A stretch of 41,267 nt of DNA from the NCBI GenBank assembly GCA_021163005.1, contig JAGGXP010000016.1, positions 1 through 41,267 of the forward strand, read 5' to 3'. Below are positions 1 through 41,267 of this stretch, one piece after another. The position numbers were made by a program, and so were the translations under genes. The notes under the pieces were generated by a model. The model searched no databases. It was not told the origin of the DNA and was given only the letters and a program-made list of their open reading frames with translations. Position 1 is the first letter of the stretch; each line of letters begins with the position of its first letter. This stretch comes from Candidatus Aenigmatarchaeota archaeon. Its GTDB lineage: Archaea; Aenigmatarchaeota; Aenigmatarchaeia; QMZP01; JAFGSV01.

Positions 1-1139
1 AAATCCACGATTTCGGCGGCATCCATTGCCTTTTTTGAAAGCCCTTTCATGTCAACGGCACTCTCGGCCTTCTCTATCACATCAGGCCTGGACTTGGTCT
101 CCGGATGCTTTGCAACGAGGAACGAGCAGCAGTCGCTGTAGGGCAGAATCGATGTCCCGTATGTGCCGATCTCCTTCGCCGTCCTGACAATCTCTTCCTT
201 GTTGTCGCCTGCTATTGGGGTGAAAACAGGCAGGCCGGCTTTTTTGTATATGGTGTTCAGGTTTTCAAGTGTCTGGGATGCCACCTGCCCTACTGAATCG
301 CCTGTGACAAACCCCATGGCTTTCTCCCTTTCCGCTATCATTCCTGCAATCCTGAACATCACACGCCTGTAGATAATCATCCTGTATTTCGCCGGAACGG
401 CCATCACGAGCTGCTTCTGGATTTCCTCGAACGGCACCATGTAAAGCCGCGTCCGTGGCTGGTATTCCGAAAGTATTTTGACAAGCTTCTCAACCTTGTC
501 CCTGACTATGTCCTTCTGGGCTGTCCAGTTATGGAAATGCACAAAAACTATTTCACATCCCCGGCTGAACATCTTCCAGGCCGCTACCGGGCTGTCTATC
601 CCTCCGGAGAGCAGGGAAACGAGTTTTCCGGAACTGCCGACGGGCAGCCCTCCAAGGCCCTTTATCTTCGAGGTGTAAACGAACGCCGATTTGTTTGTTA
701 TTTCAACGAAGAATGTCACATCCGGCGAGGTGAGGTTCACAGGCCAGCCATACTTCTCGTTTACATAGTCCCCAAGCAGTATGTTCATCTCCTGGGATGT
801 GTGCCTGAATCCCTTGTCGCCGCGGACAGTGGAAATGGCAAATGACTTCGCCTTTTTTGGGGCAATGATGTCTATGGACTGCTTTATATCTGAAATGTCC
901 CTGTCAGCTTTTTCAGCAAAAGAGAATCCTGATATGCCCGGGACTCTTTTCAGTCTCTCAGCAATCCTCTTTTCATCGTCAGGGTCGTAGTCTATCACAA
1001 GTCTCCCGGAGGCTCTCTCTACGACGGGAGCGAATTCCTTAAGCGCAGTCTTTATGTTGTTTATCAGTGTCTTCTCGAAAAATCCCCTGTTTCTTCCCTT
1101 GAGTCCGATTTCTGAATAGTGCACGACTATGCATTCCAT
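1..1139 (-). CDS. thiI: ThiI, tRNA 4-thiouridine synthase (3' end cut by window edge)
   Basis: Reading the minus strand from ATG at 1139 gives 379 residues with no stop before the left edge. ThiI adenylates and thiolates U8 of tRNA. The protein starts MECIVVHYSEIGLKGRNRG, the usual ThiI N-terminus. A ferredoxin-like and THUMP region follows (about residues 1-165), then a PP-loop ATPase motif SGGIDS at 178-183. Near the end is the family motif PYSDCCSFLVAKHP, containing the conserved cysteine pair. No rhodanese domain is visible; archaeal ThiI proteins usually lack one, and their usual length suggests that only a few residues are missing. It is transcribed in the same direction as the neighbouring tRNA thiolase gene at 1214-2137. 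Confidence 0.95.
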   Translation of the reverse strand, partial: MECIVVHYSEIGLKGRNRGFFEKTLINNIKTALKEFAPVVERASGRLVIDYDPDDEKRIAERLKRVPGISGFSFAEKADRDISDIKQSIDIIAPKKAKSFAISTVRGDKGFRHTSQEMNILLGDYVNEKYGWPVNLTSPDVTFFVEITNKSAFVYTSKIKGLGGLPVGSSGKLVSLLSGGIDSPVAAWKMFSRGCEIVFVHFHNWTAQKDIVRDKVEKLVKILSEYQPRTRLYMVPFEEIQKQLVMAVPAKYRMIIYRRVMFRIAGMIAEREKAMGFVTGDSVGQVASQTLENLNTIYKKAGLPVFTPIAGDNKEEIVRTAKEIGTYGTSILPYSDCCSFLVAKHPETKSRPDVIEKAESAVDMKGLSKKAMDAAEIVD

Positions 1140-1213
1140 AACAAGAAAAAGGAGCTGATATTAAAAAACCCCACTTGCCGCATAGCCCAAACCGCAGGCC
1201 CCGCTTCATCTGC

Positions 1214-2137
1214 TCAGGATATTCCCAGTTTCCTGAGTGTGGAGCATGACTTGCATATCCTCTTCTTGCTGGGCTCTCCGCAGACCTCGCATTCCACTAT
1301 GGCGCTGCGGCTGAATTCCTTCTTCAGCATGGGTATGATTTTTATCATGTTCTGGATGATGCTGGTCTTTGTTCCGGGATAGTCTTTCTCTATCTCTTCA
1401 AGCTTCCTGTCAACATACTCACGGAAGGAGTCCTTTCTGTGTGGGCACGGCTTGTAAAGGACCTTAATGCCTTTCAGCTTCGTGAAGACTTCAGTTTCCT
1501 TATCTGTGCAGAAATAAAGCGGTTTTATCCTCGGTATGAAATTTTTGTGCTTTGCCGCCCCGGGTGATGGACCGAGCCGCGCCATGAGCTCGATGGAACC
1601 CTTGAAGAGGTTCATCAGGCTTGTCTGTACCTCGTCGTCGAGGTTGTGCCCGACCACCATTTTGGTGGCACCAAGATTCCTCGCCTCGCGGTTCAGTATC
1701 CGGCGCCTCAGTATGCCGCACAGCGTGCACTGGCTTATATCAATGTCCTTTTTCCGGGCGATTTCCATCAGCTGCTCGTTGGTCTTTCCGTACTCTTCCT
1801 CAAAAGTGAATATATGGTATTCTATGCCCAGCTTTTTGCAGAACCTCTTCATGTCTTCGAGCTGGAGCTCCCTGTAGTTCTTCACACCTTCGTCAACACC
1901 TATGGCGAACATCCTCTGCCCGCGCTCGCGCGCTATCTTGCTGACAACATATGCTACTGCCAGGGAATCCTTGCCCCCTGAGAGCGCGAAGCACAAGGTG
2001 TCGCGCTTCGTGAACAGCTTGTATTTCCTTATGGTTTTGTATACCTTCTTCTGGAAGTATTCAGTAAAGCACTTCCCGCACAGAGAGCCCTGCTGGAGTT
2101 TTATCACTCCAGGCCTGCCGCAGCGTATGCACTTCAT
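1214..2137 (-). CDS. ttuA: TtuA/NcsA (Ctu1) family tRNA 2-thiouridine synthetase
   Basis: This 307-residue protein matches the TtuA/Ctu1 family, which thiolates tRNA at U54 (TtuA) or at wobble U34 (NcsA/Ctu1) using a PP-loop and an Fe-S cluster. An N-terminal zinc finger has cysteines at 3, 6, 20 and 23. The PP-loop SGGKDS lies near residue 54, a central CTLC supplies cluster-type cysteines, GHNLDDEVQT follows, and the C-terminus carries a second zinc ribbon (CEVCGEP, then CKSC). All expected motifs are present. The sequence alone does not say whether U34 or U54 is the target. tRNA-Gln(UUG), encoded in this window, belongs to the class of tRNAs usually thiolated at U34. The start at 2137 lies 27 nt from a TATA-like box. 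Confidence 0.93.
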   Translation of the reverse strand: MKCIRCGRPGVIKLQQGSLCGKCFTEYFQKKVYKTIRKYKLFTKRDTLCFALSGGKDSLAVAYVVSKIARERGQRMFAIGVDEGVKNYRELQLEDMKRFCKKLGIEYHIFTFEEEYGKTNEQLMEIARKKDIDISQCTLCGILRRRILNREARNLGATKMVVGHNLDDEVQTSLMNLFKGSIELMARLGPSPGAAKHKNFIPRIKPLYFCTDKETEVFTKLKGIKVLYKPCPHRKDSFREYVDRKLEEIEKDYPGTKTSIIQNMIKIIPMLKKEFSRSAIVECEVCGEPSKKRICKSCSTLRKLGIS

Positions 2138-2157
2138 GGAAGACTATTGAAGTTCTG

Positions 2158-2169
2158 CTTTTTAAAAAG
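2158..2169 (-). promoter_or_regulatory. TATA-like box of the ttuA-type gene
   Basis: The palindromic run CTTTTTAAAAAG is centred 27 nt upstream of the ATG at 2137. This is the spacing of a TATA box to the first base of a leaderless archaeal mRNA, and it supports the chosen start. Confidence 0.6.
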
Positions 2170-2252
2170 TCTTTGATGCACTGAATTGATTAATAAAAAA
2201 CCCCGTATTATTTTATATGCACTCGCATTTTCTCTCCCTGCTGGAACGCAGG

Positions 2253-3497
2253 ATGTCCGGCAAAAGAATGCATCGTATGGAATCCGCATTCAGGAAGCTG
2301 AAGGGAGAGGTTGGCCCGGGGGTCATAACAGGCGGTGCGGACAACGACCCGGCAGGCATTGTGACATACACTACTGTGGGTGCGCTCTACGGCTATGCCC
2401 TTCTCTGGGTGCTTATCCTCTGCACGCCTCTCATGATAGTGGTACAGGAAATGGCCGGCAGGCTGGCACTGGTAAAAAAGAAGGGGCTGTCATCCATAAT
2501 AGTGGAGCACTACGGGAAAACACCGGCAACTGTGGTGATGACATCCCTTCTCATAGTGAACATAGCCACGATAGGCGCTGACATAGCGGGCGTTGCTGCA
2601 GTACTCGGACTCCTTACAGGCATAACATGGGCATTCTACATAATACCCGTAACTGCGCTCATCGGCTATCTCGTGCTGTTCAAGAAATACCGGTTCATAA
2701 GGAACATACTGATGATGCTTACGGGTCTTCTCGTGGTTTACATATTTTCCTCAGCCATGGCAAGTCCGGACTGGACACTCGTAGTTGAAGGACTCGTTCC
2801 GACATTCCTGCCTTCCATGGGTTTCGTGGCGGCGGTCGTGGGCGTGATAGGAACCACCATCTCGCCTTACATGCTTTTCTGGCAGGCATCTGACGAACTT
2901 GAGGAGCACAAAAGCATCATAAGGCCCAAAGAGGTGGAGATAGACACTGCTGTCGGCATGTCTTGGTCGAACATGATAGCTGCGTTCATCATAATAGCTG
3001 CTGCGTCCACACTGTTCGTGGCCGGCATCACAGTCGACACTGCAGAGGAAGCGGCTATGGCTTTGGCACCGCTTGCAGGGCGCTGGGCTTTTTTACTGTT
3101 CTCGATAGGCATAATAGTTTCCGGATTCCTTGCACTTCCCGTGCTGGCCGCGTCGTCCGCATTCGCGGTCTCGGAAACATTCGGCTGGAGGGAAGGGCTC
3201 AACAAAAAGGTGCTTTCGGCAAAGGGTTTCTACTTCGTCTTCATGTCATCGCTGCTCGTCGGCTCAGCGCTCGCCTTCCTGCCCATAAACCCCATACATT
3301 TCCTGTACTACACACAGGTGCTCGACGGTTTCCTGACGCCGTTCCTTGCCCTGATGCTCCTGTTCATGTGCAACAAAAAGGCCATCATGGGGAAATACAC
3401 GAACAACTGGATAAGCAATGTCATAGGCACGGCTCTTGTCGTGATACTGCTGCTGCTTGATGTGTTCCTTGTCGGCCAGATTTTCGGATTCTTATGA
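2253..3497 (+). CDS. NRAMP-family divalent cation transporter, non-canonical metal site
   Basis: This is a multi-spanning membrane protein of 414 residues, about 11 hydrophobic segments, with NRAMP (SLC11/MntH) features. TM1 reads GGADNDPAGIVTY, where canonical transporters have DPGN. TM6 reads IGTTISPYMLFWQASDELEE, where they have MPH. The conserved Asp-Pro is kept, but the metal-binding Met and the His of TM6 are absent, so the substrate may not be Mn2+/Fe2+. An in-frame ATG at 2217 would add 12 residues but lies inside the TATA-like run at 2208-2218, so ATG 2253 is preferred; this choice is uncertain. The stop overlaps the next start (ATGA), which implies translational coupling. Confidence 0.85.
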   Translation: MSGKRMHRMESAFRKLKGEVGPGVITGGADNDPAGIVTYTTVGALYGYALLWVLILCTPLMIVVQEMAGRLALVKKKGLSSIIVEHYGKTPATVVMTSLLIVNIATIGADIAGVAAVLGLLTGITWAFYIIPVTALIGYLVLFKKYRFIRNILMMLTGLLVVYIFSSAMASPDWTLVVEGLVPTFLPSMGFVAAVVGVIGTTISPYMLFWQASDELEEHKSIIRPKEVEIDTAVGMSWSNMIAAFIIIAAASTLFVAGITVDTAEEAAMALAPLAGRWAFLLFSIGIIVSGFLALPVLAASSAFAVSETFGWREGLNKKVLSAKGFYFVFMSSLLVGSALAFLPINPIHFLYYTQVLDGFLTPFLALMLLFMCNKKAIMGKYTNNWISNVIGTALVVILLLLDVFLVGQIFGFL

Positions 3498-3901
3498 AAG
3501 GTGCGTACATCCTCATAATAAAACTGGAAAAGCCAGAGGAAATCATTGTCGGCAGGCTTGGAAGCCTGCTGTTCAGAAGAGGCTTCTACGCCTATGTTGG
3601 CTCTGCAATGAACGGGATTGAGCAACGCGTTTCGTATCACCTGAAAAGGAAAAAGACACTTCACTGGCACATAGACTATCTCCTGAAGAAGGGAAAAGTG
3701 ACTGATGTGCTTGTAGCAGAAGGCATGAAGAGTCTCGAATGCATGACAGCCCAAAGGCTTGGTGCGCGTCTTGATTCAGTCAAAGGCTTCGGATGCTCAG
3801 ACTGCAGATGTAAAAGCCACCTCTTTTATTCAGAAAGCAGGGAGGCTCTGGTAACAATAATAAAGAAATTTTCTCACGCAACATTCACAGTTCAACGCTG
3901 A
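3494..3901 (+). CDS. DUF123 / Uri-type GIY-YIG-like nuclease domain protein
   Basis: This 135-residue protein matches the archaeal DUF123 family, related to GIY-YIG endonucleases. The GAYILIIKL and GFYAYVGSAMNGIEQRVSYHL segments resemble the GIY...YIG core and the following Arg helix. HWHIDYLL is the typical next motif, and the GCSDCRCKSHLFY segment near the C-terminus carries three cysteines. The biological substrate is unknown. It overlaps the transporter gene by ATGA and converges on, and slightly overlaps, the gene on the other strand that ends at 3885. Confidence 0.85.
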   Translation: MKGAYILIIKLEKPEEIIVGRLGSLLFRRGFYAYVGSAMNGIEQRVSYHLKRKKTLHWHIDYLLKKGKVTDVLVAEGMKSLECMTAQRLGARLDSVKGFGCSDCRCKSHLFYSESREALVTIIKKFSHATFTVQR

Positions 3902-4208
3902 ACTCGTTTCCTCTGAGTATTTTTACATCGCCCTTGCAGCGGGGACAGCGGACGCCGTTCTTCAGTATCTCAGGGTCCCCCTTCCAGTCGCAGGAAAGGC
4001 ACTGTATCTTTGCCTTGACAGGCTTTACCCTGATTTTCACCTTGCTGAGCGGGCTTTCCCAGGCAAGATACTCGTAGAGCTTTAAGAAATCTTCAGGCAT
4101 GCCGCGAAGCTCACCGAGCTTTACTGTGGCCTTCTTGTATTTTCCTTCCTTCAGAAGTTCTATGAGGCTGTCAACTGCCTTTTCCTCACGCAAATGTTTT
4201 ATCTCCAT
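3885..4208 (-). CDS. HypA-like zinc-ribbon protein
   Basis: This 107-residue protein has an N-terminal alpha/beta half and a C-terminal zinc ribbon with CLSC and CPRC pairs near residues 70-73 and 87-90, the layout of the nickel metallochaperone HypA. In true HypA the N-terminus begins Met-His-Glu and His2 binds nickel. Here it begins MEIKH, so the nickel site appears to be missing, and no hydrogenase gene is in the window. A role as a general zinc-ribbon adaptor is equally possible. The start at 4208 is preceded at 26 nt by TTTTTTAAATC (4229-4239). The 3' end overlaps the convergent DUF123 gene by 17 nt. Confidence 0.65.
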   Translation of the reverse strand: MEIKHLREEKAVDSLIELLKEGKYKKATVKLGELRGMPEDFLKLYEYLAWESPLSKVKIRVKPVKAKIQCLSCDWKGDPEILKNGVRCPRCKGDVKILRGNEFSVEL

Positions 4209-4289
4209 ATCTCGTATTTGGCCGGCAGATTTAAAAAATCCACATCAACCCGGCCGCGCCTGGATTAATAAATTTGCCGGCAGATAATA

Positions 4290-5018
4290 ATGTACTATAT
4301 GAAAAACAACGGCCACGGAAGTGAAAAGGAAATTCTTGAACGTCTGCCGCATGAGAACACATGGGAACAGATTATGTACGAGGTGGTTGCAATGAACAAC
4401 CTCGACCCATGGGACCTTGACATAGCCGCGCTTTCCGTCGGCTTCTCGGAGTATATAAAGAATCTTGAAGACCCCGACTTCAGGATTCCGGCAAAGTGGG
4501 TGATAATAGCTGCCATACTGCTCAGGATGAAATCCGATTACATCAAGATAATGAAGATGGATGCCGACCCTGATGAAAGCGGCTACATAGACTTTGAGGG
4601 CATCGATGATGCTGTCCTTGATGAAGAGCCGAAAATCTCCGAGAAGGACGTGGATCCCATGGAGGCCCTCCCGAAAAGGAAGCCCGTAAGGAGCATAACG
4701 ATAACGGATCTTGTCGATTCCCTTAGGAAGGTCCTTGCAACTGAGAAGAGAAGGGACATGAAAATAAAGAGAGCCCGCGGGAAGATAAAGATAAAGACAG
4801 ACGATATCGGTGCACGGATAGAGAAGCTTTACAGCAGGATAACGGGTATACTTGAAAGGATTGACGAGAAGCACGTGCCATTTTCAAAGATTGTCGGCAA
4901 GTGGGAGAGGGAAAATGTGGTTAATGCCTTCATGCCTCTCATACATCTGGACAACCAGAAGAAGGTCGAATGCCTCCAGAAAGACATGTTCGATGAGATA
5001 CTCATCAAAAAGCGCTAA
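4290..5018 (+). CDS. scpA: Segregation and condensation protein A (kleisin)
   Basis: This 242-residue protein matches ScpA, the kleisin that bridges SMC heads and recruits ScpB. The N-terminal block ENTWEQIMYEVVAMNNLDPWDLDIAALS (given here for its PWDLDI motif) and the following helix with LLRMKSDYI are characteristic of the family. A variable acidic middle follows, then a C-terminal winged-helix-like part. It lies in one run with a small membrane protein gene and scpB. ATG 4290 is used; ATG 4299, three codons later, fits the distance from the TATA-like run at 4265-4275 slightly better. No smc gene is in the window. Confidence 0.9.
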   Translation: MYYMKNNGHGSEKEILERLPHENTWEQIMYEVVAMNNLDPWDLDIAALSVGFSEYIKNLEDPDFRIPAKWVIIAAILLRMKSDYIKIMKMDADPDESGYIDFEGIDDAVLDEEPKISEKDVDPMEALPKRKPVRSITITDLVDSLRKVLATEKRRDMKIKRARGKIKIKTDDIGARIEKLYSRITGILERIDEKHVPFSKIVGKWERENVVNAFMPLIHLDNQKKVECLQKDMFDEILIKKR

Positions 5019-5048
5019 TCTTTTATGGATTTCCGGTAATTATTCCTT

Positions 5049-5426
5049 ATGAGATACTACGGCATTCTTATCCTTGTCTTGGTGTGCCTGATAGCGTCTG
5101 TGGCTGTGCAGGGGCAGGACCTTTTCGCTTCAACGCTGTTCACAGTTGGCTACGGCGCCATGTCTGTCGTGCTTCTGATAGGCTCGAAGAGGGAAGAGAG
5201 CTTCGCTGTTGACATGACGCTCGGCATGCTGCTCATATTCGCGACAGGTTTCATGTCAACCCAAACATTAATAGAATTGCTCACAAATAATTCCACAGAA
5301 CCGGTGATTTTCAAGCTGACCATAATAGCATCACTGGACTTTGCCGCGCTGAGCTTTTTCAGGTCAGCTGCGGAGATGAGGCACATAAAGACAATAACTG
5401 GTGACGGAAGGTATGCAATCGGATGA
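5049..5426 (+). CDS. Small membrane protein between scpA and scpB
   Basis: This 125-residue protein has four hydrophobic segments. They are an N-terminal stretch resembling a signal anchor (GILILVLVCLIASVAVQG), then YGAMSVVLLIG, a segment around TLGMLLIFATGFMSTQ, and TIIASLDFAALSFF. I do not recognise the family. A TATA-like run near 5020-5029 lies about 25 nt before the ATG. The last 14 nt overlap scpB in another frame, so translation of the two is probably coupled. Its place between the two condensin accessory genes is suggestive, but no function can be read from the sequence. Confidence 0.75.
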   Translation: MRYYGILILVLVCLIASVAVQGQDLFASTLFTVGYGAMSVVLLIGSKREESFAVDMTLGMLLIFATGFMSTQTLIELLTNNSTEPVIFKLTIIASLDFAALSFFRSAAEMRHIKTITGDGRYAIG

Positions 5427-5982
5427 CGAGCACAAGGGGCTTATAGAGGCGGCGCTGTTCATGTCATCTGAGCCGCTCACAATTGAACAGCTGTCAAAGA
5501 TAACAGGTGTCAATTCTCTCGGTTATGTAAAGGGAAAACTGCTCGAACTCAGGAACGAATACCAGAACAGAGGCATACACGTGGCAGAGACCCCTGAAGG
5601 ATGGCTTTTCCGTGTGGACAGGAAGCACACCGACAAGGTTGCCAGCCTGACACCATATGCCGATATACCCGAAGGCCAGAAGAGGACCCTTGCGCTGATT
5701 GCCTACAAGGAACCCATAGCACAGTCGGAGATAATAAAGATACAGGGGAACAAGAGCTACAGCTACATAAAGGCTCTCATAAGGCGGGGTCTTGTGAAGT
5801 CGGAAAGGCACAAGAGGACGAGAATGCTGTCTCTTACGCAGGAATTTGAAAGGTACTTCGGCGCGGACAAGAACAGGATAAGGGAACAGATGATTGAAAA
5901 GTTCAGAAAGATTTCATCAAATGCCGGCGCTGAGAAGCAGGGAATCCAGCCGGAAGCGCATGAAACTGAAAGCTTATTATGA
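5413..5982 (+). CDS. scpB: Segregation and condensation protein B
   Basis: ScpB is a dimeric tandem winged-helix protein that binds the kleisin ScpA. The sequence shows the family N-terminus (HKGLIEAALFMSSEPLTIEQL), the first winged helix, and the second winged helix with the hallmark ALIAYKEPIAQSEI followed by SYSYIKALIRRGLV. The tail after about residue 160 is charged and poorly conserved. ATG 5413 gives 189 residues; an in-frame GTG at 5401 would add four. The gene overlaps the 3' end of the small membrane protein gene. Confidence 0.92.
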   Translation: MQSDDEHKGLIEAALFMSSEPLTIEQLSKITGVNSLGYVKGKLLELRNEYQNRGIHVAETPEGWLFRVDRKHTDKVASLTPYADIPEGQKRTLALIAYKEPIAQSEIIKIQGNKSYSYIKALIRRGLVKSERHKRTRMLSLTQEFERYFGADKNRIREQMIEKFRKISSNAGAEKQGIQPEAHETESLL

Positions 5983-6003
5983 ACCGGGAATGAAATATAT
6001 TTT

Positions 6004-8430
6004 ATGGGGCCTGTAAAATCCTTTCTTTTTGCTTTTGTCATTGTGCTTATATTCGCACAGGCATCATGTGCTTTCACAGGAACCGTGGAGCTGATTTCAC
6101 CCGGCGACAATGCATGGACCAACAAAACCAATGCGCAGATGCCGTTCGTTTTTATTTTCACTGATGCTGAAAACGCCACAGCAGACTGCCAACTTGAAAT
6201 AAACGGTGCTGTTCGTGGGCTTGTCAATGCTGCCAACAATACAGAAACAGAGATATACGCGGATGCGGATTTCAGCGAAGGTCTGAACCTGTGGAACATC
6301 GCATGCACCAACGGGACATCAAAGACATCGGAAACGAGGTCTTTATTCGCTGACAGGCTGCCGCCGTCTGTTTACGTTCCGCATGTCCCGGCAGGTGGTC
6401 TTAATATAAGCACCATAAACTTTCTGATTCCGTTCAACTATACTGACGGGCTTTCCGGAAGGTCCAACTGCACTGCCTACCTGAACGGCACAAAGATGCA
6501 GACAGTTGAAGCAGAAAATGCGTCATCCGATTCATTCTTCAGCTTTCCCGTCAGCCCGGCCGGTTGGTATGAATGGTGGGTAAACTGCACAGACGAGGCA
6601 GGAAATACGGGCGGAACGCCTGTACTTGCAGTCAACAAAACTGATGCATCACCCATAAAGATAAACATGCCTGAAAACACGACCTATTACGAAAACGACC
6701 TTGCGCTCAATTTTGAGCATAAGCTTGATGTTCTTGACATAAGCTACTCGCTGGATGGACAGACTCCTGTGGGTGTTTCAGGCAATACCACATTCAGCGT
6801 GACCGGATACGGACAGCACAGCATTACTGTGAAGATAATAGACATATCTTTTGGGTATGAAAATCAGACTGTCTGGTTCACGACCGCTGGTCCGGAGGCA
6901 GTGGTTTCAATAGAAGAGCCGGAAGACGGTTCATCGTACGGAGCCACCGACATACCGGTTAATGCAACGACAAACAATCCTGCCCAATGGTGCGGGGCTT
7001 CCCTTGACGGCGGGAGCAACATGACGATGGAAAATGTCTCCTCAACATCATGGTATGATACCCTTTCATCTGTAGGAGAAGGCAACCATACCGTGACCGT
7101 GTGGTGCAACATCTCAGGTGACATGGTTTTCAGTAAAGCTGACTTCACTGTGCTGTCATCCGGCATGTCTGTGACCATACAGACGCCGCTGAACAGGACA
7201 TACTGGAAGGGCGAAGCCATAGACATGACGATATATGTCAGTCCCGGTGCAGATGCCTGCCTGTTCTACATGGATTCCAGCGGACCTTACGATGCAAACA
7301 AATACACAGGCGCGCTCTGGAACTACAACCTCACCGGAATGGCAGCCGGCAGCCACGAGCTGCTGGTGAGATGCAACGACAGCTCCGGATTTTACACAAG
7401 CGCAGAGAAGTCGTTCACCGTCATGGATGTCGAATGCCAGGACAATGAAACAGGGGTGTGCAGCGGTACTGAATACTGCAGCAACGGGGTATGCAAGGAA
7501 CTGTCCTGCCCGGGTTGCGGGTACGCCGAAAACCACACGTGTATGATGTATGAGTGCTGCGGCAGCGATGACTGCCTTCAGTCGCAGCACTGCCTCAATC
7601 ATGAATGCATAGCCATATCATGTGAATGCGGCGAGATTGTGAACCATACATGCAACGAGTTCGAATGCTGCTCGAATTTTGACTGCAAAATGAGTGAAGA
7701 ATGCGACACATCACAGCACCTGTGCATAAAGAAGGTGCTGAAGATAATAGCCCCCGACTCTGTTACAGCTGGTGAGGAGTTTGAGGTCGTGCTGCTGGAC
7801 AATAAAGGGCAGCCGGTTGCAGGCGCAAAGCTCAGGGTAGAATACAAGTCAGGCGTTACGGAAAGCCTGACCACTGACGAATTCGGCTCAGCTGCATTTA
7901 TTGCAAAGGAATCCGGGCCTGTGACAATAACAGCGGATATGGCGGGCTATGACAGGCAGACAGCCACATTTGAGGTGAAGCCGGGCTTTGACATGACCGC
8001 CTTCATACTGCTTCTGATCATCATACTTGGCGGGGGGACAGGCATCTTTTACTGGAAAAACCTCCCCGAACTGTCCCTGAAGAAGGAAGTCAACGGGCAG
8101 GAAGTGACGCTCAGGGTAAAGAACAGGAGCGGGGAGGACATGGAAAACGTCCTGATACTTGACACCGTCCCGAGGGGAGCCTTCATATCATGCGGTCTTT
8201 CACCGAGCATGGAAGATGTCGGAAACGAGACGCATCTGACATGGTATGCATCCCTCAGCAAGGACGAGGAGATAATGATAAGGTATCGTGCCTCCGCCGC
8301 CTCTGAATATTTCACAGTAAGGGTTGGAGACGACGAATATCAGAGCAACTCGAATCCCGTCAAGGTCCTGAAGGAAGCGATAGAAAACATAATTCACAGG
8401 AATCCGGAGGCAGAATATCCCGGCTATTGA
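6004..8430 (+). CDS. Membrane-anchored surface protein with Cys-rich domain
   Basis: This is an 808-residue protein. A signal peptide (KSFLFAFVIVLIFAQASCAF) is followed by several Ig-like beta domains with many N-x-S/T sequons (about residues 25-475). A Cys-rich block with 20 cysteines (about 478-580) contains two copies of the pattern NHTC-x4-CC-x4-DC-x5-C. A carboxypeptidase-regulatory-like beta domain follows, starting SVTAGEEFEVVLLDNKGQPV. One membrane helix (AFILLLIIILGGGTGIFYW, about 664-685) precedes a roughly 120-residue beta-rich domain predicted to be cytosolic. The fold and topology are inferred; I do not recognise a specific function. It resembles archaeal adhesins or S-layer-associated proteins. 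The start is set by the signal peptide. Confidence 0.8.
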   Translation: MGPVKSFLFAFVIVLIFAQASCAFTGTVELISPGDNAWTNKTNAQMPFVFIFTDAENATADCQLEINGAVRGLVNAANNTETEIYADADFSEGLNLWNIACTNGTSKTSETRSLFADRLPPSVYVPHVPAGGLNISTINFLIPFNYTDGLSGRSNCTAYLNGTKMQTVEAENASSDSFFSFPVSPAGWYEWWVNCTDEAGNTGGTPVLAVNKTDASPIKINMPENTTYYENDLALNFEHKLDVLDISYSLDGQTPVGVSGNTTFSVTGYGQHSITVKIIDISFGYENQTVWFTTAGPEAVVSIEEPEDGSSYGATDIPVNATTNNPAQWCGASLDGGSNMTMENVSSTSWYDTLSSVGEGNHTVTVWCNISGDMVFSKADFTVLSSGMSVTIQTPLNRTYWKGEAIDMTIYVSPGADACLFYMDSSGPYDANKYTGALWNYNLTGMAAGSHELLVRCNDSSGFYTSAEKSFTVMDVECQDNETGVCSGTEYCSNGVCKELSCPGCGYAENHTCMMYECCGSDDCLQSQHCLNHECIAISCECGEIVNHTCNEFECCSNFDCKMSEECDTSQHLCIKKVLKIIAPDSVTAGEEFEVVLLDNKGQPVAGAKLRVEYKSGVTESLTTDEFGSAAFIAKESGPVTITADMAGYDRQTATFEVKPGFDMTAFILLLIIILGGGTGIFYWKNLPELSLKKEVNGQEVTLRVKNRSGEDMENVLILDTVPRGAFISCGLSPSMEDVGNETHLTWYASLSKDEEIMIRYRASAASEYFTVRVGDDEYQSNSNPVKVLKEAIENIIHRNPEAEYPGY

Positions 8431-8465
8431 AATCATTTTTATCAGATTGTCACCAAAATAAAGAT

Positions 8466-9446
8466 ATGGCCGGCAAAACTCCCGAAGATGCTGATCAAGA
8501 CTTTTCTGTTATACTCGGAACAAGGAAATCCGGGAGCGAAAAAAAAGGCAGGCAACCGGCTGCACCGGCAAAGCCGAAAGAGCTGCCAAAGAACATATTA
8601 AAGCCTGAAAAGAAGATGATGACACTCGAGGAGCTCCTCGGAAAAAAGGAGGAGCTTGAGATTTTCCTGAATTCCATACACGAGGCGCGCAACAACTCGA
8701 AGTTTCCCGCATACAGCTACGAAAAGCTGAAGTCAAAAGCTGAACGCGAGCTTTCGGAAGTAAAGGAGCGCATAAAGGAATCCGCGTATCCTGATGCTAA
8801 GAAGGAGGCCGAGAACGTCAACGCCGACATCGAGGAACTGAAAACATCGATAATGTCAATGAAAAACCGCAGAGTTGTGAAAACTGATTATGAGCAGAGC
8901 CCTGACCCCAAAAACGCGAGCATAGATGAGCTTGAAAAAGAAATTTCCGAGCTTTCCAGAAAACTGGAGACGCTGTACAAGAGGCTCAACGCGAAGATAG
9001 ATGACGTTTCGGTGGAAGAGGACGCGATAATAACCGAGAATGTCAAACAGATAATGGGAGAGATAAAGGCCATAAAGGCCTCGCTCTCGGGATTCGTCAA
9101 AAAGGCGGAACTCAAGGACATATTAATCAGGTCTCCCGCAGCAATCAAGCATGCCGGAAGGGCTCCGGCGGCGCGTCGAATGAAACCAATTCCAAGGCAC
9201 GTGGTAAGAATAAGGGACCTTTCAAAGCACAAGGGAAGGGATGTTATGCTTGACTGCACAATAATACCGTTCAAGTTCCTCAAGAAGGGCAAAACCCAGA
9301 TTTACTGGTACAAGATACTTGACGGCAGCGGAAGGAGCATTCTGACAAGCTACAGTAAAATAAAGCCGGAGAAGGCGAAGATTATAGGCAGCGTGCGGAA
9401 AACCAAAGACGGCTCGTTATATGTTCTCTTCAGGGAGCTGGCCTAA
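8466..9446 (+). CDS. Coiled-coil protein with C-terminal OB-fold-like domain
   Basis: This 326-residue protein has a Pro/Lys-rich N-terminus and a long heptad-containing Glu/Lys-rich coiled coil (about residues 45-220). A basic hinge with several Arg residues follows, then a C-terminal beta domain of about 80 residues (VRIRDLSKHKGRDVMLDCTI ... LYVLFREL) that looks like a single-strand nucleic-acid-binding OB fold. I do not recognise the family. A TTG at 8427 would extend it, but ATG 8466 is about 27 nt from the TATA-like CATTTTTATC at 8433, so it is preferred. It lies just upstream of rqcH on the same strand. Confidence 0.75.
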   Translation: MAGKTPEDADQDFSVILGTRKSGSEKKGRQPAAPAKPKELPKNILKPEKKMMTLEELLGKKEELEIFLNSIHEARNNSKFPAYSYEKLKSKAERELSEVKERIKESAYPDAKKEAENVNADIEELKTSIMSMKNRRVVKTDYEQSPDPKNASIDELEKEISELSRKLETLYKRLNAKIDDVSVEEDAIITENVKQIMGEIKAIKASLSGFVKKAELKDILIRSPAAIKHAGRAPAARRMKPIPRHVVRIRDLSKHKGRDVMLDCTIIPFKFLKKGKTQIYWYKILDGSGRSILTSYSKIKPEKAKIIGSVRKTKDGSLYVLFRELA

Positions 9447-9484
9447 GCAGGGTTTTTATTTCATGAAAGCCTAATGTATTCATT

Positions 9485-11473
9485 ATGGCAGAGCTGAAAT
9501 CACTTGATTTCCACTTCATTATCAGGGAGCTCAGGGAATCTGTCCTGGGAGGAAAGTTCAGGAAGGTTTACCAGTACGGAACAAAGAGCAACAAATTCCT
9601 TTTCGAGATATACGTTTCCACGAAAGGCAATTTCTGGCTTTACAGCGACTCGGAGAAGATGTTCCTTGCTCAGCAGAAGCAGCAGGCCCCGGAAACCCCT
9701 CCCAATTTCTGCATGTTCCTCAGGAAGCATCTGGCAGGCGCCACCATAAAGGACATACGCCAGCACGGCTTCGACCGCATAATAGAAATAGAGACTGAAA
9801 GCAGCATACTCATATTCGAGTTCGTGCCTCCAGGCAACCTCATACTATGCGACAGGTTCATGAATGTGATAATGCCTCTCAGCATACAGAAATGGAAGGA
9901 CAGGGATATTGTTCCCAAGAGGCCTTACAGGTACCCACCTGAAAATGTAAATCCTTACAACATTTCACTGGAGACATTCAGGAACATCATTTCCAAAGGC
10001 GATGTTGTTGTGTCAACTGTTGCGAGGATGGGCTTCGGCTCTGTCTACGCCAATGAGATATGCGCTCTCTCTGATGTTGAGAAAAACAAACCATGCAGTG
10101 AGCTTTCAAAAGCTGAGGCAGAATCCCTTTACAGCGCCATCAGGAACATGGGAAAGAGGCATCTACAGCCTGTGACATACGAAGACGGCACAGTCTTCCC
10201 GTTCCCATTGATAACAAAGAAGGAGGCTGTAAAAGGCAAGTGGTCTTCATTCTCTGCGCCGCTCAGCGAGATGTTTTCCGAAGAGACAAAACAGGTTGTT
10301 CAGGAGCAGGAAAACAAAGTTGTTGATGAGAAGAAAGGCAAAATCGAAAGGATAATCCAGAGGCAGAAGGCATCTGTTGAAAAGATGAAGGAAAAGAGGC
10401 TTTCAGAAAAGGAGAAGGCTGATACAATATACAGGTTCTACGGAACAGTGGAAGATATATTAAACGGCATACAGAAGGCAAAGGCAGCAGGCATGACATG
10501 GTCTGAGATAAAAGAGCGTGTCAAAAGCGAGCCGACACCTGAAGCTGAATCCATAGTTGACATAAACGAGCACGAGGGAACTGTCAGAGTGGACCTCGGC
10601 GGAAAGGAAATAGAGCTCGACTTCACGAAAAGTGTCGAGGAAAATGCTGCAATGCATTATGAGGATTCCAAAAAGGCCAAGAGCAAGTACGAGGGTGCGG
10701 AGACCGCGATGTCAGAGAAGCAGACAGAGCTGGGCATGATTGAAACCATGCCCCCGGAGAGCACATCTCCTGTAAAAAAGAAGGTGAGAAAACCAAGGAG
10801 AAAGTGGTACGAAAAGTTCAGGTGGTTCATTTCCTCGAAAAAGTTCCTGCTCGTGGCCGGAAAGGATGCCACGACAAACGAAAGGCTTGTGAAGAAGCAC
10901 ACGGATCCGACGGACTGGGTGTTCCACACGGACATACAAGGCTCCGCATTCGTGGTCGTGAAGACAAAGGCTCCCCGCGGCACCAAATTCTCCGGCCTCA
11001 AGGAAGGCGAAAGTGTGCCTCCAGAGGTCATGAAAGAGGCGTCTGAAATCGCCGCAGCCTGCTCGAAGGCGTGGAGCAGGGGGCTGGCTTCAATTGATGT
11101 CTATGCAGTGAGGCCGAATCAGGTTTCGAAAACCCCTCCAAGCGGAATGAACCTGCCCAAAGGCTCGTTCATGATATACGGGGAAAGGCAGTGGTTCAGG
11201 GATGTGGAGACAAAGATTGCCATAGGCGTCATAGTGGACAGGCATCTCCAGAAGGCAGAGGCGATATCCGGGCCCGTCATGGCCATAAGGACATATTGCA
11301 AGTATTTCGTGACCATAAAACCGGGCGATACGCCGGCACCGGAGCTTGCCAGAAAGGTGAAAGAATCCCTGATTTACAAATCAACACCCGAAGACCGGCC
11401 GCTCATAGAGCAGATAAACACAGACGACTTCCAGAAGCTGATACCATCTTCTTCAGGCGTTCTCGTGGGCTAA
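9485..11473 (+). CDS. rqcH: Archaeal RqcH/NEMF (NFACT) ribosome-associated quality control protein
   Basis: NFACT proteins bind stalled large ribosomal subunits and add C-terminal tails (alanine in bacteria) to trapped nascent chains. This 662-residue protein has the NFACT-N domain (1 to about 210). In the motif GFDRIIEIE, Asp97 and Arg98 sit at exactly the positions of the Asp-Arg pair required for tail synthesis in bacterial RqcH. A charged coiled-coil middle (about 270-420) follows, and then the NFACT-R domain (about 440-560) with KWYEKFRWFISS, DWVFHTDIQGSAFVVVK and the GMNLPKGSFMIYGERQW segment. All parts are intact. TTTTTATTT near 9451-9460 is 28 nt upstream of the ATG. The 3' end overlaps the convergent acylphosphatase by 4 nt. 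Confidence 0.94.
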   Translation: MAELKSLDFHFIIRELRESVLGGKFRKVYQYGTKSNKFLFEIYVSTKGNFWLYSDSEKMFLAQQKQQAPETPPNFCMFLRKHLAGATIKDIRQHGFDRIIEIETESSILIFEFVPPGNLILCDRFMNVIMPLSIQKWKDRDIVPKRPYRYPPENVNPYNISLETFRNIISKGDVVVSTVARMGFGSVYANEICALSDVEKNKPCSELSKAEAESLYSAIRNMGKRHLQPVTYEDGTVFPFPLITKKEAVKGKWSSFSAPLSEMFSEETKQVVQEQENKVVDEKKGKIERIIQRQKASVEKMKEKRLSEKEKADTIYRFYGTVEDILNGIQKAKAAGMTWSEIKERVKSEPTPEAESIVDINEHEGTVRVDLGGKEIELDFTKSVEENAAMHYEDSKKAKSKYEGAETAMSEKQTELGMIETMPPESTSPVKKKVRKPRRKWYEKFRWFISSKKFLLVAGKDATTNERLVKKHTDPTDWVFHTDIQGSAFVVVKTKAPRGTKFSGLKEGESVPPEVMKEASEIAAACSKAWSRGLASIDVYAVRPNQVSKTPPSGMNLPKGSFMIYGERQWFRDVETKIAIGVIVDRHLQKAEAISGPVMAIRTYCKYFVTIKPGDTPAPELARKVKESLIYKSTPEDRPLIEQINTDDFQKLIPSSSGVLVG

Positions 11474-11745
11474 TATCGTATCTCGAAAGAAATGAACTCG
11501 TCGGCAAAGCCTTCCTTTTTGACATTTATGCCCGAGACATCAGCCCCGGGAGGGCCCTGCTCGCAGAAACCGACAAGCTCCATGACTTTTGACTCTTCAC
11601 CCTCAAACACGGCTTCAACCTTTCCATTTGGGAGGTTCTTCACATAGCCCCTGACACCGGCAAGTGAGGCCTCGCGCCTTACAGCGTACCTGAAGCCGAC
11701 ACCCTGAACCAGACCGCTCACCGTGACGCGGACCCGTATTTTCAT
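11470..11745 (-). CDS. acyP: Acylphosphatase
   Basis: This 91-residue protein is the usual size of the enzyme that hydrolyses carboxyl-phosphate bonds. The signature GLVQGVGFRYAVRREA contains the phosphate-binding Arg20, and GYVKNLPNGKVEAVFEG contains the catalytic Asn. It shares a compact divergent promoter with lysS, and its last bases overlap the end of rqcH. Confidence 0.95.
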   Translation of the reverse strand: MKIRVRVTVSGLVQGVGFRYAVRREASLAGVRGYVKNLPNGKVEAVFEGEESKVMELVGFCEQGPPGADVSGINVKKEGFADEFISFEIRY

Positions 11746-11763
11746 AACCTGTTTTCAGCAGGG

Positions 11764-11775
11764 TATTTTAAAAAT
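11764..11775. promoter_or_regulatory. Single symmetric TATA box shared by acyP and lysS
   Basis: Only 48 nt separate the two divergent start codons. In the middle lies one near-palindromic run, TATTTTAAAAAT. Its centre is 25 nt from the acyP ATG and 24 nt from the lysS ATG, so one box can serve leaderless transcription in both directions. No second A/T-rich box is present in the gap. Confidence 0.6.
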
Positions 11776-11793
11776 GGGCTGCTATTTTATGTT

Positions 11794-13422
11794 ATGGCTG
11801 AAAATGCGTCCAGATTCTGGGCTGACCAGCTCGCAGAAGAGATAGCCGGGCGAAAGAAGTTCCATTACATTGAAAAGAACATGCCCGAATTTGAAAAATA
11901 TGTCGTCAAGACATCGGCTTCGATATCAGGTGTCCTCCACATCGGCAGGCTCAGCGACACCATAAGGGGCGAAAGCGTCGTCAGGGCCCTTCTGGACCAT
12001 GGAAAGAAGGCTGAGTTCATATGGGTCGCAGAGGACATGGACCCTCTGCGAAAGGTGCCAAAGGGTGTGCCGAAAAGCTACAGCCAGTACATAGGCATGC
12101 CGGTGACAGACATACCCGATCCCACGGGAACGCACAAGAGCTATGCAGAGCTGCACACGGAGAAATACTTCGAGGTTCTGGAAAAGTTCGTTTCCGTTCC
12201 CATGAAAAAATACTCAACAAGGGAGGAATACAAAAAGGGTTCCTTCAAGCCGTTCATAAAAAAGATACTGGAAAACGTGGAGCTTGTAAGAGAAATACAG
12301 AACAAATACAGAAGAGAGCCCCTGCCTGCAGACTGGAGCCCCTGGAAGCCTGTGTGTGATAACTGCGGAAAGATAATAACAACGAATGTTACCGGTTTTG
12401 AGAACGGCAGGGCGATTTACAAGTGCGAGGACTACAAATTTGAAAACAACAAAGCCGAGGGATGCGGATATGAAGGGGCGAATGACCCGATGAAGGGGAA
12501 CGGAAAGCTCGTCTGGAAAGGTGAATGGGCTGCTGAATGGGCGCTCTGGAAGGTATCCAGTGAAGGCGCCGGAAAGGAGTATCAGGTTCCGAATTCAGCG
12601 TGGTGGGTCAACGGCGAGATTGTGGAAAAGGTTCTTGGATTTCCCATGCCTGTTCCCATATTCTACGAGCACATAATGATAGACAATGAAAAGATGTCGG
12701 CAAGCAAGGGCAATATCGTATATCCTGCGGACTGGCTGAAAGTGGCAACACCGGAGCTGCTCAGGTTCTTTTACAACAAAAAGCTCATGAAAACACGCAG
12801 CTTTTCATGGACTGACCTGCCGAACATGTATGATGAATACGACAAGTACGAGCAGGTTTATTTCGGTCTGAGAAAAGAGGAAAACGAAAAGGACACAGAA
12901 CACATGAAGAGGCTTTACGAGATATGCCAGATAAATGCCCCGAAAAAGCCGCCTGTCCAGGTCCCGTTTGACTTCGCCGTAGCAGTTGCGCAGGTAGCAG
13001 GCTCCCAGCTTGAGAAAAAAGGAATCGCTATCCTCCAACGCACCGGCCATGTGAAAAAAGACATCAGCGAAGACGAGGAGAAATACATAAATGAGAGGCT
13101 TGTGCTTGCCAGAAACTGGGCAGAGCTTCACGCTCCGGAGAGATACAGGTTCGAGCTTCAGGAAAAGCCCGGAGTCAAAGCGCCTGAAGATATCAGACCT
13201 GTAATAGACGAAGTAAGGAAGTCCCTCGAGTCAAAGAAAATGAACGAGCAGGAGCTCGTCGACCTGTTTTTCGGCGCATGCAAAAAGCACGGCATCAAGC
13301 CCAAGACATTCTTCCAGACCATGTACAGAATACTCATAAACAAAGACTACGGGCCGAGGCTCGCACCCTTCGTGCTGAGCATAGGGCAGAAGAAGGTTGC
13401 AAAGCTGCTGGCTCAGGCGTGA
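11794..13422 (+). CDS. lysS: Lysyl-tRNA synthetase, class I (archaeal type)
   Basis: This 542-residue enzyme charges tRNA-Lys. Class I LysRS is the form found in most archaea. The HIGH-type motif is GVLHIGRLSD near residues 47-56, the KMSKS-type motif is KMSASKGN, and a Cys-rich zinc insertion (CDNCGK ... CEDYKFENNKAEGCGYEG) lies near 190-230. The C-terminal alpha-helical anticodon-binding cage is complete. The gene converges on the surface protein gene at 13413-14855 with a 10-nt overlap. Confidence 0.96.
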   Translation: MAENASRFWADQLAEEIAGRKKFHYIEKNMPEFEKYVVKTSASISGVLHIGRLSDTIRGESVVRALLDHGKKAEFIWVAEDMDPLRKVPKGVPKSYSQYIGMPVTDIPDPTGTHKSYAELHTEKYFEVLEKFVSVPMKKYSTREEYKKGSFKPFIKKILENVELVREIQNKYRREPLPADWSPWKPVCDNCGKIITTNVTGFENGRAIYKCEDYKFENNKAEGCGYEGANDPMKGNGKLVWKGEWAAEWALWKVSSEGAGKEYQVPNSAWWVNGEIVEKVLGFPMPVPIFYEHIMIDNEKMSASKGNIVYPADWLKVATPELLRFFYNKKLMKTRSFSWTDLPNMYDEYDKYEQVYFGLRKEENEKDTEHMKRLYEICQINAPKKPPVQVPFDFAVAVAQVAGSQLEKKGIAILQRTGHVKKDISEDEEKYINERLVLARNWAELHAPERYRFELQEKPGVKAPEDIRPVIDEVRKSLESKKMNEQELVDLFFGACKKHGIKPKTFFQTMYRILINKDYGPRLAPFVLSIGQKKVAKLLAQA

Positions 13423-14855
13423 CTGCTTTTCTTCTCCTTCAGAGCCTTCAGGCGCATCTCAACCGAGAACTGCTTCTTCTTTATGTCATTCACTATCTCG
13501 TTGAGCTGCTCTTCTGTTATCTTCCTTTTGAAATACCTGTTCATGGCCTCGTTCATCTGGTTCCTGTAATCATCCAGCATCTGGGTTAGGTCGTCCTCGC
13601 TTTCCCTTTTAAGCAGCCCCTTGATACGCCCAGTAATGTAGGTGTATCTGAGCATGAGAACGATGAATATCACCACCAAAACGAGCACCCAGCTGAAGCG
13701 TATTATGACTATATCATCCTTTCCGCTTCCTGCCTGAGTTCCGGAGCCTTCAAGCGGTGTTTCCTTCTTGCTGGGTATCTCGACTTCAAGCGGTGCCAGA
13801 AGATTGGCTGTTATGCCTATGGCGAAATAGGAAAGCCCCGGTGATATCGCCTCGTAGTACACATTGCTGTAATCCTCTGTTATCTTCCTTGTGGGCAGTT
13901 CCCTCCATCCATTTTCGAGCCTGAAAAGCCTGACATCCGAGTAATTTATGCCCTCTGCATCAAGCCACGACCTGCTCACGACAAACTCCAAACCGACATC
14001 CTCTATTTCATTGTCGGTTATCATACTCTTTTCTATTTTAAGGTAGCTGTAAACATTTGTCAGGTTTTCATTCGGAACTTCAGGGGCCTCAGCCCTTTCA
14101 ACCTTTATCTCCAGGTTTCTTGATTGTGTGTTTACAGCCATGTCTATTGTAGTCAGCGGCATCTGCTCCTGACCACCGACATCTATTTTTACAGCCCTGC
14201 CTGCATCAATCACACTTACGTTTATCAGGGAGTATCTGTCTGTCACAGTCTTCTGGATTTCCGGTTTTTCATAAACGTAGCCGAGCGCCCTGCGAAATTC
14301 CGTGTGGCTGCTGTAGTTGAGCCACTCGTCTGTTTTTATGGACCTTATCATTTCCTCTCTGGCAGCTATGTCTTCATTGGACAACATGAAGTCCGTTTGA
14401 TTTTTCACAGGCACGGCAGTAGTCTCATTGGCTGTCATCCCTGTCCCGTTGAGTGACAGAGAAGGTGTCTCGTTCTGTGTCTCGGTAATGTTGTAAAGAT
14501 TTATGTAGGAGCTGAGATTCTGAGCCATCATAAGGCTCGTGCTCTGAAGAGCGTAGAGTTCCGCATCTGTCTTGTTGAAGGGATAAGGCCTTTCCTCAGG
14601 AGGCACATTGAGGTACTCCAGTATCATATCCACCATACGTATATAATTCATGTACAGTGTCCTGAGGTCGTCATAAGTCATGTTGCTGACGTCTGTTTCA
14701 TTGGTGTTGCTGAAGAATGACTCTACATCCAGTGTGCTGTTCTCCGTTTTTGCTTCCCCGGAAGCTGTGGTTGCCGCCAGCATCTGTGCATGGGCTGCAG
14801 CGGCAAAAATTAATATAAAAACGAAAAGTGCAGTAAAGGCTATCCTGCTGTCCAT
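13413..14855 (-). CDS. PGF-pre-PGF-domain membrane-anchored surface protein
   Basis: This 480-residue protein has a signal peptide (FTALFVFILIFAAAAHAQ) and an extracellular part rich in Asn-linked glycosylation sequons. It has a PGF-pre-PGF-like domain with FVVSRSWLDAEGINYSDVRLF, then WRELPT, then ISPGLSYFAIG. One membrane helix (WVLVLVVIFIVLMLRYTYI) and a roughly 80-residue charged cytosolic coiled-coil tail follow. In many archaea this domain precedes a PGF-CTERM anchor; here a permanent membrane helix with a long cytosolic tail replaces it. The same domain and topology recur in the giant protein at 35341-41267. A TATTAATC/TTTATA run lies 20-25 nt upstream of the ATG, overlapping the stop of the preceding gene. 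Confidence 0.82.
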   Translation of the reverse strand: MDSRIAFTALFVFILIFAAAAHAQMLAATTASGEAKTENSTLDVESFFSNTNETDVSNMTYDDLRTLYMNYIRMVDMILEYLNVPPEERPYPFNKTDAELYALQSTSLMMAQNLSSYINLYNITETQNETPSLSLNGTGMTANETTAVPVKNQTDFMLSNEDIAAREEMIRSIKTDEWLNYSSHTEFRRALGYVYEKPEIQKTVTDRYSLINVSVIDAGRAVKIDVGGQEQMPLTTIDMAVNTQSRNLEIKVERAEAPEVPNENLTNVYSYLKIEKSMITDNEIEDVGLEFVVSRSWLDAEGINYSDVRLFRLENGWRELPTRKITEDYSNVYYEAISPGLSYFAIGITANLLAPLEVEIPSKKETPLEGSGTQAGSGKDDIVIIRFSWVLVLVVIFIVLMLRYTYITGRIKGLLKRESEDDLTQMLDDYRNQMNEAMNRYFKRKITEEQLNEIVNDIKKKQFSVEMRLKALKEKKSSHA

Positions 14856-14875
14856 AATAAGATTAATACAGGCTG

Positions 14876-15400
14876 CTATAAATAGAGTTTTGTTGGATGG
14901 AAGTTTCGTATTTCAAGAAATAACTGTCTGCCCACGGACGTCTGGCGGGCTATGCCGAAAAGCGTCCCTTCTTTGTGTGGTATGCTCTTCGGGCTGACCG
15001 CTGTTATGCTGCCAGTTGAATCCGCGAACCTGTGCCAGTGCTCGCCGTTCCTGCTGCTGTTGACCCATTCGAGCGAGCCCTCGACGATTACATGCTGTCC
15101 TGACCACCTTTCAGGTCTTCTGAGAATATCGGAAATTGTTGCAACAGGCAGCGTTGTCTTCCCCCTAATGGGCTGTTGCTCCTCTCTTTCCCCGACAGCT
15201 GGCGCATTGCGCAGAAGAGAGCCGTGCCTCGAGAACCGGATATAGTCTATGTACTTGTTGAGTATCTCTATGTCTTCCTGAAGCGGATGCAGCGGCCTGC
15301 GCTGCCTCCTCTCAAGATATCTGCTCATCTCGAGCCTGCCATCTAATCCTTTCTCCACTTCAGCTATCCTTCTTCCTGCCCTGACGAGCTTGAATACCAT
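14876..15400 (-). CDS. OB-fold-like protein downstream of tRNA-Arg
   Basis: This 174-residue protein has a basic helical N-terminus (residues 1 to about 75), a linker, and a C-terminal OB-like domain (ISDILRRPERWSGQHVIVEG ... GSITAVSPKSIPHKEGT). OB domains of this type bind single-stranded nucleic acid, but I do not recognise the family. The frame stays open to an ATG at 15433, which would place the first codons inside the tRNA-Arg acceptor and T arm; the start is therefore set at ATG 15400 (TTG 15409 is the other option). It begins about 10 nt after the tRNA end with no TATA box of its own, so it is probably co-transcribed with the tRNA. Confidence 0.72.
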   Translation of the reverse strand: MVFKLVRAGRRIAEVEKGLDGRLEMSRYLERRQRRPLHPLQEDIEILNKYIDYIRFSRHGSLLRNAPAVGEREEQQPIRGKTTLPVATISDILRRPERWSGQHVIVEGSLEWVNSSRNGEHWHRFADSTGSITAVSPKSIPHKEGTLFGIARQTSVGRQLFLEIRNFHPTKLYL

Positions 15401-15423
15401 AGCTATCAATGCCCCCGGGGGGA

Positions 15424-15502
15424 TACTCAGCATCTTTTCATTTTTGCGTTAGCGTACTTTCCGGTGCGCGCTTTTCCATGTATGCTTATGGAAAAGGGTG
15501 CC
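15424..15502 (-). other. tRNA-Arg intron 2 (79 nt, T-loop 59/60)
   Basis: The junction has central helix TTCA/TGAG (one T-G pair), 5' bulge AAG (cut AA^G), 3' bulge TAT (cut TA^T), outer helix the T stem, and inner helix GCA/TGC. Removing it restores T loop TTCAAAT. Inside is a 9-bp hairpin CTTTTCCAT/ATGGAAAAG followed by a block (15475-15458) identical over 18 nt to the D-loop intron of tRNA-Gln at 32451-32434. The 5' end is also shared over 13 nt. Confidence 0.88.
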
Positions 15503-15524
15503 TTTGAACCCTCGATCTTCGGCT

Positions 15525-15575
15525 GTCTTCTCTCATAGTTCGCCACAGGCAAACTCGAATCTTCTAGTGCGAGAC
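15525..15575 (-). other. tRNA-Arg intron 1 (51 nt, canonical 37/38 site)
   Basis: The bulge-helix-bulge junction is textbook. The central 4-bp helix is CTTC/GAAG, the 5' bulge TAG (cut TA^G) and the 3' bulge ACA (cut AC^A). The outer helix is GGC/GCC of the anticodon stem and the inner helix is TCTC/GAGA. Inside the intron, GTTTGCC and GGCGAAC form a 7-bp hairpin. An alternative 8-bp hairpin, CTTCTAGT/ACTAGAAG at 15581-15561, would instead hide the anticodon and the 5' cut site. Confidence 0.9.
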
Positions 15576-15637
15576 TAGAAGGCCGACGCCTTATCCAAAC
15601 TAGGCTACGGGGGCCTGTTGTTGATTAATAAGCTTCT

Positions 15638-15648
15638 AAAATTTATAT
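15638..15648. promoter_or_regulatory. Shared TATA-like box of tRNA-Arg (-) and leuS (+)
   Basis: AAAATTTATAT is centred 29 nt from the tRNA-Arg 5' end and 31 nt from the leuS ATG at 15674. It reads as a TATA box on both strands, and no other box of similar quality lies in the 59-nt gap at a suitable distance. The distance also supports leuS starting at 15674 rather than at the upstream in-frame ATG 15647, which lies inside the box. Confidence 0.55.
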
Positions 15649-15673
15649 GTTGCTCACCGAGAATATACTTAAC

Positions 15674-18367
15674 ATGGTCAAAATAGACTTCGCCAGAATG
15701 GAGAGAAAGTGGCAAAAGCGGTGGGAAAAGGCTGGTATATTCAAGGCCGGCAAGGACCCAAAGAAAAAGAAGTATTATGTTCTTGAGATGTTTCCGTATC
15801 CAAGCGCGGCCGGCCTGCACATGGGGCACATACGGAACTATTCCATGGGCGATGTCACCGCGAGGTACAGGCGCATGAACGGCTTTAATGTCCTTTACCC
15901 TATGGGTTATGACGCATTCGGCCTGCCGGCGGAGAACGCAGCCATAAAACACAAGACCCACCCAAAGAAGTATACCGAAAAAGCCATAGAAGGTATCAAG
16001 AAAAACCAGAAGGCGCTTGGACTTTCATACGACTGGGACCGGGAGATAGCAACCTGCTGTCCGGAATACTACAAATGGAACCAGTGGTTCTTTCTCAGGA
16101 TGCTGAAAAAGGGGCTCGCCTACAGGAAGAAGGCGCCTGTGAACTGGTGCCCGAAGTGCAACACGGTGCTGGCGAACGAGCAGGTGGTCAACGGAAAATG
16201 CTGGAGGCACGACGACACGGACGTGGAGGTGCGGAACCTCGAGCAGTGGTTTCTCAGGATAACGGCGTATGCAGACAGGCTTCTGAAGGGCCTCGGGAAG
16301 ATAGACTGGCCCGAGAATGTCAAGAAGATGCAGGAGAACTGGATAGGCAGGTCTGAGGGAACGGAAATAGAATTCCCCATAAAGGGATCCGGCAAGAAGC
16401 TCAGGGTGTTTACCACGCGTCCAGACACATTCTTCGGCATAACCTGCCTCGTCTATGCGCCTGAACATCCAGACCTCATGGAACTTGTCAAAGGCACGAA
16501 ATACGAAAGACCTGTAAAGGATTTCATAAACAGGGTGGTACTGAAGGAGAAGTTCGAGAGGACCTCGGAAGACAGCGAAAAGGAAGGAGTCTTCACGGGG
16601 CGCTATGCCATAAATCCCGTCACGAAAGAGGAAATACCCATATACACGGCCAACTTTGTCCTGATGGAATACGGGACAGGCGCCATAATAGCCGTTCCGG
16701 CGCATGACCAGAGGGACTTCATGTTCGCGAAGAAATACGGCATATCCATAAAGGTGGTCATACAGAACCAGAATGGAGACCTGGACCCCGAAAAAATGAC
16801 AAGGGCGTATGAAGAAGACGGAGTCATGGTGAATTCAGGCAAATTCAGCGGTCTTGGAAACCGCGAAGCCATGAAAAAGATAACAGAGTTCCTCGAAAAA
16901 CAGGGCATCGGAAAAGCCACTGTCGAATACAAGCTGAGAGACTGGCTGATATCGCGTCAGAGGTACTGGGGAACGCCCATACCTGTCGTCTACTGCGACA
17001 AATGCGGCATGCAGCCTGTGGATGAAAAGGAACTTCCTGTCATGCTTCCGACAGAGGTGAAGTTTACAGGAAAGGGCAACCCGCTGATAAGCTCTCCCGC
17101 TTTCGTGAATGCCACGTGTCCCAAATGCGGAGGTAAGGCCAAAAGGGAAACGGACACTATGGACACATTCTTTGACTCGAGCTGGTACTTCCTCAGGTAC
17201 TGTTCACCGCACGCAAAGGATTTCGCATTCAGCAAAGACGATGTAAACTACTGGATGAACGTTGACCAGTACATAGGAGGTGTCGAGCACGCGGTCATGC
17301 ACCTGATGTACGCCAGGTTCTTCATGATGGTGCTCAGGGACGAGGGGCTCGTCGGTTTTGAGGAGCCGTTCCAGAGGCTGTTCAACCAGGGCATCGTCTA
17401 CAAAGACGGCCACAAGATGAGCAAATCCTTCGGCAATGTCGTCACTCAGGAAGAGATGTCCAGGAAATACGGCATAGACACCGCGAGACTGTTCCTGCTT
17501 TTCGTGGCAAGCCCGGAGAGCCAGCTTGAATGGAGCGACAAGGGTGTCCAGGGAACCTATCGCTTCCTCATGAAGATATTCAGGCTGGTCTCAGAGAATG
17601 CGAAAAAGGCAGAATATGGTACAGCCAAGCCGGGGAACGTGAACGACAGGATACTCGAGGCAAGGACGGCACTTGTAATAAAAAATGTGAGCAGGCAGAT
17701 AGAGAACTTCCAGTTCAACCTCGCCATAGGCAGCCTGCTGGAATTCTCGAACCACCTCGCTGCCTACGCGAAAAGCAGCCCGAACCGGGGGCTGCTTGGT
17801 CATGCGCTGAAAACACTTGTCCAGCTGCTTTCGCCGTTTGCTCCCCATACTGCAGAAGAACTCTGGGAGAAAATGGGAATGGATGGTCTTGTTTCTGCAT
17901 CCAGATGGCCCAAGGCGAAAAATATTGACCCGAAGGCTATTTCAATGGAGGACATCATTTCAAAGTTGTCAGAAGACATAGCCAATGTAATCAAGCTGGC
18001 GGGCATAAAGCCCACGGGCATAAGGCTCACTACAGCGCACAAGTGGAAATACAGGTTCGCCAGAATACTGAAGAAGGAGATGAAAAAAACCAGAAACATC
18101 GGGGACATTATGAGTTCGGTCATTTCCGGTGAGCTGAAGGTCTATGGAAAGGAGATGAGCAGGCTGATTCCGGTGCTTGTCAAAAATCCCGAAAGGGTGC
18201 CGGACAGCGTCCTCTCACAGAAAGAGGAATATGAGCTCCTCAAGGAAATTTCAGGGACCATTCAGAAAGAGTTCGGCTGTCCTGTTTCAGTGGAGATGGC
18301 CGAGAAGTCCGCATCCAAGAAAGCCGGCCAGGCGATGCCGGGCAAGCCTGGCATAGAAGTCATCTGA
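15674..18367 (+). CDS. leuS: Leucyl-tRNA synthetase: bacterial-type core, archaeal-like C-terminus
   Basis: This 897-residue class I enzyme charges tRNA-Leu. The core reads as bacterial LeuRS: FPYPSAAGLHMGHIRNYSMGD (HIGH motif), GYDAFGLPAENAAIKH, LSYDWDREIATC, VNWCPKCNTVLANEQV and DTMDTFFDSSWYFLRYCSP. The CP1 editing domain has TTRPDTFFG and AVPAHDQRD (editing Asp), and HKMSKSFGNVV follows. Archaeal LeuRS cores instead carry a different, HVTGTP-type signature. The last 150 residues (HKWKYRFARILKKEM ... QAMPGKPGIEVI) look like the archaeal C-terminal tRNA-binding extension. Similar bacterial-core/archaeal-tail enzymes have been reported in haloarchaea. Gene transfer plus domain recombination is my inference. 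ATG 15674 is chosen from the promoter distance and the VKIDFARMERKWQ start. Confidence 0.95.
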   Translation: MVKIDFARMERKWQKRWEKAGIFKAGKDPKKKKYYVLEMFPYPSAAGLHMGHIRNYSMGDVTARYRRMNGFNVLYPMGYDAFGLPAENAAIKHKTHPKKYTEKAIEGIKKNQKALGLSYDWDREIATCCPEYYKWNQWFFLRMLKKGLAYRKKAPVNWCPKCNTVLANEQVVNGKCWRHDDTDVEVRNLEQWFLRITAYADRLLKGLGKIDWPENVKKMQENWIGRSEGTEIEFPIKGSGKKLRVFTTRPDTFFGITCLVYAPEHPDLMELVKGTKYERPVKDFINRVVLKEKFERTSEDSEKEGVFTGRYAINPVTKEEIPIYTANFVLMEYGTGAIIAVPAHDQRDFMFAKKYGISIKVVIQNQNGDLDPEKMTRAYEEDGVMVNSGKFSGLGNREAMKKITEFLEKQGIGKATVEYKLRDWLISRQRYWGTPIPVVYCDKCGMQPVDEKELPVMLPTEVKFTGKGNPLISSPAFVNATCPKCGGKAKRETDTMDTFFDSSWYFLRYCSPHAKDFAFSKDDVNYWMNVDQYIGGVEHAVMHLMYARFFMMVLRDEGLVGFEEPFQRLFNQGIVYKDGHKMSKSFGNVVTQEEMSRKYGIDTARLFLLFVASPESQLEWSDKGVQGTYRFLMKIFRLVSENAKKAEYGTAKPGNVNDRILEARTALVIKNVSRQIENFQFNLAIGSLLEFSNHLAAYAKSSPNRGLLGHALKTLVQLLSPFAPHTAEELWEKMGMDGLVSASRWPKAKNIDPKAISMEDIISKLSEDIANVIKLAGIKPTGIRLTTAHKWKYRFARILKKEMKKTRNIGDIMSSVISGELKVYGKEMSRLIPVLVKNPERVPDSVLSQKEEYELLKEISGTIQKEFGCPVSVEMAEKSASKKAGQAMPGKPGIEVI

Positions 18368-18761
18368 ACTGCTTTTTCAGTGACAGCGCAGCTGCTGTGA
18401 ATATGCTTTTCTCACCTTTTCTTTTGCTTATGCCCACAACGCCCGTAAGTATCATCCCTATGCCCAGCCACTTCACAGGGCTTACAAATTCATCCATGAG
18501 CACCACGGAAAGCACGACGGGTGTCACTATGGATATTGCCGTTACCAATGGGATGACATAGGATATCCTTTCCTTGAACAAAGCTACCTGGAGATGTATG
18601 AATCCATAAACACCCAGTACCATGAAGAACCATGAAAGAGGGTTCAGGAGGAATGCCGGAAGCATTGAAATGCCTGCTGTCATGTCTTTCATGACTGTTC
18701 TGGCTATGAAAGCCGAAATCCCCAGCGCAGTTCCGCTGACCACGGACTCCTGGATTTTCAC
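18360..18761 (-). CDS. Small four-helix DMT/SMR-like transporter subunit (second of a pair)
   Basis: Starting at GTG 18761, this 133-residue protein has about four hydrophobic segments (GTALGISAFIARTV; LNPLSWFFMVLGVYGFIHLQVALF; VIPLVTAISIVTPVVLSVVL; WLGIGMILTGVVGIS) and a basic C-terminus. It resembles one half of an EamA/DMT permease or an SMR protein. The GTG overlaps the stop of the preceding gene as GTGA, so the two are probably translated together. A longer form from GTG 18809 is open but would start with a hydrophilic, glycine-rich stretch inside the previous gene. The substrate cannot be read from the sequence. Confidence 0.7.
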   Translation of the reverse strand: MKIQESVVSGTALGISAFIARTVMKDMTAGISMLPAFLLNPLSWFFMVLGVYGFIHLQVALFKERISYVIPLVTAISIVTPVVLSVVLMDEFVSPVKWLGIGMILTGVVGISKRKGEKSIFTAAALSLKKQFR

Positions 18762-19090
18762 AGAGATAGCAGAACCACCCCCACAACTATTAATATGATA
18801 TGAAACCACATTGTATCTATTTTTTCATTGAAGATTAAGTGGCCGGCAATTGAAGTGATGACAATGGACAGAGACGCCAGCGGCTGAACCACTGCGATGT
18901 TGGCAAGTCTCATGGCAGCAAGGTAAAAAAACATGCCTCCAAGCCCTAAAAGCACAGACAGCTGCCAGAACCGCATATTGATGATACGCTTGACTGAAAA
19001 CTTTCTCATGTGCTTCATGCTGTATTTCTGCATCACTGCAGAGACTCCAAAAAGCAGCGCAGATGTAAGGGCAAACAGAAATCCCAACAT
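18758..19090 (-). CDS. Small four-helix DMT/SMR-like transporter subunit (first of a pair)
   Basis: At 110 residues with four membrane helices, this has the size and spacing of an SMR (EmrE-like) protein: LGFLFALTSALLFGVSAVMQK, LSVLLGLGGMFFYLAAM, VVQPLASLSIVITSIAGHLIF and FHIILIVVGVVLLSL. NEKID before the last helix resembles the (G/N)E-x-(L/I) turn seen in DMT transporters. The next gene starts on its stop codon (GTGA). The pair may form a heterodimer. It is divergent from the flippase-like gene at 19126, with 35 nt between the starts. Confidence 0.75.
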   Translation of the reverse strand: MLGFLFALTSALLFGVSAVMQKYSMKHMRKFSVKRIINMRFWQLSVLLGLGGMFFYLAAMRLANIAVVQPLASLSIVITSIAGHLIFNEKIDTMWFHIILIVVGVVLLSL

Positions 19091-19125
19091 AAGCCTATTA
19101 TAGGATTTTATTTACTTATATTATT

Positions 19126-20130
19126 ATGAAAAAAATGTTTGCACTCATGCTGCTCAGCCTCGTGATGCTTGTCATCGTCGTCCAGCAATGGGCCGGTATT
19201 GAAAACATAACAACAGTTGTGTCAGGGATGAATATGTTTTTCCTCGGGCTGATAATTCTCCTGCCGTTCGCAACCCTGCTGGTGTACAGCACCAGATGGA
19301 GGCTGCTGCTCAGGAGCGTCGGCATTGAGGTCAGGCTCTCCGTCGTGTTCAGGTTTGCACTCATAGGTGCTTTCATAAATTACCTTACCCCTATGGTAAG
19401 GTTCGGTGGTGAGCCTGTGAAGGGATACATGCTTTCCAATTACATCGCCGCTCCCAAAAGAAAGATATTCGCAAGCGTGGCCATGGACACGATAATAACA
19501 TTTATATCCGTACTACTCGTCATATACTACGCTGCATTCAGCCTCTCCATATTCAACATTCTTGACTGGTTCACGCTGTGGCTCATACTTAGCGTGGTCA
19601 TGCTGCCGCTGACGCTCGGGATTTACATGGTTTATGAAAAGAGGGTCCTTAATTACGTCACCAGTAATGTTTCCCGGATAGCGGGAAAAATAAAGCGCGG
19701 CACGCTGAAGAACCTGCAAAAGGACAGTCTGCATTTCAGGGACAACCTGAAGATTTCGCTCAGGAGGAGGGACATCCTCGCAAAGAGTCTCGGACTTGCT
19801 GTATTCGAAAGGTTCCTTGAGGTGCTGACCATATACATCATATTTCTCTCACTCGGCGCCAAGATATCGCTTCAGGAATCCGCATCTGTCCTTGGTGTGG
19901 GTATTATGGCGGGGAGCATTCCTCTTCTTCCGGGCGGCCTTGTGCTTTATGAATCATCGGCTATACTCGTGCTGGGGCTCCTTGGGATGCCGTCGATACA
20001 TGCAACCGCGGGGGTATTAATATGGAGATTTGCCAGCTACTGGCTCATCATACTTGCTGGATTCATAGCATCGTGGCTGTTCGGCATAAGGGTGAAAAAG
20101 AGGAGGCAGTTTTTTAAATTCGGCTCTTAA
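19126..20130 (+). CDS. UPF0104 / AglD-YbhN-like integral membrane protein (flippase-like)
   Basis: This 334-residue protein belongs to the lysylphosphatidylglycerol-synthase transmembrane family (PF03706, UPF0104). It has about 7-8 helices and two conserved blocks: VRFGGEPVKGYMLSN near residues 93-107 and GSIPLLPGGLVLYESSAILVLG near 262-283. Archaeal members include AglD, which acts in lipid-linked sugar metabolism. A link to glycosylation would fit the sequon-rich surface proteins here, but that is inference. The C-terminus is short and basic. Confidence 0.85.
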   Translation: MKKMFALMLLSLVMLVIVVQQWAGIENITTVVSGMNMFFLGLIILLPFATLLVYSTRWRLLLRSVGIEVRLSVVFRFALIGAFINYLTPMVRFGGEPVKGYMLSNYIAAPKRKIFASVAMDTIITFISVLLVIYYAAFSLSIFNILDWFTLWLILSVVMLPLTLGIYMVYEKRVLNYVTSNVSRIAGKIKRGTLKNLQKDSLHFRDNLKISLRRRDILAKSLGLAVFERFLEVLTIYIIFLSLGAKISLQESASVLGVGIMAGSIPLLPGGLVLYESSAILVLGLLGMPSIHATAGVLIWRFASYWLIILAGFIASWLFGIRVKKRRQFFKFGS

Positions 20131-20141
20131 ACTATAATCTC

Positions 20142-20855
20142 ATGAAAAAAGGCGACTGGATAAAGGTCCACTCACTCGAAAGGGTGAAAGCGACCGGTGA
20201 GGTCTTCGGCGCGACACGCGAGGAAGACGCGAAGAAGCATGATGTATATGACAGTAAGAAGCGCTATGGACCGTCACTTGTCATTCTCGGGGCAGGGTTC
20301 ATAATACCCGGCGTGGAAAAACACCTACTTCAGATGAAGGTTGGTGAAAGAAAATCATTCGATGTGATCCCCAAGGATGCTTTCGGCATGAAGAAGAGGG
20401 AGCTGATAAGGGTCGTCCCGTACAAGAAGTTTGTCGAAAAGAACATAACCCCCTTCCCAGGGCTGCCCATAGATATAGACAACAGGCACTGCAAGGTGTT
20501 GTCTGTAGCCGGCGGGAGGGTAACAGTTGACTACAACCATCCGATGGCCGGGAAAGTCCTGAGCTATGATGTGGAGATAACCGGGCTCATAAAGACACCC
20601 AAAGAGAGGGTGGAGTCACTTCTGGACTACTACGGCATAAAAGGCGCGGTGAGTGTGACTGCAAAAAAGGCTGTCATAACAACAGAAAGCAAGACTGCGG
20701 ACTTCGTGCAGAAGCTTATCAGCGAGACACTCAAGAAATGGTGCGAAGGTGTTGATTCAGTCGAGTTCAAAACCAAAGAGGAAGCAAAGGGAAATAAGCG
20801 GCATCCGGCCAAGGCGCTGGATGCCAAAAAACCGGCAACCCGTGCAAATGCTTAA
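20142..20855 (+). CDS. FKBP-type peptidyl-prolyl isomerase with insert-in-flap domain
   Basis: This 237-residue protein follows the archaeal long FKBP plan (SlyD/FKBP26-like). The FKBP core is split by an insert-in-flap chaperone domain: GAGFIIPGVEKHLLQMKVGERKSFDV is the core, DAFGMKKRELIRVVPYKKF leads into the insert, and VDYNHPMAGKVLSYDVEI closes it. A roughly 80-residue C-terminal domain with a basic tail follows. It assists protein folding by cis-trans prolyl isomerisation. TTTTTTAAATT near 20110-20119 lies 27 nt from the ATG. Confidence 0.92.
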   Translation: MKKGDWIKVHSLERVKATGEVFGATREEDAKKHDVYDSKKRYGPSLVILGAGFIIPGVEKHLLQMKVGERKSFDVIPKDAFGMKKRELIRVVPYKKFVEKNITPFPGLPIDIDNRHCKVLSVAGGRVTVDYNHPMAGKVLSYDVEITGLIKTPKERVESLLDYYGIKGAVSVTAKKAVITTESKTADFVQKLISETLKKWCEGVDSVEFKTKEEAKGNKRHPAKALDAKKPATRANA

Positions 20856-20898
20856 ATATCTAAGTTACATTTTTTATTCATAAACATCTGAACTGATA

Positions 20899-20948
20899 GG
20901 TTAAGTTTAAAAATCCTTGAATCTTAACCGAATTGCATAGTTAATGCA
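20899..20948 (+). promoter_or_regulatory. ftsZ promoter with two inverted repeats
   Basis: A TATA-like run AAGTTTAAAAATCC (20903-20915) lies about 70 nt before the ftsZ ATG, so transcription should start near 20935 and give a leader of about 45 nt. A 7-bp inverted repeat GGTTAAG (20899-20905) / CTTAACC (20923-20929) overlaps and brackets the box. A second repeat TGCAT (20934-20938) / ATGCA (20944-20948) sits at the expected start of transcription. Both are candidate operator sites. A ribosome binding site GGAGG (20965-20969) precedes the start. Confidence 0.5.
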
Positions 20949-20978
20949 TATTCAATAAAACTTTGGAGGGATGTTCAT

Positions 20979-22127
20979 ATGACTGCAGAATCAATCATAA
21001 ATTCCGCGCTGGAGGCAGAGCCAGTGCCCATGGAACCGAGGTCCGCTCCCGAGCACACCCAGACAATAGACAGAGACGGGGAGATGGATGAGGAGCTCAG
21101 AAGAATTCTTGAATCAAGGAAGGCAGAGATTAAGGTTGTAGGAGTAGGCGGAGGTGGTGGAAACACCATATCGAGGCTCATGCAGGTAGGCATAGTCGGC
21201 GCGGAGACAGTTGCAGTCAACACAGACGCTCAGGACCTCCTCTACACGGACGCCGACAAGAAGATACTGATAGGAAAGGACATAACAGGCGGTCTTGGCG
21301 CAGGCGCGGACCCGAGCGTCGGTGCAGAATCCGCAAAGGAGTCCAAGGAAGAGATAAAGAAGGCCCTCGAAGGGGCAGACATGGTCTTCATAAACTGCGG
21401 TCTCGGCGGCGGCACCGGAACAGGCGCAAGTCCCATCGTGGCTGACGTAGCCAAAAAGGTCGGGGCGCTGACCGTAGGCATAGTGACCATGCCTTTCGTC
21501 ATGGAGGGACAGTCAAGGCTGAAGAACGCGCAGGAAGGTCTTGAAAACCTCGAAAGCGTTGTGGACACGCTCATCGTAATACCGAACGACAAGCTTCTTG
21601 AAATTGTTCCAGATGTCAGCATTCTGACGGCATTCAAGGTTGCTGACGAAATTCTCGTCAACGCGGTAAAGGGTATCGCAGAGCTTATCACGAAGCCCGG
21701 CCTTGTCAACCTCGACTTTGCCGATGTTAGGGCAGTCATGAGTTCAGGTGGCCTTGCCATGATAGGCATGGGAGAATCCGACTCGGAAAGCAGGGCTGTT
21801 GAATCTGTTGAAAAGTCGCTTTCAAACCCGCTTCTTGACGTTGCTATCGAAGGTGCTTCAGGTGCGCTCATAAATGTTTCAGGCGGAGAGGGTGTGACAA
21901 TCAAGGAGTGCCAGGAAATAGTGGAGGCTGTGAACAACAAGATAAACCCGGACGCAAAGATAATCTGGGGAGCCCAGATAGACAAGGCGCTCGGCGACAG
22001 CGTGAGAACCATGCTGATAGTCACCGGCGTCAAGTCATCGCAGATATACGGACCGGAAAAGACCTATTCGCAGCAGAAGCAGAAGGAAATTGAAAAGGTT
22101 CTGGGGATAGACTTCGTAAGCAAGTAA
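20979..22127 (+). CDS. ftsZ: Cell division GTPase FtsZ
   Basis: This 382-residue tubulin homologue forms the division ring. A variable N-terminal tail of about 50 residues precedes the GTPase core (IKVVGVGGGGGNTISRLM). The nucleotide-binding tubulin signature GGGTGTG lies near residue 144, and the T7 synergy loop NLDFADVRAVM supplies the acidic residues that hydrolyse GTP in the neighbouring subunit. The C-terminal domain is complete, and the tail after residue 350 is short. It heads the conserved archaeal cluster ftsZ-secE-spt5-rpl11. Unlike most genes here it has a leader with a strong Shine-Dalgarno site. Confidence 0.96.
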   Translation: MTAESIINSALEAEPVPMEPRSAPEHTQTIDRDGEMDEELRRILESRKAEIKVVGVGGGGGNTISRLMQVGIVGAETVAVNTDAQDLLYTDADKKILIGKDITGGLGAGADPSVGAESAKESKEEIKKALEGADMVFINCGLGGGTGTGASPIVADVAKKVGALTVGIVTMPFVMEGQSRLKNAQEGLENLESVVDTLIVIPNDKLLEIVPDVSILTAFKVADEILVNAVKGIAELITKPGLVNLDFADVRAVMSSGGLAMIGMGESDSESRAVESVEKSLSNPLLDVAIEGASGALINVSGGEGVTIKECQEIVEAVNNKINPDAKIIWGAQIDKALGDSVRTMLIVTGVKSSQIYGPEKTYSQQKQKEIEKVLGIDFVSK

Positions 22128-22193
22128 CCCGGACACTCTTATTTTTAAATATAAGGTCAGGATTAAATATATCAATCCGGGTAATGTATTAAT

Positions 22194-22367
22194 ATGAAAC
22201 TGGACATAAAATCTAAGATAACTGAATGGAAGAGGATACTGCAGGTGGCGCGGAAGCCTGGCAAAGATGAATATCTCTCATCAACAAGGATATGTGTCAT
22301 AGGCATTGTGGTAATAGGAATAATAGGATTCGCGATTTTCCTGTTATTCGCCTTTTTGGGGCTTTAA
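22194..22367 (+). CDS. secE: SecE / Sec61-gamma preprotein translocase subunit
   Basis: This small gene encodes 57 residues: an amphipathic N-terminal helix (KLDIKSKITEWKRILQVAR), the family hinge KPGKDEYLSSTRI, and a single membrane helix (CVIGIVVIGIIGFAIFLLFAF). SecE clamps the two halves of SecY. Size, topology and its place directly before spt5 are typical of archaea. TTAAATATA at 22163-22171 lies 27 nt before the ATG. A 6-bp inverted repeat CCCGGA/TCCGGG (22128-22133, 22176-22181) brackets this promoter. Confidence 0.93.
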   Translation: MKLDIKSKITEWKRILQVARKPGKDEYLSSTRICVIGIVVIGIIGFAIFLLFAFLGL

Positions 22368-22376
22368 GGAGATAAG

Positions 22377-22823
22377 ATGATATACACACTCAGAACTACA
22401 AGCGGAAGGGAAGAGATAGTCATGGATATGCTCAAGAGCAGAATCAAAGCTGAAAAGCTTGATGTGAAGGCTATCATACATCCTGCGGAGCTTAAGGGGT
22501 ATATATTCATAGAAGGCTCAACCTCTGACATACACAAGGCACTCAGGGGAGTGATGCACACAAAGGGTCTCATAGAGAAGCCTGTCAATATTGCAGACAT
22601 AGAGCACTTTATGCAGACAAAAACAAATGACGTTGAACTGAACATAGATGATGTCGTGGAGATAATGGGCGGACCATTCAAGGGCGAGAAAGGCAAAATC
22701 AAGAGGATTGACAAAACAAAGAACGAAGTGACCATAGAACTTCTGGAGGCGAGCATACCCATACCCGTTACAATTGCAACTGAATTCATCCGGGTGACCA
22801 AAAGGGGGAATGGTGATTCATAA
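22377..22823 (+). CDS. spt5: Transcription elongation factor Spt5 (NusG homologue)
   Basis: This 148-residue protein has an NGN domain (about 1-82; IYTLRTTSGREEIVMDML, then GYIFIEG) and a KOW domain (about 85-142; GDVVEI-like DDVVEIMGGPFKGEKGKI). It binds the RNA polymerase clamp with Spt4 to aid processivity. AAGGAGA (22366-22372) is a clear ribosome binding site just after the secE stop. The stop overlaps the L11 start by one base (TAATG). Confidence 0.95.
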   Translation: MIYTLRTTSGREEIVMDMLKSRIKAEKLDVKAIIHPAELKGYIFIEGSTSDIHKALRGVMHTKGLIEKPVNIADIEHFMQTKTNDVELNIDDVVEIMGGPFKGEKGKIKRIDKTKNEVTIELLEASIPIPVTIATEFIRVTKRGNGDS

Positions 22824-23380
22824 TGGCAGAGCAGACAATAGATGTGGTCGTCGAGGGGGGCAAGGCAACAGCAGCCCCGCCTCTTGGACCTGCACTCGGA
22901 CCGGCTGGCGTCAACATCCAGGAAGTGGTTGATGCGATAAACGAAAGTACAAAGGAGCTTGCCGGTCTTAAGGTTCCTGTAAAGGTCATAGTTGATACAT
23001 CGACAAAGAAATTCAGGCTCGAGGTTGGAAAGCCTCCTGCTTCTGCGCTGATAATGAAGGAAATCGGTCTGCAGAAGGGTTCCGGAACAGCCGGCAAGGA
23101 CAGGGTCGGCGACCTTACCAAAGAACAGGTCAAGAAGATAGCCCGCGCCAAATTCGGGTCGGATGATGACGTTTACGTGAACCAGATAGAGGGAACCGCA
23201 AGGAGCATGGGAGTGACCATAGGACAGGGCCAGGTCACCGAAGAGGAAAAGAAGCTTGCCGAGCAGCACAAGAAGGAAGCAGAGGAAGCCGCAGCAGCTG
23301 AAGAAAAGAAGGAAGAATCTTCTGAAGAGAGCGCAGAGAAAAGCGAAGCTGATGAGACCAAAAAAGAGGGCGACGAATAG
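22823..23380 (+). CDS. rpl11: Large ribosomal subunit protein L11
   Basis: L11 binds the GTPase-associated centre of 23S rRNA with the stalk. The 185-residue sequence has the N-terminal domain (PPLGPALGPAGVNIQEVVDAIN) and the rRNA-binding C-terminal domain (DLTKEQVKKIARAKF, GTARSMGV). The last 35 residues form a highly charged Glu/Lys/Ala tail that makes it longer than the roughly 160 residues usual in archaea. It overlaps spt5 by one base. Confidence 0.96.
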   Translation: MAEQTIDVVVEGGKATAAPPLGPALGPAGVNIQEVVDAINESTKELAGLKVPVKVIVDTSTKKFRLEVGKPPASALIMKEIGLQKGSGTAGKDRVGDLTKEQVKKIARAKFGSDDDVYVNQIEGTARSMGVTIGQGQVTEEEKKLAEQHKKEAEEAAAAEEKKEESSEESAEKSEADETKKEGDE

Positions 23381-23440
23381 GCTTTAGAGCGTGCTGGTTT
23401 TACAGTAAGGTTTAAATTATTTACTATTGAATACTGACTT

Positions 23441-24280
23441 ATGCACAAATGGGATAAAACATTTTGGATGATGTTTGTTTTACTTGAGGCGGCCATAGTA
23501 ATGGGCAATCTGTGGTTTTTCAGTCCAGTTGCTGTCATTCTCGGATTTGCTCTTATAGCAGTTGCATTGGCAAGGTTCGGAGACTACCTGATGCACAGGG
23601 AAAACAGGAATTCCATGACAAAGAATTCCGAGAACATAGAAAGAATCAAGAGGTGGCTCGGAAACCAGTACGAGCTGACGCAGGGCATAAAGGACCTTCA
23701 TGACTACAGGTTCCACAGGATGGAAAACAAAAAAGTGCTCCTCGATGAAAAAATGGACAGGCACTACAGGGATCTTGCAGGAAAGATAATAGATGTTGAG
23801 AACAGGTTGAATCTTCTTTCGAGATCCATTGTTTCCCAGAAGGATGCCATTTCACCTGTCCCTGAAATAGTGACAGATGCTGTCGATAACGCAAAGGATT
23901 TCTTTGACACCGTGTGGTCGAAAATAACCACCATGGCTGAAAAGGACGGTTATGTCAAGACGCTGTCGAGGGGTGTGAAGAACAAGATACTCGACATAGG
24001 GAACAACGGCATAAAGCTCAGGTCGGAAATGACCAAAAAGGAGAGGTTCATAGACAAGAAGGAGTTCAGGTACTTCTGGAACCTCCTTCAGGAGAAAGGC
24101 AAAATAGACCTCAAGCATGATGTAGAGGACCCGAGGCTGCTTAGGATAGGGTCTGTCGTGATATCATTCCTTGCGAGGCTCCCGAATGTGGAACATGACC
24201 TCAAGCCCAGGGTGATTTATCTCATGGACAGGGAAACCCACAACCTCGGCACCCTCAAAAGGAGAAGGAAAAATATTTAA
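23441..24280 (+). CDS. Unknown membrane-anchored protein between rpl11 and rpl1
   Basis: This 279-residue protein has a two-helix membrane hairpin at the N-terminus (MMFVLLEAAIVMGNLWFF and VAVILGFALIAVALARFG). A long charged, mostly helical region (about 50-130) and a C-terminal domain with KEFRYFWNLLQEKGKIDLK and SVVISFLARLPNVEHDL follow. I do not recognise the family. It has its own promoter (GGTTTAAATTA, 23408-23418, 28 nt before the ATG) and interrupts the usual L11-L1 order. The C-terminal part may be a helical or winged-helix domain; this is a guess. No function is assigned. Confidence 0.78.
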   Translation: MHKWDKTFWMMFVLLEAAIVMGNLWFFSPVAVILGFALIAVALARFGDYLMHRENRNSMTKNSENIERIKRWLGNQYELTQGIKDLHDYRFHRMENKKVLLDEKMDRHYRDLAGKIIDVENRLNLLSRSIVSQKDAISPVPEIVTDAVDNAKDFFDTVWSKITTMAEKDGYVKTLSRGVKNKILDIGNNGIKLRSEMTKKERFIDKKEFRYFWNLLQEKGKIDLKHDVEDPRLLRIGSVVISFLARLPNVEHDLKPRVIYLMDRETHNLGTLKRRRKNI

Positions 24281-24315
24281 ATATACTTGTTGTCATATTT
24301 AGTTAATTCCGTTCA

Positions 24316-24333
24316 CTACTTCGGTAGGAGGAG
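24316..24333 (+). promoter_or_regulatory. UUCG hairpin abutting the rpl1 ribosome binding site
   Basis: CTAC-TTCG-GTAG (24316-24327) forms a hairpin with the very stable C(UUCG)G tetraloop. Its last stem base is the first G of GGAGGAG, the ribosome binding site of rpl1, so the hairpin could modulate access. In several archaea L1 represses its own mRNA by binding an rRNA-like site; whether this hairpin is part of such a site is unproven. A TATA-like run (ATATTTAAATATAC, about 24273-24286) lies upstream. Confidence 0.4.
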
Positions 24334-24338
24334 TTGAT

Positions 24339-24968
24339 ATGAGCATAAAGGGAAAACTTAAGGAAGCGAAGGAAAATTCAAAGCCGAGGAAATTCGCCCA
24401 GACATGGGACCTAATTTTCGCACTGAGGGACATGGACCTGAAAAAGCCTGAAAACAGGCTCAATCTCGAGTTGTTTCTGCCGGAAGGTGTGGGCAGGGAT
24501 CTGAAGACAGCTGTTGTCGGAGATTCGCTCTTCGCGGACGCGAAAAAACACGCTGATCTCGCCATAACAAAGGACGAGATAGCCAAGCTCGGGAAGGACA
24601 AGAAAAGGCTCAAGAAACTCGCCTCTGAGTACGACTGGTGGTTCGGCGAGGCGCCTCTCATGCCGCTGATAGGTAAGGAATTGGGCGCTGTTCTTGGAAC
24701 GAGGGGGAAGATGCCGAAGCCACTGCCCCCGAAGATAAACCTTCAGGGTATACTGGCAAGGGCAAAGAAGTCCGTCAAGATACGGCTTGTCAGCACGCCT
24801 GTAATACAGATAGCGGTTGGAAACGAGAACATGCCGGACGAAAAGGTTGAAAAGAACGTGGAAACCGCAATAAGCTTCGTGGAGGAGCACCTTCCCAAGG
24901 GCAAGAACAACATAAAGAGCATATCGCTCAAGCTTACGATGGGGAAGCCCGTAAAACTTAATGTGTGA
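24339..24968 (+). CDS. rpl1: Large ribosomal subunit protein L1
   Basis: L1 forms the mobile stalk that helps release tRNA from the E site. The 209-residue protein is close to the family length. It has the conserved GKELGAVLGTRGKMPKPLPP motif (about 112-131), TSV-like STPVIQIAVGNENM, and the C-terminal ISLKLTMGKPVKLNV. Its stop overlaps the next start (TGATG). It may be autoregulated, given the leader hairpin. Confidence 0.95.
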   Translation: MSIKGKLKEAKENSKPRKFAQTWDLIFALRDMDLKKPENRLNLELFLPEGVGRDLKTAVVGDSLFADAKKHADLAITKDEIAKLGKDKKRLKKLASEYDWWFGEAPLMPLIGKELGAVLGTRGKMPKPLPPKINLQGILARAKKSVKIRLVSTPVIQIAVGNENMPDEKVEKNVETAISFVEEHLPKGKNNIKSISLKLTMGKPVKLNV

Positions 24969-25933
24969 TGTTTATGGTATCAGCAAAAAAGGCGGAAACC
25001 CTAAAAAGCCTCGTGGAGCAGATTGAAAAGTATCCGGTAGTCGGTGTGCTGGATATGCACAAGCTTCCGGCAAGGCAGCTTCATCAGATAAAAGAGAAGC
25101 TCAAGGGCAAGGCTGTCATAAGGATGGTCAAGAAAAGGGTGATAAAGCTCGCACTTGAAAAGTCAAAAAAGAGCAACATTGCAAAGCTGGCCGAACATAT
25201 ACAGAACCAGCCCGCCCTGCTTTTCAGCGAAGGCAACCCATTTGAACTGGCACAAGTCATAGCTGCCTCAAAATCCAAGGCTGGTGCAAAGGCCGGCGAC
25301 ACAGCGCCTGATGACATCGTTGTTCCCGAAGGGCCGACAAACCTTCCGCCAGGCCCGGCAATAGGAGACCTCCAGAGGGCTAAGATACAGGCTGGTGTTG
25401 AGGGTGACAAGATAGTTGTCAAAAAGGCCTCGACTGTTGCAAAGAAGGGTGATACCATAAGCGCACAGCTCGCGGACCTGCTCACAAAGCTCGGTATAGA
25501 GCCTATGGAGATATCACTAAACCTGGTTGCAGTCTGGGATGACGGCATGATATTCAACAAGGATCTGCTGTTCATACCAAAGGAGCATTATGTTGAGCAG
25601 GTTCAGACAGGTTATGCTCATGCATTCAACCTTGCAGTGAACATAGGATTCGTAACACCGGAAACTGTTCCTGTGCTGCTGACAAAGGCGCACAGAGAGG
25701 CTGTAGCACTCGCTACTGAAGCGGGCATACTGACATCCGAGACAGTGGGACCGGTGCTTGCAAAGGCGAATGCAGAGGCGGAAGCTCTCAGGGCTCTTGT
25801 TAAGGAAGCCCCGGCAGAACAGCCGGCGGCTGAGCAGCCGGCTGAGAAAGAAAGCACCGAAGAGCCCGCACCCGGCGGGCAGGAAGATGAAAAGAAGGGC
25901 GAACACACTGACGAAGAAGAGAAAAAGGGATAG
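24968..25933 (+). CDS. rplP0: Large ribosomal subunit stalk protein P0 (L10)
   Basis: This 321-residue protein anchors the P1/L12 dimers on 23S rRNA. It has the N-terminal L10 domain (VVGVLDMHKLPARQLHQIKEKLKGKAVIRMVKKRV; first part of the rRNA-binding face), the archaeal/eukaryotic insert domain, and a C-terminal spine helix region that binds P1 dimers. An Ala/Glu-rich tail follows. It ends without the LFG-type peptide found on many archaeal P0 proteins. ATG 24968 overlaps the L1 stop; GTG 24965 and ATG 24974 are alternatives. Confidence 0.95.
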   Translation: MFMVSAKKAETLKSLVEQIEKYPVVGVLDMHKLPARQLHQIKEKLKGKAVIRMVKKRVIKLALEKSKKSNIAKLAEHIQNQPALLFSEGNPFELAQVIAASKSKAGAKAGDTAPDDIVVPEGPTNLPPGPAIGDLQRAKIQAGVEGDKIVVKKASTVAKKGDTISAQLADLLTKLGIEPMEISLNLVAVWDDGMIFNKDLLFIPKEHYVEQVQTGYAHAFNLAVNIGFVTPETVPVLLTKAHREAVALATEAGILTSETVGPVLAKANAEAEALRALVKEAPAEQPAAEQPAEKESTEEPAPGGQEDEKKGEHTDEEEKKG

Positions 25934-25957
25934 TATTTGAAAAATGGAGGAAATATT

Positions 25958-26272
25958 ATGGAATTGGTATACGCGGCATTGCTGCTTCACTCGGCCAAGA
26001 AGCCAATAGACGAAGCAAGCGTCAAGAAGATTGCCGATGCAGCAGGCATAGAAGCTGACGAGGCCCAGATAAAGGCACTTGTCGGCAGCCTCAAGGACGT
26101 GAACATAGAAGAGGCAATCAAGAACGCTGCAGTGGCAGCTGCTCCGGCAGCACCGGCATCCGGCGGTGCAGAAGAGAAGCCTGCTGAGGAAAAGAAAGAC
26201 GAGCCAAGCGAAGAGGAAAAAGAAGCAAAGGCAGAAGAAGCAGCCGGCGGACTTTCAAGCCTTTTCGGCTAA
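25958..26272 (+). CDS. rpl12: Ribosomal stalk protein P1 (archaeal L12)
   Basis: This 104-residue protein has the helical dimerisation domain [30 protein letters not shown], an Ala-rich hinge, a Glu/Lys-rich segment and the C-terminal peptide GGLSSLFG, which recruits translation factors. A TTG at 25937 would extend the frame, but GGAGG at 25946-25950 sits 7 nt before ATG 25958 and fixes the start. Confidence 0.96.
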
Positions 26273-26297
26273 GTCCACAAACACTAATATTTCATCT

Positions 26298-26327
26298 GCA
26301 GGCGGACTTAGTTGTTGCTCTGCCTGC
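26298..26327 (+). terminator. Stem-loop after the stalk operon
   Basis: GCAGGC (26298-26303) pairs with GCCTGC (26322-26327) across an 18-nt loop, 26 nt after the rpl12 stop. It may mark the operon end or stabilise the 3' end. There is no strong T run directly after it, so this is weak. Confidence 0.3.
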
Positions 26328-26369
26328 GCAATTAATCTTATTCTACGGTGCAATTAAGCAGTGAAATAC

Positions 26370-27026
26370 TTATTTCAGGTTTCTAAATGCGAGTTCCCAT
26401 CTGTAGCCAGCGTCTCTGCAGTATCCCACTGCCACTACATCAGAAACCCTATAGAGTTCAGACAGATATTCTGCCACCTGCTCCGCGTTGTTTCCCTCGA
26501 GATTCATAAATCCGCTGCTCGAGCCGTAGCCGTAAGTGAGCATCTTTTCTGGCTGGATATCAGGGTGGTCTTCGGAATACGCCTTTGCACGGAAATGTGA
26601 AATGACCGGCCCGGGATGGATGTTGTCCATTATACCCGCAATCAACCGTGGATTTTCATTGTCAATAAAAAGGGACTCCATCGCGTATTTCATGGCAGTG
26701 TCCGGGAACTCCCTGTAATCCCTGAAAAGCTTGTACATGGCATCTGTCTGGATGCCGTTTGAAAAGAAGACCGGCGTTCTCACAGCTGAACTAATACTGC
26801 TTCCTCTGGGATCAAAATCATCAGCAGTTATTATGGCGCTGTAGCCCCTTTCATTTTTTTGAAGGGTTTAAAAAAAGTGTAATCTGCGGTGCCCTGCCCC
26901 TGAAATCAGCTCTGCATTATAGAGGTTTTCGAGTTCAGGAACACCGAGCACATGTGCAACAACATTATTCATGTTAGCTGTCTTTCCTGTCGCTATTATG
27001 CTCAATGCCTTCTTCTCCAGCTCCAT
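26370..27026 (-). pseudogene. Unrecognised gene interrupted by one in-frame TAA
   Basis: Two open stretches lie in the same minus-strand frame: 27026-26868 (52 codons, MELEKKALSIIATGKTANMN ... HRRLHFF) and 26867-26370 (TLQKNERGYSAIITADDFDP ... WELAFRNLK). Only TAA at 26870-26868 separates them. A TATA-like run GGGTTTAAATTTTT (27056-27043) is 23 nt before ATG 27026, so the promoter looks intact. The stop lies in a T7 run and an A7 run follows; dropping one T and adding one A would give the smooth reading FFKPFKKNERGYSA. The cause could be a nonsense mutation, two compensating indels, or assembly error. A shorter protein from GTG 26783 (137 residues) is also possible. I do not recognise the family. 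Confidence 0.6.
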
Positions 27027-27100
27027 AAGCATAATTAGAAGGAAAAATTTAAACCCATATGAAATGCTTAAAAATTAAAATTTAACTGCCAAACATTGTT

Positions 27101-28546
27101 ATGGAAAAAACACAGCCAAAACCCAGAAACGTGGATCCCAAAAGAGATGCGCCATTTCTTCATGTAGGACGTTATGGCACAGATGATATGATAAAAATAT
27201 GGGGACCTGAAAAGACTTTTGAGTACAGCCTCAGGGCACAGTCAGAAGCTGTAAAAACAATGAGTGACCTCTATCCTTCAGTGGTGCCTCCTGAACATGC
27301 AAATGAGATATACAATACAGCGAACCTTTCTGTCATCAACCCCAACAGGATAAGGGAAATAGAAGAACAGACAGGACACGATGTTATTGCCATAAACAGG
27401 GCGCTCGGCGAAAATGTGAGCAGAGAGGCTGCTGCGCACATAAACAAGGCAAGAACGAGCGCAGATACCACGGAAACGGCAAAGGCGCTTCAGATAAAGC
27501 GTTCTCTTGAGGTCATGGCAGATTCGCTGGAGAACCTCAGGGACATAACAATAGAAAAATCAATGGACTGGTCAGATGTGCCTCATATGGATACCAGCCA
27601 CTGGATTGACGCGCTTCCGACCATGGCGGGAAGGCCGCTGTCTTTTTACGCAGAAATGCTCCAGTCAGATCTTGATTTCCTTTCATTCGTATACAGAAAT
27701 TCTGTAAAAGGCAAATGGGCGGATGCCACGGGAAACCACCACTCTGCAACAGCCCTTGGCGTTGACGGCATGAAGCTTCAGGACGAATACTGCAGACGCC
27801 TCGGAATAGGGCACATGGATGCAAATGCTCAGATACCCGGAAGGGAATACCTTACAGACATCATTTACGCGTTGGCCAGGACAGCCGAAACAATGAATAA
27901 CCTCGCATTCTACATAGCATGGGGCAAGGGAAGCGATGTATCCATATTCAGGGATGAAAACCCGAAAAAAAGGAAGGGTTCATCGGCCATGCCCCAGAAG
28001 GACATGGTCGGCGGCAACCCGACCGCCGAGGAGCAGACAGAATCGTACGCCAATCTCATGCGCGGAAATCTTATGACATCAATCAGTTCTGACAAATTCA
28101 GGTATGCAAGGGATCTGTCTGGTTCCGCATCTGACAGGGACATATTCAGCTCGAGCTTCAAGTTCGGTGACCATGTAACAAGAAGGATGTCCGGCACCGT
28201 TTACTGGCTCGGTCTTGACGAAAAGGCCACAATGGAACGGGTGGAGAGAACAAGAGGCGTCGTGACATCCCAGCAGGTGATGACATATCTCACTGACCAC
28301 AACAGGGTAAAGGATCCCATGACAAGGGAGTATGCGCACGACCTTATGGGACGTCTCGCCACCGAAGCGTATACAAAAGGTGAGCAGTTTATTGACGTGC
28401 TGCTGAGAAATGAAGAAGTAATGGACAGGCTGGACAAGGAAACTCTGAAGGAGATAACAGACCCGTTCACATACATAGGGCAGAGCAGGGAAATAATACA
28501 GGAAGTTTTCAGCAAACACTACATGAAAAAGACGCTTCGGCTCTGA
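27101..28546 (+). CDS. purB: Adenylosuccinate lyase-like enzyme (PurB) with altered signature loop
   Basis: This 481-residue protein belongs to the fumarase/aspartase superfamily. Adenylosuccinate lyase acts twice in purine synthesis. Evidence includes TSADTTETAKALQIKRSL, typical of the family, and DTSHWIDALPTMAGRPLSFYAEML in place of the His-containing second region. The signature loop reads GSSAMPQKDMVGGNPTAEEQ, and ARDLSGSASDRDIF resembles the ERDLS block. The loop normally reads GSSxMPxKxNP, so about four residues are inserted between the Lys and Asn-Pro. The N-terminus is also unusual. PurB is the best call, but another lyase of the superfamily cannot be excluded. Confidence 0.78.
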   Translation: MEKTQPKPRNVDPKRDAPFLHVGRYGTDDMIKIWGPEKTFEYSLRAQSEAVKTMSDLYPSVVPPEHANEIYNTANLSVINPNRIREIEEQTGHDVIAINRALGENVSREAAAHINKARTSADTTETAKALQIKRSLEVMADSLENLRDITIEKSMDWSDVPHMDTSHWIDALPTMAGRPLSFYAEMLQSDLDFLSFVYRNSVKGKWADATGNHHSATALGVDGMKLQDEYCRRLGIGHMDANAQIPGREYLTDIIYALARTAETMNNLAFYIAWGKGSDVSIFRDENPKKRKGSSAMPQKDMVGGNPTAEEQTESYANLMRGNLMTSISSDKFRYARDLSGSASDRDIFSSSFKFGDHVTRRMSGTVYWLGLDEKATMERVERTRGVVTSQQVMTYLTDHNRVKDPMTREYAHDLMGRLATEAYTKGEQFIDVLLRNEEVMDRLDKETLKEITDPFTYIGQSREIIQEVFSKHYMKKTLRL

Positions 28547-28587
28547 TTTTATTCTTATTTTAAACTGTTCTTGGCGTATATATAACT

Positions 28588-31446
28588 ATGAACGCGAAAG
28601 AAAAGCTGAAGCGCGATTTCGGGAAGAATCCCGACAAGTACTACAGGGTTAAGCTGTTCGACAAGATGGGATTCGAGAGAAGGAAATGCCCAAAATGCGG
28701 CTCATATTTCTGGACAATGGATCCCGAAAGGACACACTGCCCGAATCCGCCGTGCGAGGAGTACAGCTTCATAGGCAACCCGCCCATAAAGGGCATGGAC
28801 TACATCGAGACATGGCAGAAAATCGAGCGGTTCTTCGTGAAAAACGGCCACGAATCGATACCATCCTATCCTGTGGTGTGCAGGTGGTTCCCGGGGCTCT
28901 TCTTCACAGTAGCGAGCATCGTTGCATTCCAGAGGTCTGTGGCAGGCAGGACTGTCTTCGAGATACCGGCTGAAAAGGTGATAATACCGCAGGTGTGCCT
29001 GAGGTTCTCTGACATAGAGAATGTCGGCGTCACAGGCAGGCACATGACCAACTTCATAATGATAGGCCAGCATTCAATTTACGAGAAGGTCAACGGCAGA
29101 CAGAAAGGATACTGGAAGGATGAATGCATTGACCTTGACTACAGGATGCTGACGGAAGCTCTCGGTATCAATCCAAAGGATGTAACCTTCATGGAGGATG
29201 TCTGGACAGGCCCGAATGCGTTCGGCTATTCCCTTGAATACTACACAGGCGGGCTCGAGCTGGGCAATGCGGTCTTCACTGAATTTGTCGGGACGCCGGA
29301 AAAATACAAGCATATGGGATACAGGGTCATAGACATGGGCGCAGGCCTTGAGCGCTTCACATGGCTCAGCCAGGGAACGCCGACTGCATACGATGTGGTA
29401 TACGGGCCTGTCATGAAATTCCTGAAGAAAAATGTGGACCTGAACAGTGACATATTCAGCAGGTATGCCAGAATAGCAGGAGGACTGGACATAGAGGAGA
29501 TTCACAATGTTGAAGGAACGAGAAGAAAGATAGCAAAGCATCTGAAGGTGGATATTGACGAGCTTAACAGGAATGTCGAGCCAATGCAGGCGCTTTACGC
29601 CATAGCCGATCACACCAAGACGCTGCTCTACGCCATCTCAGACGGCGGGCTCCTGAGCAATGTAGGCGGTGGTTACAACCTGAGGATAATATTCAGAAGG
29701 GCGCTCAGTCTAATTGAAAAGTACAACCTTGATGTGGACCTGTTTGATGTGTGCAAGATGCACGCAGGTTACCTAAAGCCGCTCAACCACGAGCTTGAAA
29801 AATCGCTGCCAGAAGTCCGGGAGATACTTGATGTCGAGAAGAAAAGATATGAAAACACGCTCCGCAAGGGGACTTCTGTTGTCAGGGAAATGTTCAGGAA
29901 AGGTGAAAAGATAGACAACAACAGGCTTGTCCAGCTCTATGAGTCTCAGGGAATAACACCGGAACTGATAAAGAACGTAGCTGAAAAGGAAGGGCTCGAG
30001 GTCAGCGTACCATCAGACTTCTATCAGACGCTTTCAGGAAGGCACATGAAGGAAAAAGTGAAAACTGATGAGAAAGAATCCATTGATGTCAGGGGACTGC
30101 CCGCGACAGAACTGCTTTTCTATGAGCAGGAGAATGAAAGACGTTTCACAGCAAAGGTTCTGAAGGTTGTCAAGGACGGAAAGGCGGAATGGGTGATACT
30201 TGACAAAACTCTCTTTTATCCAGAAGGCGGTGGCCAGGATTACGACACCGGAACGCTCAACGGAAAACCTGTGCAAGAGGTCAGGAAATTCGGCTCTGTT
30301 GTAGCGCATAGAATGGAGGATAGTGGTTTTAAGCCCGGCGAGAAGGTGAAAGGCGAAATAGACTGGGAGCGCAGGCTTCAGCACGCGCAGCATCACACAG
30401 CTGTGCATCTTGTAAACGGCGCTGCAAGAAAACTCCTCGGGAACCATGTGTGGCAGGCGGGCGCCGGCAAAAGTATGGAGAAAGCTCACCTGGACATAAC
30501 GCATTATGATGCACTCTCCATTGAACAGGTTTCAAAAATAGAGGAGCTTGCAAACAGCATTGTAAAAAAAGGTGTAAAAATAAGCAAGCAATTCATGCCG
30601 AGGCCTCAGGCCGAGAAGCTGTACGGCATGCGCATATACCAGGGCGGCGCCATACCGGACAGGAATGTAAGGATAGTCAGCACGCCCGGCTGGGACACAG
30701 AGGCGTGTGCGGGAACCCATTTAAGCAACACAAGGGATGCAGGAAAGATAGTGATAACGTCCACAGAGAGGCTTCAGGATGGTGTTGTCAGGCTCACCAT
30801 GGTCGCCGGAAAAGCCGCTGACAAATACATCAGGGAGGTAAAATCGGTGGCATCCAAAGTTCACAAGAGACTGTCATCATTAAGCTTCGTCAGGTTTGCC
30901 CCGGGTTTCAGCCTCAAAGACGAGTTCAAAACCGTGGCTGATATGAGGAAGGCTGCACATGAGTTTTCTGTCGGCATAGACATGCTTAACAAGACAGCAG
31001 AGAAATTCATAGCCGACCTCATGGCTGCAGACATAAACATAAAACCGATGACATTCAACGCTATCAGCCCTGCGCTTTCTTATGTGTTCCAGAACTGGAA
31101 ATCAGCCAGAAAAGCCATAGAAAATGCCGTGGCCAGAGCTGCAGGGGAACTGTCAAAAGACCTGCTCATGAAAGCCTCAAAAGGCATCATAGCAGAGGTT
31201 ATTGAAGGTGACAGGAAGTACATGATAAATACTGCCTCAAAACTGCTTGAAGAGAACCCTAAACTTACAGTGGTGCTCGCAAACAATGCCGGAGATGTCA
31301 TCACCATGAGCAAGGTCAGAGATGCCGGGCAGGTAATGGAAAAGGTCACCTCGGTCTGCGGCGGCAGGGGCGGCGGCAGGGAGCAGCTCGCGCAGGGAAA
31401 GATTACTAACATCAAAGATTTCAGAAAAGTCAGGGATTCGCTCTAA
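28588..31446 (+). CDS. alaS: Alanyl-tRNA synthetase, archaeal type
   Basis: This 952-residue class II enzyme starts with the archaeal extension carrying a zinc finger (RRKCPKCGSYFWTMDPERTHCPNPPC). The catalytic domain, tRNA-recognition domain, editing domain and C-Ala domain follow. The editing domain zinc ligands are HAQHHTAVHL and CAGTHLSNT, and the C-Ala end has VCGGRGGGREQLAQG. All parts are complete. In many archaea alaS follows the stalk genes closely; here purB and a broken gene lie between. A T-rich run (GGTTTTTTATATC) just after the stop may end transcription from both sides. Confidence 0.97.
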   Translation: MNAKEKLKRDFGKNPDKYYRVKLFDKMGFERRKCPKCGSYFWTMDPERTHCPNPPCEEYSFIGNPPIKGMDYIETWQKIERFFVKNGHESIPSYPVVCRWFPGLFFTVASIVAFQRSVAGRTVFEIPAEKVIIPQVCLRFSDIENVGVTGRHMTNFIMIGQHSIYEKVNGRQKGYWKDECIDLDYRMLTEALGINPKDVTFMEDVWTGPNAFGYSLEYYTGGLELGNAVFTEFVGTPEKYKHMGYRVIDMGAGLERFTWLSQGTPTAYDVVYGPVMKFLKKNVDLNSDIFSRYARIAGGLDIEEIHNVEGTRRKIAKHLKVDIDELNRNVEPMQALYAIADHTKTLLYAISDGGLLSNVGGGYNLRIIFRRALSLIEKYNLDVDLFDVCKMHAGYLKPLNHELEKSLPEVREILDVEKKRYENTLRKGTSVVREMFRKGEKIDNNRLVQLYESQGITPELIKNVAEKEGLEVSVPSDFYQTLSGRHMKEKVKTDEKESIDVRGLPATELLFYEQENERRFTAKVLKVVKDGKAEWVILDKTLFYPEGGGQDYDTGTLNGKPVQEVRKFGSVVAHRMEDSGFKPGEKVKGEIDWERRLQHAQHHTAVHLVNGAARKLLGNHVWQAGAGKSMEKAHLDITHYDALSIEQVSKIEELANSIVKKGVKISKQFMPRPQAEKLYGMRIYQGGAIPDRNVRIVSTPGWDTEACAGTHLSNTRDAGKIVITSTERLQDGVVRLTMVAGKAADKYIREVKSVASKVHKRLSSLSFVRFAPGFSLKDEFKTVADMRKAAHEFSVGIDMLNKTAEKFIADLMAADINIKPMTFNAISPALSYVFQNWKSARKAIENAVARAAGELSKDLLMKASKGIIAEVIEGDRKYMINTASKLLEENPKLTVVLANNAGDVITMSKVRDAGQVMEKVTSVCGGRGGGREQLAQGKITNIKDFRKVRDSL

Positions 31447-31452
31447 GGTTTT

Positions 31453-31893
31453 TTATATCTCCCTCAGAAGGCATTCCTTTGGCTGGACATAGCTGTTCTT
31501 GCAGAAGACGTCAATAAGGTCCGATGATGAGACGTTGTCAAGTGGTATGACATCACCTGTGGGCACTATCATCTGGTCGAGTGTCTGGTTTCCGGAGCTC
31601 ACTGCTACTGCCTCGACAACCACAAGGTCTTTGAACCTTGATGCAAAAGCCTGATAGTCTGCCTTCTTCTGCTCGGCATCGGGCCCGAAGAGGTAAAGGT
31701 ATTCTATAAGAACCTTTCCCGACCTCAGTATCGCTACCTTCTCCTTTGCCGTAAGGAGCTGGTCGTAGAAGTTTGAAACGCTGAAGGAATTTGTCTTTGT
31801 ATGTATCTGAGAGCTCAGCGCAATGCCGACGGCCCACGTTATCATCATGAAGCCAACGAAAACGGAAAACACAAACTGCTTGTTGATTTTCAT
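31453..31893 (-). CDS. Small anchored protein, possibly thioredoxin-like
   Basis: This 146-residue protein has one N-terminal membrane helix (FVFSVFVGFMMITWAVGIALSS) and an outside domain. The domain has a strand-like GKVLIEYLYLFGPDAEQ followed by a helix and DLVVVEAVAVSS, reminiscent of a thioredoxin fold, but there is no CxxC. Two cysteines near the end (CKNSYVQPKEC) could form a disulphide. I do not recognise the family. Its ATG overlaps the stop of the HTH gene (ATGA), so the two form an operon. Confidence 0.7.
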   Translation of the reverse strand: MKINKQFVFSVFVGFMMITWAVGIALSSQIHTKTNSFSVSNFYDQLLTAKEKVAILRSGKVLIEYLYLFGPDAEQKKADYQAFASRFKDLVVVEAVAVSSGNQTLDQMIVPTGDVIPLDNVSSSDLIDVFCKNSYVQPKECLLREI

Positions 31894-32204
31894 GAATCTA
31901 TTTTGCTCCTCATTTTTAAATAGTTCACTACCTGCTCAGCTGTCATATCAGGGTTTTTGAGCCTGACCAGCTTCACCTGCATACCCAGTGCCTCCAGCTC
32001 CTGCGGCTGGACGACATCAACAAGCGAATGCATGTAAAGGTCAAGCGTCCTTGAAACTGTCCATTTATGCACATTTGCCCTGCGGGCTATCTCGGAAACT
32101 GTAAGAAATCCCTCGCCGTCTTCGGCCGATGATTTCAGCACACGGAATATCCTGATTATGTTCACTCCTGTGTTCTTGTAAGCTTTTTTCCTCCGTTCTG
32201 CCAT
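31890..32204 (-). CDS. Small winged-helix/HTH protein
   Basis: This 104-residue basic protein contains a helix-turn-helix (FLTVSEIARRANVHKWTVSRTLDLYM, IclR-like). It is probably a DNA-binding regulator. ATG 32204 is chosen because the TATA-like run at 32224-32234, directly after the tRNA-Gln 3' end, lies 25 nt upstream; ATGs at 32210 and 32213 are closer. It is coupled by ATGA to the small anchored protein, which it may regulate. Confidence 0.75.
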   Translation of the reverse strand: MAERRKKAYKNTGVNIIRIFRVLKSSAEDGEGFLTVSEIARRANVHKWTVSRTLDLYMHSLVDVVQPQELEALGMQVKLVRLKNPDMTAEQVVNYLKMRSKIDS

Positions 32205-32223
32205 AAGCATCATTGGGTTTTCT

Positions 32224-32234
32224 CGTTAAAAAAT
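32224..32234 (-). promoter_or_regulatory. T-tract after tRNA-Gln: terminator and promoter of the HTH gene
   Basis: On the minus strand the tRNA discriminator base is followed at once by TTTTTTAAC. The T run fits a termination signal for the tRNA. The same ATTTTTTAAC lies about 25 nt before the HTH gene ATG at 32204, the position of a TATA box. Confidence 0.5.
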
Positions 32235-32247
32235 AGCCCTGGGCGGA

Positions 32248-32321
32248 TTTTCTGAACCAATGTTCGCGGGAGCTTACTTTCCGTGAAGGCTTTGGCACGC
32301 TTGCCTGTGCCAAAGGGTTCA
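32248..32321 (-). other. tRNA-Gln intron 3 (74 nt, T-loop 59/60)
   Basis: Outer helix is the T stem GGCGG/CCGCC and central helix TTCG/AGAA (three pairs plus G-A). Both bulges are AAT (cut AA^T) and the inner helix is GAACC/GGTTC. A TTTGGCAC/GTGCCAAA hairpin follows, then CACGGAAAGTAAGCT, which aligns with CACCGGAAAGTACGCT of tRNA-Arg intron 2 at the same site. Confidence 0.88.
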
Positions 32322-32342
32322 TTCGAACCGCCGCCGCCGGTT

Positions 32343-32389
32343 TTCTTCGCTGTCATCGCCCGAAGGCATCAACTCTTCGGAGCAGCGCT
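32343..32389 (-). other. tRNA-Gln intron 2 (47 nt, canonical 37/38 site)
   Basis: Central helix CTTT/GAAG (one T-G), 5' bulge GGA (cut GG^A), 3' bulge AAA (cut AA^A), outer helix the anticodon stem CCGGT/ACCGG, and a short inner GC/GC. The intron body has a GCC-TTCG-GGC hairpin. It does not share the sequence block of the D-loop and T-loop introns. Confidence 0.85.
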
Positions 32390-32412
32390 CCAAAGACCGG
32401 CATCCTTGGCCA

Positions 32413-32516
32413 TTTTCCCGCCCCTTTCTGTTTTTTCCGGTGCGCGCTTTTGCCCCGGTTTCCGCCTGAGCGGAGACAAGGGAACTTGTTCCCGCCACTC
32501 GGTCAGAAAAGGGTGC
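32413..32516 (-). other. tRNA-Gln intron 1 (104 nt, D-loop)
   Basis: The junction has outer helix GTC/GGC, central helix GTCT/GGAA (one G-A mismatch, one T-G), 5' bulge AGG (cut AG^G) and 3' bulge AAT (cut AA^T). The inner helix CACCCTTTTCTG/CAGAAAGGGGCG pairs 11 of 12 positions. The intron contains a GGGAAC/GTTCCC hairpin. Its 5' end (13 nt) and block 32451-32434 (18 nt) are identical to parts of tRNA-Arg intron 2, which sits in a T loop. Confidence 0.85.
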
Positions 32517-32554
32517 CTAGACGACAGGGCTGTTGATAAATAGAATGCATCCGG

Positions 32555-32564
32555 ATTTTTTAAA
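32555..32564 (-). promoter_or_regulatory. TATA-like box of tRNA-Gln
   Basis: ATTTAAAAAAT on the minus strand is centred about 29 nt before the tRNA 5' end at 32531. It lies between the upstream HTH gene stop (32571) and the tRNA, so the tRNA can be transcribed independently. Confidence 0.55.
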
Positions 32565-32570
32565 TGGCTT

Positions 32571-32840
32571 TTATGAAGTCATGAATCCCTGCTGGCTTTG
32601 GGATTGCACCCTTTTCTCGGGATTTTTCGCGTCCCTGAGGATGCGGGTGCCTTTCTGTGTTATCACAAAGCAGCGCTCACCCATGGGCTCCACTGACTTT
32701 ATGCAGTCTGACGACATCAGCCGTTGAAGAGACTCTGTTATGCCGTCGGCCTCGCCGACAGCTTCCCTTATCTCTTTATGCTTGGCAAGAAGCCTTTTGT
32801 TTATTATATCGAGAACCCTCAAGTCGTTGTCGCTCAGCAT
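32571..32840 (-). CDS. Small winged-helix DNA-binding protein
   Basis: This 89-residue protein is mostly helical with a beta hairpin (SVEPMGERCFVITQKGTRILRD) at the position of a wing, consistent with a winged-helix regulator. ATG 32840 is preferred over 32873 because GGTGA, which also forms the end of the upstream DJ-1/PfpI gene, sits 6 nt before it. It is in an operon with that gene (4-nt gap). The target is unknown. Confidence 0.7.
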   Translation of the reverse strand: MLSDNDLRVLDIINKRLLAKHKEIREAVGEADGITESLQRLMSSDCIKSVEPMGERCFVITQKGTRILRDAKNPEKRVQSQSQQGFMTS

Positions 32841-32844
32841 GAAA

Positions 32845-33381
32845 TCACCTGAAAAGCAGCTGCTCCCTGACATTCTTCATGGTTTCCTTTCCTGCGAGGT
32901 ATTCAACGAGTTTGAGTGAGAATTCCATTGCAGTTCCCGGGCCCTGCGATGTTATGACATTACCTTCGACAACCACCCTGTCGTTCCTTGGTTTGGGTAT
33001 ATATTTCTCAAGCCCTGGGTATACAGTGGCCTTTATGTTCGTGAGAATGCCGGCCTCGGCCAGTACCGTTGGCGCTCCGCAGATGGCCGCAACGAGCTTG
33101 CCGTCCCTCTGGTAGTCGCCCACTATCTTAAGCACCTTCTTTGATTTTGACAGATTCGTGTATCCCGGTGAGCCGCCGACAAGAGCAAGGGCGTCATAGT
33201 CCTTCTCATCAGCGTCATCGAGCTTTATATCCGCTATGGCCTTCACACCATGGCTTCCCTGTACTATTGTCCCGGGAATACCGGCAGTCGCCACCTTTAT
33301 TCCTGCCCTCCTGAGAACATCGATTACTGTCATGGCTTCTATTTCCTCGAAGCCGTCCGCAAGTGGTACCAAAACCTTCAC
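32845..33381 (-). CDS. DJ-1/PfpI family protein
   Basis: This 178-residue protein shows the DJ-1/PfpI fold: MKVLVPLADGFEEIEAMTVIDVLRRAG with the conserved Glu, and the nucleophile elbow AAICGAPTVLAEAG with the reactive Cys near residue 100. Members act as glyoxalase/deglycase or stress chaperones; the closest match in length and N-terminus is the YajL/DJ-1 type. It starts with GTG at 33381, supported by AGGTGAT a few bases upstream. A TATA-like TTTATATT (33441-33433) gives a leader of roughly 30 nt. Confidence 0.92.
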   Translation of the reverse strand: MKVLVPLADGFEEIEAMTVIDVLRRAGIKVATAGIPGTIVQGSHGVKAIADIKLDDADEKDYDALALVGGSPGYTNLSKSKKVLKIVGDYQRDGKLVAAICGAPTVLAEAGILTNIKATVYPGLEKYIPKPRNDRVVVEGNVITSQGPGTAMEFSLKLVEYLAGKETMKNVREQLLFR

Positions 33382-33513
33382 AACTAATCACCTAAAGTAT
33401 CTGAATATTGCTTAACATTTGAAGCGATAATATAAATACGTTAGTCATAACGTCCCAGCGGGGCCACATAAGTTTTTATATTTACAATGCAATGGTTTAC
33501 TAAAGGTGAAAAA

Positions 33514-33915
33514 ATGCCAGTAATAGGACTGAGTTTTAACAGGATGGAGGCAAAGAAGGAAAGCGCAGCCCCGAAGCAGGAAGTCAAGGTCAACAGCAGC
33601 CCTGTAATCACGGGTGTAAAAGAGGTTGAAGTGACAAACCTGACAAAGAAGGCACTGGCTATAGAATTCGAATTCATTACCCGTTATGATCCGGGCTTCG
33701 CGACCATATCGATAGCAGGAAGTCTCATGTACGTCGCAGATAAGAACAAGGCAGTACTGGACGAATTCGAAAAGAACAAAAGACTGCCGGAAAAGGTCTC
33801 GCTCGAGGTGCTTAACTATCTGTTCAGGCACTGCCTCCTGAAAGCATCCCTGATGGCAGAGGATCTTCAGCTGCCGCCTCCGATGCCCATGCCGAGAATA
33901 ACGCCAAAGAAGTAA
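33514..33915 (+). CDS. Archaeal SecB-like protein (tentative)
   Basis: This 133-residue protein has a beta-sheet core with ALAIEFEFITRYDPGFATISIAG, a following strand, KVSLEVLNYLFRHCLLKASLMAEDL, and a Pro-rich end LPPPMPMPRI. This layout resembles archaeal SecB-like chaperones such as the methanogen family, but I cannot confirm homology by eye. ATG 33514 is chosen over 33487 because the TATA-like TTTTTATATTTA (33472-33483) lies upstream at a suitable distance and GGTGA precedes it. Confidence 0.75.
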   Translation: MPVIGLSFNRMEAKKESAAPKQEVKVNSSPVITGVKEVEVTNLTKKALAIEFEFITRYDPGFATISIAGSLMYVADKNKAVLDEFEKNKRLPEKVSLEVLNYLFRHCLLKASLMAEDLQLPPPMPMPRITPKK

Positions 33916-33989
33916 ATCTGCTTCTTTTTAGGAGTTTGCTTATGCTGAGATGCGTCTTTAGCATCTGAATCGGCATCATGCCTTGCCTG
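33916..33989. terminator. Short gap between convergent genes with T run and small hairpin
   Basis: The gap holds CTTCTTTTTAGG just after the + gene stop and a GATGC/GCATC hairpin around 33949-33965. Either could end transcription. Nothing else is visible. Confidence 0.3.
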
Positions 33990-34280
33990 TCAGAATATGC
34001 TGAATCCTACAACAAGGAAGGCTATGATAGCCAGAGCCACCAGTATGAGCATGCCGAGTGTTTTCATGGAGCCCAAAACGAACTTGAACACAAAGAATCC
34101 CGCTATTCCAAGCACCCCCACAAAAACAACAACCCCGATCCCGCCGCCGACTGAAAGGACAACTGAAAGCGAGGAAAACAAGTCGCCTGTGAGGCCCATG
34201 ATGCTCGTAAGCGTTCCCACTGTGTTGTCTATCACAAGTGCTACCATCTTGAATATTACTATCAGGGGCCCTTCGGACAT
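33990..34280 (-). CDS. Small two-helix membrane protein
   Basis: This 96-residue protein has an N-terminal amphipathic stretch, then LSVVLSVGGGIGVVVFVGVLGIAGFFVFKFVLG and LGMLILVALAIIAFLVVGFSIF as two membrane segments. I do not recognise the family. ATG 34280 is 25 nt after a TATA-like TTTATTTG (about 34300-34310). The longer frame to 34346 would overlap fen and lacks support. Confidence 0.65.
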   Translation of the reverse strand: MSEGPLIVIFKMVALVIDNTVGTLTSIMGLTGDLFSSLSVVLSVGGGIGVVVFVGVLGIAGFFVFKFVLGSMKTLGMLILVALAIIAFLVVGFSIF

Positions 34281-34308
34281 AATATTATTTCGGCGTAGAC
34301 AAATAAAT

Positions 34309-35331
34309 TCACATGAAGTTCTGGAGGCTCGACTGCCTGCCGGCATTCCGCAGGGCGACGAGCTTTTCGAGGGATTTGGCTATCCTTTCCTCTGAAAAGT
34401 CATGGCCAAGCAGTATCTCCCTTACACGCTCTGCGTCCGGTGCGTCTGCCTTTATCTGCACATCTATCACCGGCGGATTCATGAAAAAATCAATTATCTT
34501 TTCAGGCGGCGTGTCGAACTCCCACTCGATGCCGCTGAAGATGCTTTCGGGTGTTTTCTTTTCCCTTACAATCTCAACAGCCCTCTTCGGACCTATGCCC
34601 TTCACGCCGCCGGGGTTGTAATCCGTTCCCACCAATATGCCCGCTAAAACGAGCTGTTCCCTCGTTATCGAAAGGGAATCAAGCATGGCCTTCAGGCTTA
34701 TCATTTCCGGGGAAATGCTGATATATGTTTCCTTTCCAGGAAGCTTTCTCCTGCCGCTGAGGGTGAGATTTCTCACGAGCCGCTCTGCCCCGAAGAGAAG
34801 TGAGTCCCAGTCCTGCGAGCCGCAGGCGTACACGAGACCCTTGCTGTTCATATATGATGCCTGGGCCTCGCCCTCGCTTGGTGCCTCGACATACTGCACA
34901 CCCATGGCGCTGAGAAGCTTTTTGGCCTCTGAGAGCATCTCGTCTGTGACATGCGAGGTCTGCTGGGAATACAGTCGTATCTTCTCGCGGTCACCCTCCC
35001 TGACGGCTTTCTCGAGATTCTCCCTTGCAGCCTCCTTTATCTGCCTCCGAATTTCCTGCGTGCCTCTCTTGAATTCAGGCGGCCTTCCGTCGAACACGAA
35101 AACAGGCGTTATCCCCGCCTCCATGATTCTTATGGTCCTGTAGAACAGTCCGGAAAGATGTGACGTCACGTTGCCTTTCGAGTCCTTGAGCGGCTCCCCT
35201 GTAATGCGATCGCGTATAATCGAGAGAAACTGATATATGATATTGAGGCTGTCAAGGGCCAGAACCCTTCCGCCGAGGGACTCGATTTCTATCTTCTGCG
35301 GCGACGCTATTTCCCTGAGATTGACTCCCAT
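34309..35331 (-). CDS. fen: Flap endonuclease 1
   Basis: FEN1 removes 5' flaps in Okazaki fragment maturation and repair. The 340-residue protein has the N domain (ALDSLNIIYQFLS with the first metal Asp), the I domain (PSEGEAQASYM and GSQDWDSLLFG with catalytic acids), the helix-hairpin-helix GTDYNPGGVKGIGPKRA, and a C-terminal PCNA-binding peptide QSSLQNFM. The usual final aromatic of that peptide is Met here. It starts 9 nt after the stop of the giant surface protein gene, so it may be read from the same mRNA. Confidence 0.96.
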   Translation of the reverse strand: MGVNLREIASPQKIEIESLGGRVLALDSLNIIYQFLSIIRDRITGEPLKDSKGNVTSHLSGLFYRTIRIMEAGITPVFVFDGRPPEFKRGTQEIRRQIKEAARENLEKAVREGDREKIRLYSQQTSHVTDEMLSEAKKLLSAMGVQYVEAPSEGEAQASYMNSKGLVYACGSQDWDSLLFGAERLVRNLTLSGRRKLPGKETYISISPEMISLKAMLDSLSITREQLVLAGILVGTDYNPGGVKGIGPKRAVEIVREKKTPESIFSGIEWEFDTPPEKIIDFFMNPPVIDVQIKADAPDAERVREILLGHDFSEERIAKSLEKLVALRNAGRQSSLQNFM

Positions 35332-35340
35332 AAGAGCACC

Positions 35341-38300
35341 TTACTCGCTTGCCGAGTGAAGCTCTAGCATCTTCATGTAGAGCTCGGCGTCATTGACATG
35401 CCTCTGTGCCTTCTTGAAATCTCCGTTGTCTATGCTTCTCTTTATGCCCTCTATCTGAAGCTTGACGCGGTTGTACCACTTCCTCTGCTCGTCGCCGAGG
35501 GAGTCGAAGTCGACACTGTCAACCCTGCCTTCAAGGTCCTTTGCCATGGACATCAGATTGCCAATGGTCTCCTCTCCTATCCTCATCACCCCGCCGACAA
35601 GTTCTCCTCCTGTGGGCAGCTCGGGAAGCTCCCTGGCAATCCTTCTCCTGAAGAGGACAAATGTACTCATGCCTGCAATGATTAGCCCTGCTATCACGAA
35701 CAGGTAGTTTGCCATGAGCCATATCAGCATGCTGTCGAGATACCCGGGCTTCTTTTCCCTGCTTATTTTGTCAAGATAGTTCTTTGCCGTGCTCAGGCTG
35801 CTGAGGGCACTGTCGTAGTTGTGCCTGCTGAGCTCGTTCCTGCTTTCCTCAAGCTTTTCTGCTGCGTGCCTGTAGTATCCGGCTTCCGTGGCGTTCATGG
35901 GTACAGATTTCAGGTCATCCAGCTCGGCTTCAAGTGCCTTCAGCTGTTCCTCAATAATCTCCGGATATGTCTTGAGAATCTCCACAGAAGCGCTCACTGT
36001 CTTGGTGAGCTGGTCAGAGGAAACGCTAAGTTCGTAGCTCTGCTCGCCCCTCCCCGCGTCCCTGCCTGCGCATATCCTGAGGGTTATCCTGTCCTGTGTG
36101 CCTGACGGAAGAACGGAGAGCGGAAGTGTCTGCATTACACTTCCCCACGGAAGCTCTGCATCCTCAATGTGCAGGTTCGTCAGCGTGCCGCTTCCCGTGT
36201 TCTTCAGAGTGACGTATGCAGTCTTGCAGTCGTTGGCGTTCATTGACGTCTTGTAAATGGTCGCCTGGAAGTCGTATTCCTTCTTGTAGTATCCGGCTAT
36301 CGCGTAGGTTGTGAAGCCCGGCGACACCGCCCTGTAGAGGTACCAAGTTCCGTCGTTGGAAATATATGTCGTGGGCAGCTTCGTCCAGGCACCGTTGCTG
36401 TACCTGAACAGATGCACATCCTCATAGCTGATGCCGTTGTCTTTGAGCCATGACGCTGAAACTGCAAATGTTATGGTGACCGTGGATATGGCACTGTCTG
36501 GGAGGTTGAGTGCCGAAAGGTCCACATACCTGTAGATCTTGCCTTCTGATGATGATACCGGAAGCGGGGCTCCTGCCGGTCTGCTCGAGGCTCTGGCAGT
36601 AACCGAGACGCCGCTTGCATCCTGTCCAGCGAGAACAGTTATGTCTTCTATGCTGTGCACCGACGCGTATTTGAATGTTCCTTTCTTCGGGACATCGGCG
36701 GACACTGTCCCCAGCTGTATGGTTTCCGAGACCAGAGCACCACCTGTCGTGCCGCCGCCTGTTGTTCGGCCGCCCCCTCCTGTATTGACTGGCGGTGGTG
36801 CCGGCGTTGCCGCAAGTGTCACTGTTACGCTCTCGACCCCCAGGGTTGTGACATTGTAATAGCCTGTTGAGCTGTTCGTGTCATAGCCGCTGGCCGAAAC
36901 AGTGAAAGTCATGTTCTTCTCGCTCTGATCGTAAAGGCTTGTATTAACTTCAAGTATGACATTTCCGCTCCCGTCTGTTGTCCCGGTATCTATTACATTT
37001 CCAGACGCGCTTGCATTGCGCAGCTGAACAGTCGCTCCGCTTATCGGCGTCGTCATGCCCTGCTTATAGACCGTGACGTTGAAGTATCCGTATTGGGTCT
37101 TCTTCATGTATATACTGACAGATGATGACTGCCCGCCCTGCGGGTCAAATGTTTCGTTGGTTTCTACATACAGGCTCGAATTGGTCGAATTGGCTGTCAC
37201 GTTGTACATGCCGTCAAGCAGTCCTGTGAAGCCCATGAGCCCCGTGACAGTCGTGCCGTTGAGCGGATCTGATGTGGTGTTGTAGGCGAGTCCGGTTGAA
37301 TTGTAAACACCCACTGTCATGTTCTCACCTGAGAGCAGTGCCCTGTCGGCAAAGTCATAGAGGCTCACATCAAGATTCCTGCTGTAGAGGATGAATGTGA
37401 AGTTATTGTTTCCACCTATCATATCTGCCGTTGATACCGAGTCTGACTGTGAGAAGTAATTGCCTGATGTAATATTCAGGAAGAAATTCCCATCTGGAAC
37501 ATAGTTGAATACTGCGGCAGATTTCACACCCGTGAAGCCAGTTATCGGACTGCCCTGTGTATCAAAGACTGTGCTGCCGTCGGTGTTCGTCAGGTTCACC
37601 GTCACCCCGTATTCAAGGTCATCGTGGGTGGAATTTTCCACATAAACGTATATGCTCCTTCTTGTGAGGGTGAAGTTGAACTGCGTTATGCCGTCTTCAG
37701 TTATGTTGGTGGTGCTGAACAGCTGGCTTGCATTGAAGTACATGTTTGACGAGACGTTTATGGAGAATGCCGTGTCTGGTATGTGTGTGAATATCACTGA
37801 ATCGTTGACATCAGTGGCATTGAGGAAGAATGAACTGTTTGTGCTCCAGACGACATTGCCTGATGCGTCCTGTATGCTTATGTTGGCGCCCTCTTCGAGA
37901 TCGTCGCCCGTGCTGTTGGTTAGGTTTATGGTTATCTTCCTGTCTGCAATCATCGTAAATGTGTGGCTGTTTACACCTTTCAGAATATCTGAAGTGTTGA
38001 ACTGCCATGGGTCGGGAACGAATGAGTAGTTTGAGTAAAGTGTGACATTGTAAGTGCCATCAGGAAGGTTGGTGAAACTGACATAACATGTCACGTTCTT
38101 CACAGCCAATATTGTGCCGTTAAGGCTTGTTATCACCGCTCCTGTATCGTTGTCAAGCACGCTCACATTTACCCCTTCAACCATCGGGCAGGCAGCACCT
38201 CCCGGGCCTTTGAGGTATATATCTATCTTTCTTTCTTCCGGCATCGCTATGTTCTTCACATATTCGCCCATGCCAGCAGAATAGTTGAATGACCAGTTGT

Positions 38301-41267
38301 CTGGCAGGAAGTAGTAGGTGGAATTTATGGCTATCATATATTCCCCGTCCGGAATATACTCAAATGTTGTACAGTTTGTTACGTCATGATGCGCCGTTAT
38401 TAGGCTGCCGTTGGTGCCTATGACACCTGCACCTGTTACAGTCTCGGTAAGGTTTATGTCAACGCCCTCATCAAGGACTGCACCTGCATATCTAACACAG
38501 ACGGTCAGGGATCTTTCTTTCAGATGATATGTGAAATCATATGCTGTTTTAACAGGATTCACAGTTTCGAACCGGAAAGTATCCGATTCGTTGAAGTATC
38601 TTGGTGATGTGACGTTCACTGTGTAGTTTCCGTCGTGGATGTAAAGATGGGTAAACTGCGTATAGTTTGATGCACTGGTAATGTTTGTCGTCAGGTAATC
38701 TCCGGTGGCATTTTGGTCTATATGACCATCGAAAAGGATGCTGACATTTACATTCTCTTCAATATTGCAGTAGGTGCCGAGTGTAGTGTTACAGATGGTA
38801 TTATTGAAGACCCGGATGTTAACGGTTAGCGGGCTCAGTGTTCTGTTAACTACATTCAATGAATTATTCATTCCGACATCTATCTCTTTCATCCACACAC
38901 CATAACCAGTGTCATTGGCGAATATCGTATAATTGAGCATGGTTGGCACTACATTATGGATTAAAAGGATTCCAGAATCATTGGTCGTGCCGTTCAGGGA
39001 CTGTCCCAATGCGTTAAAGGCGGTATCATCACCATCCAGCAATGATATATAAACTCCGGAAAGAGCATCACCCGTTGTATTTGTTATATTGAATCTCACC
39101 TGAACGTCCTGCAGTGCTGACTTTATCTTGTTGCCGCTGTTCTCATCGTTTCCAGATGTGACATTTATAGTAAAGCTCTGTGGTGTTATGAATCCCATTG
39201 ACTGAAGCGCCGTGTAATTGAATGTGACCGTGTAATTTGAGGCGGGTATTATTTCCCTGAACAGCGCCAGGCCGTCCGAATCTGTGGTTACCTTGTATGT
39301 CCCTGTAGTGGAATTGGACAATGTCACGTCTATGCTGCCCAGCGGTGTGCCGGTGGAATTGGTGACATTTATCACGGCGCGCGTTTCGTTGAGCACGTAG
39401 CCGACCTGCTTCACGCTTCCGGCGTCGCCCCTTGTCACGTTTATTGTGAATACGAGCTCGTCAGCTCTCTGGCTGCCGTTGTAATAGGAAAGGGTCTTTT
39501 CTCCCCACAGTGTTATGTTGTGAAGCCCTGTGGGCACGACCGAGAAGAGCACGCTTCCGTTGACAGTGTATCCCACGAAGTTGCTGCTGTTCATCGTGAC
39601 GTTCATGCCGTCTATGTCATCACCGCTGTCGCTGTCAAGGCTTATATTCACCTCAGTCGCCGGTAGCGTCGTGTAGAATTCCGTCACGTTGCCCTTGTTT
39701 ATGTTCACTATGGTGCTGTTTATGCCGTATCCGAGGTGGCTGGCGTCGACTGTGAGGTTGTAGTCATAGTAGTTGTTGTTTCCTGTGTACGACGCCAGGG
39801 TTGTTATGTAAGCCGTGCCGTCTTCGCCTGTGACAAGGTAATGCTCAGGCGGCGGGCCTATGAGGCTTACATTCGCAAACGGAATCGGCTGTCCTGTTTC
39901 ATTGACAACGGTGACCCTGAACCCGCCCTGTCCCGTGTCGTAAATCGGTATCTCAAGGTTTTCCTGCGAACCTGTGTAGGAGCCGGCAGCGTATGCCTCG
40001 GAGCCGGCAGGCTGCGTGTGTATGCTGTAGGGCGCATAGCACGGGCTGATTATCATACTGAAATGCCCTGTTTCGTTCGTGGGGTCGCTCCTGTAGTAGG
40101 CATTGCTGTTGTACTGCATCTCTATGTTCGCTCCGGAAACGCCTGTCTCTGTCGTTATCCTGTAAAGACGGCCGCTTATGTGTCCGGAGCCTGTCAGATT
40201 TATGTCCTTTGACTTGCTTTCCCTTTCAGAGAATGTTATGCCTGAGGTGTAGCCTTCCGAGGCGCTTTCATAGTTGTTGTAACAACCGCCTTTGTAGACA
40301 CCTATGTCATAAGGTTTGTATACCGGGCTGTTCCATGAAGAATCCGGGCTGTACGGACTGACATTGATGCTGTAAAAGCCGTCTGACGGCGTGATGTTGT
40401 AGTACCGTGTCTCGCCGGAGCCGTGCATCTTTATCTGGACTGTCGCGCCCTCGACTGCTTCGCATGCAGGCGCAACGCAGTACTCGTCTTTCACATAACC
40501 GCTTATCTGAGCGAGCCCGTAAAAGCTCTTCCTGAAGCTCTGGTTTATCATGAAGCCCTGATAGGCATAGCTGTCGTAGTATGTTCCCCTGAATATGCCA
40601 TCGCCTCCTTCAAGTGTGTCATAGTCGCCGTACCCCGCTGTCTTTATCCTTGCATAATATCCGTATCCCGGTGCCTGCTGTGGCGACAGTGGAGCGTGCA
40701 GCGGCTGCCCGTCGACTATTGCAAGGTACTGGCCGCTGGTGTCAGTGGTTCCCTCAGAGAACACAAACTTGCCCACTTTGACATTTTCAACGAGTGTCAC
40801 ATCATAGCCCATGCCGGTGCCGTCTATTGATATGTTGTACACGCCGTCAGGCACTGAGATGGTTGCGATGCCTGTGCTGTTCGTGACATTGCTCGCAGCC
40901 GCAATCCCGTCGTCCCTTATGAACGATACGTTGACATACTGCAGGGGGTTCAGTCCGCCTGTGTAGTTCCTGCCCGTGACATTGACAGTGAGTGTGTTGT
41001 AGTCGCCTATCACGTCTCTGTAGTAGGGATATGTCGAGCCGAGTGATGGGCCAGATCCTGGTGGATCAAGGTGTACGTAGTTGTATTCACCTGCCTTTAT
41101 GTCTAATATCGTCGAATTGACTGTGATTCCAGGTGAGGGAGTGCTGCAATTTTCGCATATCTTTGATATCGTTATATTGCAGCCGGTTCCTTCACATGTG
41201 GCTATTGCACCATCCCATGTCCATGGACTAGCGACATCTTCTTGGTGAATGAGTACTCCATAACTAT
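35341..41267 (-). CDS. Giant surface protein with tandem beta repeats (5' end cut by window edge)
   Basis: The frame is open from the right edge to a TAA at 35341, giving at least 1974 residues without the N-terminus. From the N-terminal side there are carboxypeptidase-regulatory/Cna-B-like domains dense in N-x-S/T sequons. About six diverged repeats of 95-100 residues follow (about 38840-37100), each ending IPDGxYxxxxxSxxYF-like. Then come a Gly/Thr/Pro linker (about 36800-36740), a PGF-pre-PGF-like domain (FAVSASWLKDNGISYEDVHLF ... AVSPGFTTYAIAG), a beta domain and a coiled coil. One membrane helix (about 35735-35650) and a roughly 100-residue charged cytosolic tail close the protein. It is probably an S-layer or adhesin-type protein. 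The N-terminal part has extra cysteines. Confidence 0.88.
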   Translation of the reverse strand, partial: SYGVLIHQEDVASPWTWDGAIATCEGTGCNITISKICENCSTPSPGITVNSTILDIKAGEYNYVHLDPPGSGPSLGSTYPYYRDVIGDYNTLTVNVTGRNYTGGLNPLQYVNVSFIRDDGIAAASNVTNSTGIATISVPDGVYNISIDGTGMGYDVTLVENVKVGKFVFSEGTTDTSGQYLAIVDGQPLHAPLSPQQAPGYGYYARIKTAGYGDYDTLEGGDGIFRGTYYDSYAYQGFMINQSFRKSFYGLAQISGYVKDEYCVAPACEAVEGATVQIKMHGSGETRYYNITPSDGFYSINVSPYSPDSSWNSPVYKPYDIGVYKGGCYNNYESASEGYTSGITFSERESKSKDINLTGSGHISGRLYRITTETGVSGANIEMQYNSNAYYRSDPTNETGHFSMIISPCYAPYSIHTQPAGSEAYAAGSYTGSQENLEIPIYDTGQGGFRVTVVNETGQPIPFANVSLIGPPPEHYLVTGEDGTAYITTLASYTGNNNYYDYNLTVDASHLGYGINSTIVNINKGNVTEFYTTLPATEVNISLDSDSGDDIDGMNVTMNSSNFVGYTVNGSVLFSVVPTGLHNITLWGEKTLSYYNGSQRADELVFTINVTRGDAGSVKQVGYVLNETRAVINVTNSTGTPLGSIDVTLSNSTTGTYKVTTDSDGLALFREIIPASNYTVTFNYTALQSMGFITPQSFTINVTSGNDENSGNKIKSALQDVQVRFNITNTTGDALSGVYISLLDGDDTAFNALGQSLNGTTNDSGILLIHNVVPTMLNYTIFANDTGYGVWMKEIDVGMNNSLNVVNRTLSPLTVNIRVFNNTICNTTLGTYCNIEENVNVSILFDGHIDQNATGDYLTTNITSASNYTQFTHLYIHDGNYTVNVTSPRYFNESDTFRFETVNPVKTAYDFTYHLKERSLTVCVRYAGAVLDEGVDINLTETVTGAGVIGTNGSLITAHHDVTNCTTFEYIPDGEYMIAINSTYYFLPDNWSFNYSAGMGEYVKNIAMPEERKIDIYLKGPGGAACPMVEGVNVSVLDNDTGAVITSLNGTILAVKNVTCYVSFTNLPDGTYNVTLYSNYSFVPDPWQFNTSDILKGVNSHTFTMIADRKITINLTNSTGDDLEEGANISIQDASGNVVWSTNSSFFLNATDVNDSVIFTHIPDTAFSINVSSNMYFNASQLFSTTNITEDGITQFNFTLTRRSIYVYVENSTHDDLEYGVTVNLTNTDGSTVFDTQGSPITGFTGVKSAAVFNYVPDGNFFLNITSGNYFSQSDSVSTADMIGGNNNFTFILYSRNLDVSLYDFADRALLSGENMTVGVYNSTGLAYNTTSDPLNGTTVTGLMGFTGLLDGMYNVTANSTNSSLYVETNETFDPQGGQSSSVSIYMKKTQYGYFNVTVYKQGMTTPISGATVQLRNASASGNVIDTGTTDGSGNVILEVNTSLYDQSEKNMTFTVSASGYDTNSSTGYYNVTTLGVESVTVTLAATPAPPPVNTGGGGRTTGGGTTGGALVSETIQLGTVSADVPKKGTFKYASVHSIEDITVLAGQDASGVSVTARASSRPAGAPLPVSSSEGKIYRYVDLSALNLPDSAISTVTITFAVSASWLKDNGISYEDVHLFRYSNGAWTKLPTTYISNDGTWYLYRAVSPGFTTYAIAGYYKKEYDFQATIYKTSMNANDCKTAYVTLKNTGSGTLTNLHIEDAELPWGSVMQTLPLSVLPSGTQDRITLRICAGRDAGRGEQSYELSVSSDQLTKTVSASVEILKTYPEIIEEQLKALEAELDDLKSVPMNATEAGYYRHAAEKLEESRNELSRHNYDSALSSLSTAKNYLDKISREKKPGYLDSMLIWLMANYLFVIAGLIIAGMSTFVLFRRRIARELPELPTGGELVGGVMRIGEETIGNLMSMAKDLEGRVDSVDFDSLGDEQRKWYNRVKLQIEGIKRSIDNGDFKKAQRHVNDAELYMKMLELHSASE

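Follow-up and report, generated by a model that had tools for sequence, protein, structure and literature searches.

The window, the whole stretch of 41,267 nucleotides analysed here, comes from an Aenigmatarchaeota genome and holds, at 15614-15410 on its minus strand, a single tRNA-Arg(UCU) gene of 205 nt that is divided into three exons by two introns of 51 and 79 nt. The explanation as a whole is very probable: the tRNA is spliced from a two-intron precursor, and the second of its introns derives from a family that has spread among tRNA genes. At the level of sequence, the argument draws on the anatomy of the gene, uninterrupted sites in congeners, covariation, the closer likeness of intron pairs within a genome, and the type of splicing endonuclease.

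Throughout, G000 is the genome carrying the window (945 kb, about 91% complete), G001 (1.9 Mb), G002 and G003 are its congeners, and other G-numbers are further genomes searched. L-numbers denote loci taken from the searched genomes and R1 is the covariance model of the intron family. The best of the named protein relatives are MAGs (CP070804.1, JAFGFG010000009.1, JAFGSV010000022.1 and JANQNF010000012.1). Coordinates of the features are collected in Table 1.

Table 1. Features of the window discussed in the text
Feature	Position	Strand	Remarks
TATA-like box	15640-15645	minus	about 30 nt upstream of tRNA-Arg(UCU); read by eye
tRNA-Arg(UCU) exon 1, positions 1-37	15614-15576	minus	39 nt; ARAGORN on spliced product
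Intron 1, 37/38	15575-15525	minus	51 nt; BHB; similar architecture in relatives
Exon 2, positions 38-59	15524-15503	minus	22 nt
Intron 2, 59/60	15502-15424	minus	79 nt; BHB; dispersed-family copy
R1 family-model match	15442-15499	minus	80.9 bits, highest in all genomes searched
Exon 3, positions 60-73	15423-15410	minus	14 nt, discriminator A included
OB-domain protein	14876-15400	minus	174 aa; start 15400, 9 nt past tRNA discriminator base
tRNA-Gln(UUG), three introns (D loop, 37/38, 59/60)	32235-32531	minus	second multi-intron tRNA in window
tRNA-Gln(UUG) D-loop intron	~32516-32413	minus	ends approximate
tRNA-Gln(UUG) anticodon intron	~32389-32343	minus	
tRNA-Gln(UUG) 59/60 intron	32248-32321	minus	74 nt; R1 match, 57 bits

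Anatomy of the tRNA-Arg(UCU) gene

The original prediction described a tRNA-Arg(UCU) with one intron at 37/38 and one in the T loop, and both introns, with their lengths, are borne out. Neither ARAGORN nor Rfam detects a tRNA in the unprocessed window, and ARAGORN also misses it in the 205-nt gene, whether intact or freed of intron 1 alone; it calls tRNA-Arg(tct) once both introns are removed, or when intron 2 is removed and the intron option is switched on. By this program, precise excision of both introns restores a tRNA. The proposed junctions (15576/15524 and 15503/15423) proved exact. An enumeration of BHB motifs combined with ARAGORN, given the region without the junctions, ranked exactly these two introns top, and both BHBs are canonical.

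The spliced product is 75 nt long and has perfect acceptor, D and anticodon stems, with one mismatch in the T stem (A50-C64). The genes of G001 and G002 have the same mismatch, which is therefore not an artefact of a misplaced junction. Each junction of both introns shows a 4-bp central helix with 3-nt bulges on opposite strands. Intron 1 combines the central helix CUUC/GAAG with the bulges UA^G and AC^A and the intron helix UCUC/GAGA. Intron 2 reads UUCA-(AA^G)-GCA / UGC-UGAG-(UA^U), in which UUCA/UGAG is the central helix and AA^G and UA^U are the bulges. Its BHB is modest: the intron helix has just 3 bp, and one pair is U-G. Neither BHB forms when the complete precursor is folded to its minimum energy.

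A group I intron or a member of another Rfam family was rejected, the window being without any Rfam match at gathering score; so was a split or permuted tRNA, the three exons lying in normal order inside 205 nt. Judged by sequence, the organisation of the gene as three exons with two BHB introns is confirmed, and the gene is presumably transcribed and spliced in the cell. The TATA-like stretch upstream of it has counterparts in G002 and G003 (by eye). A query made of exon 1, intron 1 and exon 2 gave one full match only in G000, and this locus is the sole such gene found in that genome. A narrow pattern for an intronless tRNA-Arg(UCU) had 0 matches in 61 genomes. Three window ORFs contain 94 Arg codons, and 73 of them are AGA or AGG, which points to a need for this tRNA.

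The same gene in related genomes

In G001, the tRNA-Arg(UCU) gene stands before the same protein gene, contains intron 1, and has an uninterrupted T loop. Its positions 38-73 equal the predicted exons 2 and 3 of G000 at 36/36 nt, in agreement with the T-loop intron as originally placed. The T loop of G003 is likewise uninterrupted. Exon identity to the G000 gene is 75/75 in G002, 74/75 in G001 and 71/75 in G003. The presence of intron 2 at one and the same site thus differs among close relatives, with family introns at 59/60 in G000 and G002, whereas G001 and G003 have none. G004 and G010 also carry introns at 59/60 of this tRNA, and these are unrelated to the family. A tree of the five species G000-G004 gave no resolved branching order and does not polarise the gain or loss of intron 2.

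The downstream gene

The original prediction held that an automatic ORF start at 15433 was wrong, and this is correct. The position lies inside intron 2, and the MVFK start at 15400 is invariant in 5/5 aligned orthologues, so a protein-coding reading from 15433 was rejected. Pfam returned 0 families for the downstream protein; thus its OB label, also part of the original prediction, rests on the predicted fold. The C-terminal part of the model (block pLDDT mostly >80; whole-model mean 60.9) matches OB domains of aspartyl-tRNA synthetases, with a best E of 1.8e-5. Processing of the tRNA at 15410/15409 could be the origin of the 5' end of the OB mRNA, and the spacing is compatible with this in G000, where the gap between tRNA and OB gene is 9 nt, and in G003, where it is 13 nt. 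In G001, however, the gap amounts to 66 nt and includes a TATA-like stretch. The adjacency is not conserved, as the two genes are not neighbours in G002 and G004. A literature search on co-processing of tRNA and mRNA found nothing useful.

Intron 1 and an alternative fold

Intron 1 can adopt an alternative fold, a hairpin between anticodon loop and intron together with a kink-turn-like stem, that excludes the BHB. Arg and Gln tRNAs from other genera share its layout, which begins with a stretch able to pair with the anticodon loop and continues with UUCGA, a hairpin, NNN and lastly UGAGA; G010 and G009 deviate from it. The element UUCGA...NNN-UGAGA resembles a kink-turn. Among 12 folded sequences, the minimum-energy fold includes the anticodon-loop hairpin in 10 and is BHB-like in 2. 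Those from G002, G003, G009, G010 and G019 were found via BLAST; others came from a pattern that itself contains UUCGA, so that in these the motif is not independent. Intron 1 may switch between two forms, one bound by protein and the other competent for splicing. An H/ACA reading of the intron was rejected by eye, since no more than 3 bp lie beneath the kink-turn-like motif.

Intron 2 belongs to a dispersed and structured family

A BLAST search with intron 2 (E<=1) gave 19 matches in G000, 10 in G002, 4 in G003 and 1 in G001. From 20 typed-out, aligned copies I built the covariance model R1. In helix 1 of the hairpin (9 pairs), 6/9 pairs are altered on both sides and 95% of cells are paired, and none of 500 shuffles reached the structure's covariation score; since the 20 rows were picked by resemblance, this covariation supports the hairpin but says nothing of how large the family is. 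With a threshold of E<=1, R1 matches 55 times in G000, 22 in G002, 20 in G003, 3 times weakly in G001 and once in G004, with any match at all in 38 of 61 genomes; at E<=1e-5 its distribution across the phylum is patchy, with matches in 30 of 156 genomes. A short core pattern occurs 13 times in G000, 6 in G002, once in G003 and 0 times in G001, with 0 matches in those four for the same pattern read backwards. Beyond those four, in the set of 61 genomes, the pattern gave single matches and the control two single ones.

To place the introns within tRNAs, I relied on a dedicated 59/60 finder, because a general scanner combining BHB motifs with ARAGORN mis-parsed several tRNAs, with spurious third introns near position 72, and was set aside. 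The finder, which requires a T stem, an acceptor stem and the central BHB helix, returned 61 distinct tRNAs in 1,089,766 bases (both strands) and 0 in reversed sequences, so the 59/60 introns are not chance, but the loci were selected for tRNA or family resemblance and the 61 tRNAs therefore give no genome-wide rate. A looser version gave 74 matches against 1 in the control, of which at least 3 look false (G003 114805, G000 C11 32071, and G038); G000 accounts for 21, or 20 once one doubtful match is dropped. As I read them, R1 matches lie inside 10 of these 20 G000 introns, and the remainder are short or from other families. One such different family, starting GGCTCAAGGGGGC and 176-220 nt long, sits at 59/60 of three G000 tRNAs (L030, L023, L084).

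Copies of the R1 family are mostly at tRNA position 59/60. They also occur at D-loop positions, in tRNAs of differing body sequence, and several lie outside recognisable tRNAs. G000 and G002 each carry an antisense copy at the 5' terminus of their archaeal RNase P RNA gene (L087 920-976 and L093 955-1012). At L078 (~952-1190), repeats of the 3' end of a tRNA-Ser flank family copies, an arrangement resembling a target duplication. At L004 (~1333-1608), a tRNA 5' fragment with a family-like element stands in two tandem copies directly before an intact tRNA, and similar units are present in L022 and L100. The two-intron tRNA, its junctions and the corrected ORF start of the original prediction stand; the membership of intron 2 in this family lay beyond what that prediction could see.

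The splicing endonuclease

An EndA protein of 398 aa in G000 matches 4fz2, the epsilon2 enzyme of ARMAN-2, almost end to end (E 1.4e-87), and the loop residues equivalent to Y160/K161 of 4fz2 are kept. G000 is thus predicted to encode an epsilon2-type, broad-specificity splicing endonuclease; passages in PMC12397907 and PMC6379350 tie both the Y160/K161 loop and the epsilon2 enzyme type to broad intron specificity. G000 also has a second EndA-like protein of 185 aa, alpha4-like, in which the Tyr and His are kept. It has Ala at the catalytic-Lys position. The gene for this protein (185-188 aa) lies at L198 1234-1800, occurs also in G011, and adjoins tRNA genes in G000.

Copying between tRNA genes

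The first 66 nt of 19 introns were compared. Intron 2 is identical to the 59/60 intron of the G000 tRNA-Asp at 61/64 positions, and to the same-site tRNA-Arg(UCU) intron of G002 at 48/59. The 59/60 intron of the G002 tRNA-Arg(UCU) is in turn identical to an intron of the G002 tRNA-Ser at 64/66. Pairs within a genome are thus closer than pairs at the same site, which indicates that introns were moved or converted between tRNA genes genome by genome. Gene conversion would account for these similarities as well as transposition would, and the introns may have been copied through reverse splicing, through transposition as DNA, or by tRNA genes recombining with one another.

I propose that an old anticodon intron (37/38) and a BHB copy of the dispersed family (59/60) came to split the tRNA-Arg(UCU) gene. 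Its precursor would be transcribed from the upstream TATA promoter, the epsilon2-type endonuclease would cut both BHB motifs, and the exons would then be ligated. As splicing would restore the tRNA exactly, insertion of an intron would spare the gene, and the family would consequently have passed from one tRNA gene to the next inside each genome, chiefly at 59/60, where the conserved T-arm sequence would supply half of the BHB. More tentatively, and with less confidence than I have in the scheme itself, the T-loop intron may be a small mobile element that survives via splicing. It would insert wherever the T arm can complete a BHB and multiply inside a genome, perhaps also crossing from one genome to another, and some copies would come to lie next to tRNAs, accompanied by a short repeated piece of the tRNA end (L004, L078).

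What other histories could produce the same pattern? The 59/60 intron might be ancestral and lost in G001 and G003, its likeness within genomes stemming from gene conversion and not from insertion. Such a history is compatible with the tree, and G002 and G004 are also interrupted here in the same tRNA; however, the introns of G004 and G010 at the site are unrelated, and the family also occurs at D-loop positions, beyond tRNAs, and within tRNAs whose bodies differ in sequence, so I consider it rather unlikely. It is more doubtful still that the family consists chiefly of structured repeats, regulatory or DNA hairpin elements for which use as an intron is secondary. Such repeats would suit the copies outside tRNAs, namely those antisense beside the RNase P RNA in G000 and G002 and those that follow the 3' end of a tRNA-Ser or 5' fragments of tRNAs, but many strong, placeable copies lie inside tRNA genes and have BHB ends.

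There is finally the question of whether the locus is a working gene. A degenerate pseudogene, or a chimera created in assembly, with the working copy in the missing part of the genome, would fit the incompleteness of G000 and the single T-stem mismatch. Yet the exons are identical throughout to those of G002 and at all but one position to those of G001, whose uninterrupted gene has the same mismatch, both junctions are canonical BHBs, and the pattern recurs in about 20 G000 tRNAs, which makes this reading highly improbable. A spliced tRNA-Arg(UCU) that took its second intron from a spreading family thus remains the best account, and, since congeners offer both filled and empty sites and 59/60 is a hot spot, insertion becomes traceable.

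Consequences for tRNA detection

Matches to RF00005 (E<=0.001) number 7 in G000, 8 in G002, 9 in G019, 10 in G010, 15 in G011, 21 in G004, 30 in G003 and 70 in G001, the richest genome, which is nearly without the intron family. This trend fits a heavy intron load that hides tRNA genes, in genomes that vary in size and completeness. Standard tRNA searches would miss most tRNAs in such intron-laden genomes, and 'missing' tRNAs reported for them may be intron artefacts. G001 also contains, on contig C74 (~144597-148045), a dense array of tRNA-like sequences, with at least 29 matches in about 3.5 kb, that is perhaps part of an element.

Comparison with known systems

Archaeal BHB tRNA introns at 59/60 are already listed in PMC4090602, and, going by the entries there, those of tRNA-Arg(UCU) resemble them in position, junction geometry and the co-occurring 37/38 intron; nothing basic differs in this gene, and it is membership in the family that sets intron 2 apart. 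The 398-aa EndA is likewise a homologue of the ARMAN-2 epsilon2 endonuclease (4fz2), but G000 has the alpha4-like paralogue in addition. Among titles and abstract openings on tRNA introns of Aenigmarchaeota/Aenigmatarchaeota, DPANN and Micrarchaeota, and on kink-turns with tRNA introns, no report of the family was found. The review PMC4090602 calls the mechanism by which archaeal tRNA introns spread unknown.

The closest precedent is the transposition of tRNA introns in Thermoproteales, described in 2010 from similar introns in different tRNAs (PMC4033280, PMC4090602, as summarised there). Closely similar introns in different tRNA genes are just what G000 contains. As far as those accounts go, the two systems have in common that similar introns recur across a genome's tRNAs, at the canonical position as well as elsewhere, with up to three per tRNA. 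Unlike the Thermoproteales introns as portrayed in the same sources, the Aenigmatarchaeota family is a covarying hairpin centred on 59/60, with copies outside tRNAs. Aenigmatarchaeota would thus be a second lineage of archaea whose tRNA introns include a defined and structured family, and one with a hot spot at 59/60.

Follow-up and report, generated by a model that had tools for sequence, protein, structure and literature searches.

Shared sequence in tRNA introns of an Aenigmatarchaeota genome as a probable copy of a short, dispersed fold-back element of archaea

The window, the whole 41,267-nt stretch of Aenigmatarchaeota DNA analysed here, holds two disrupted tRNA genes on its minus strand, neither of which was called by ARAGORN or Rfam. 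The genes and their relevant parts are as follows.

15410-15614, minus strand: tRNA-Arg(UCU) gene with a 37/38 intron and a T-loop intron; acceptor GCCCCCG/CGGGGGC; ARAGORN call after removal of the T-loop intron
15424-15502, minus strand: tRNA-Arg T-loop intron, read as an element copy; 79 nt, ends placed by BHB to within about 1 nt on either side
15458-15475, minus strand: conserved core AAAAGCGCGCACCGGAAA, identical at 32434-32451
15491-15503, minus strand: 5' end block AGGCACCCTTTTC, identical at 32506-32518
32235-32530, minus strand: tRNA-Gln gene (UUG by reading) with D-loop, 37/38 and T-loop introns; from reading of the sequence
32413-32516, minus strand: tRNA-Gln D-loop intron, read as an element copy; 13-mer and 18-mer as in the tRNA-Arg intron
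32248-32321, minus strand: tRNA-Gln T-loop intron, read as a diverged subfamily of the element by its 87.5% identity to a tRNA-Thr T-loop intron (G000:C4, L030)

A first-pass annotation of this DNA had reported that the second intron of tRNA-Arg and the first of tRNA-Gln share a 13-nt and an 18-nt block, and this proved exact: each block has exactly two exact occurrences in the window, both on the minus strand, and within the window only these two introns have them in common. Similarly, the identity given for tRNA-Arg was borne out, as taking out the T-loop intron lets ARAGORN call a tRNA-Arg(UCU) whose anticodon intron is 51 nt long. For tRNA-Gln the agreement is partial, because ARAGORN sees a tRNA after excision of the D- and T-loop introns but misplaces the third intron and so reads the wrong anticodon. 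The T-loop intron of this gene, described earlier as a diverged copy of the same sequence, does belong to the family, but to another subfamily, close to the tRNA-Thr T-loop intron. Genes for leucyl-, lysyl- and alanyl-tRNA synthetases (9485-31446) lie near both disrupted tRNAs.

The splice points of the D- and T-loop introns are BHB placements, good to about 1 nt on either side and looser for the tRNA-Gln introns (three of four H pairs). At the tRNA-Arg T-loop intron the predicted motif is GAGGG-TTCA-AA|G-GCACC...AAAGATGC-TGAG-TA|T-CCCCC, with 4/4 pairs in H and 4/5 in each of h' and h, and at the tRNA-Gln T-loop intron h' reads GAACC/GGUUC and H has three of four pairs. A D-loop intron homologous to that of tRNA-Gln is present in a congener (G107, L266), where it gives a BHB of GUCU/GGAC with bulges AGG and AAC. 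The suggestion that BHB pairing is kept through the flanking exons needs amendment: the pairing is kept, but the exon alone is insufficient, and the 3' end of the intron brings four nucleotides that pair with exon.

Copies elsewhere were detected by patterns rather than by a covariance model, and diverged copies are therefore under-counted; reading of the source genome itself covered targeted stretches. In the source genome (G000; 945 kb, 91% complete), the 16-base core has 18 matches at two or fewer mismatches, one of which (L015) looks like a chance match inside coding sequence; the reversed-pattern control has none. The loose pattern CCTTTT-N6-30-AAARCG matches 50 times in G000 against 16 for its control, and about a third of these matches may be due to chance, while a structural pattern with CGGAAA gives 31 matches and its control none. 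Across the phylum, 59 of 156 genomes contain the structural pattern, and the control total is one match. Within the genus it is patchy, with seven copies in G106, nine in G107 and none in G108, against 31 in G000. The last of these congeners, G108, is twice the usual size, has 70 tRNAs, many of them in one cluster, and is possibly a mixed bin. In a search of 85k genomes, all but three of the first 113 stretches listed were archaeal, and in the three bacterial matches the paired stem is missing; the lineages that bear the pattern include Aenigmatarchaeota, Micrarchaeota, Diapherotrites, Methanophagales, Methanosarcinales and Thermoplasmata. Viral contigs gave one match in 2.9 million.

The first-pass annotation had proposed one family of tRNA introns, and would have taken further copies confined to tRNA D and T loops as support for transposition. 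Copying across different tRNA genes and across the two loop types, D and T, stands, but the restriction to tRNAs does not. Copies also lie within 16S, 23S and RNase P RNA models, in intergenic DNA, in tandem arrays beside tRNAs and in a protein gene, and so many non-tRNA contexts for the core, which the annotation itself had named as a refuting outcome, argue against a tRNA intron that transposes. One gene has a copy after its stop codon in both G000 and G107, and the two copies are of different subtypes. Elsewhere, an IS200/IS605 TnpA (Y1) gene contains two, perhaps three, in-frame copies (L113:3840-3980 and L152:7590-7740). The evidence fits better with a dispersed element, copies of which become BHB introns on landing in RNA genes.

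The consensus of this element is NNNC-C-CTTTT-loop-AAAAG-C-GNNN-R-CGGAAAA, with a 4-bp covarying stem. Among the 172 copies with standard spacing, 143 have a fully complementary stem, of 17 types, against a mean of 19.0 and a maximum of 34 in 10,000 shuffles, values that are not strict probabilities since the copies are related. When the tetramer before CCTTTT is set against the GNNN after AAAAGC, positions 1-4 are paired in 166, 158, 167 and 159 copies (shuffled: 166, 127, 92 and 45) and position 5 is unpaired, which leaves exactly four covarying pairs. The extraction regex fixes the core and the first letter of GNNN and leaves the flank and the other inner letters free, so at the remaining three positions the covariation is free of circularity. 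Furthermore, in two gapless alignments 100% and 97.5% of the cells are paired, with 23 and 13 two-sided changes against 5.8 and 3.4 after shuffling, whereas slid alignments pair just 38-66% of cells. Rfam, including a search of the window at E<=1, gave no match to the element; its matches were to host tRNA, rRNA, RNase P and group II only. A related unit, TAAGCCTTTTCTGGCC...CTTAAGGG, is found in tandem or repeated form beside tRNAs at L011, L054 and L059, with the base beside the C.C mismatch swapped on both sides. At L016 and L017, one element is nested in another within T-loop introns.

Excision of 64 of 187 copies restores an ARAGORN tRNA across the junction, and excision at random-position controls in the same loci restores none. 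These 64 include copies from Thermoplasmata, Methanosarcinales, Methanocellales, Micrarchaeota, Diapherotrites, Woesearchaeota, Pacearchaeota and Altiarchaeota. A strict BHB (4-bp helix, two 3-nt bulges) is found at 23 of the 64 junctions, against a mean of 7.6 and a maximum of 13 for shifted junctions; the 41 that fail this test would have relaxed motifs or wrongly chosen junctions. By eye, the most compact example is the T loop of tRNA-Leu in G106 (GCAGG-UUCG-AA|C-CCUUUUCCG...CGGAAAAGG-CGGA-AA|U-CCUGC), and the G000 intron at the 16S site GGATTAGAT|ACCCCCG gives H UUAG/CUAA, bulges AUU and AAA, and h GGGG/CCCC. In-silico excision at this 16S site yields GGATTAGATACCCCCG, which is the empty congener sequence. 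Two PF01974 genes for the splicing endonuclease EndA (open frames of 188 and 434 aa) are present in G000, and the copies in RNA genes are predicted, from their sequences, to be BHB introns.

Sites that are filled within the genus are empty in particular congeners: the tRNA-Ser and tRNA-Val T loops in G106, and 16S GGATTAGAT|ACCCCCG and 16S GCACG..AAGTGT in G107. Most insertions, among 183 copies checked, have no target-site duplication. Direct repeats of 13-40 nt flank 15 of the 183 (shuffled, 0-2); some of these are tandem arrays, and often the repeat consists of a tRNA end in two copies, so that an intact tRNA remains. At L022, L026, L058 and L261, the leader and tRNA 5' end are duplicated around D-loop copies, and an intact tRNA 5' end lies downstream. 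Near-identical introns also sit in unrelated tRNAs: the T-loop introns of tRNA-Arg and tRNA-Asp (G000:C14) are 90% identical over their first 60 nt, against 55% for the exon parts compared, and those of tRNA-Gln and tRNA-Thr are 93% identical, against 64%. We infer that copies have moved at the level of DNA.

The analysis establishes a family with a defined structure, distribution and empty and filled sites, and with BHBs at the level of sequence. The sequence shared by the two tRNA genes is very probably a copy of a dispersed archaeal element that is short (about 45-100 nt) and folds back on itself, and whose copies in RNA genes form BHB introns. The 5' arm, (N)NNCCCTTTT, pairs with the internal AAAAG-C-GNNN to form a near hairpin, in which a C.C mismatch is conserved. 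When a copy lies in an RNA gene, this arm can alternatively pair near the 3' end of the element as a far helix and, together with four exon-complementary nucleotides, give the BHB. In the proposed mechanism, copies would move as DNA, and those that land in genes for tRNA, rRNA or RNase P RNA would survive because EndA removes them. The likeliest mover, and the most uncertain step, would be an enzyme acting in trans, a nuclease or recombinase, with the folded arm as its recognition target, and conversion between conserved T-loop exons may provide a second route inside tRNAs. Against this reading, G000 has no match to a reverse transcriptase or a Y1 TnpA and none to TnpB above the cut-off, most insertions lack a target-site duplication, and 41 of the 64 tRNA junctions miss the strict BHB. 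More tentatively, and as something quite possible but short of probable, we propose a widespread and previously undescribed class of archaeal mobile element that turns itself into BHB introns, with the near hairpin serving movement and the far helix splicing, and that would be, in DPANN and several lineages of euryarchaea, a main source of the non-canonical introns of tRNAs and rRNAs.

What else might account for these copies? An IS200/IS605-type (MITE-like) element, moved by a Y1 transposase with the 4-nt stem as its guide:target pair, is unlikely, although it would fit the hairpin, the 4-nt complementarity of flank and element, and the lack of target-site duplication at most sites. It would also fit the 16S site GGGGTAAAA|CCC, where the paired AAA is apparently exon-derived, as judged by known 16S sequence rather than by an empty site, and a weak co-occurrence of PF01797 (Y1 transposase) with the element (p=0.04, phylogeny-uncorrected). 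However, G000, G106 and G107, all incomplete genomes, have many copies and no PF01797 match, and of 12 TnpA-bearing loci scanned for element ends, just one has a copy nearby. At the 16S GGATTAGAT site, moreover, the empty target lacks the paired TGAC, which is thus element-borne there. A guide:target role for the stem was set aside on account of the tetramer missing at this one site, and the stem is treated as part of the element.

Gene conversion only, in which introns would spread by homologous recombination through conserved exon (the T loop GGTTCRAATCC) and with no mobile element, is less likely again. T-loop introns do form the largest near-identical set in G000, with a flanking exon motif in common. 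The lack of a reverse transcriptase or TnpA in G000 also favours this view, and T-loop copies alone could have spread in this way. For the family as a whole it is already refuted, as the core stands at sites with no shared exon (D loops, anticodon loops, 16S, 23S, RNase P RNA, intergenic DNA and coding sequence).

About equally improbable is that a LAGLIDADG homing endonuclease moves the copies, or that the intron, probably circular once excised, inserts by reverse splicing. A free-standing LAGLIDADG gene (PF14528, 2e-10) does lie directly between two element-bearing tRNAs in G000 (C19:33752-34288; L051:1615-2154), and LAGLIDADG genes co-occur weakly with the element across genomes (p=0.02, phylogeny-uncorrected). 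However, G107 has nine copies with no homologue detected, many homologue-bearing genomes lack the element, and the intergenic and coding copies are not homing sites; reverse splicing would require reverse transcription, and no reverse transcriptase was seen in G000. Finally, a conserved small RNA or regulatory structure that is not mobile would suit a covarying stem kept across phyla and the uniform intergenic copies of Methanophagales, but is made very improbable by lineage-specific insertions in conserved RNA genes, by tandem and nested copies and by in-frame copies in a protein gene.

The mobile fold-back element preferred here can be set beside several known systems. Rickettsia palindromic elements and MITE-like repeats are short, palindromic and dispersed, and occur in frame in protein genes and in RNA genes. 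The present copies share these features, a likeness in form, but are archaeal and form BHB introns in RNA genes. IS200/IS605 and REP elements have a hairpin with 4-nt complementarity and no target-site duplication, as is the case here at most sites; in contrast, no Y1 transposase was found in the host genome, and at one tested site the element itself carries the paired tetramer. In archaea, transposition of tRNA introns is known in Thermoproteales (Fujishima et al., 2010, as relayed in PMC4090602 and cited in PMC3293823), where, as those accounts are read here, the transposed introns are confined to tRNA genes. BHB splice sites and near-identical introns in unrelated tRNAs (here Arg/Asp and Gln/Thr) are common to both, whereas the present introns belong to other lineages, share an internal core that is fixed and a 4-bp stem that covaries, and have relatives in 16S, 23S, RNase P RNA, intergenic and coding DNA. 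Gain of an intron in Caldiarchaeum tRNA-Thr through a mobile element has also been proposed (Sugahara et al., 2012, PMC3293823). Intron gain with a duplicated 5' tRNA fragment is alike, but that element is 1.8 kb long and carries a recombinase, whereas those described here are tens of nucleotides long, lack any gene and have many copies. No description of the element was found within the literature searched; it appears to be a far broader variant of known tRNA intron transposition, and there is a fair chance that it represents a new element class.

A defined sequence and structure signature, filled and empty sites in one genus and copies outside tRNAs make intron gain countable, and offer a direct, testable view of how archaeal tRNAs acquire introns. 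There is also a practical consequence, in that element insertions cause standard tools to miss most tRNAs in genomes of this kind: the Rfam model sees 30 in G106 but eight in G107 and seven in G000. Missed tRNAs distort completeness estimates and codon-usage inference. Among the minor observations, a copy in a Methanophagales RNase P RNA gene (L169:6673-6702) shares its 8-kb stretch with a group II intron domain, and a second dispersed repeat, about TCTGCATGCACAGGATGAACAAAGCAGA, lies near many tRNA genes (L006, L009, L016, L026, L027 and L058).

Follow-up and report, generated by a model that had tools for sequence, protein, structure and literature searches.

A three-intron tRNA-Gln(UUG) gene of the Aenigmatarchaeota and a mobile-looking repeat family to which two of its introns are related

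The stretch of DNA analysed here (the window, 41,267 nucleotides) is contig 35 of an Aenigmatarchaeota (DPANN) genome, G000, whose 945-kb assembly comprises 43 contigs at 91% completeness; relatives are numbered in the same series. At one locus the pieces of a tRNA-Gln(UUG) lie apart, separated by three segments, and the questions raised are whether this is a working gene and where the segments came from. The reading that we prefer, at a probability of about 0.93, is that the gene is functional and that the introns in its D loop and T loop arose by insertion of mobile elements. An epsilon2-type endonuclease would cut the pre-tRNA at three BHB sites and RtcB would join the exons in the cell; the anticodon-loop intron would be ancestral, and the other two would derive from phylum-wide elements that are short, non-coding and hairpin-forming. 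These elements presumably move at the DNA level, by some enzyme, and their insertions would be tolerated because the RNA is spliced.

Exons, splice sites and splicing enzymes

A sequence-only reading of the window had proposed a tRNA-Gln(UUG) gene with three BHB-bounded introns of 104, 47 and 74 nt, one of them in the D loop, leaving the strand unstated, and an exact parse of the minus strand returns the same three lengths (Table 1). In minus-strand order the gene reads AGCCCTGTCGTCTAG / 104 nt / TGGCCAAGGATGCCGGTCTTTGG / 47 nt / AACCGGCGGCGGCGGTTCGAA / 74 nt / TCCGCCCAGGGCTA, with A1 at position 32531 and the discriminator A73 at 32234. Introns occupy 225 of the 298 nt (75%), matching the three quarters that had been claimed. 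The spliced 73-mer has a 7-bp acceptor stem (A1-U72), a D stem GTCT/GGAT, an anticodon arm with stem CCGGT/ACCGG and loop CTTTGGA, a T arm with a 5-bp stem GGCGG/CCGCC and loop TTCGAAT, and A73; the acceptor pair, T stem and two loops named beforehand are thus all present when the minus strand is read. ARAGORN, which had been suggested as a check, calls the spliced 73-mer a normal tRNA-Gln(ttg) at default settings. On the unspliced window neither ARAGORN nor Rfam cmscan finds a tRNA and both miss the gene, as had been foreseen for standard gene finders.

Several other parses were considered. An ARAGORN intron search of the raw region at a relaxed threshold gave only a tRNA-Pro match, which is spurious, and a plus-strand reading was ruled out by the lack of a T arm ahead of the 3' acceptor. 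Alternative cut points for the D intron were dropped because only a cut between AG and TGG yields both BHB cuts and the uninterrupted sequence found in G003, a genome of the same genus. MFE folding returned a cloverleaf for the mature sequence of neither G000 nor G003, and was therefore not taken as a test.

Table 1. Features of the window, with positions counted from its first nucleotide.
Feature	Position	Strand	Remarks
tRNA-Gln(UUG) gene	32234..32531	minus	four exons and three introns; from parse, synteny and intron-poor G003 orthologue
Exon 1	32517..32531	minus	nt 1-15: acceptor 5' strand, D stem 5' strand, A14 G15
D-loop intron	32413..32516	minus	104 nt, site 15/16; end pairing CACCCTTTTC/GAAAGGGGCG
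R1 element within D intron	32427..32516	minus	36.1 bits; extra insertion in hairpin loop
Exon 2	32390..32412	minus	3' part of D loop through G37
Anticodon-loop intron	32343..32389	minus	47 nt, site 37/38
Exon 3	32322..32342	minus	A38 through TTCGAA of T loop
T-loop intron	32248..32321	minus	74 nt, site 59/60
R1 element within T intron	32271..32320	minus	63.5 bits
Exon 4	32234..32247	minus	T stem 3' strand, acceptor 3' strand, discriminator A73
107-aa HTH-like gene	31890..32213	minus	downstream of tRNA-Gln; syntenic neighbour in G003, G005
100-aa gene	32571..32873	minus	upstream of tRNA-Gln; syntenic neighbour in G001, G002, G003, G005
tRNA-Arg(UCU) gene	15411..15614	minus	anticodon intron of about 51 nt, T-loop intron of about 79 nt
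R1 element in T-loop intron of tRNA-Arg(UCU)	15451-15501		

All three introns fit the form hBHBh' when each of the two cuts is set behind nucleotide 2 of a 3-nt bulge, and it is this geometry that fixes their positions as 15/16, 37/38 and 59/60. At the anticodon intron the H helix is CTTT/GAAG (4 pairs) and the bulges are GG^A and AA^A. The D intron has H GTCT/GGAA (3 pairs and one mismatch), bulges AG^G and AA^T, a weak outer helix, and an inner helix formed by the end pairing given in Table 1; its H helix in G002, also of the same genus, has four pairs. At the T intron H is TTCG/AGAA (3 pairs and one mismatch), both bulges are AA^T and the inner helix is GAACC/GGTTC, and in G011 and G017 the H helix is TTCG/CGAA with four pairs. 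The BHB borders claimed earlier are therefore present, with 3+3 nt bulges at all three introns and a relaxed central helix at the D and T sites. Judged by this predicted pairing the D and T introns are of the relaxed BHB type, and the two 3-nt bulges with a 4-bp helix between them that mark an archaeal BHB intron are present in full at the anticodon intron. A group I reading finds no counterpart among Rfam families, none of which reaches the gathering threshold in the window, and a homing-endonuclease BHB reading is set aside because no endonuclease ORF is possible in introns of 47-104 nt.

The host genome encodes both of the proteins expected where BHB introns are spliced, a splicing endonuclease and an RtcB ligase. 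The endonuclease has 398 aa, and among solved structures it is closest to 4fz2, the epsilon2 enzyme of ARMAN-2 (E 1.4e-87 over residues 14-398). There is also a second endonuclease paralogue, alpha-type and of 188 aa (L151 586-1152; orthologues L096-L103). In 7 of 7 genomes read, G000 included, this paralogue has HSIRA where active enzymes show HSVRK; the lysine of this motif, which we take to be the catalytic residue, thus seems to have been lost, and the loss seems to be conserved.

Orthologues and the history of the introns

The syntenic place in related genomes was located by means of the downstream HTH-like gene. Before the same neighbour in G003 the gene reads AGCCCTGTCGTCTAGTGGCCAAGGATACCGGTCTTTGG / 45 nt / AACCGGCGACGGCGGTTCGAATCCGCCCAGGGCTA, with the anticodon intron only. 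The D and T sites are precisely empty, the exons are contiguous as predicted, and, compared with the mature tRNA predicted for the window gene, they show only 2 differences in 73 nt, every stem being intact. The exons joined in this way, together with the ARAGORN call, bear out the three-intron gene, and the empty 15/16 site bears out its D-loop intron.

In G002 each of the three sites is likewise occupied, by introns of 63, 47 and 74 nt, the D intron being homologous at its ends to that of G000, and a three-intron tRNA-Gln(UUG) is also present in G155. The Gln(UUG) genes of G001, G011 and G017 contain the anticodon and T introns, those of G005, G007 and G013 the D and anticodon introns, and those of G034, G036, G012, G024, G022, G014, G016 and G006 the anticodon intron alone. 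G008 and G030 were considered as intron-free examples and rejected, both being Gln(CUG). Since the anticodon intron is kept in every Gln(UUG) orthologue inspected and the D and T introns are patchy, the anticodon intron is, on the sequences compared, the ancestral one of the order, the other two having come later.

These two may represent either separate gains in G000 and G002 or one gain followed by a loss in G003, and a loss in G003 alone, which may have occurred, is compatible with the preferred reading. A broader alternative is that the ancestor of the genus had all three introns, of which G003 lost D and T and G001 lost D, making them old introns rather than recent insertions, and the shared site and homologous ends of the G000 and G002 D introns agree with this. 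We regard it as a possible but somewhat improbable history, set as it is against the presence of the anticodon intron only in most genomes outside the genus, T-intron sequences that differ from genome to genome at the same site, and the near identity of the G000 T intron to an intron of a different tRNA in the same genome.

The R1 repeat and its insertion sites

This near identity appears when the unspliced gene is searched against its own genome, where its introns recur elsewhere. The T intron shares 90% identity with the intron in the T loop of tRNA-Thr(UGU) (C4:10611), and pieces of the D intron are found at other loci, including the D loop of a contig 11 tRNA. Sixteen copies align as the hairpin NNAC-C-CTTTTnnnn/nnnnAAAAG-C-GTNN followed by ACGGAAA, and the hairpin covaries, with double changes at seven pairs (score 0.378, versus 0.113 when shuffled [0/500] and <0.1 when slid). 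A covariance model made from these 16 copies defines the element R1, which is recognised within both introns (Table 1). There are about 61 copies in G000, 23 in G002, 20 in G003, 23 in G011 and 24 in G019, and the covariance-model search finds none in G001, G004, G010, G015 or G018. In a census by genome searches and targeted stretches, 65 of the 156 Aenigmatarchaeota genomes contain R1, as against 0 of 15 other archaeal genomes, a weak control composed mostly of Thaumarchaeota and Woesearchaeota. By their similarity to these copies, the D and T introns are members of a family of short, mobile-looking elements in tRNA and rRNA genes across the phylum.

Among 55 listed R1 copies of G000, 16 (the three window copies among them) lie in tRNA genes recognised by the parser, and further copies, read by eye, are in genes which the parser missed, for tRNA-Leu and other tRNAs. 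One window copy is in tRNA-Arg(UCU), the second intron-rich tRNA gene of the window, which ARAGORN and Rfam also miss. Three copies are in 16S and three in 23S rRNA (G000 contig 23, L154 and L155), some follow directly after a tRNA 3' end, and some are intergenic or in arrays. Of the 20 copies sampled in other genomes most are inserted in a tRNA, the T loop being the usual site, and one is in 16S rRNA; in a further sample, with flanks read by eye, the L208 copy is in 16S-like and the L209 copy in 23S-like sequence. R1 copies are also seen at similar-looking 16S places in G104 and G024.

Repeats in tandem are seen at several places. At L166 (G000:C3:21560-21842) two 83-bp tandem copies of the 5' end of tRNA-Lys(CUU) (GGGCCTGTAGCTCAG), each joined to R1, precede tRNA-Lys(CUU), and look as if they were a duplicated insertion intermediate. 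An R1-like unit (TAAGCCTTTTCTGGCCGAGGCATGAAAAAGCCTTAAGGGAAAA) forms 82-bp tandem arrays at L159, L173 and L176, places that lie downstream of tRNA-Leu or at the ends of contigs, and the anticodon intron of a tRNA-Thr (L152) is built of 40-nt tandem repeats.

The elements could have spread by reverse splicing of RNA, followed by reverse transcription and recombination, instead of by DNA transposition, and most sampled copies are indeed in the sense orientation, inside RNA genes and at sites capable of forming a BHB. We nonetheless consider this route unlikely. In G155 all four of the R1 copies sampled, including that of the three-intron tRNA-Gln(UUG), are antisense to the tRNA that they interrupt, which is hard to reconcile with reverse splicing of RNA and favours movement at the DNA level, and some copies lie outside RNA genes or form tandem arrays. 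The preferred reading, insertion of mobile elements, can be given a more specific form to which we would allow an even chance: that both introns are copies of a non-autonomous, MITE-like DNA-mobile element of Aenigmatarchaeota whose ends form a BHB once transcribed, which lands in either orientation in essential tRNA and rRNA genes and is spliced out, leaving the tRNA set of the phylum extensively broken in a way that epsilon2 makes tolerable.

Function of the gene and wider context

A search of the G000 assembly with the mature tRNA-Gln(UUG) sequence recovers pieces of this locus only, so that the other intact copy which the sequence-only reading had named as evidence to the contrary is absent from the assembly. 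Contig 42 has an intron-containing tRNA-Gln(CUG) gene, but a CUG anticodon should not read CAA. In the lack of another Gln(UUG) gene the window gene should thus be essential, and it is probably a functional tRNA-Gln(UUG), with the proviso that at 91% completeness a second such gene could be absent from the assembly. That incompleteness, and the occurrence of repeat elements in intergenic places and arrays, would suit a dead gene broken by repeat insertions in whose place an intact second copy works. A dead gene is very unlikely, however: the exons differ from G003 at only two positions and all stems are intact, every site has BHB geometry, and G002 retains the same three introns; no other copy is in the assembly, and many other tRNA genes of G000 are interrupted likewise.

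A chance construction of tRNA-like pieces by a pattern-seeking reader, to whom three free cuts give many routes to a cloverleaf, has a negligible probability and is already refuted by the contiguous exons of the syntenic G003 gene. It is also opposed by a multi-intron tRNA scorer, in which the locus reaches 22.3 versus a best of 18.7 in dinucleotide shuffles of the 600-nt region (0/3000 reach it), the maximum on shuffled loci of the same genome (n=60) being 16.1. The scorer is built on generic tRNA features but was written after the hand parse of this gene, and the comparative test with G003 therefore weighs more than the shuffle score.

The preferred reading of mobile-element insertions in a functional gene has partial parallels in other archaea. 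For Thermoproteales it is established that tRNA genes can have up to three introns and that different tRNAs can have similar ones, from which intron transposition was inferred (PMC4090602, PMC4033280 and PMC8450103; Fujishima 2010, cited in the first two of these). The pattern is alike here, different tRNAs within a genome having similar introns, but the hosts of R1 are Aenigmatarchaeota, and R1 is also in 16S and 23S rRNA, in tandem and, in one genome, antisense. Thermoproteales 16S rRNA contains hairpin-only and homing-endonuclease BHB introns (PMC4496867). In both systems an rRNA gene can hold several short BHB introns, of which some are hairpin-only, whereas here a single repeat family spans rRNA and tRNA, and the window introns are too short for an endonuclease gene.

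ARMAN-1 and ARMAN-2 have multi-intron tRNAs, and ARMAN-2 an epsilon2 endonuclease (Fujishima 2011 and Hirata 2012, cited in PMC4033280; PDB 4fz2), and that review states that enzymes of the epsilon2 type cut non-canonical introns. G000 resembles ARMAN-2 in its nearly full-length epsilon2 homologue, to which it adds the alpha-type paralogue without the conserved lysine of the presumed catalytic site. In Atabeyarchaeia and Freyarchaeia most tRNA genes are interrupted and over half of them are multi-intron, as far as the available part of PMC11291895 describes. The tRNA genes here are similarly intron-rich, but share an intron family, which that part of the source does not report for the Asgard genomes. 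The rarity that the sequence-only reading had ascribed to three-intron tRNA genes was overstated, given that multi-intron tRNAs are common in some Asgard genomes (same source) and that G002 and G155 also have a three-intron tRNA-Gln(UUG).

In the openly available literature searched there is no account of Aenigmatarchaeota tRNA introns, nor of one repeat family common to tRNA and rRNA introns; a phylum-wide element common to both appears to be new to that literature. RF00005 recovers 7 tRNA genes in G000, 7 in G002 (a single-contig genome), 28 in G003 and 67 in G001, from which intron load seems to vary strongly inside one genus. Since just seven are recovered in G000 and G002, the numbers of tRNA genes on which completeness or decoding is judged in this phylum may be gross underestimates. 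Filled and empty tRNA intron sites are here caught within one genus, and a repeat family is identified from which two of the introns probably came. The gain of archaeal tRNA introns thereby becomes directly testable, through sense and antisense insertion, target sites and the enzyme.
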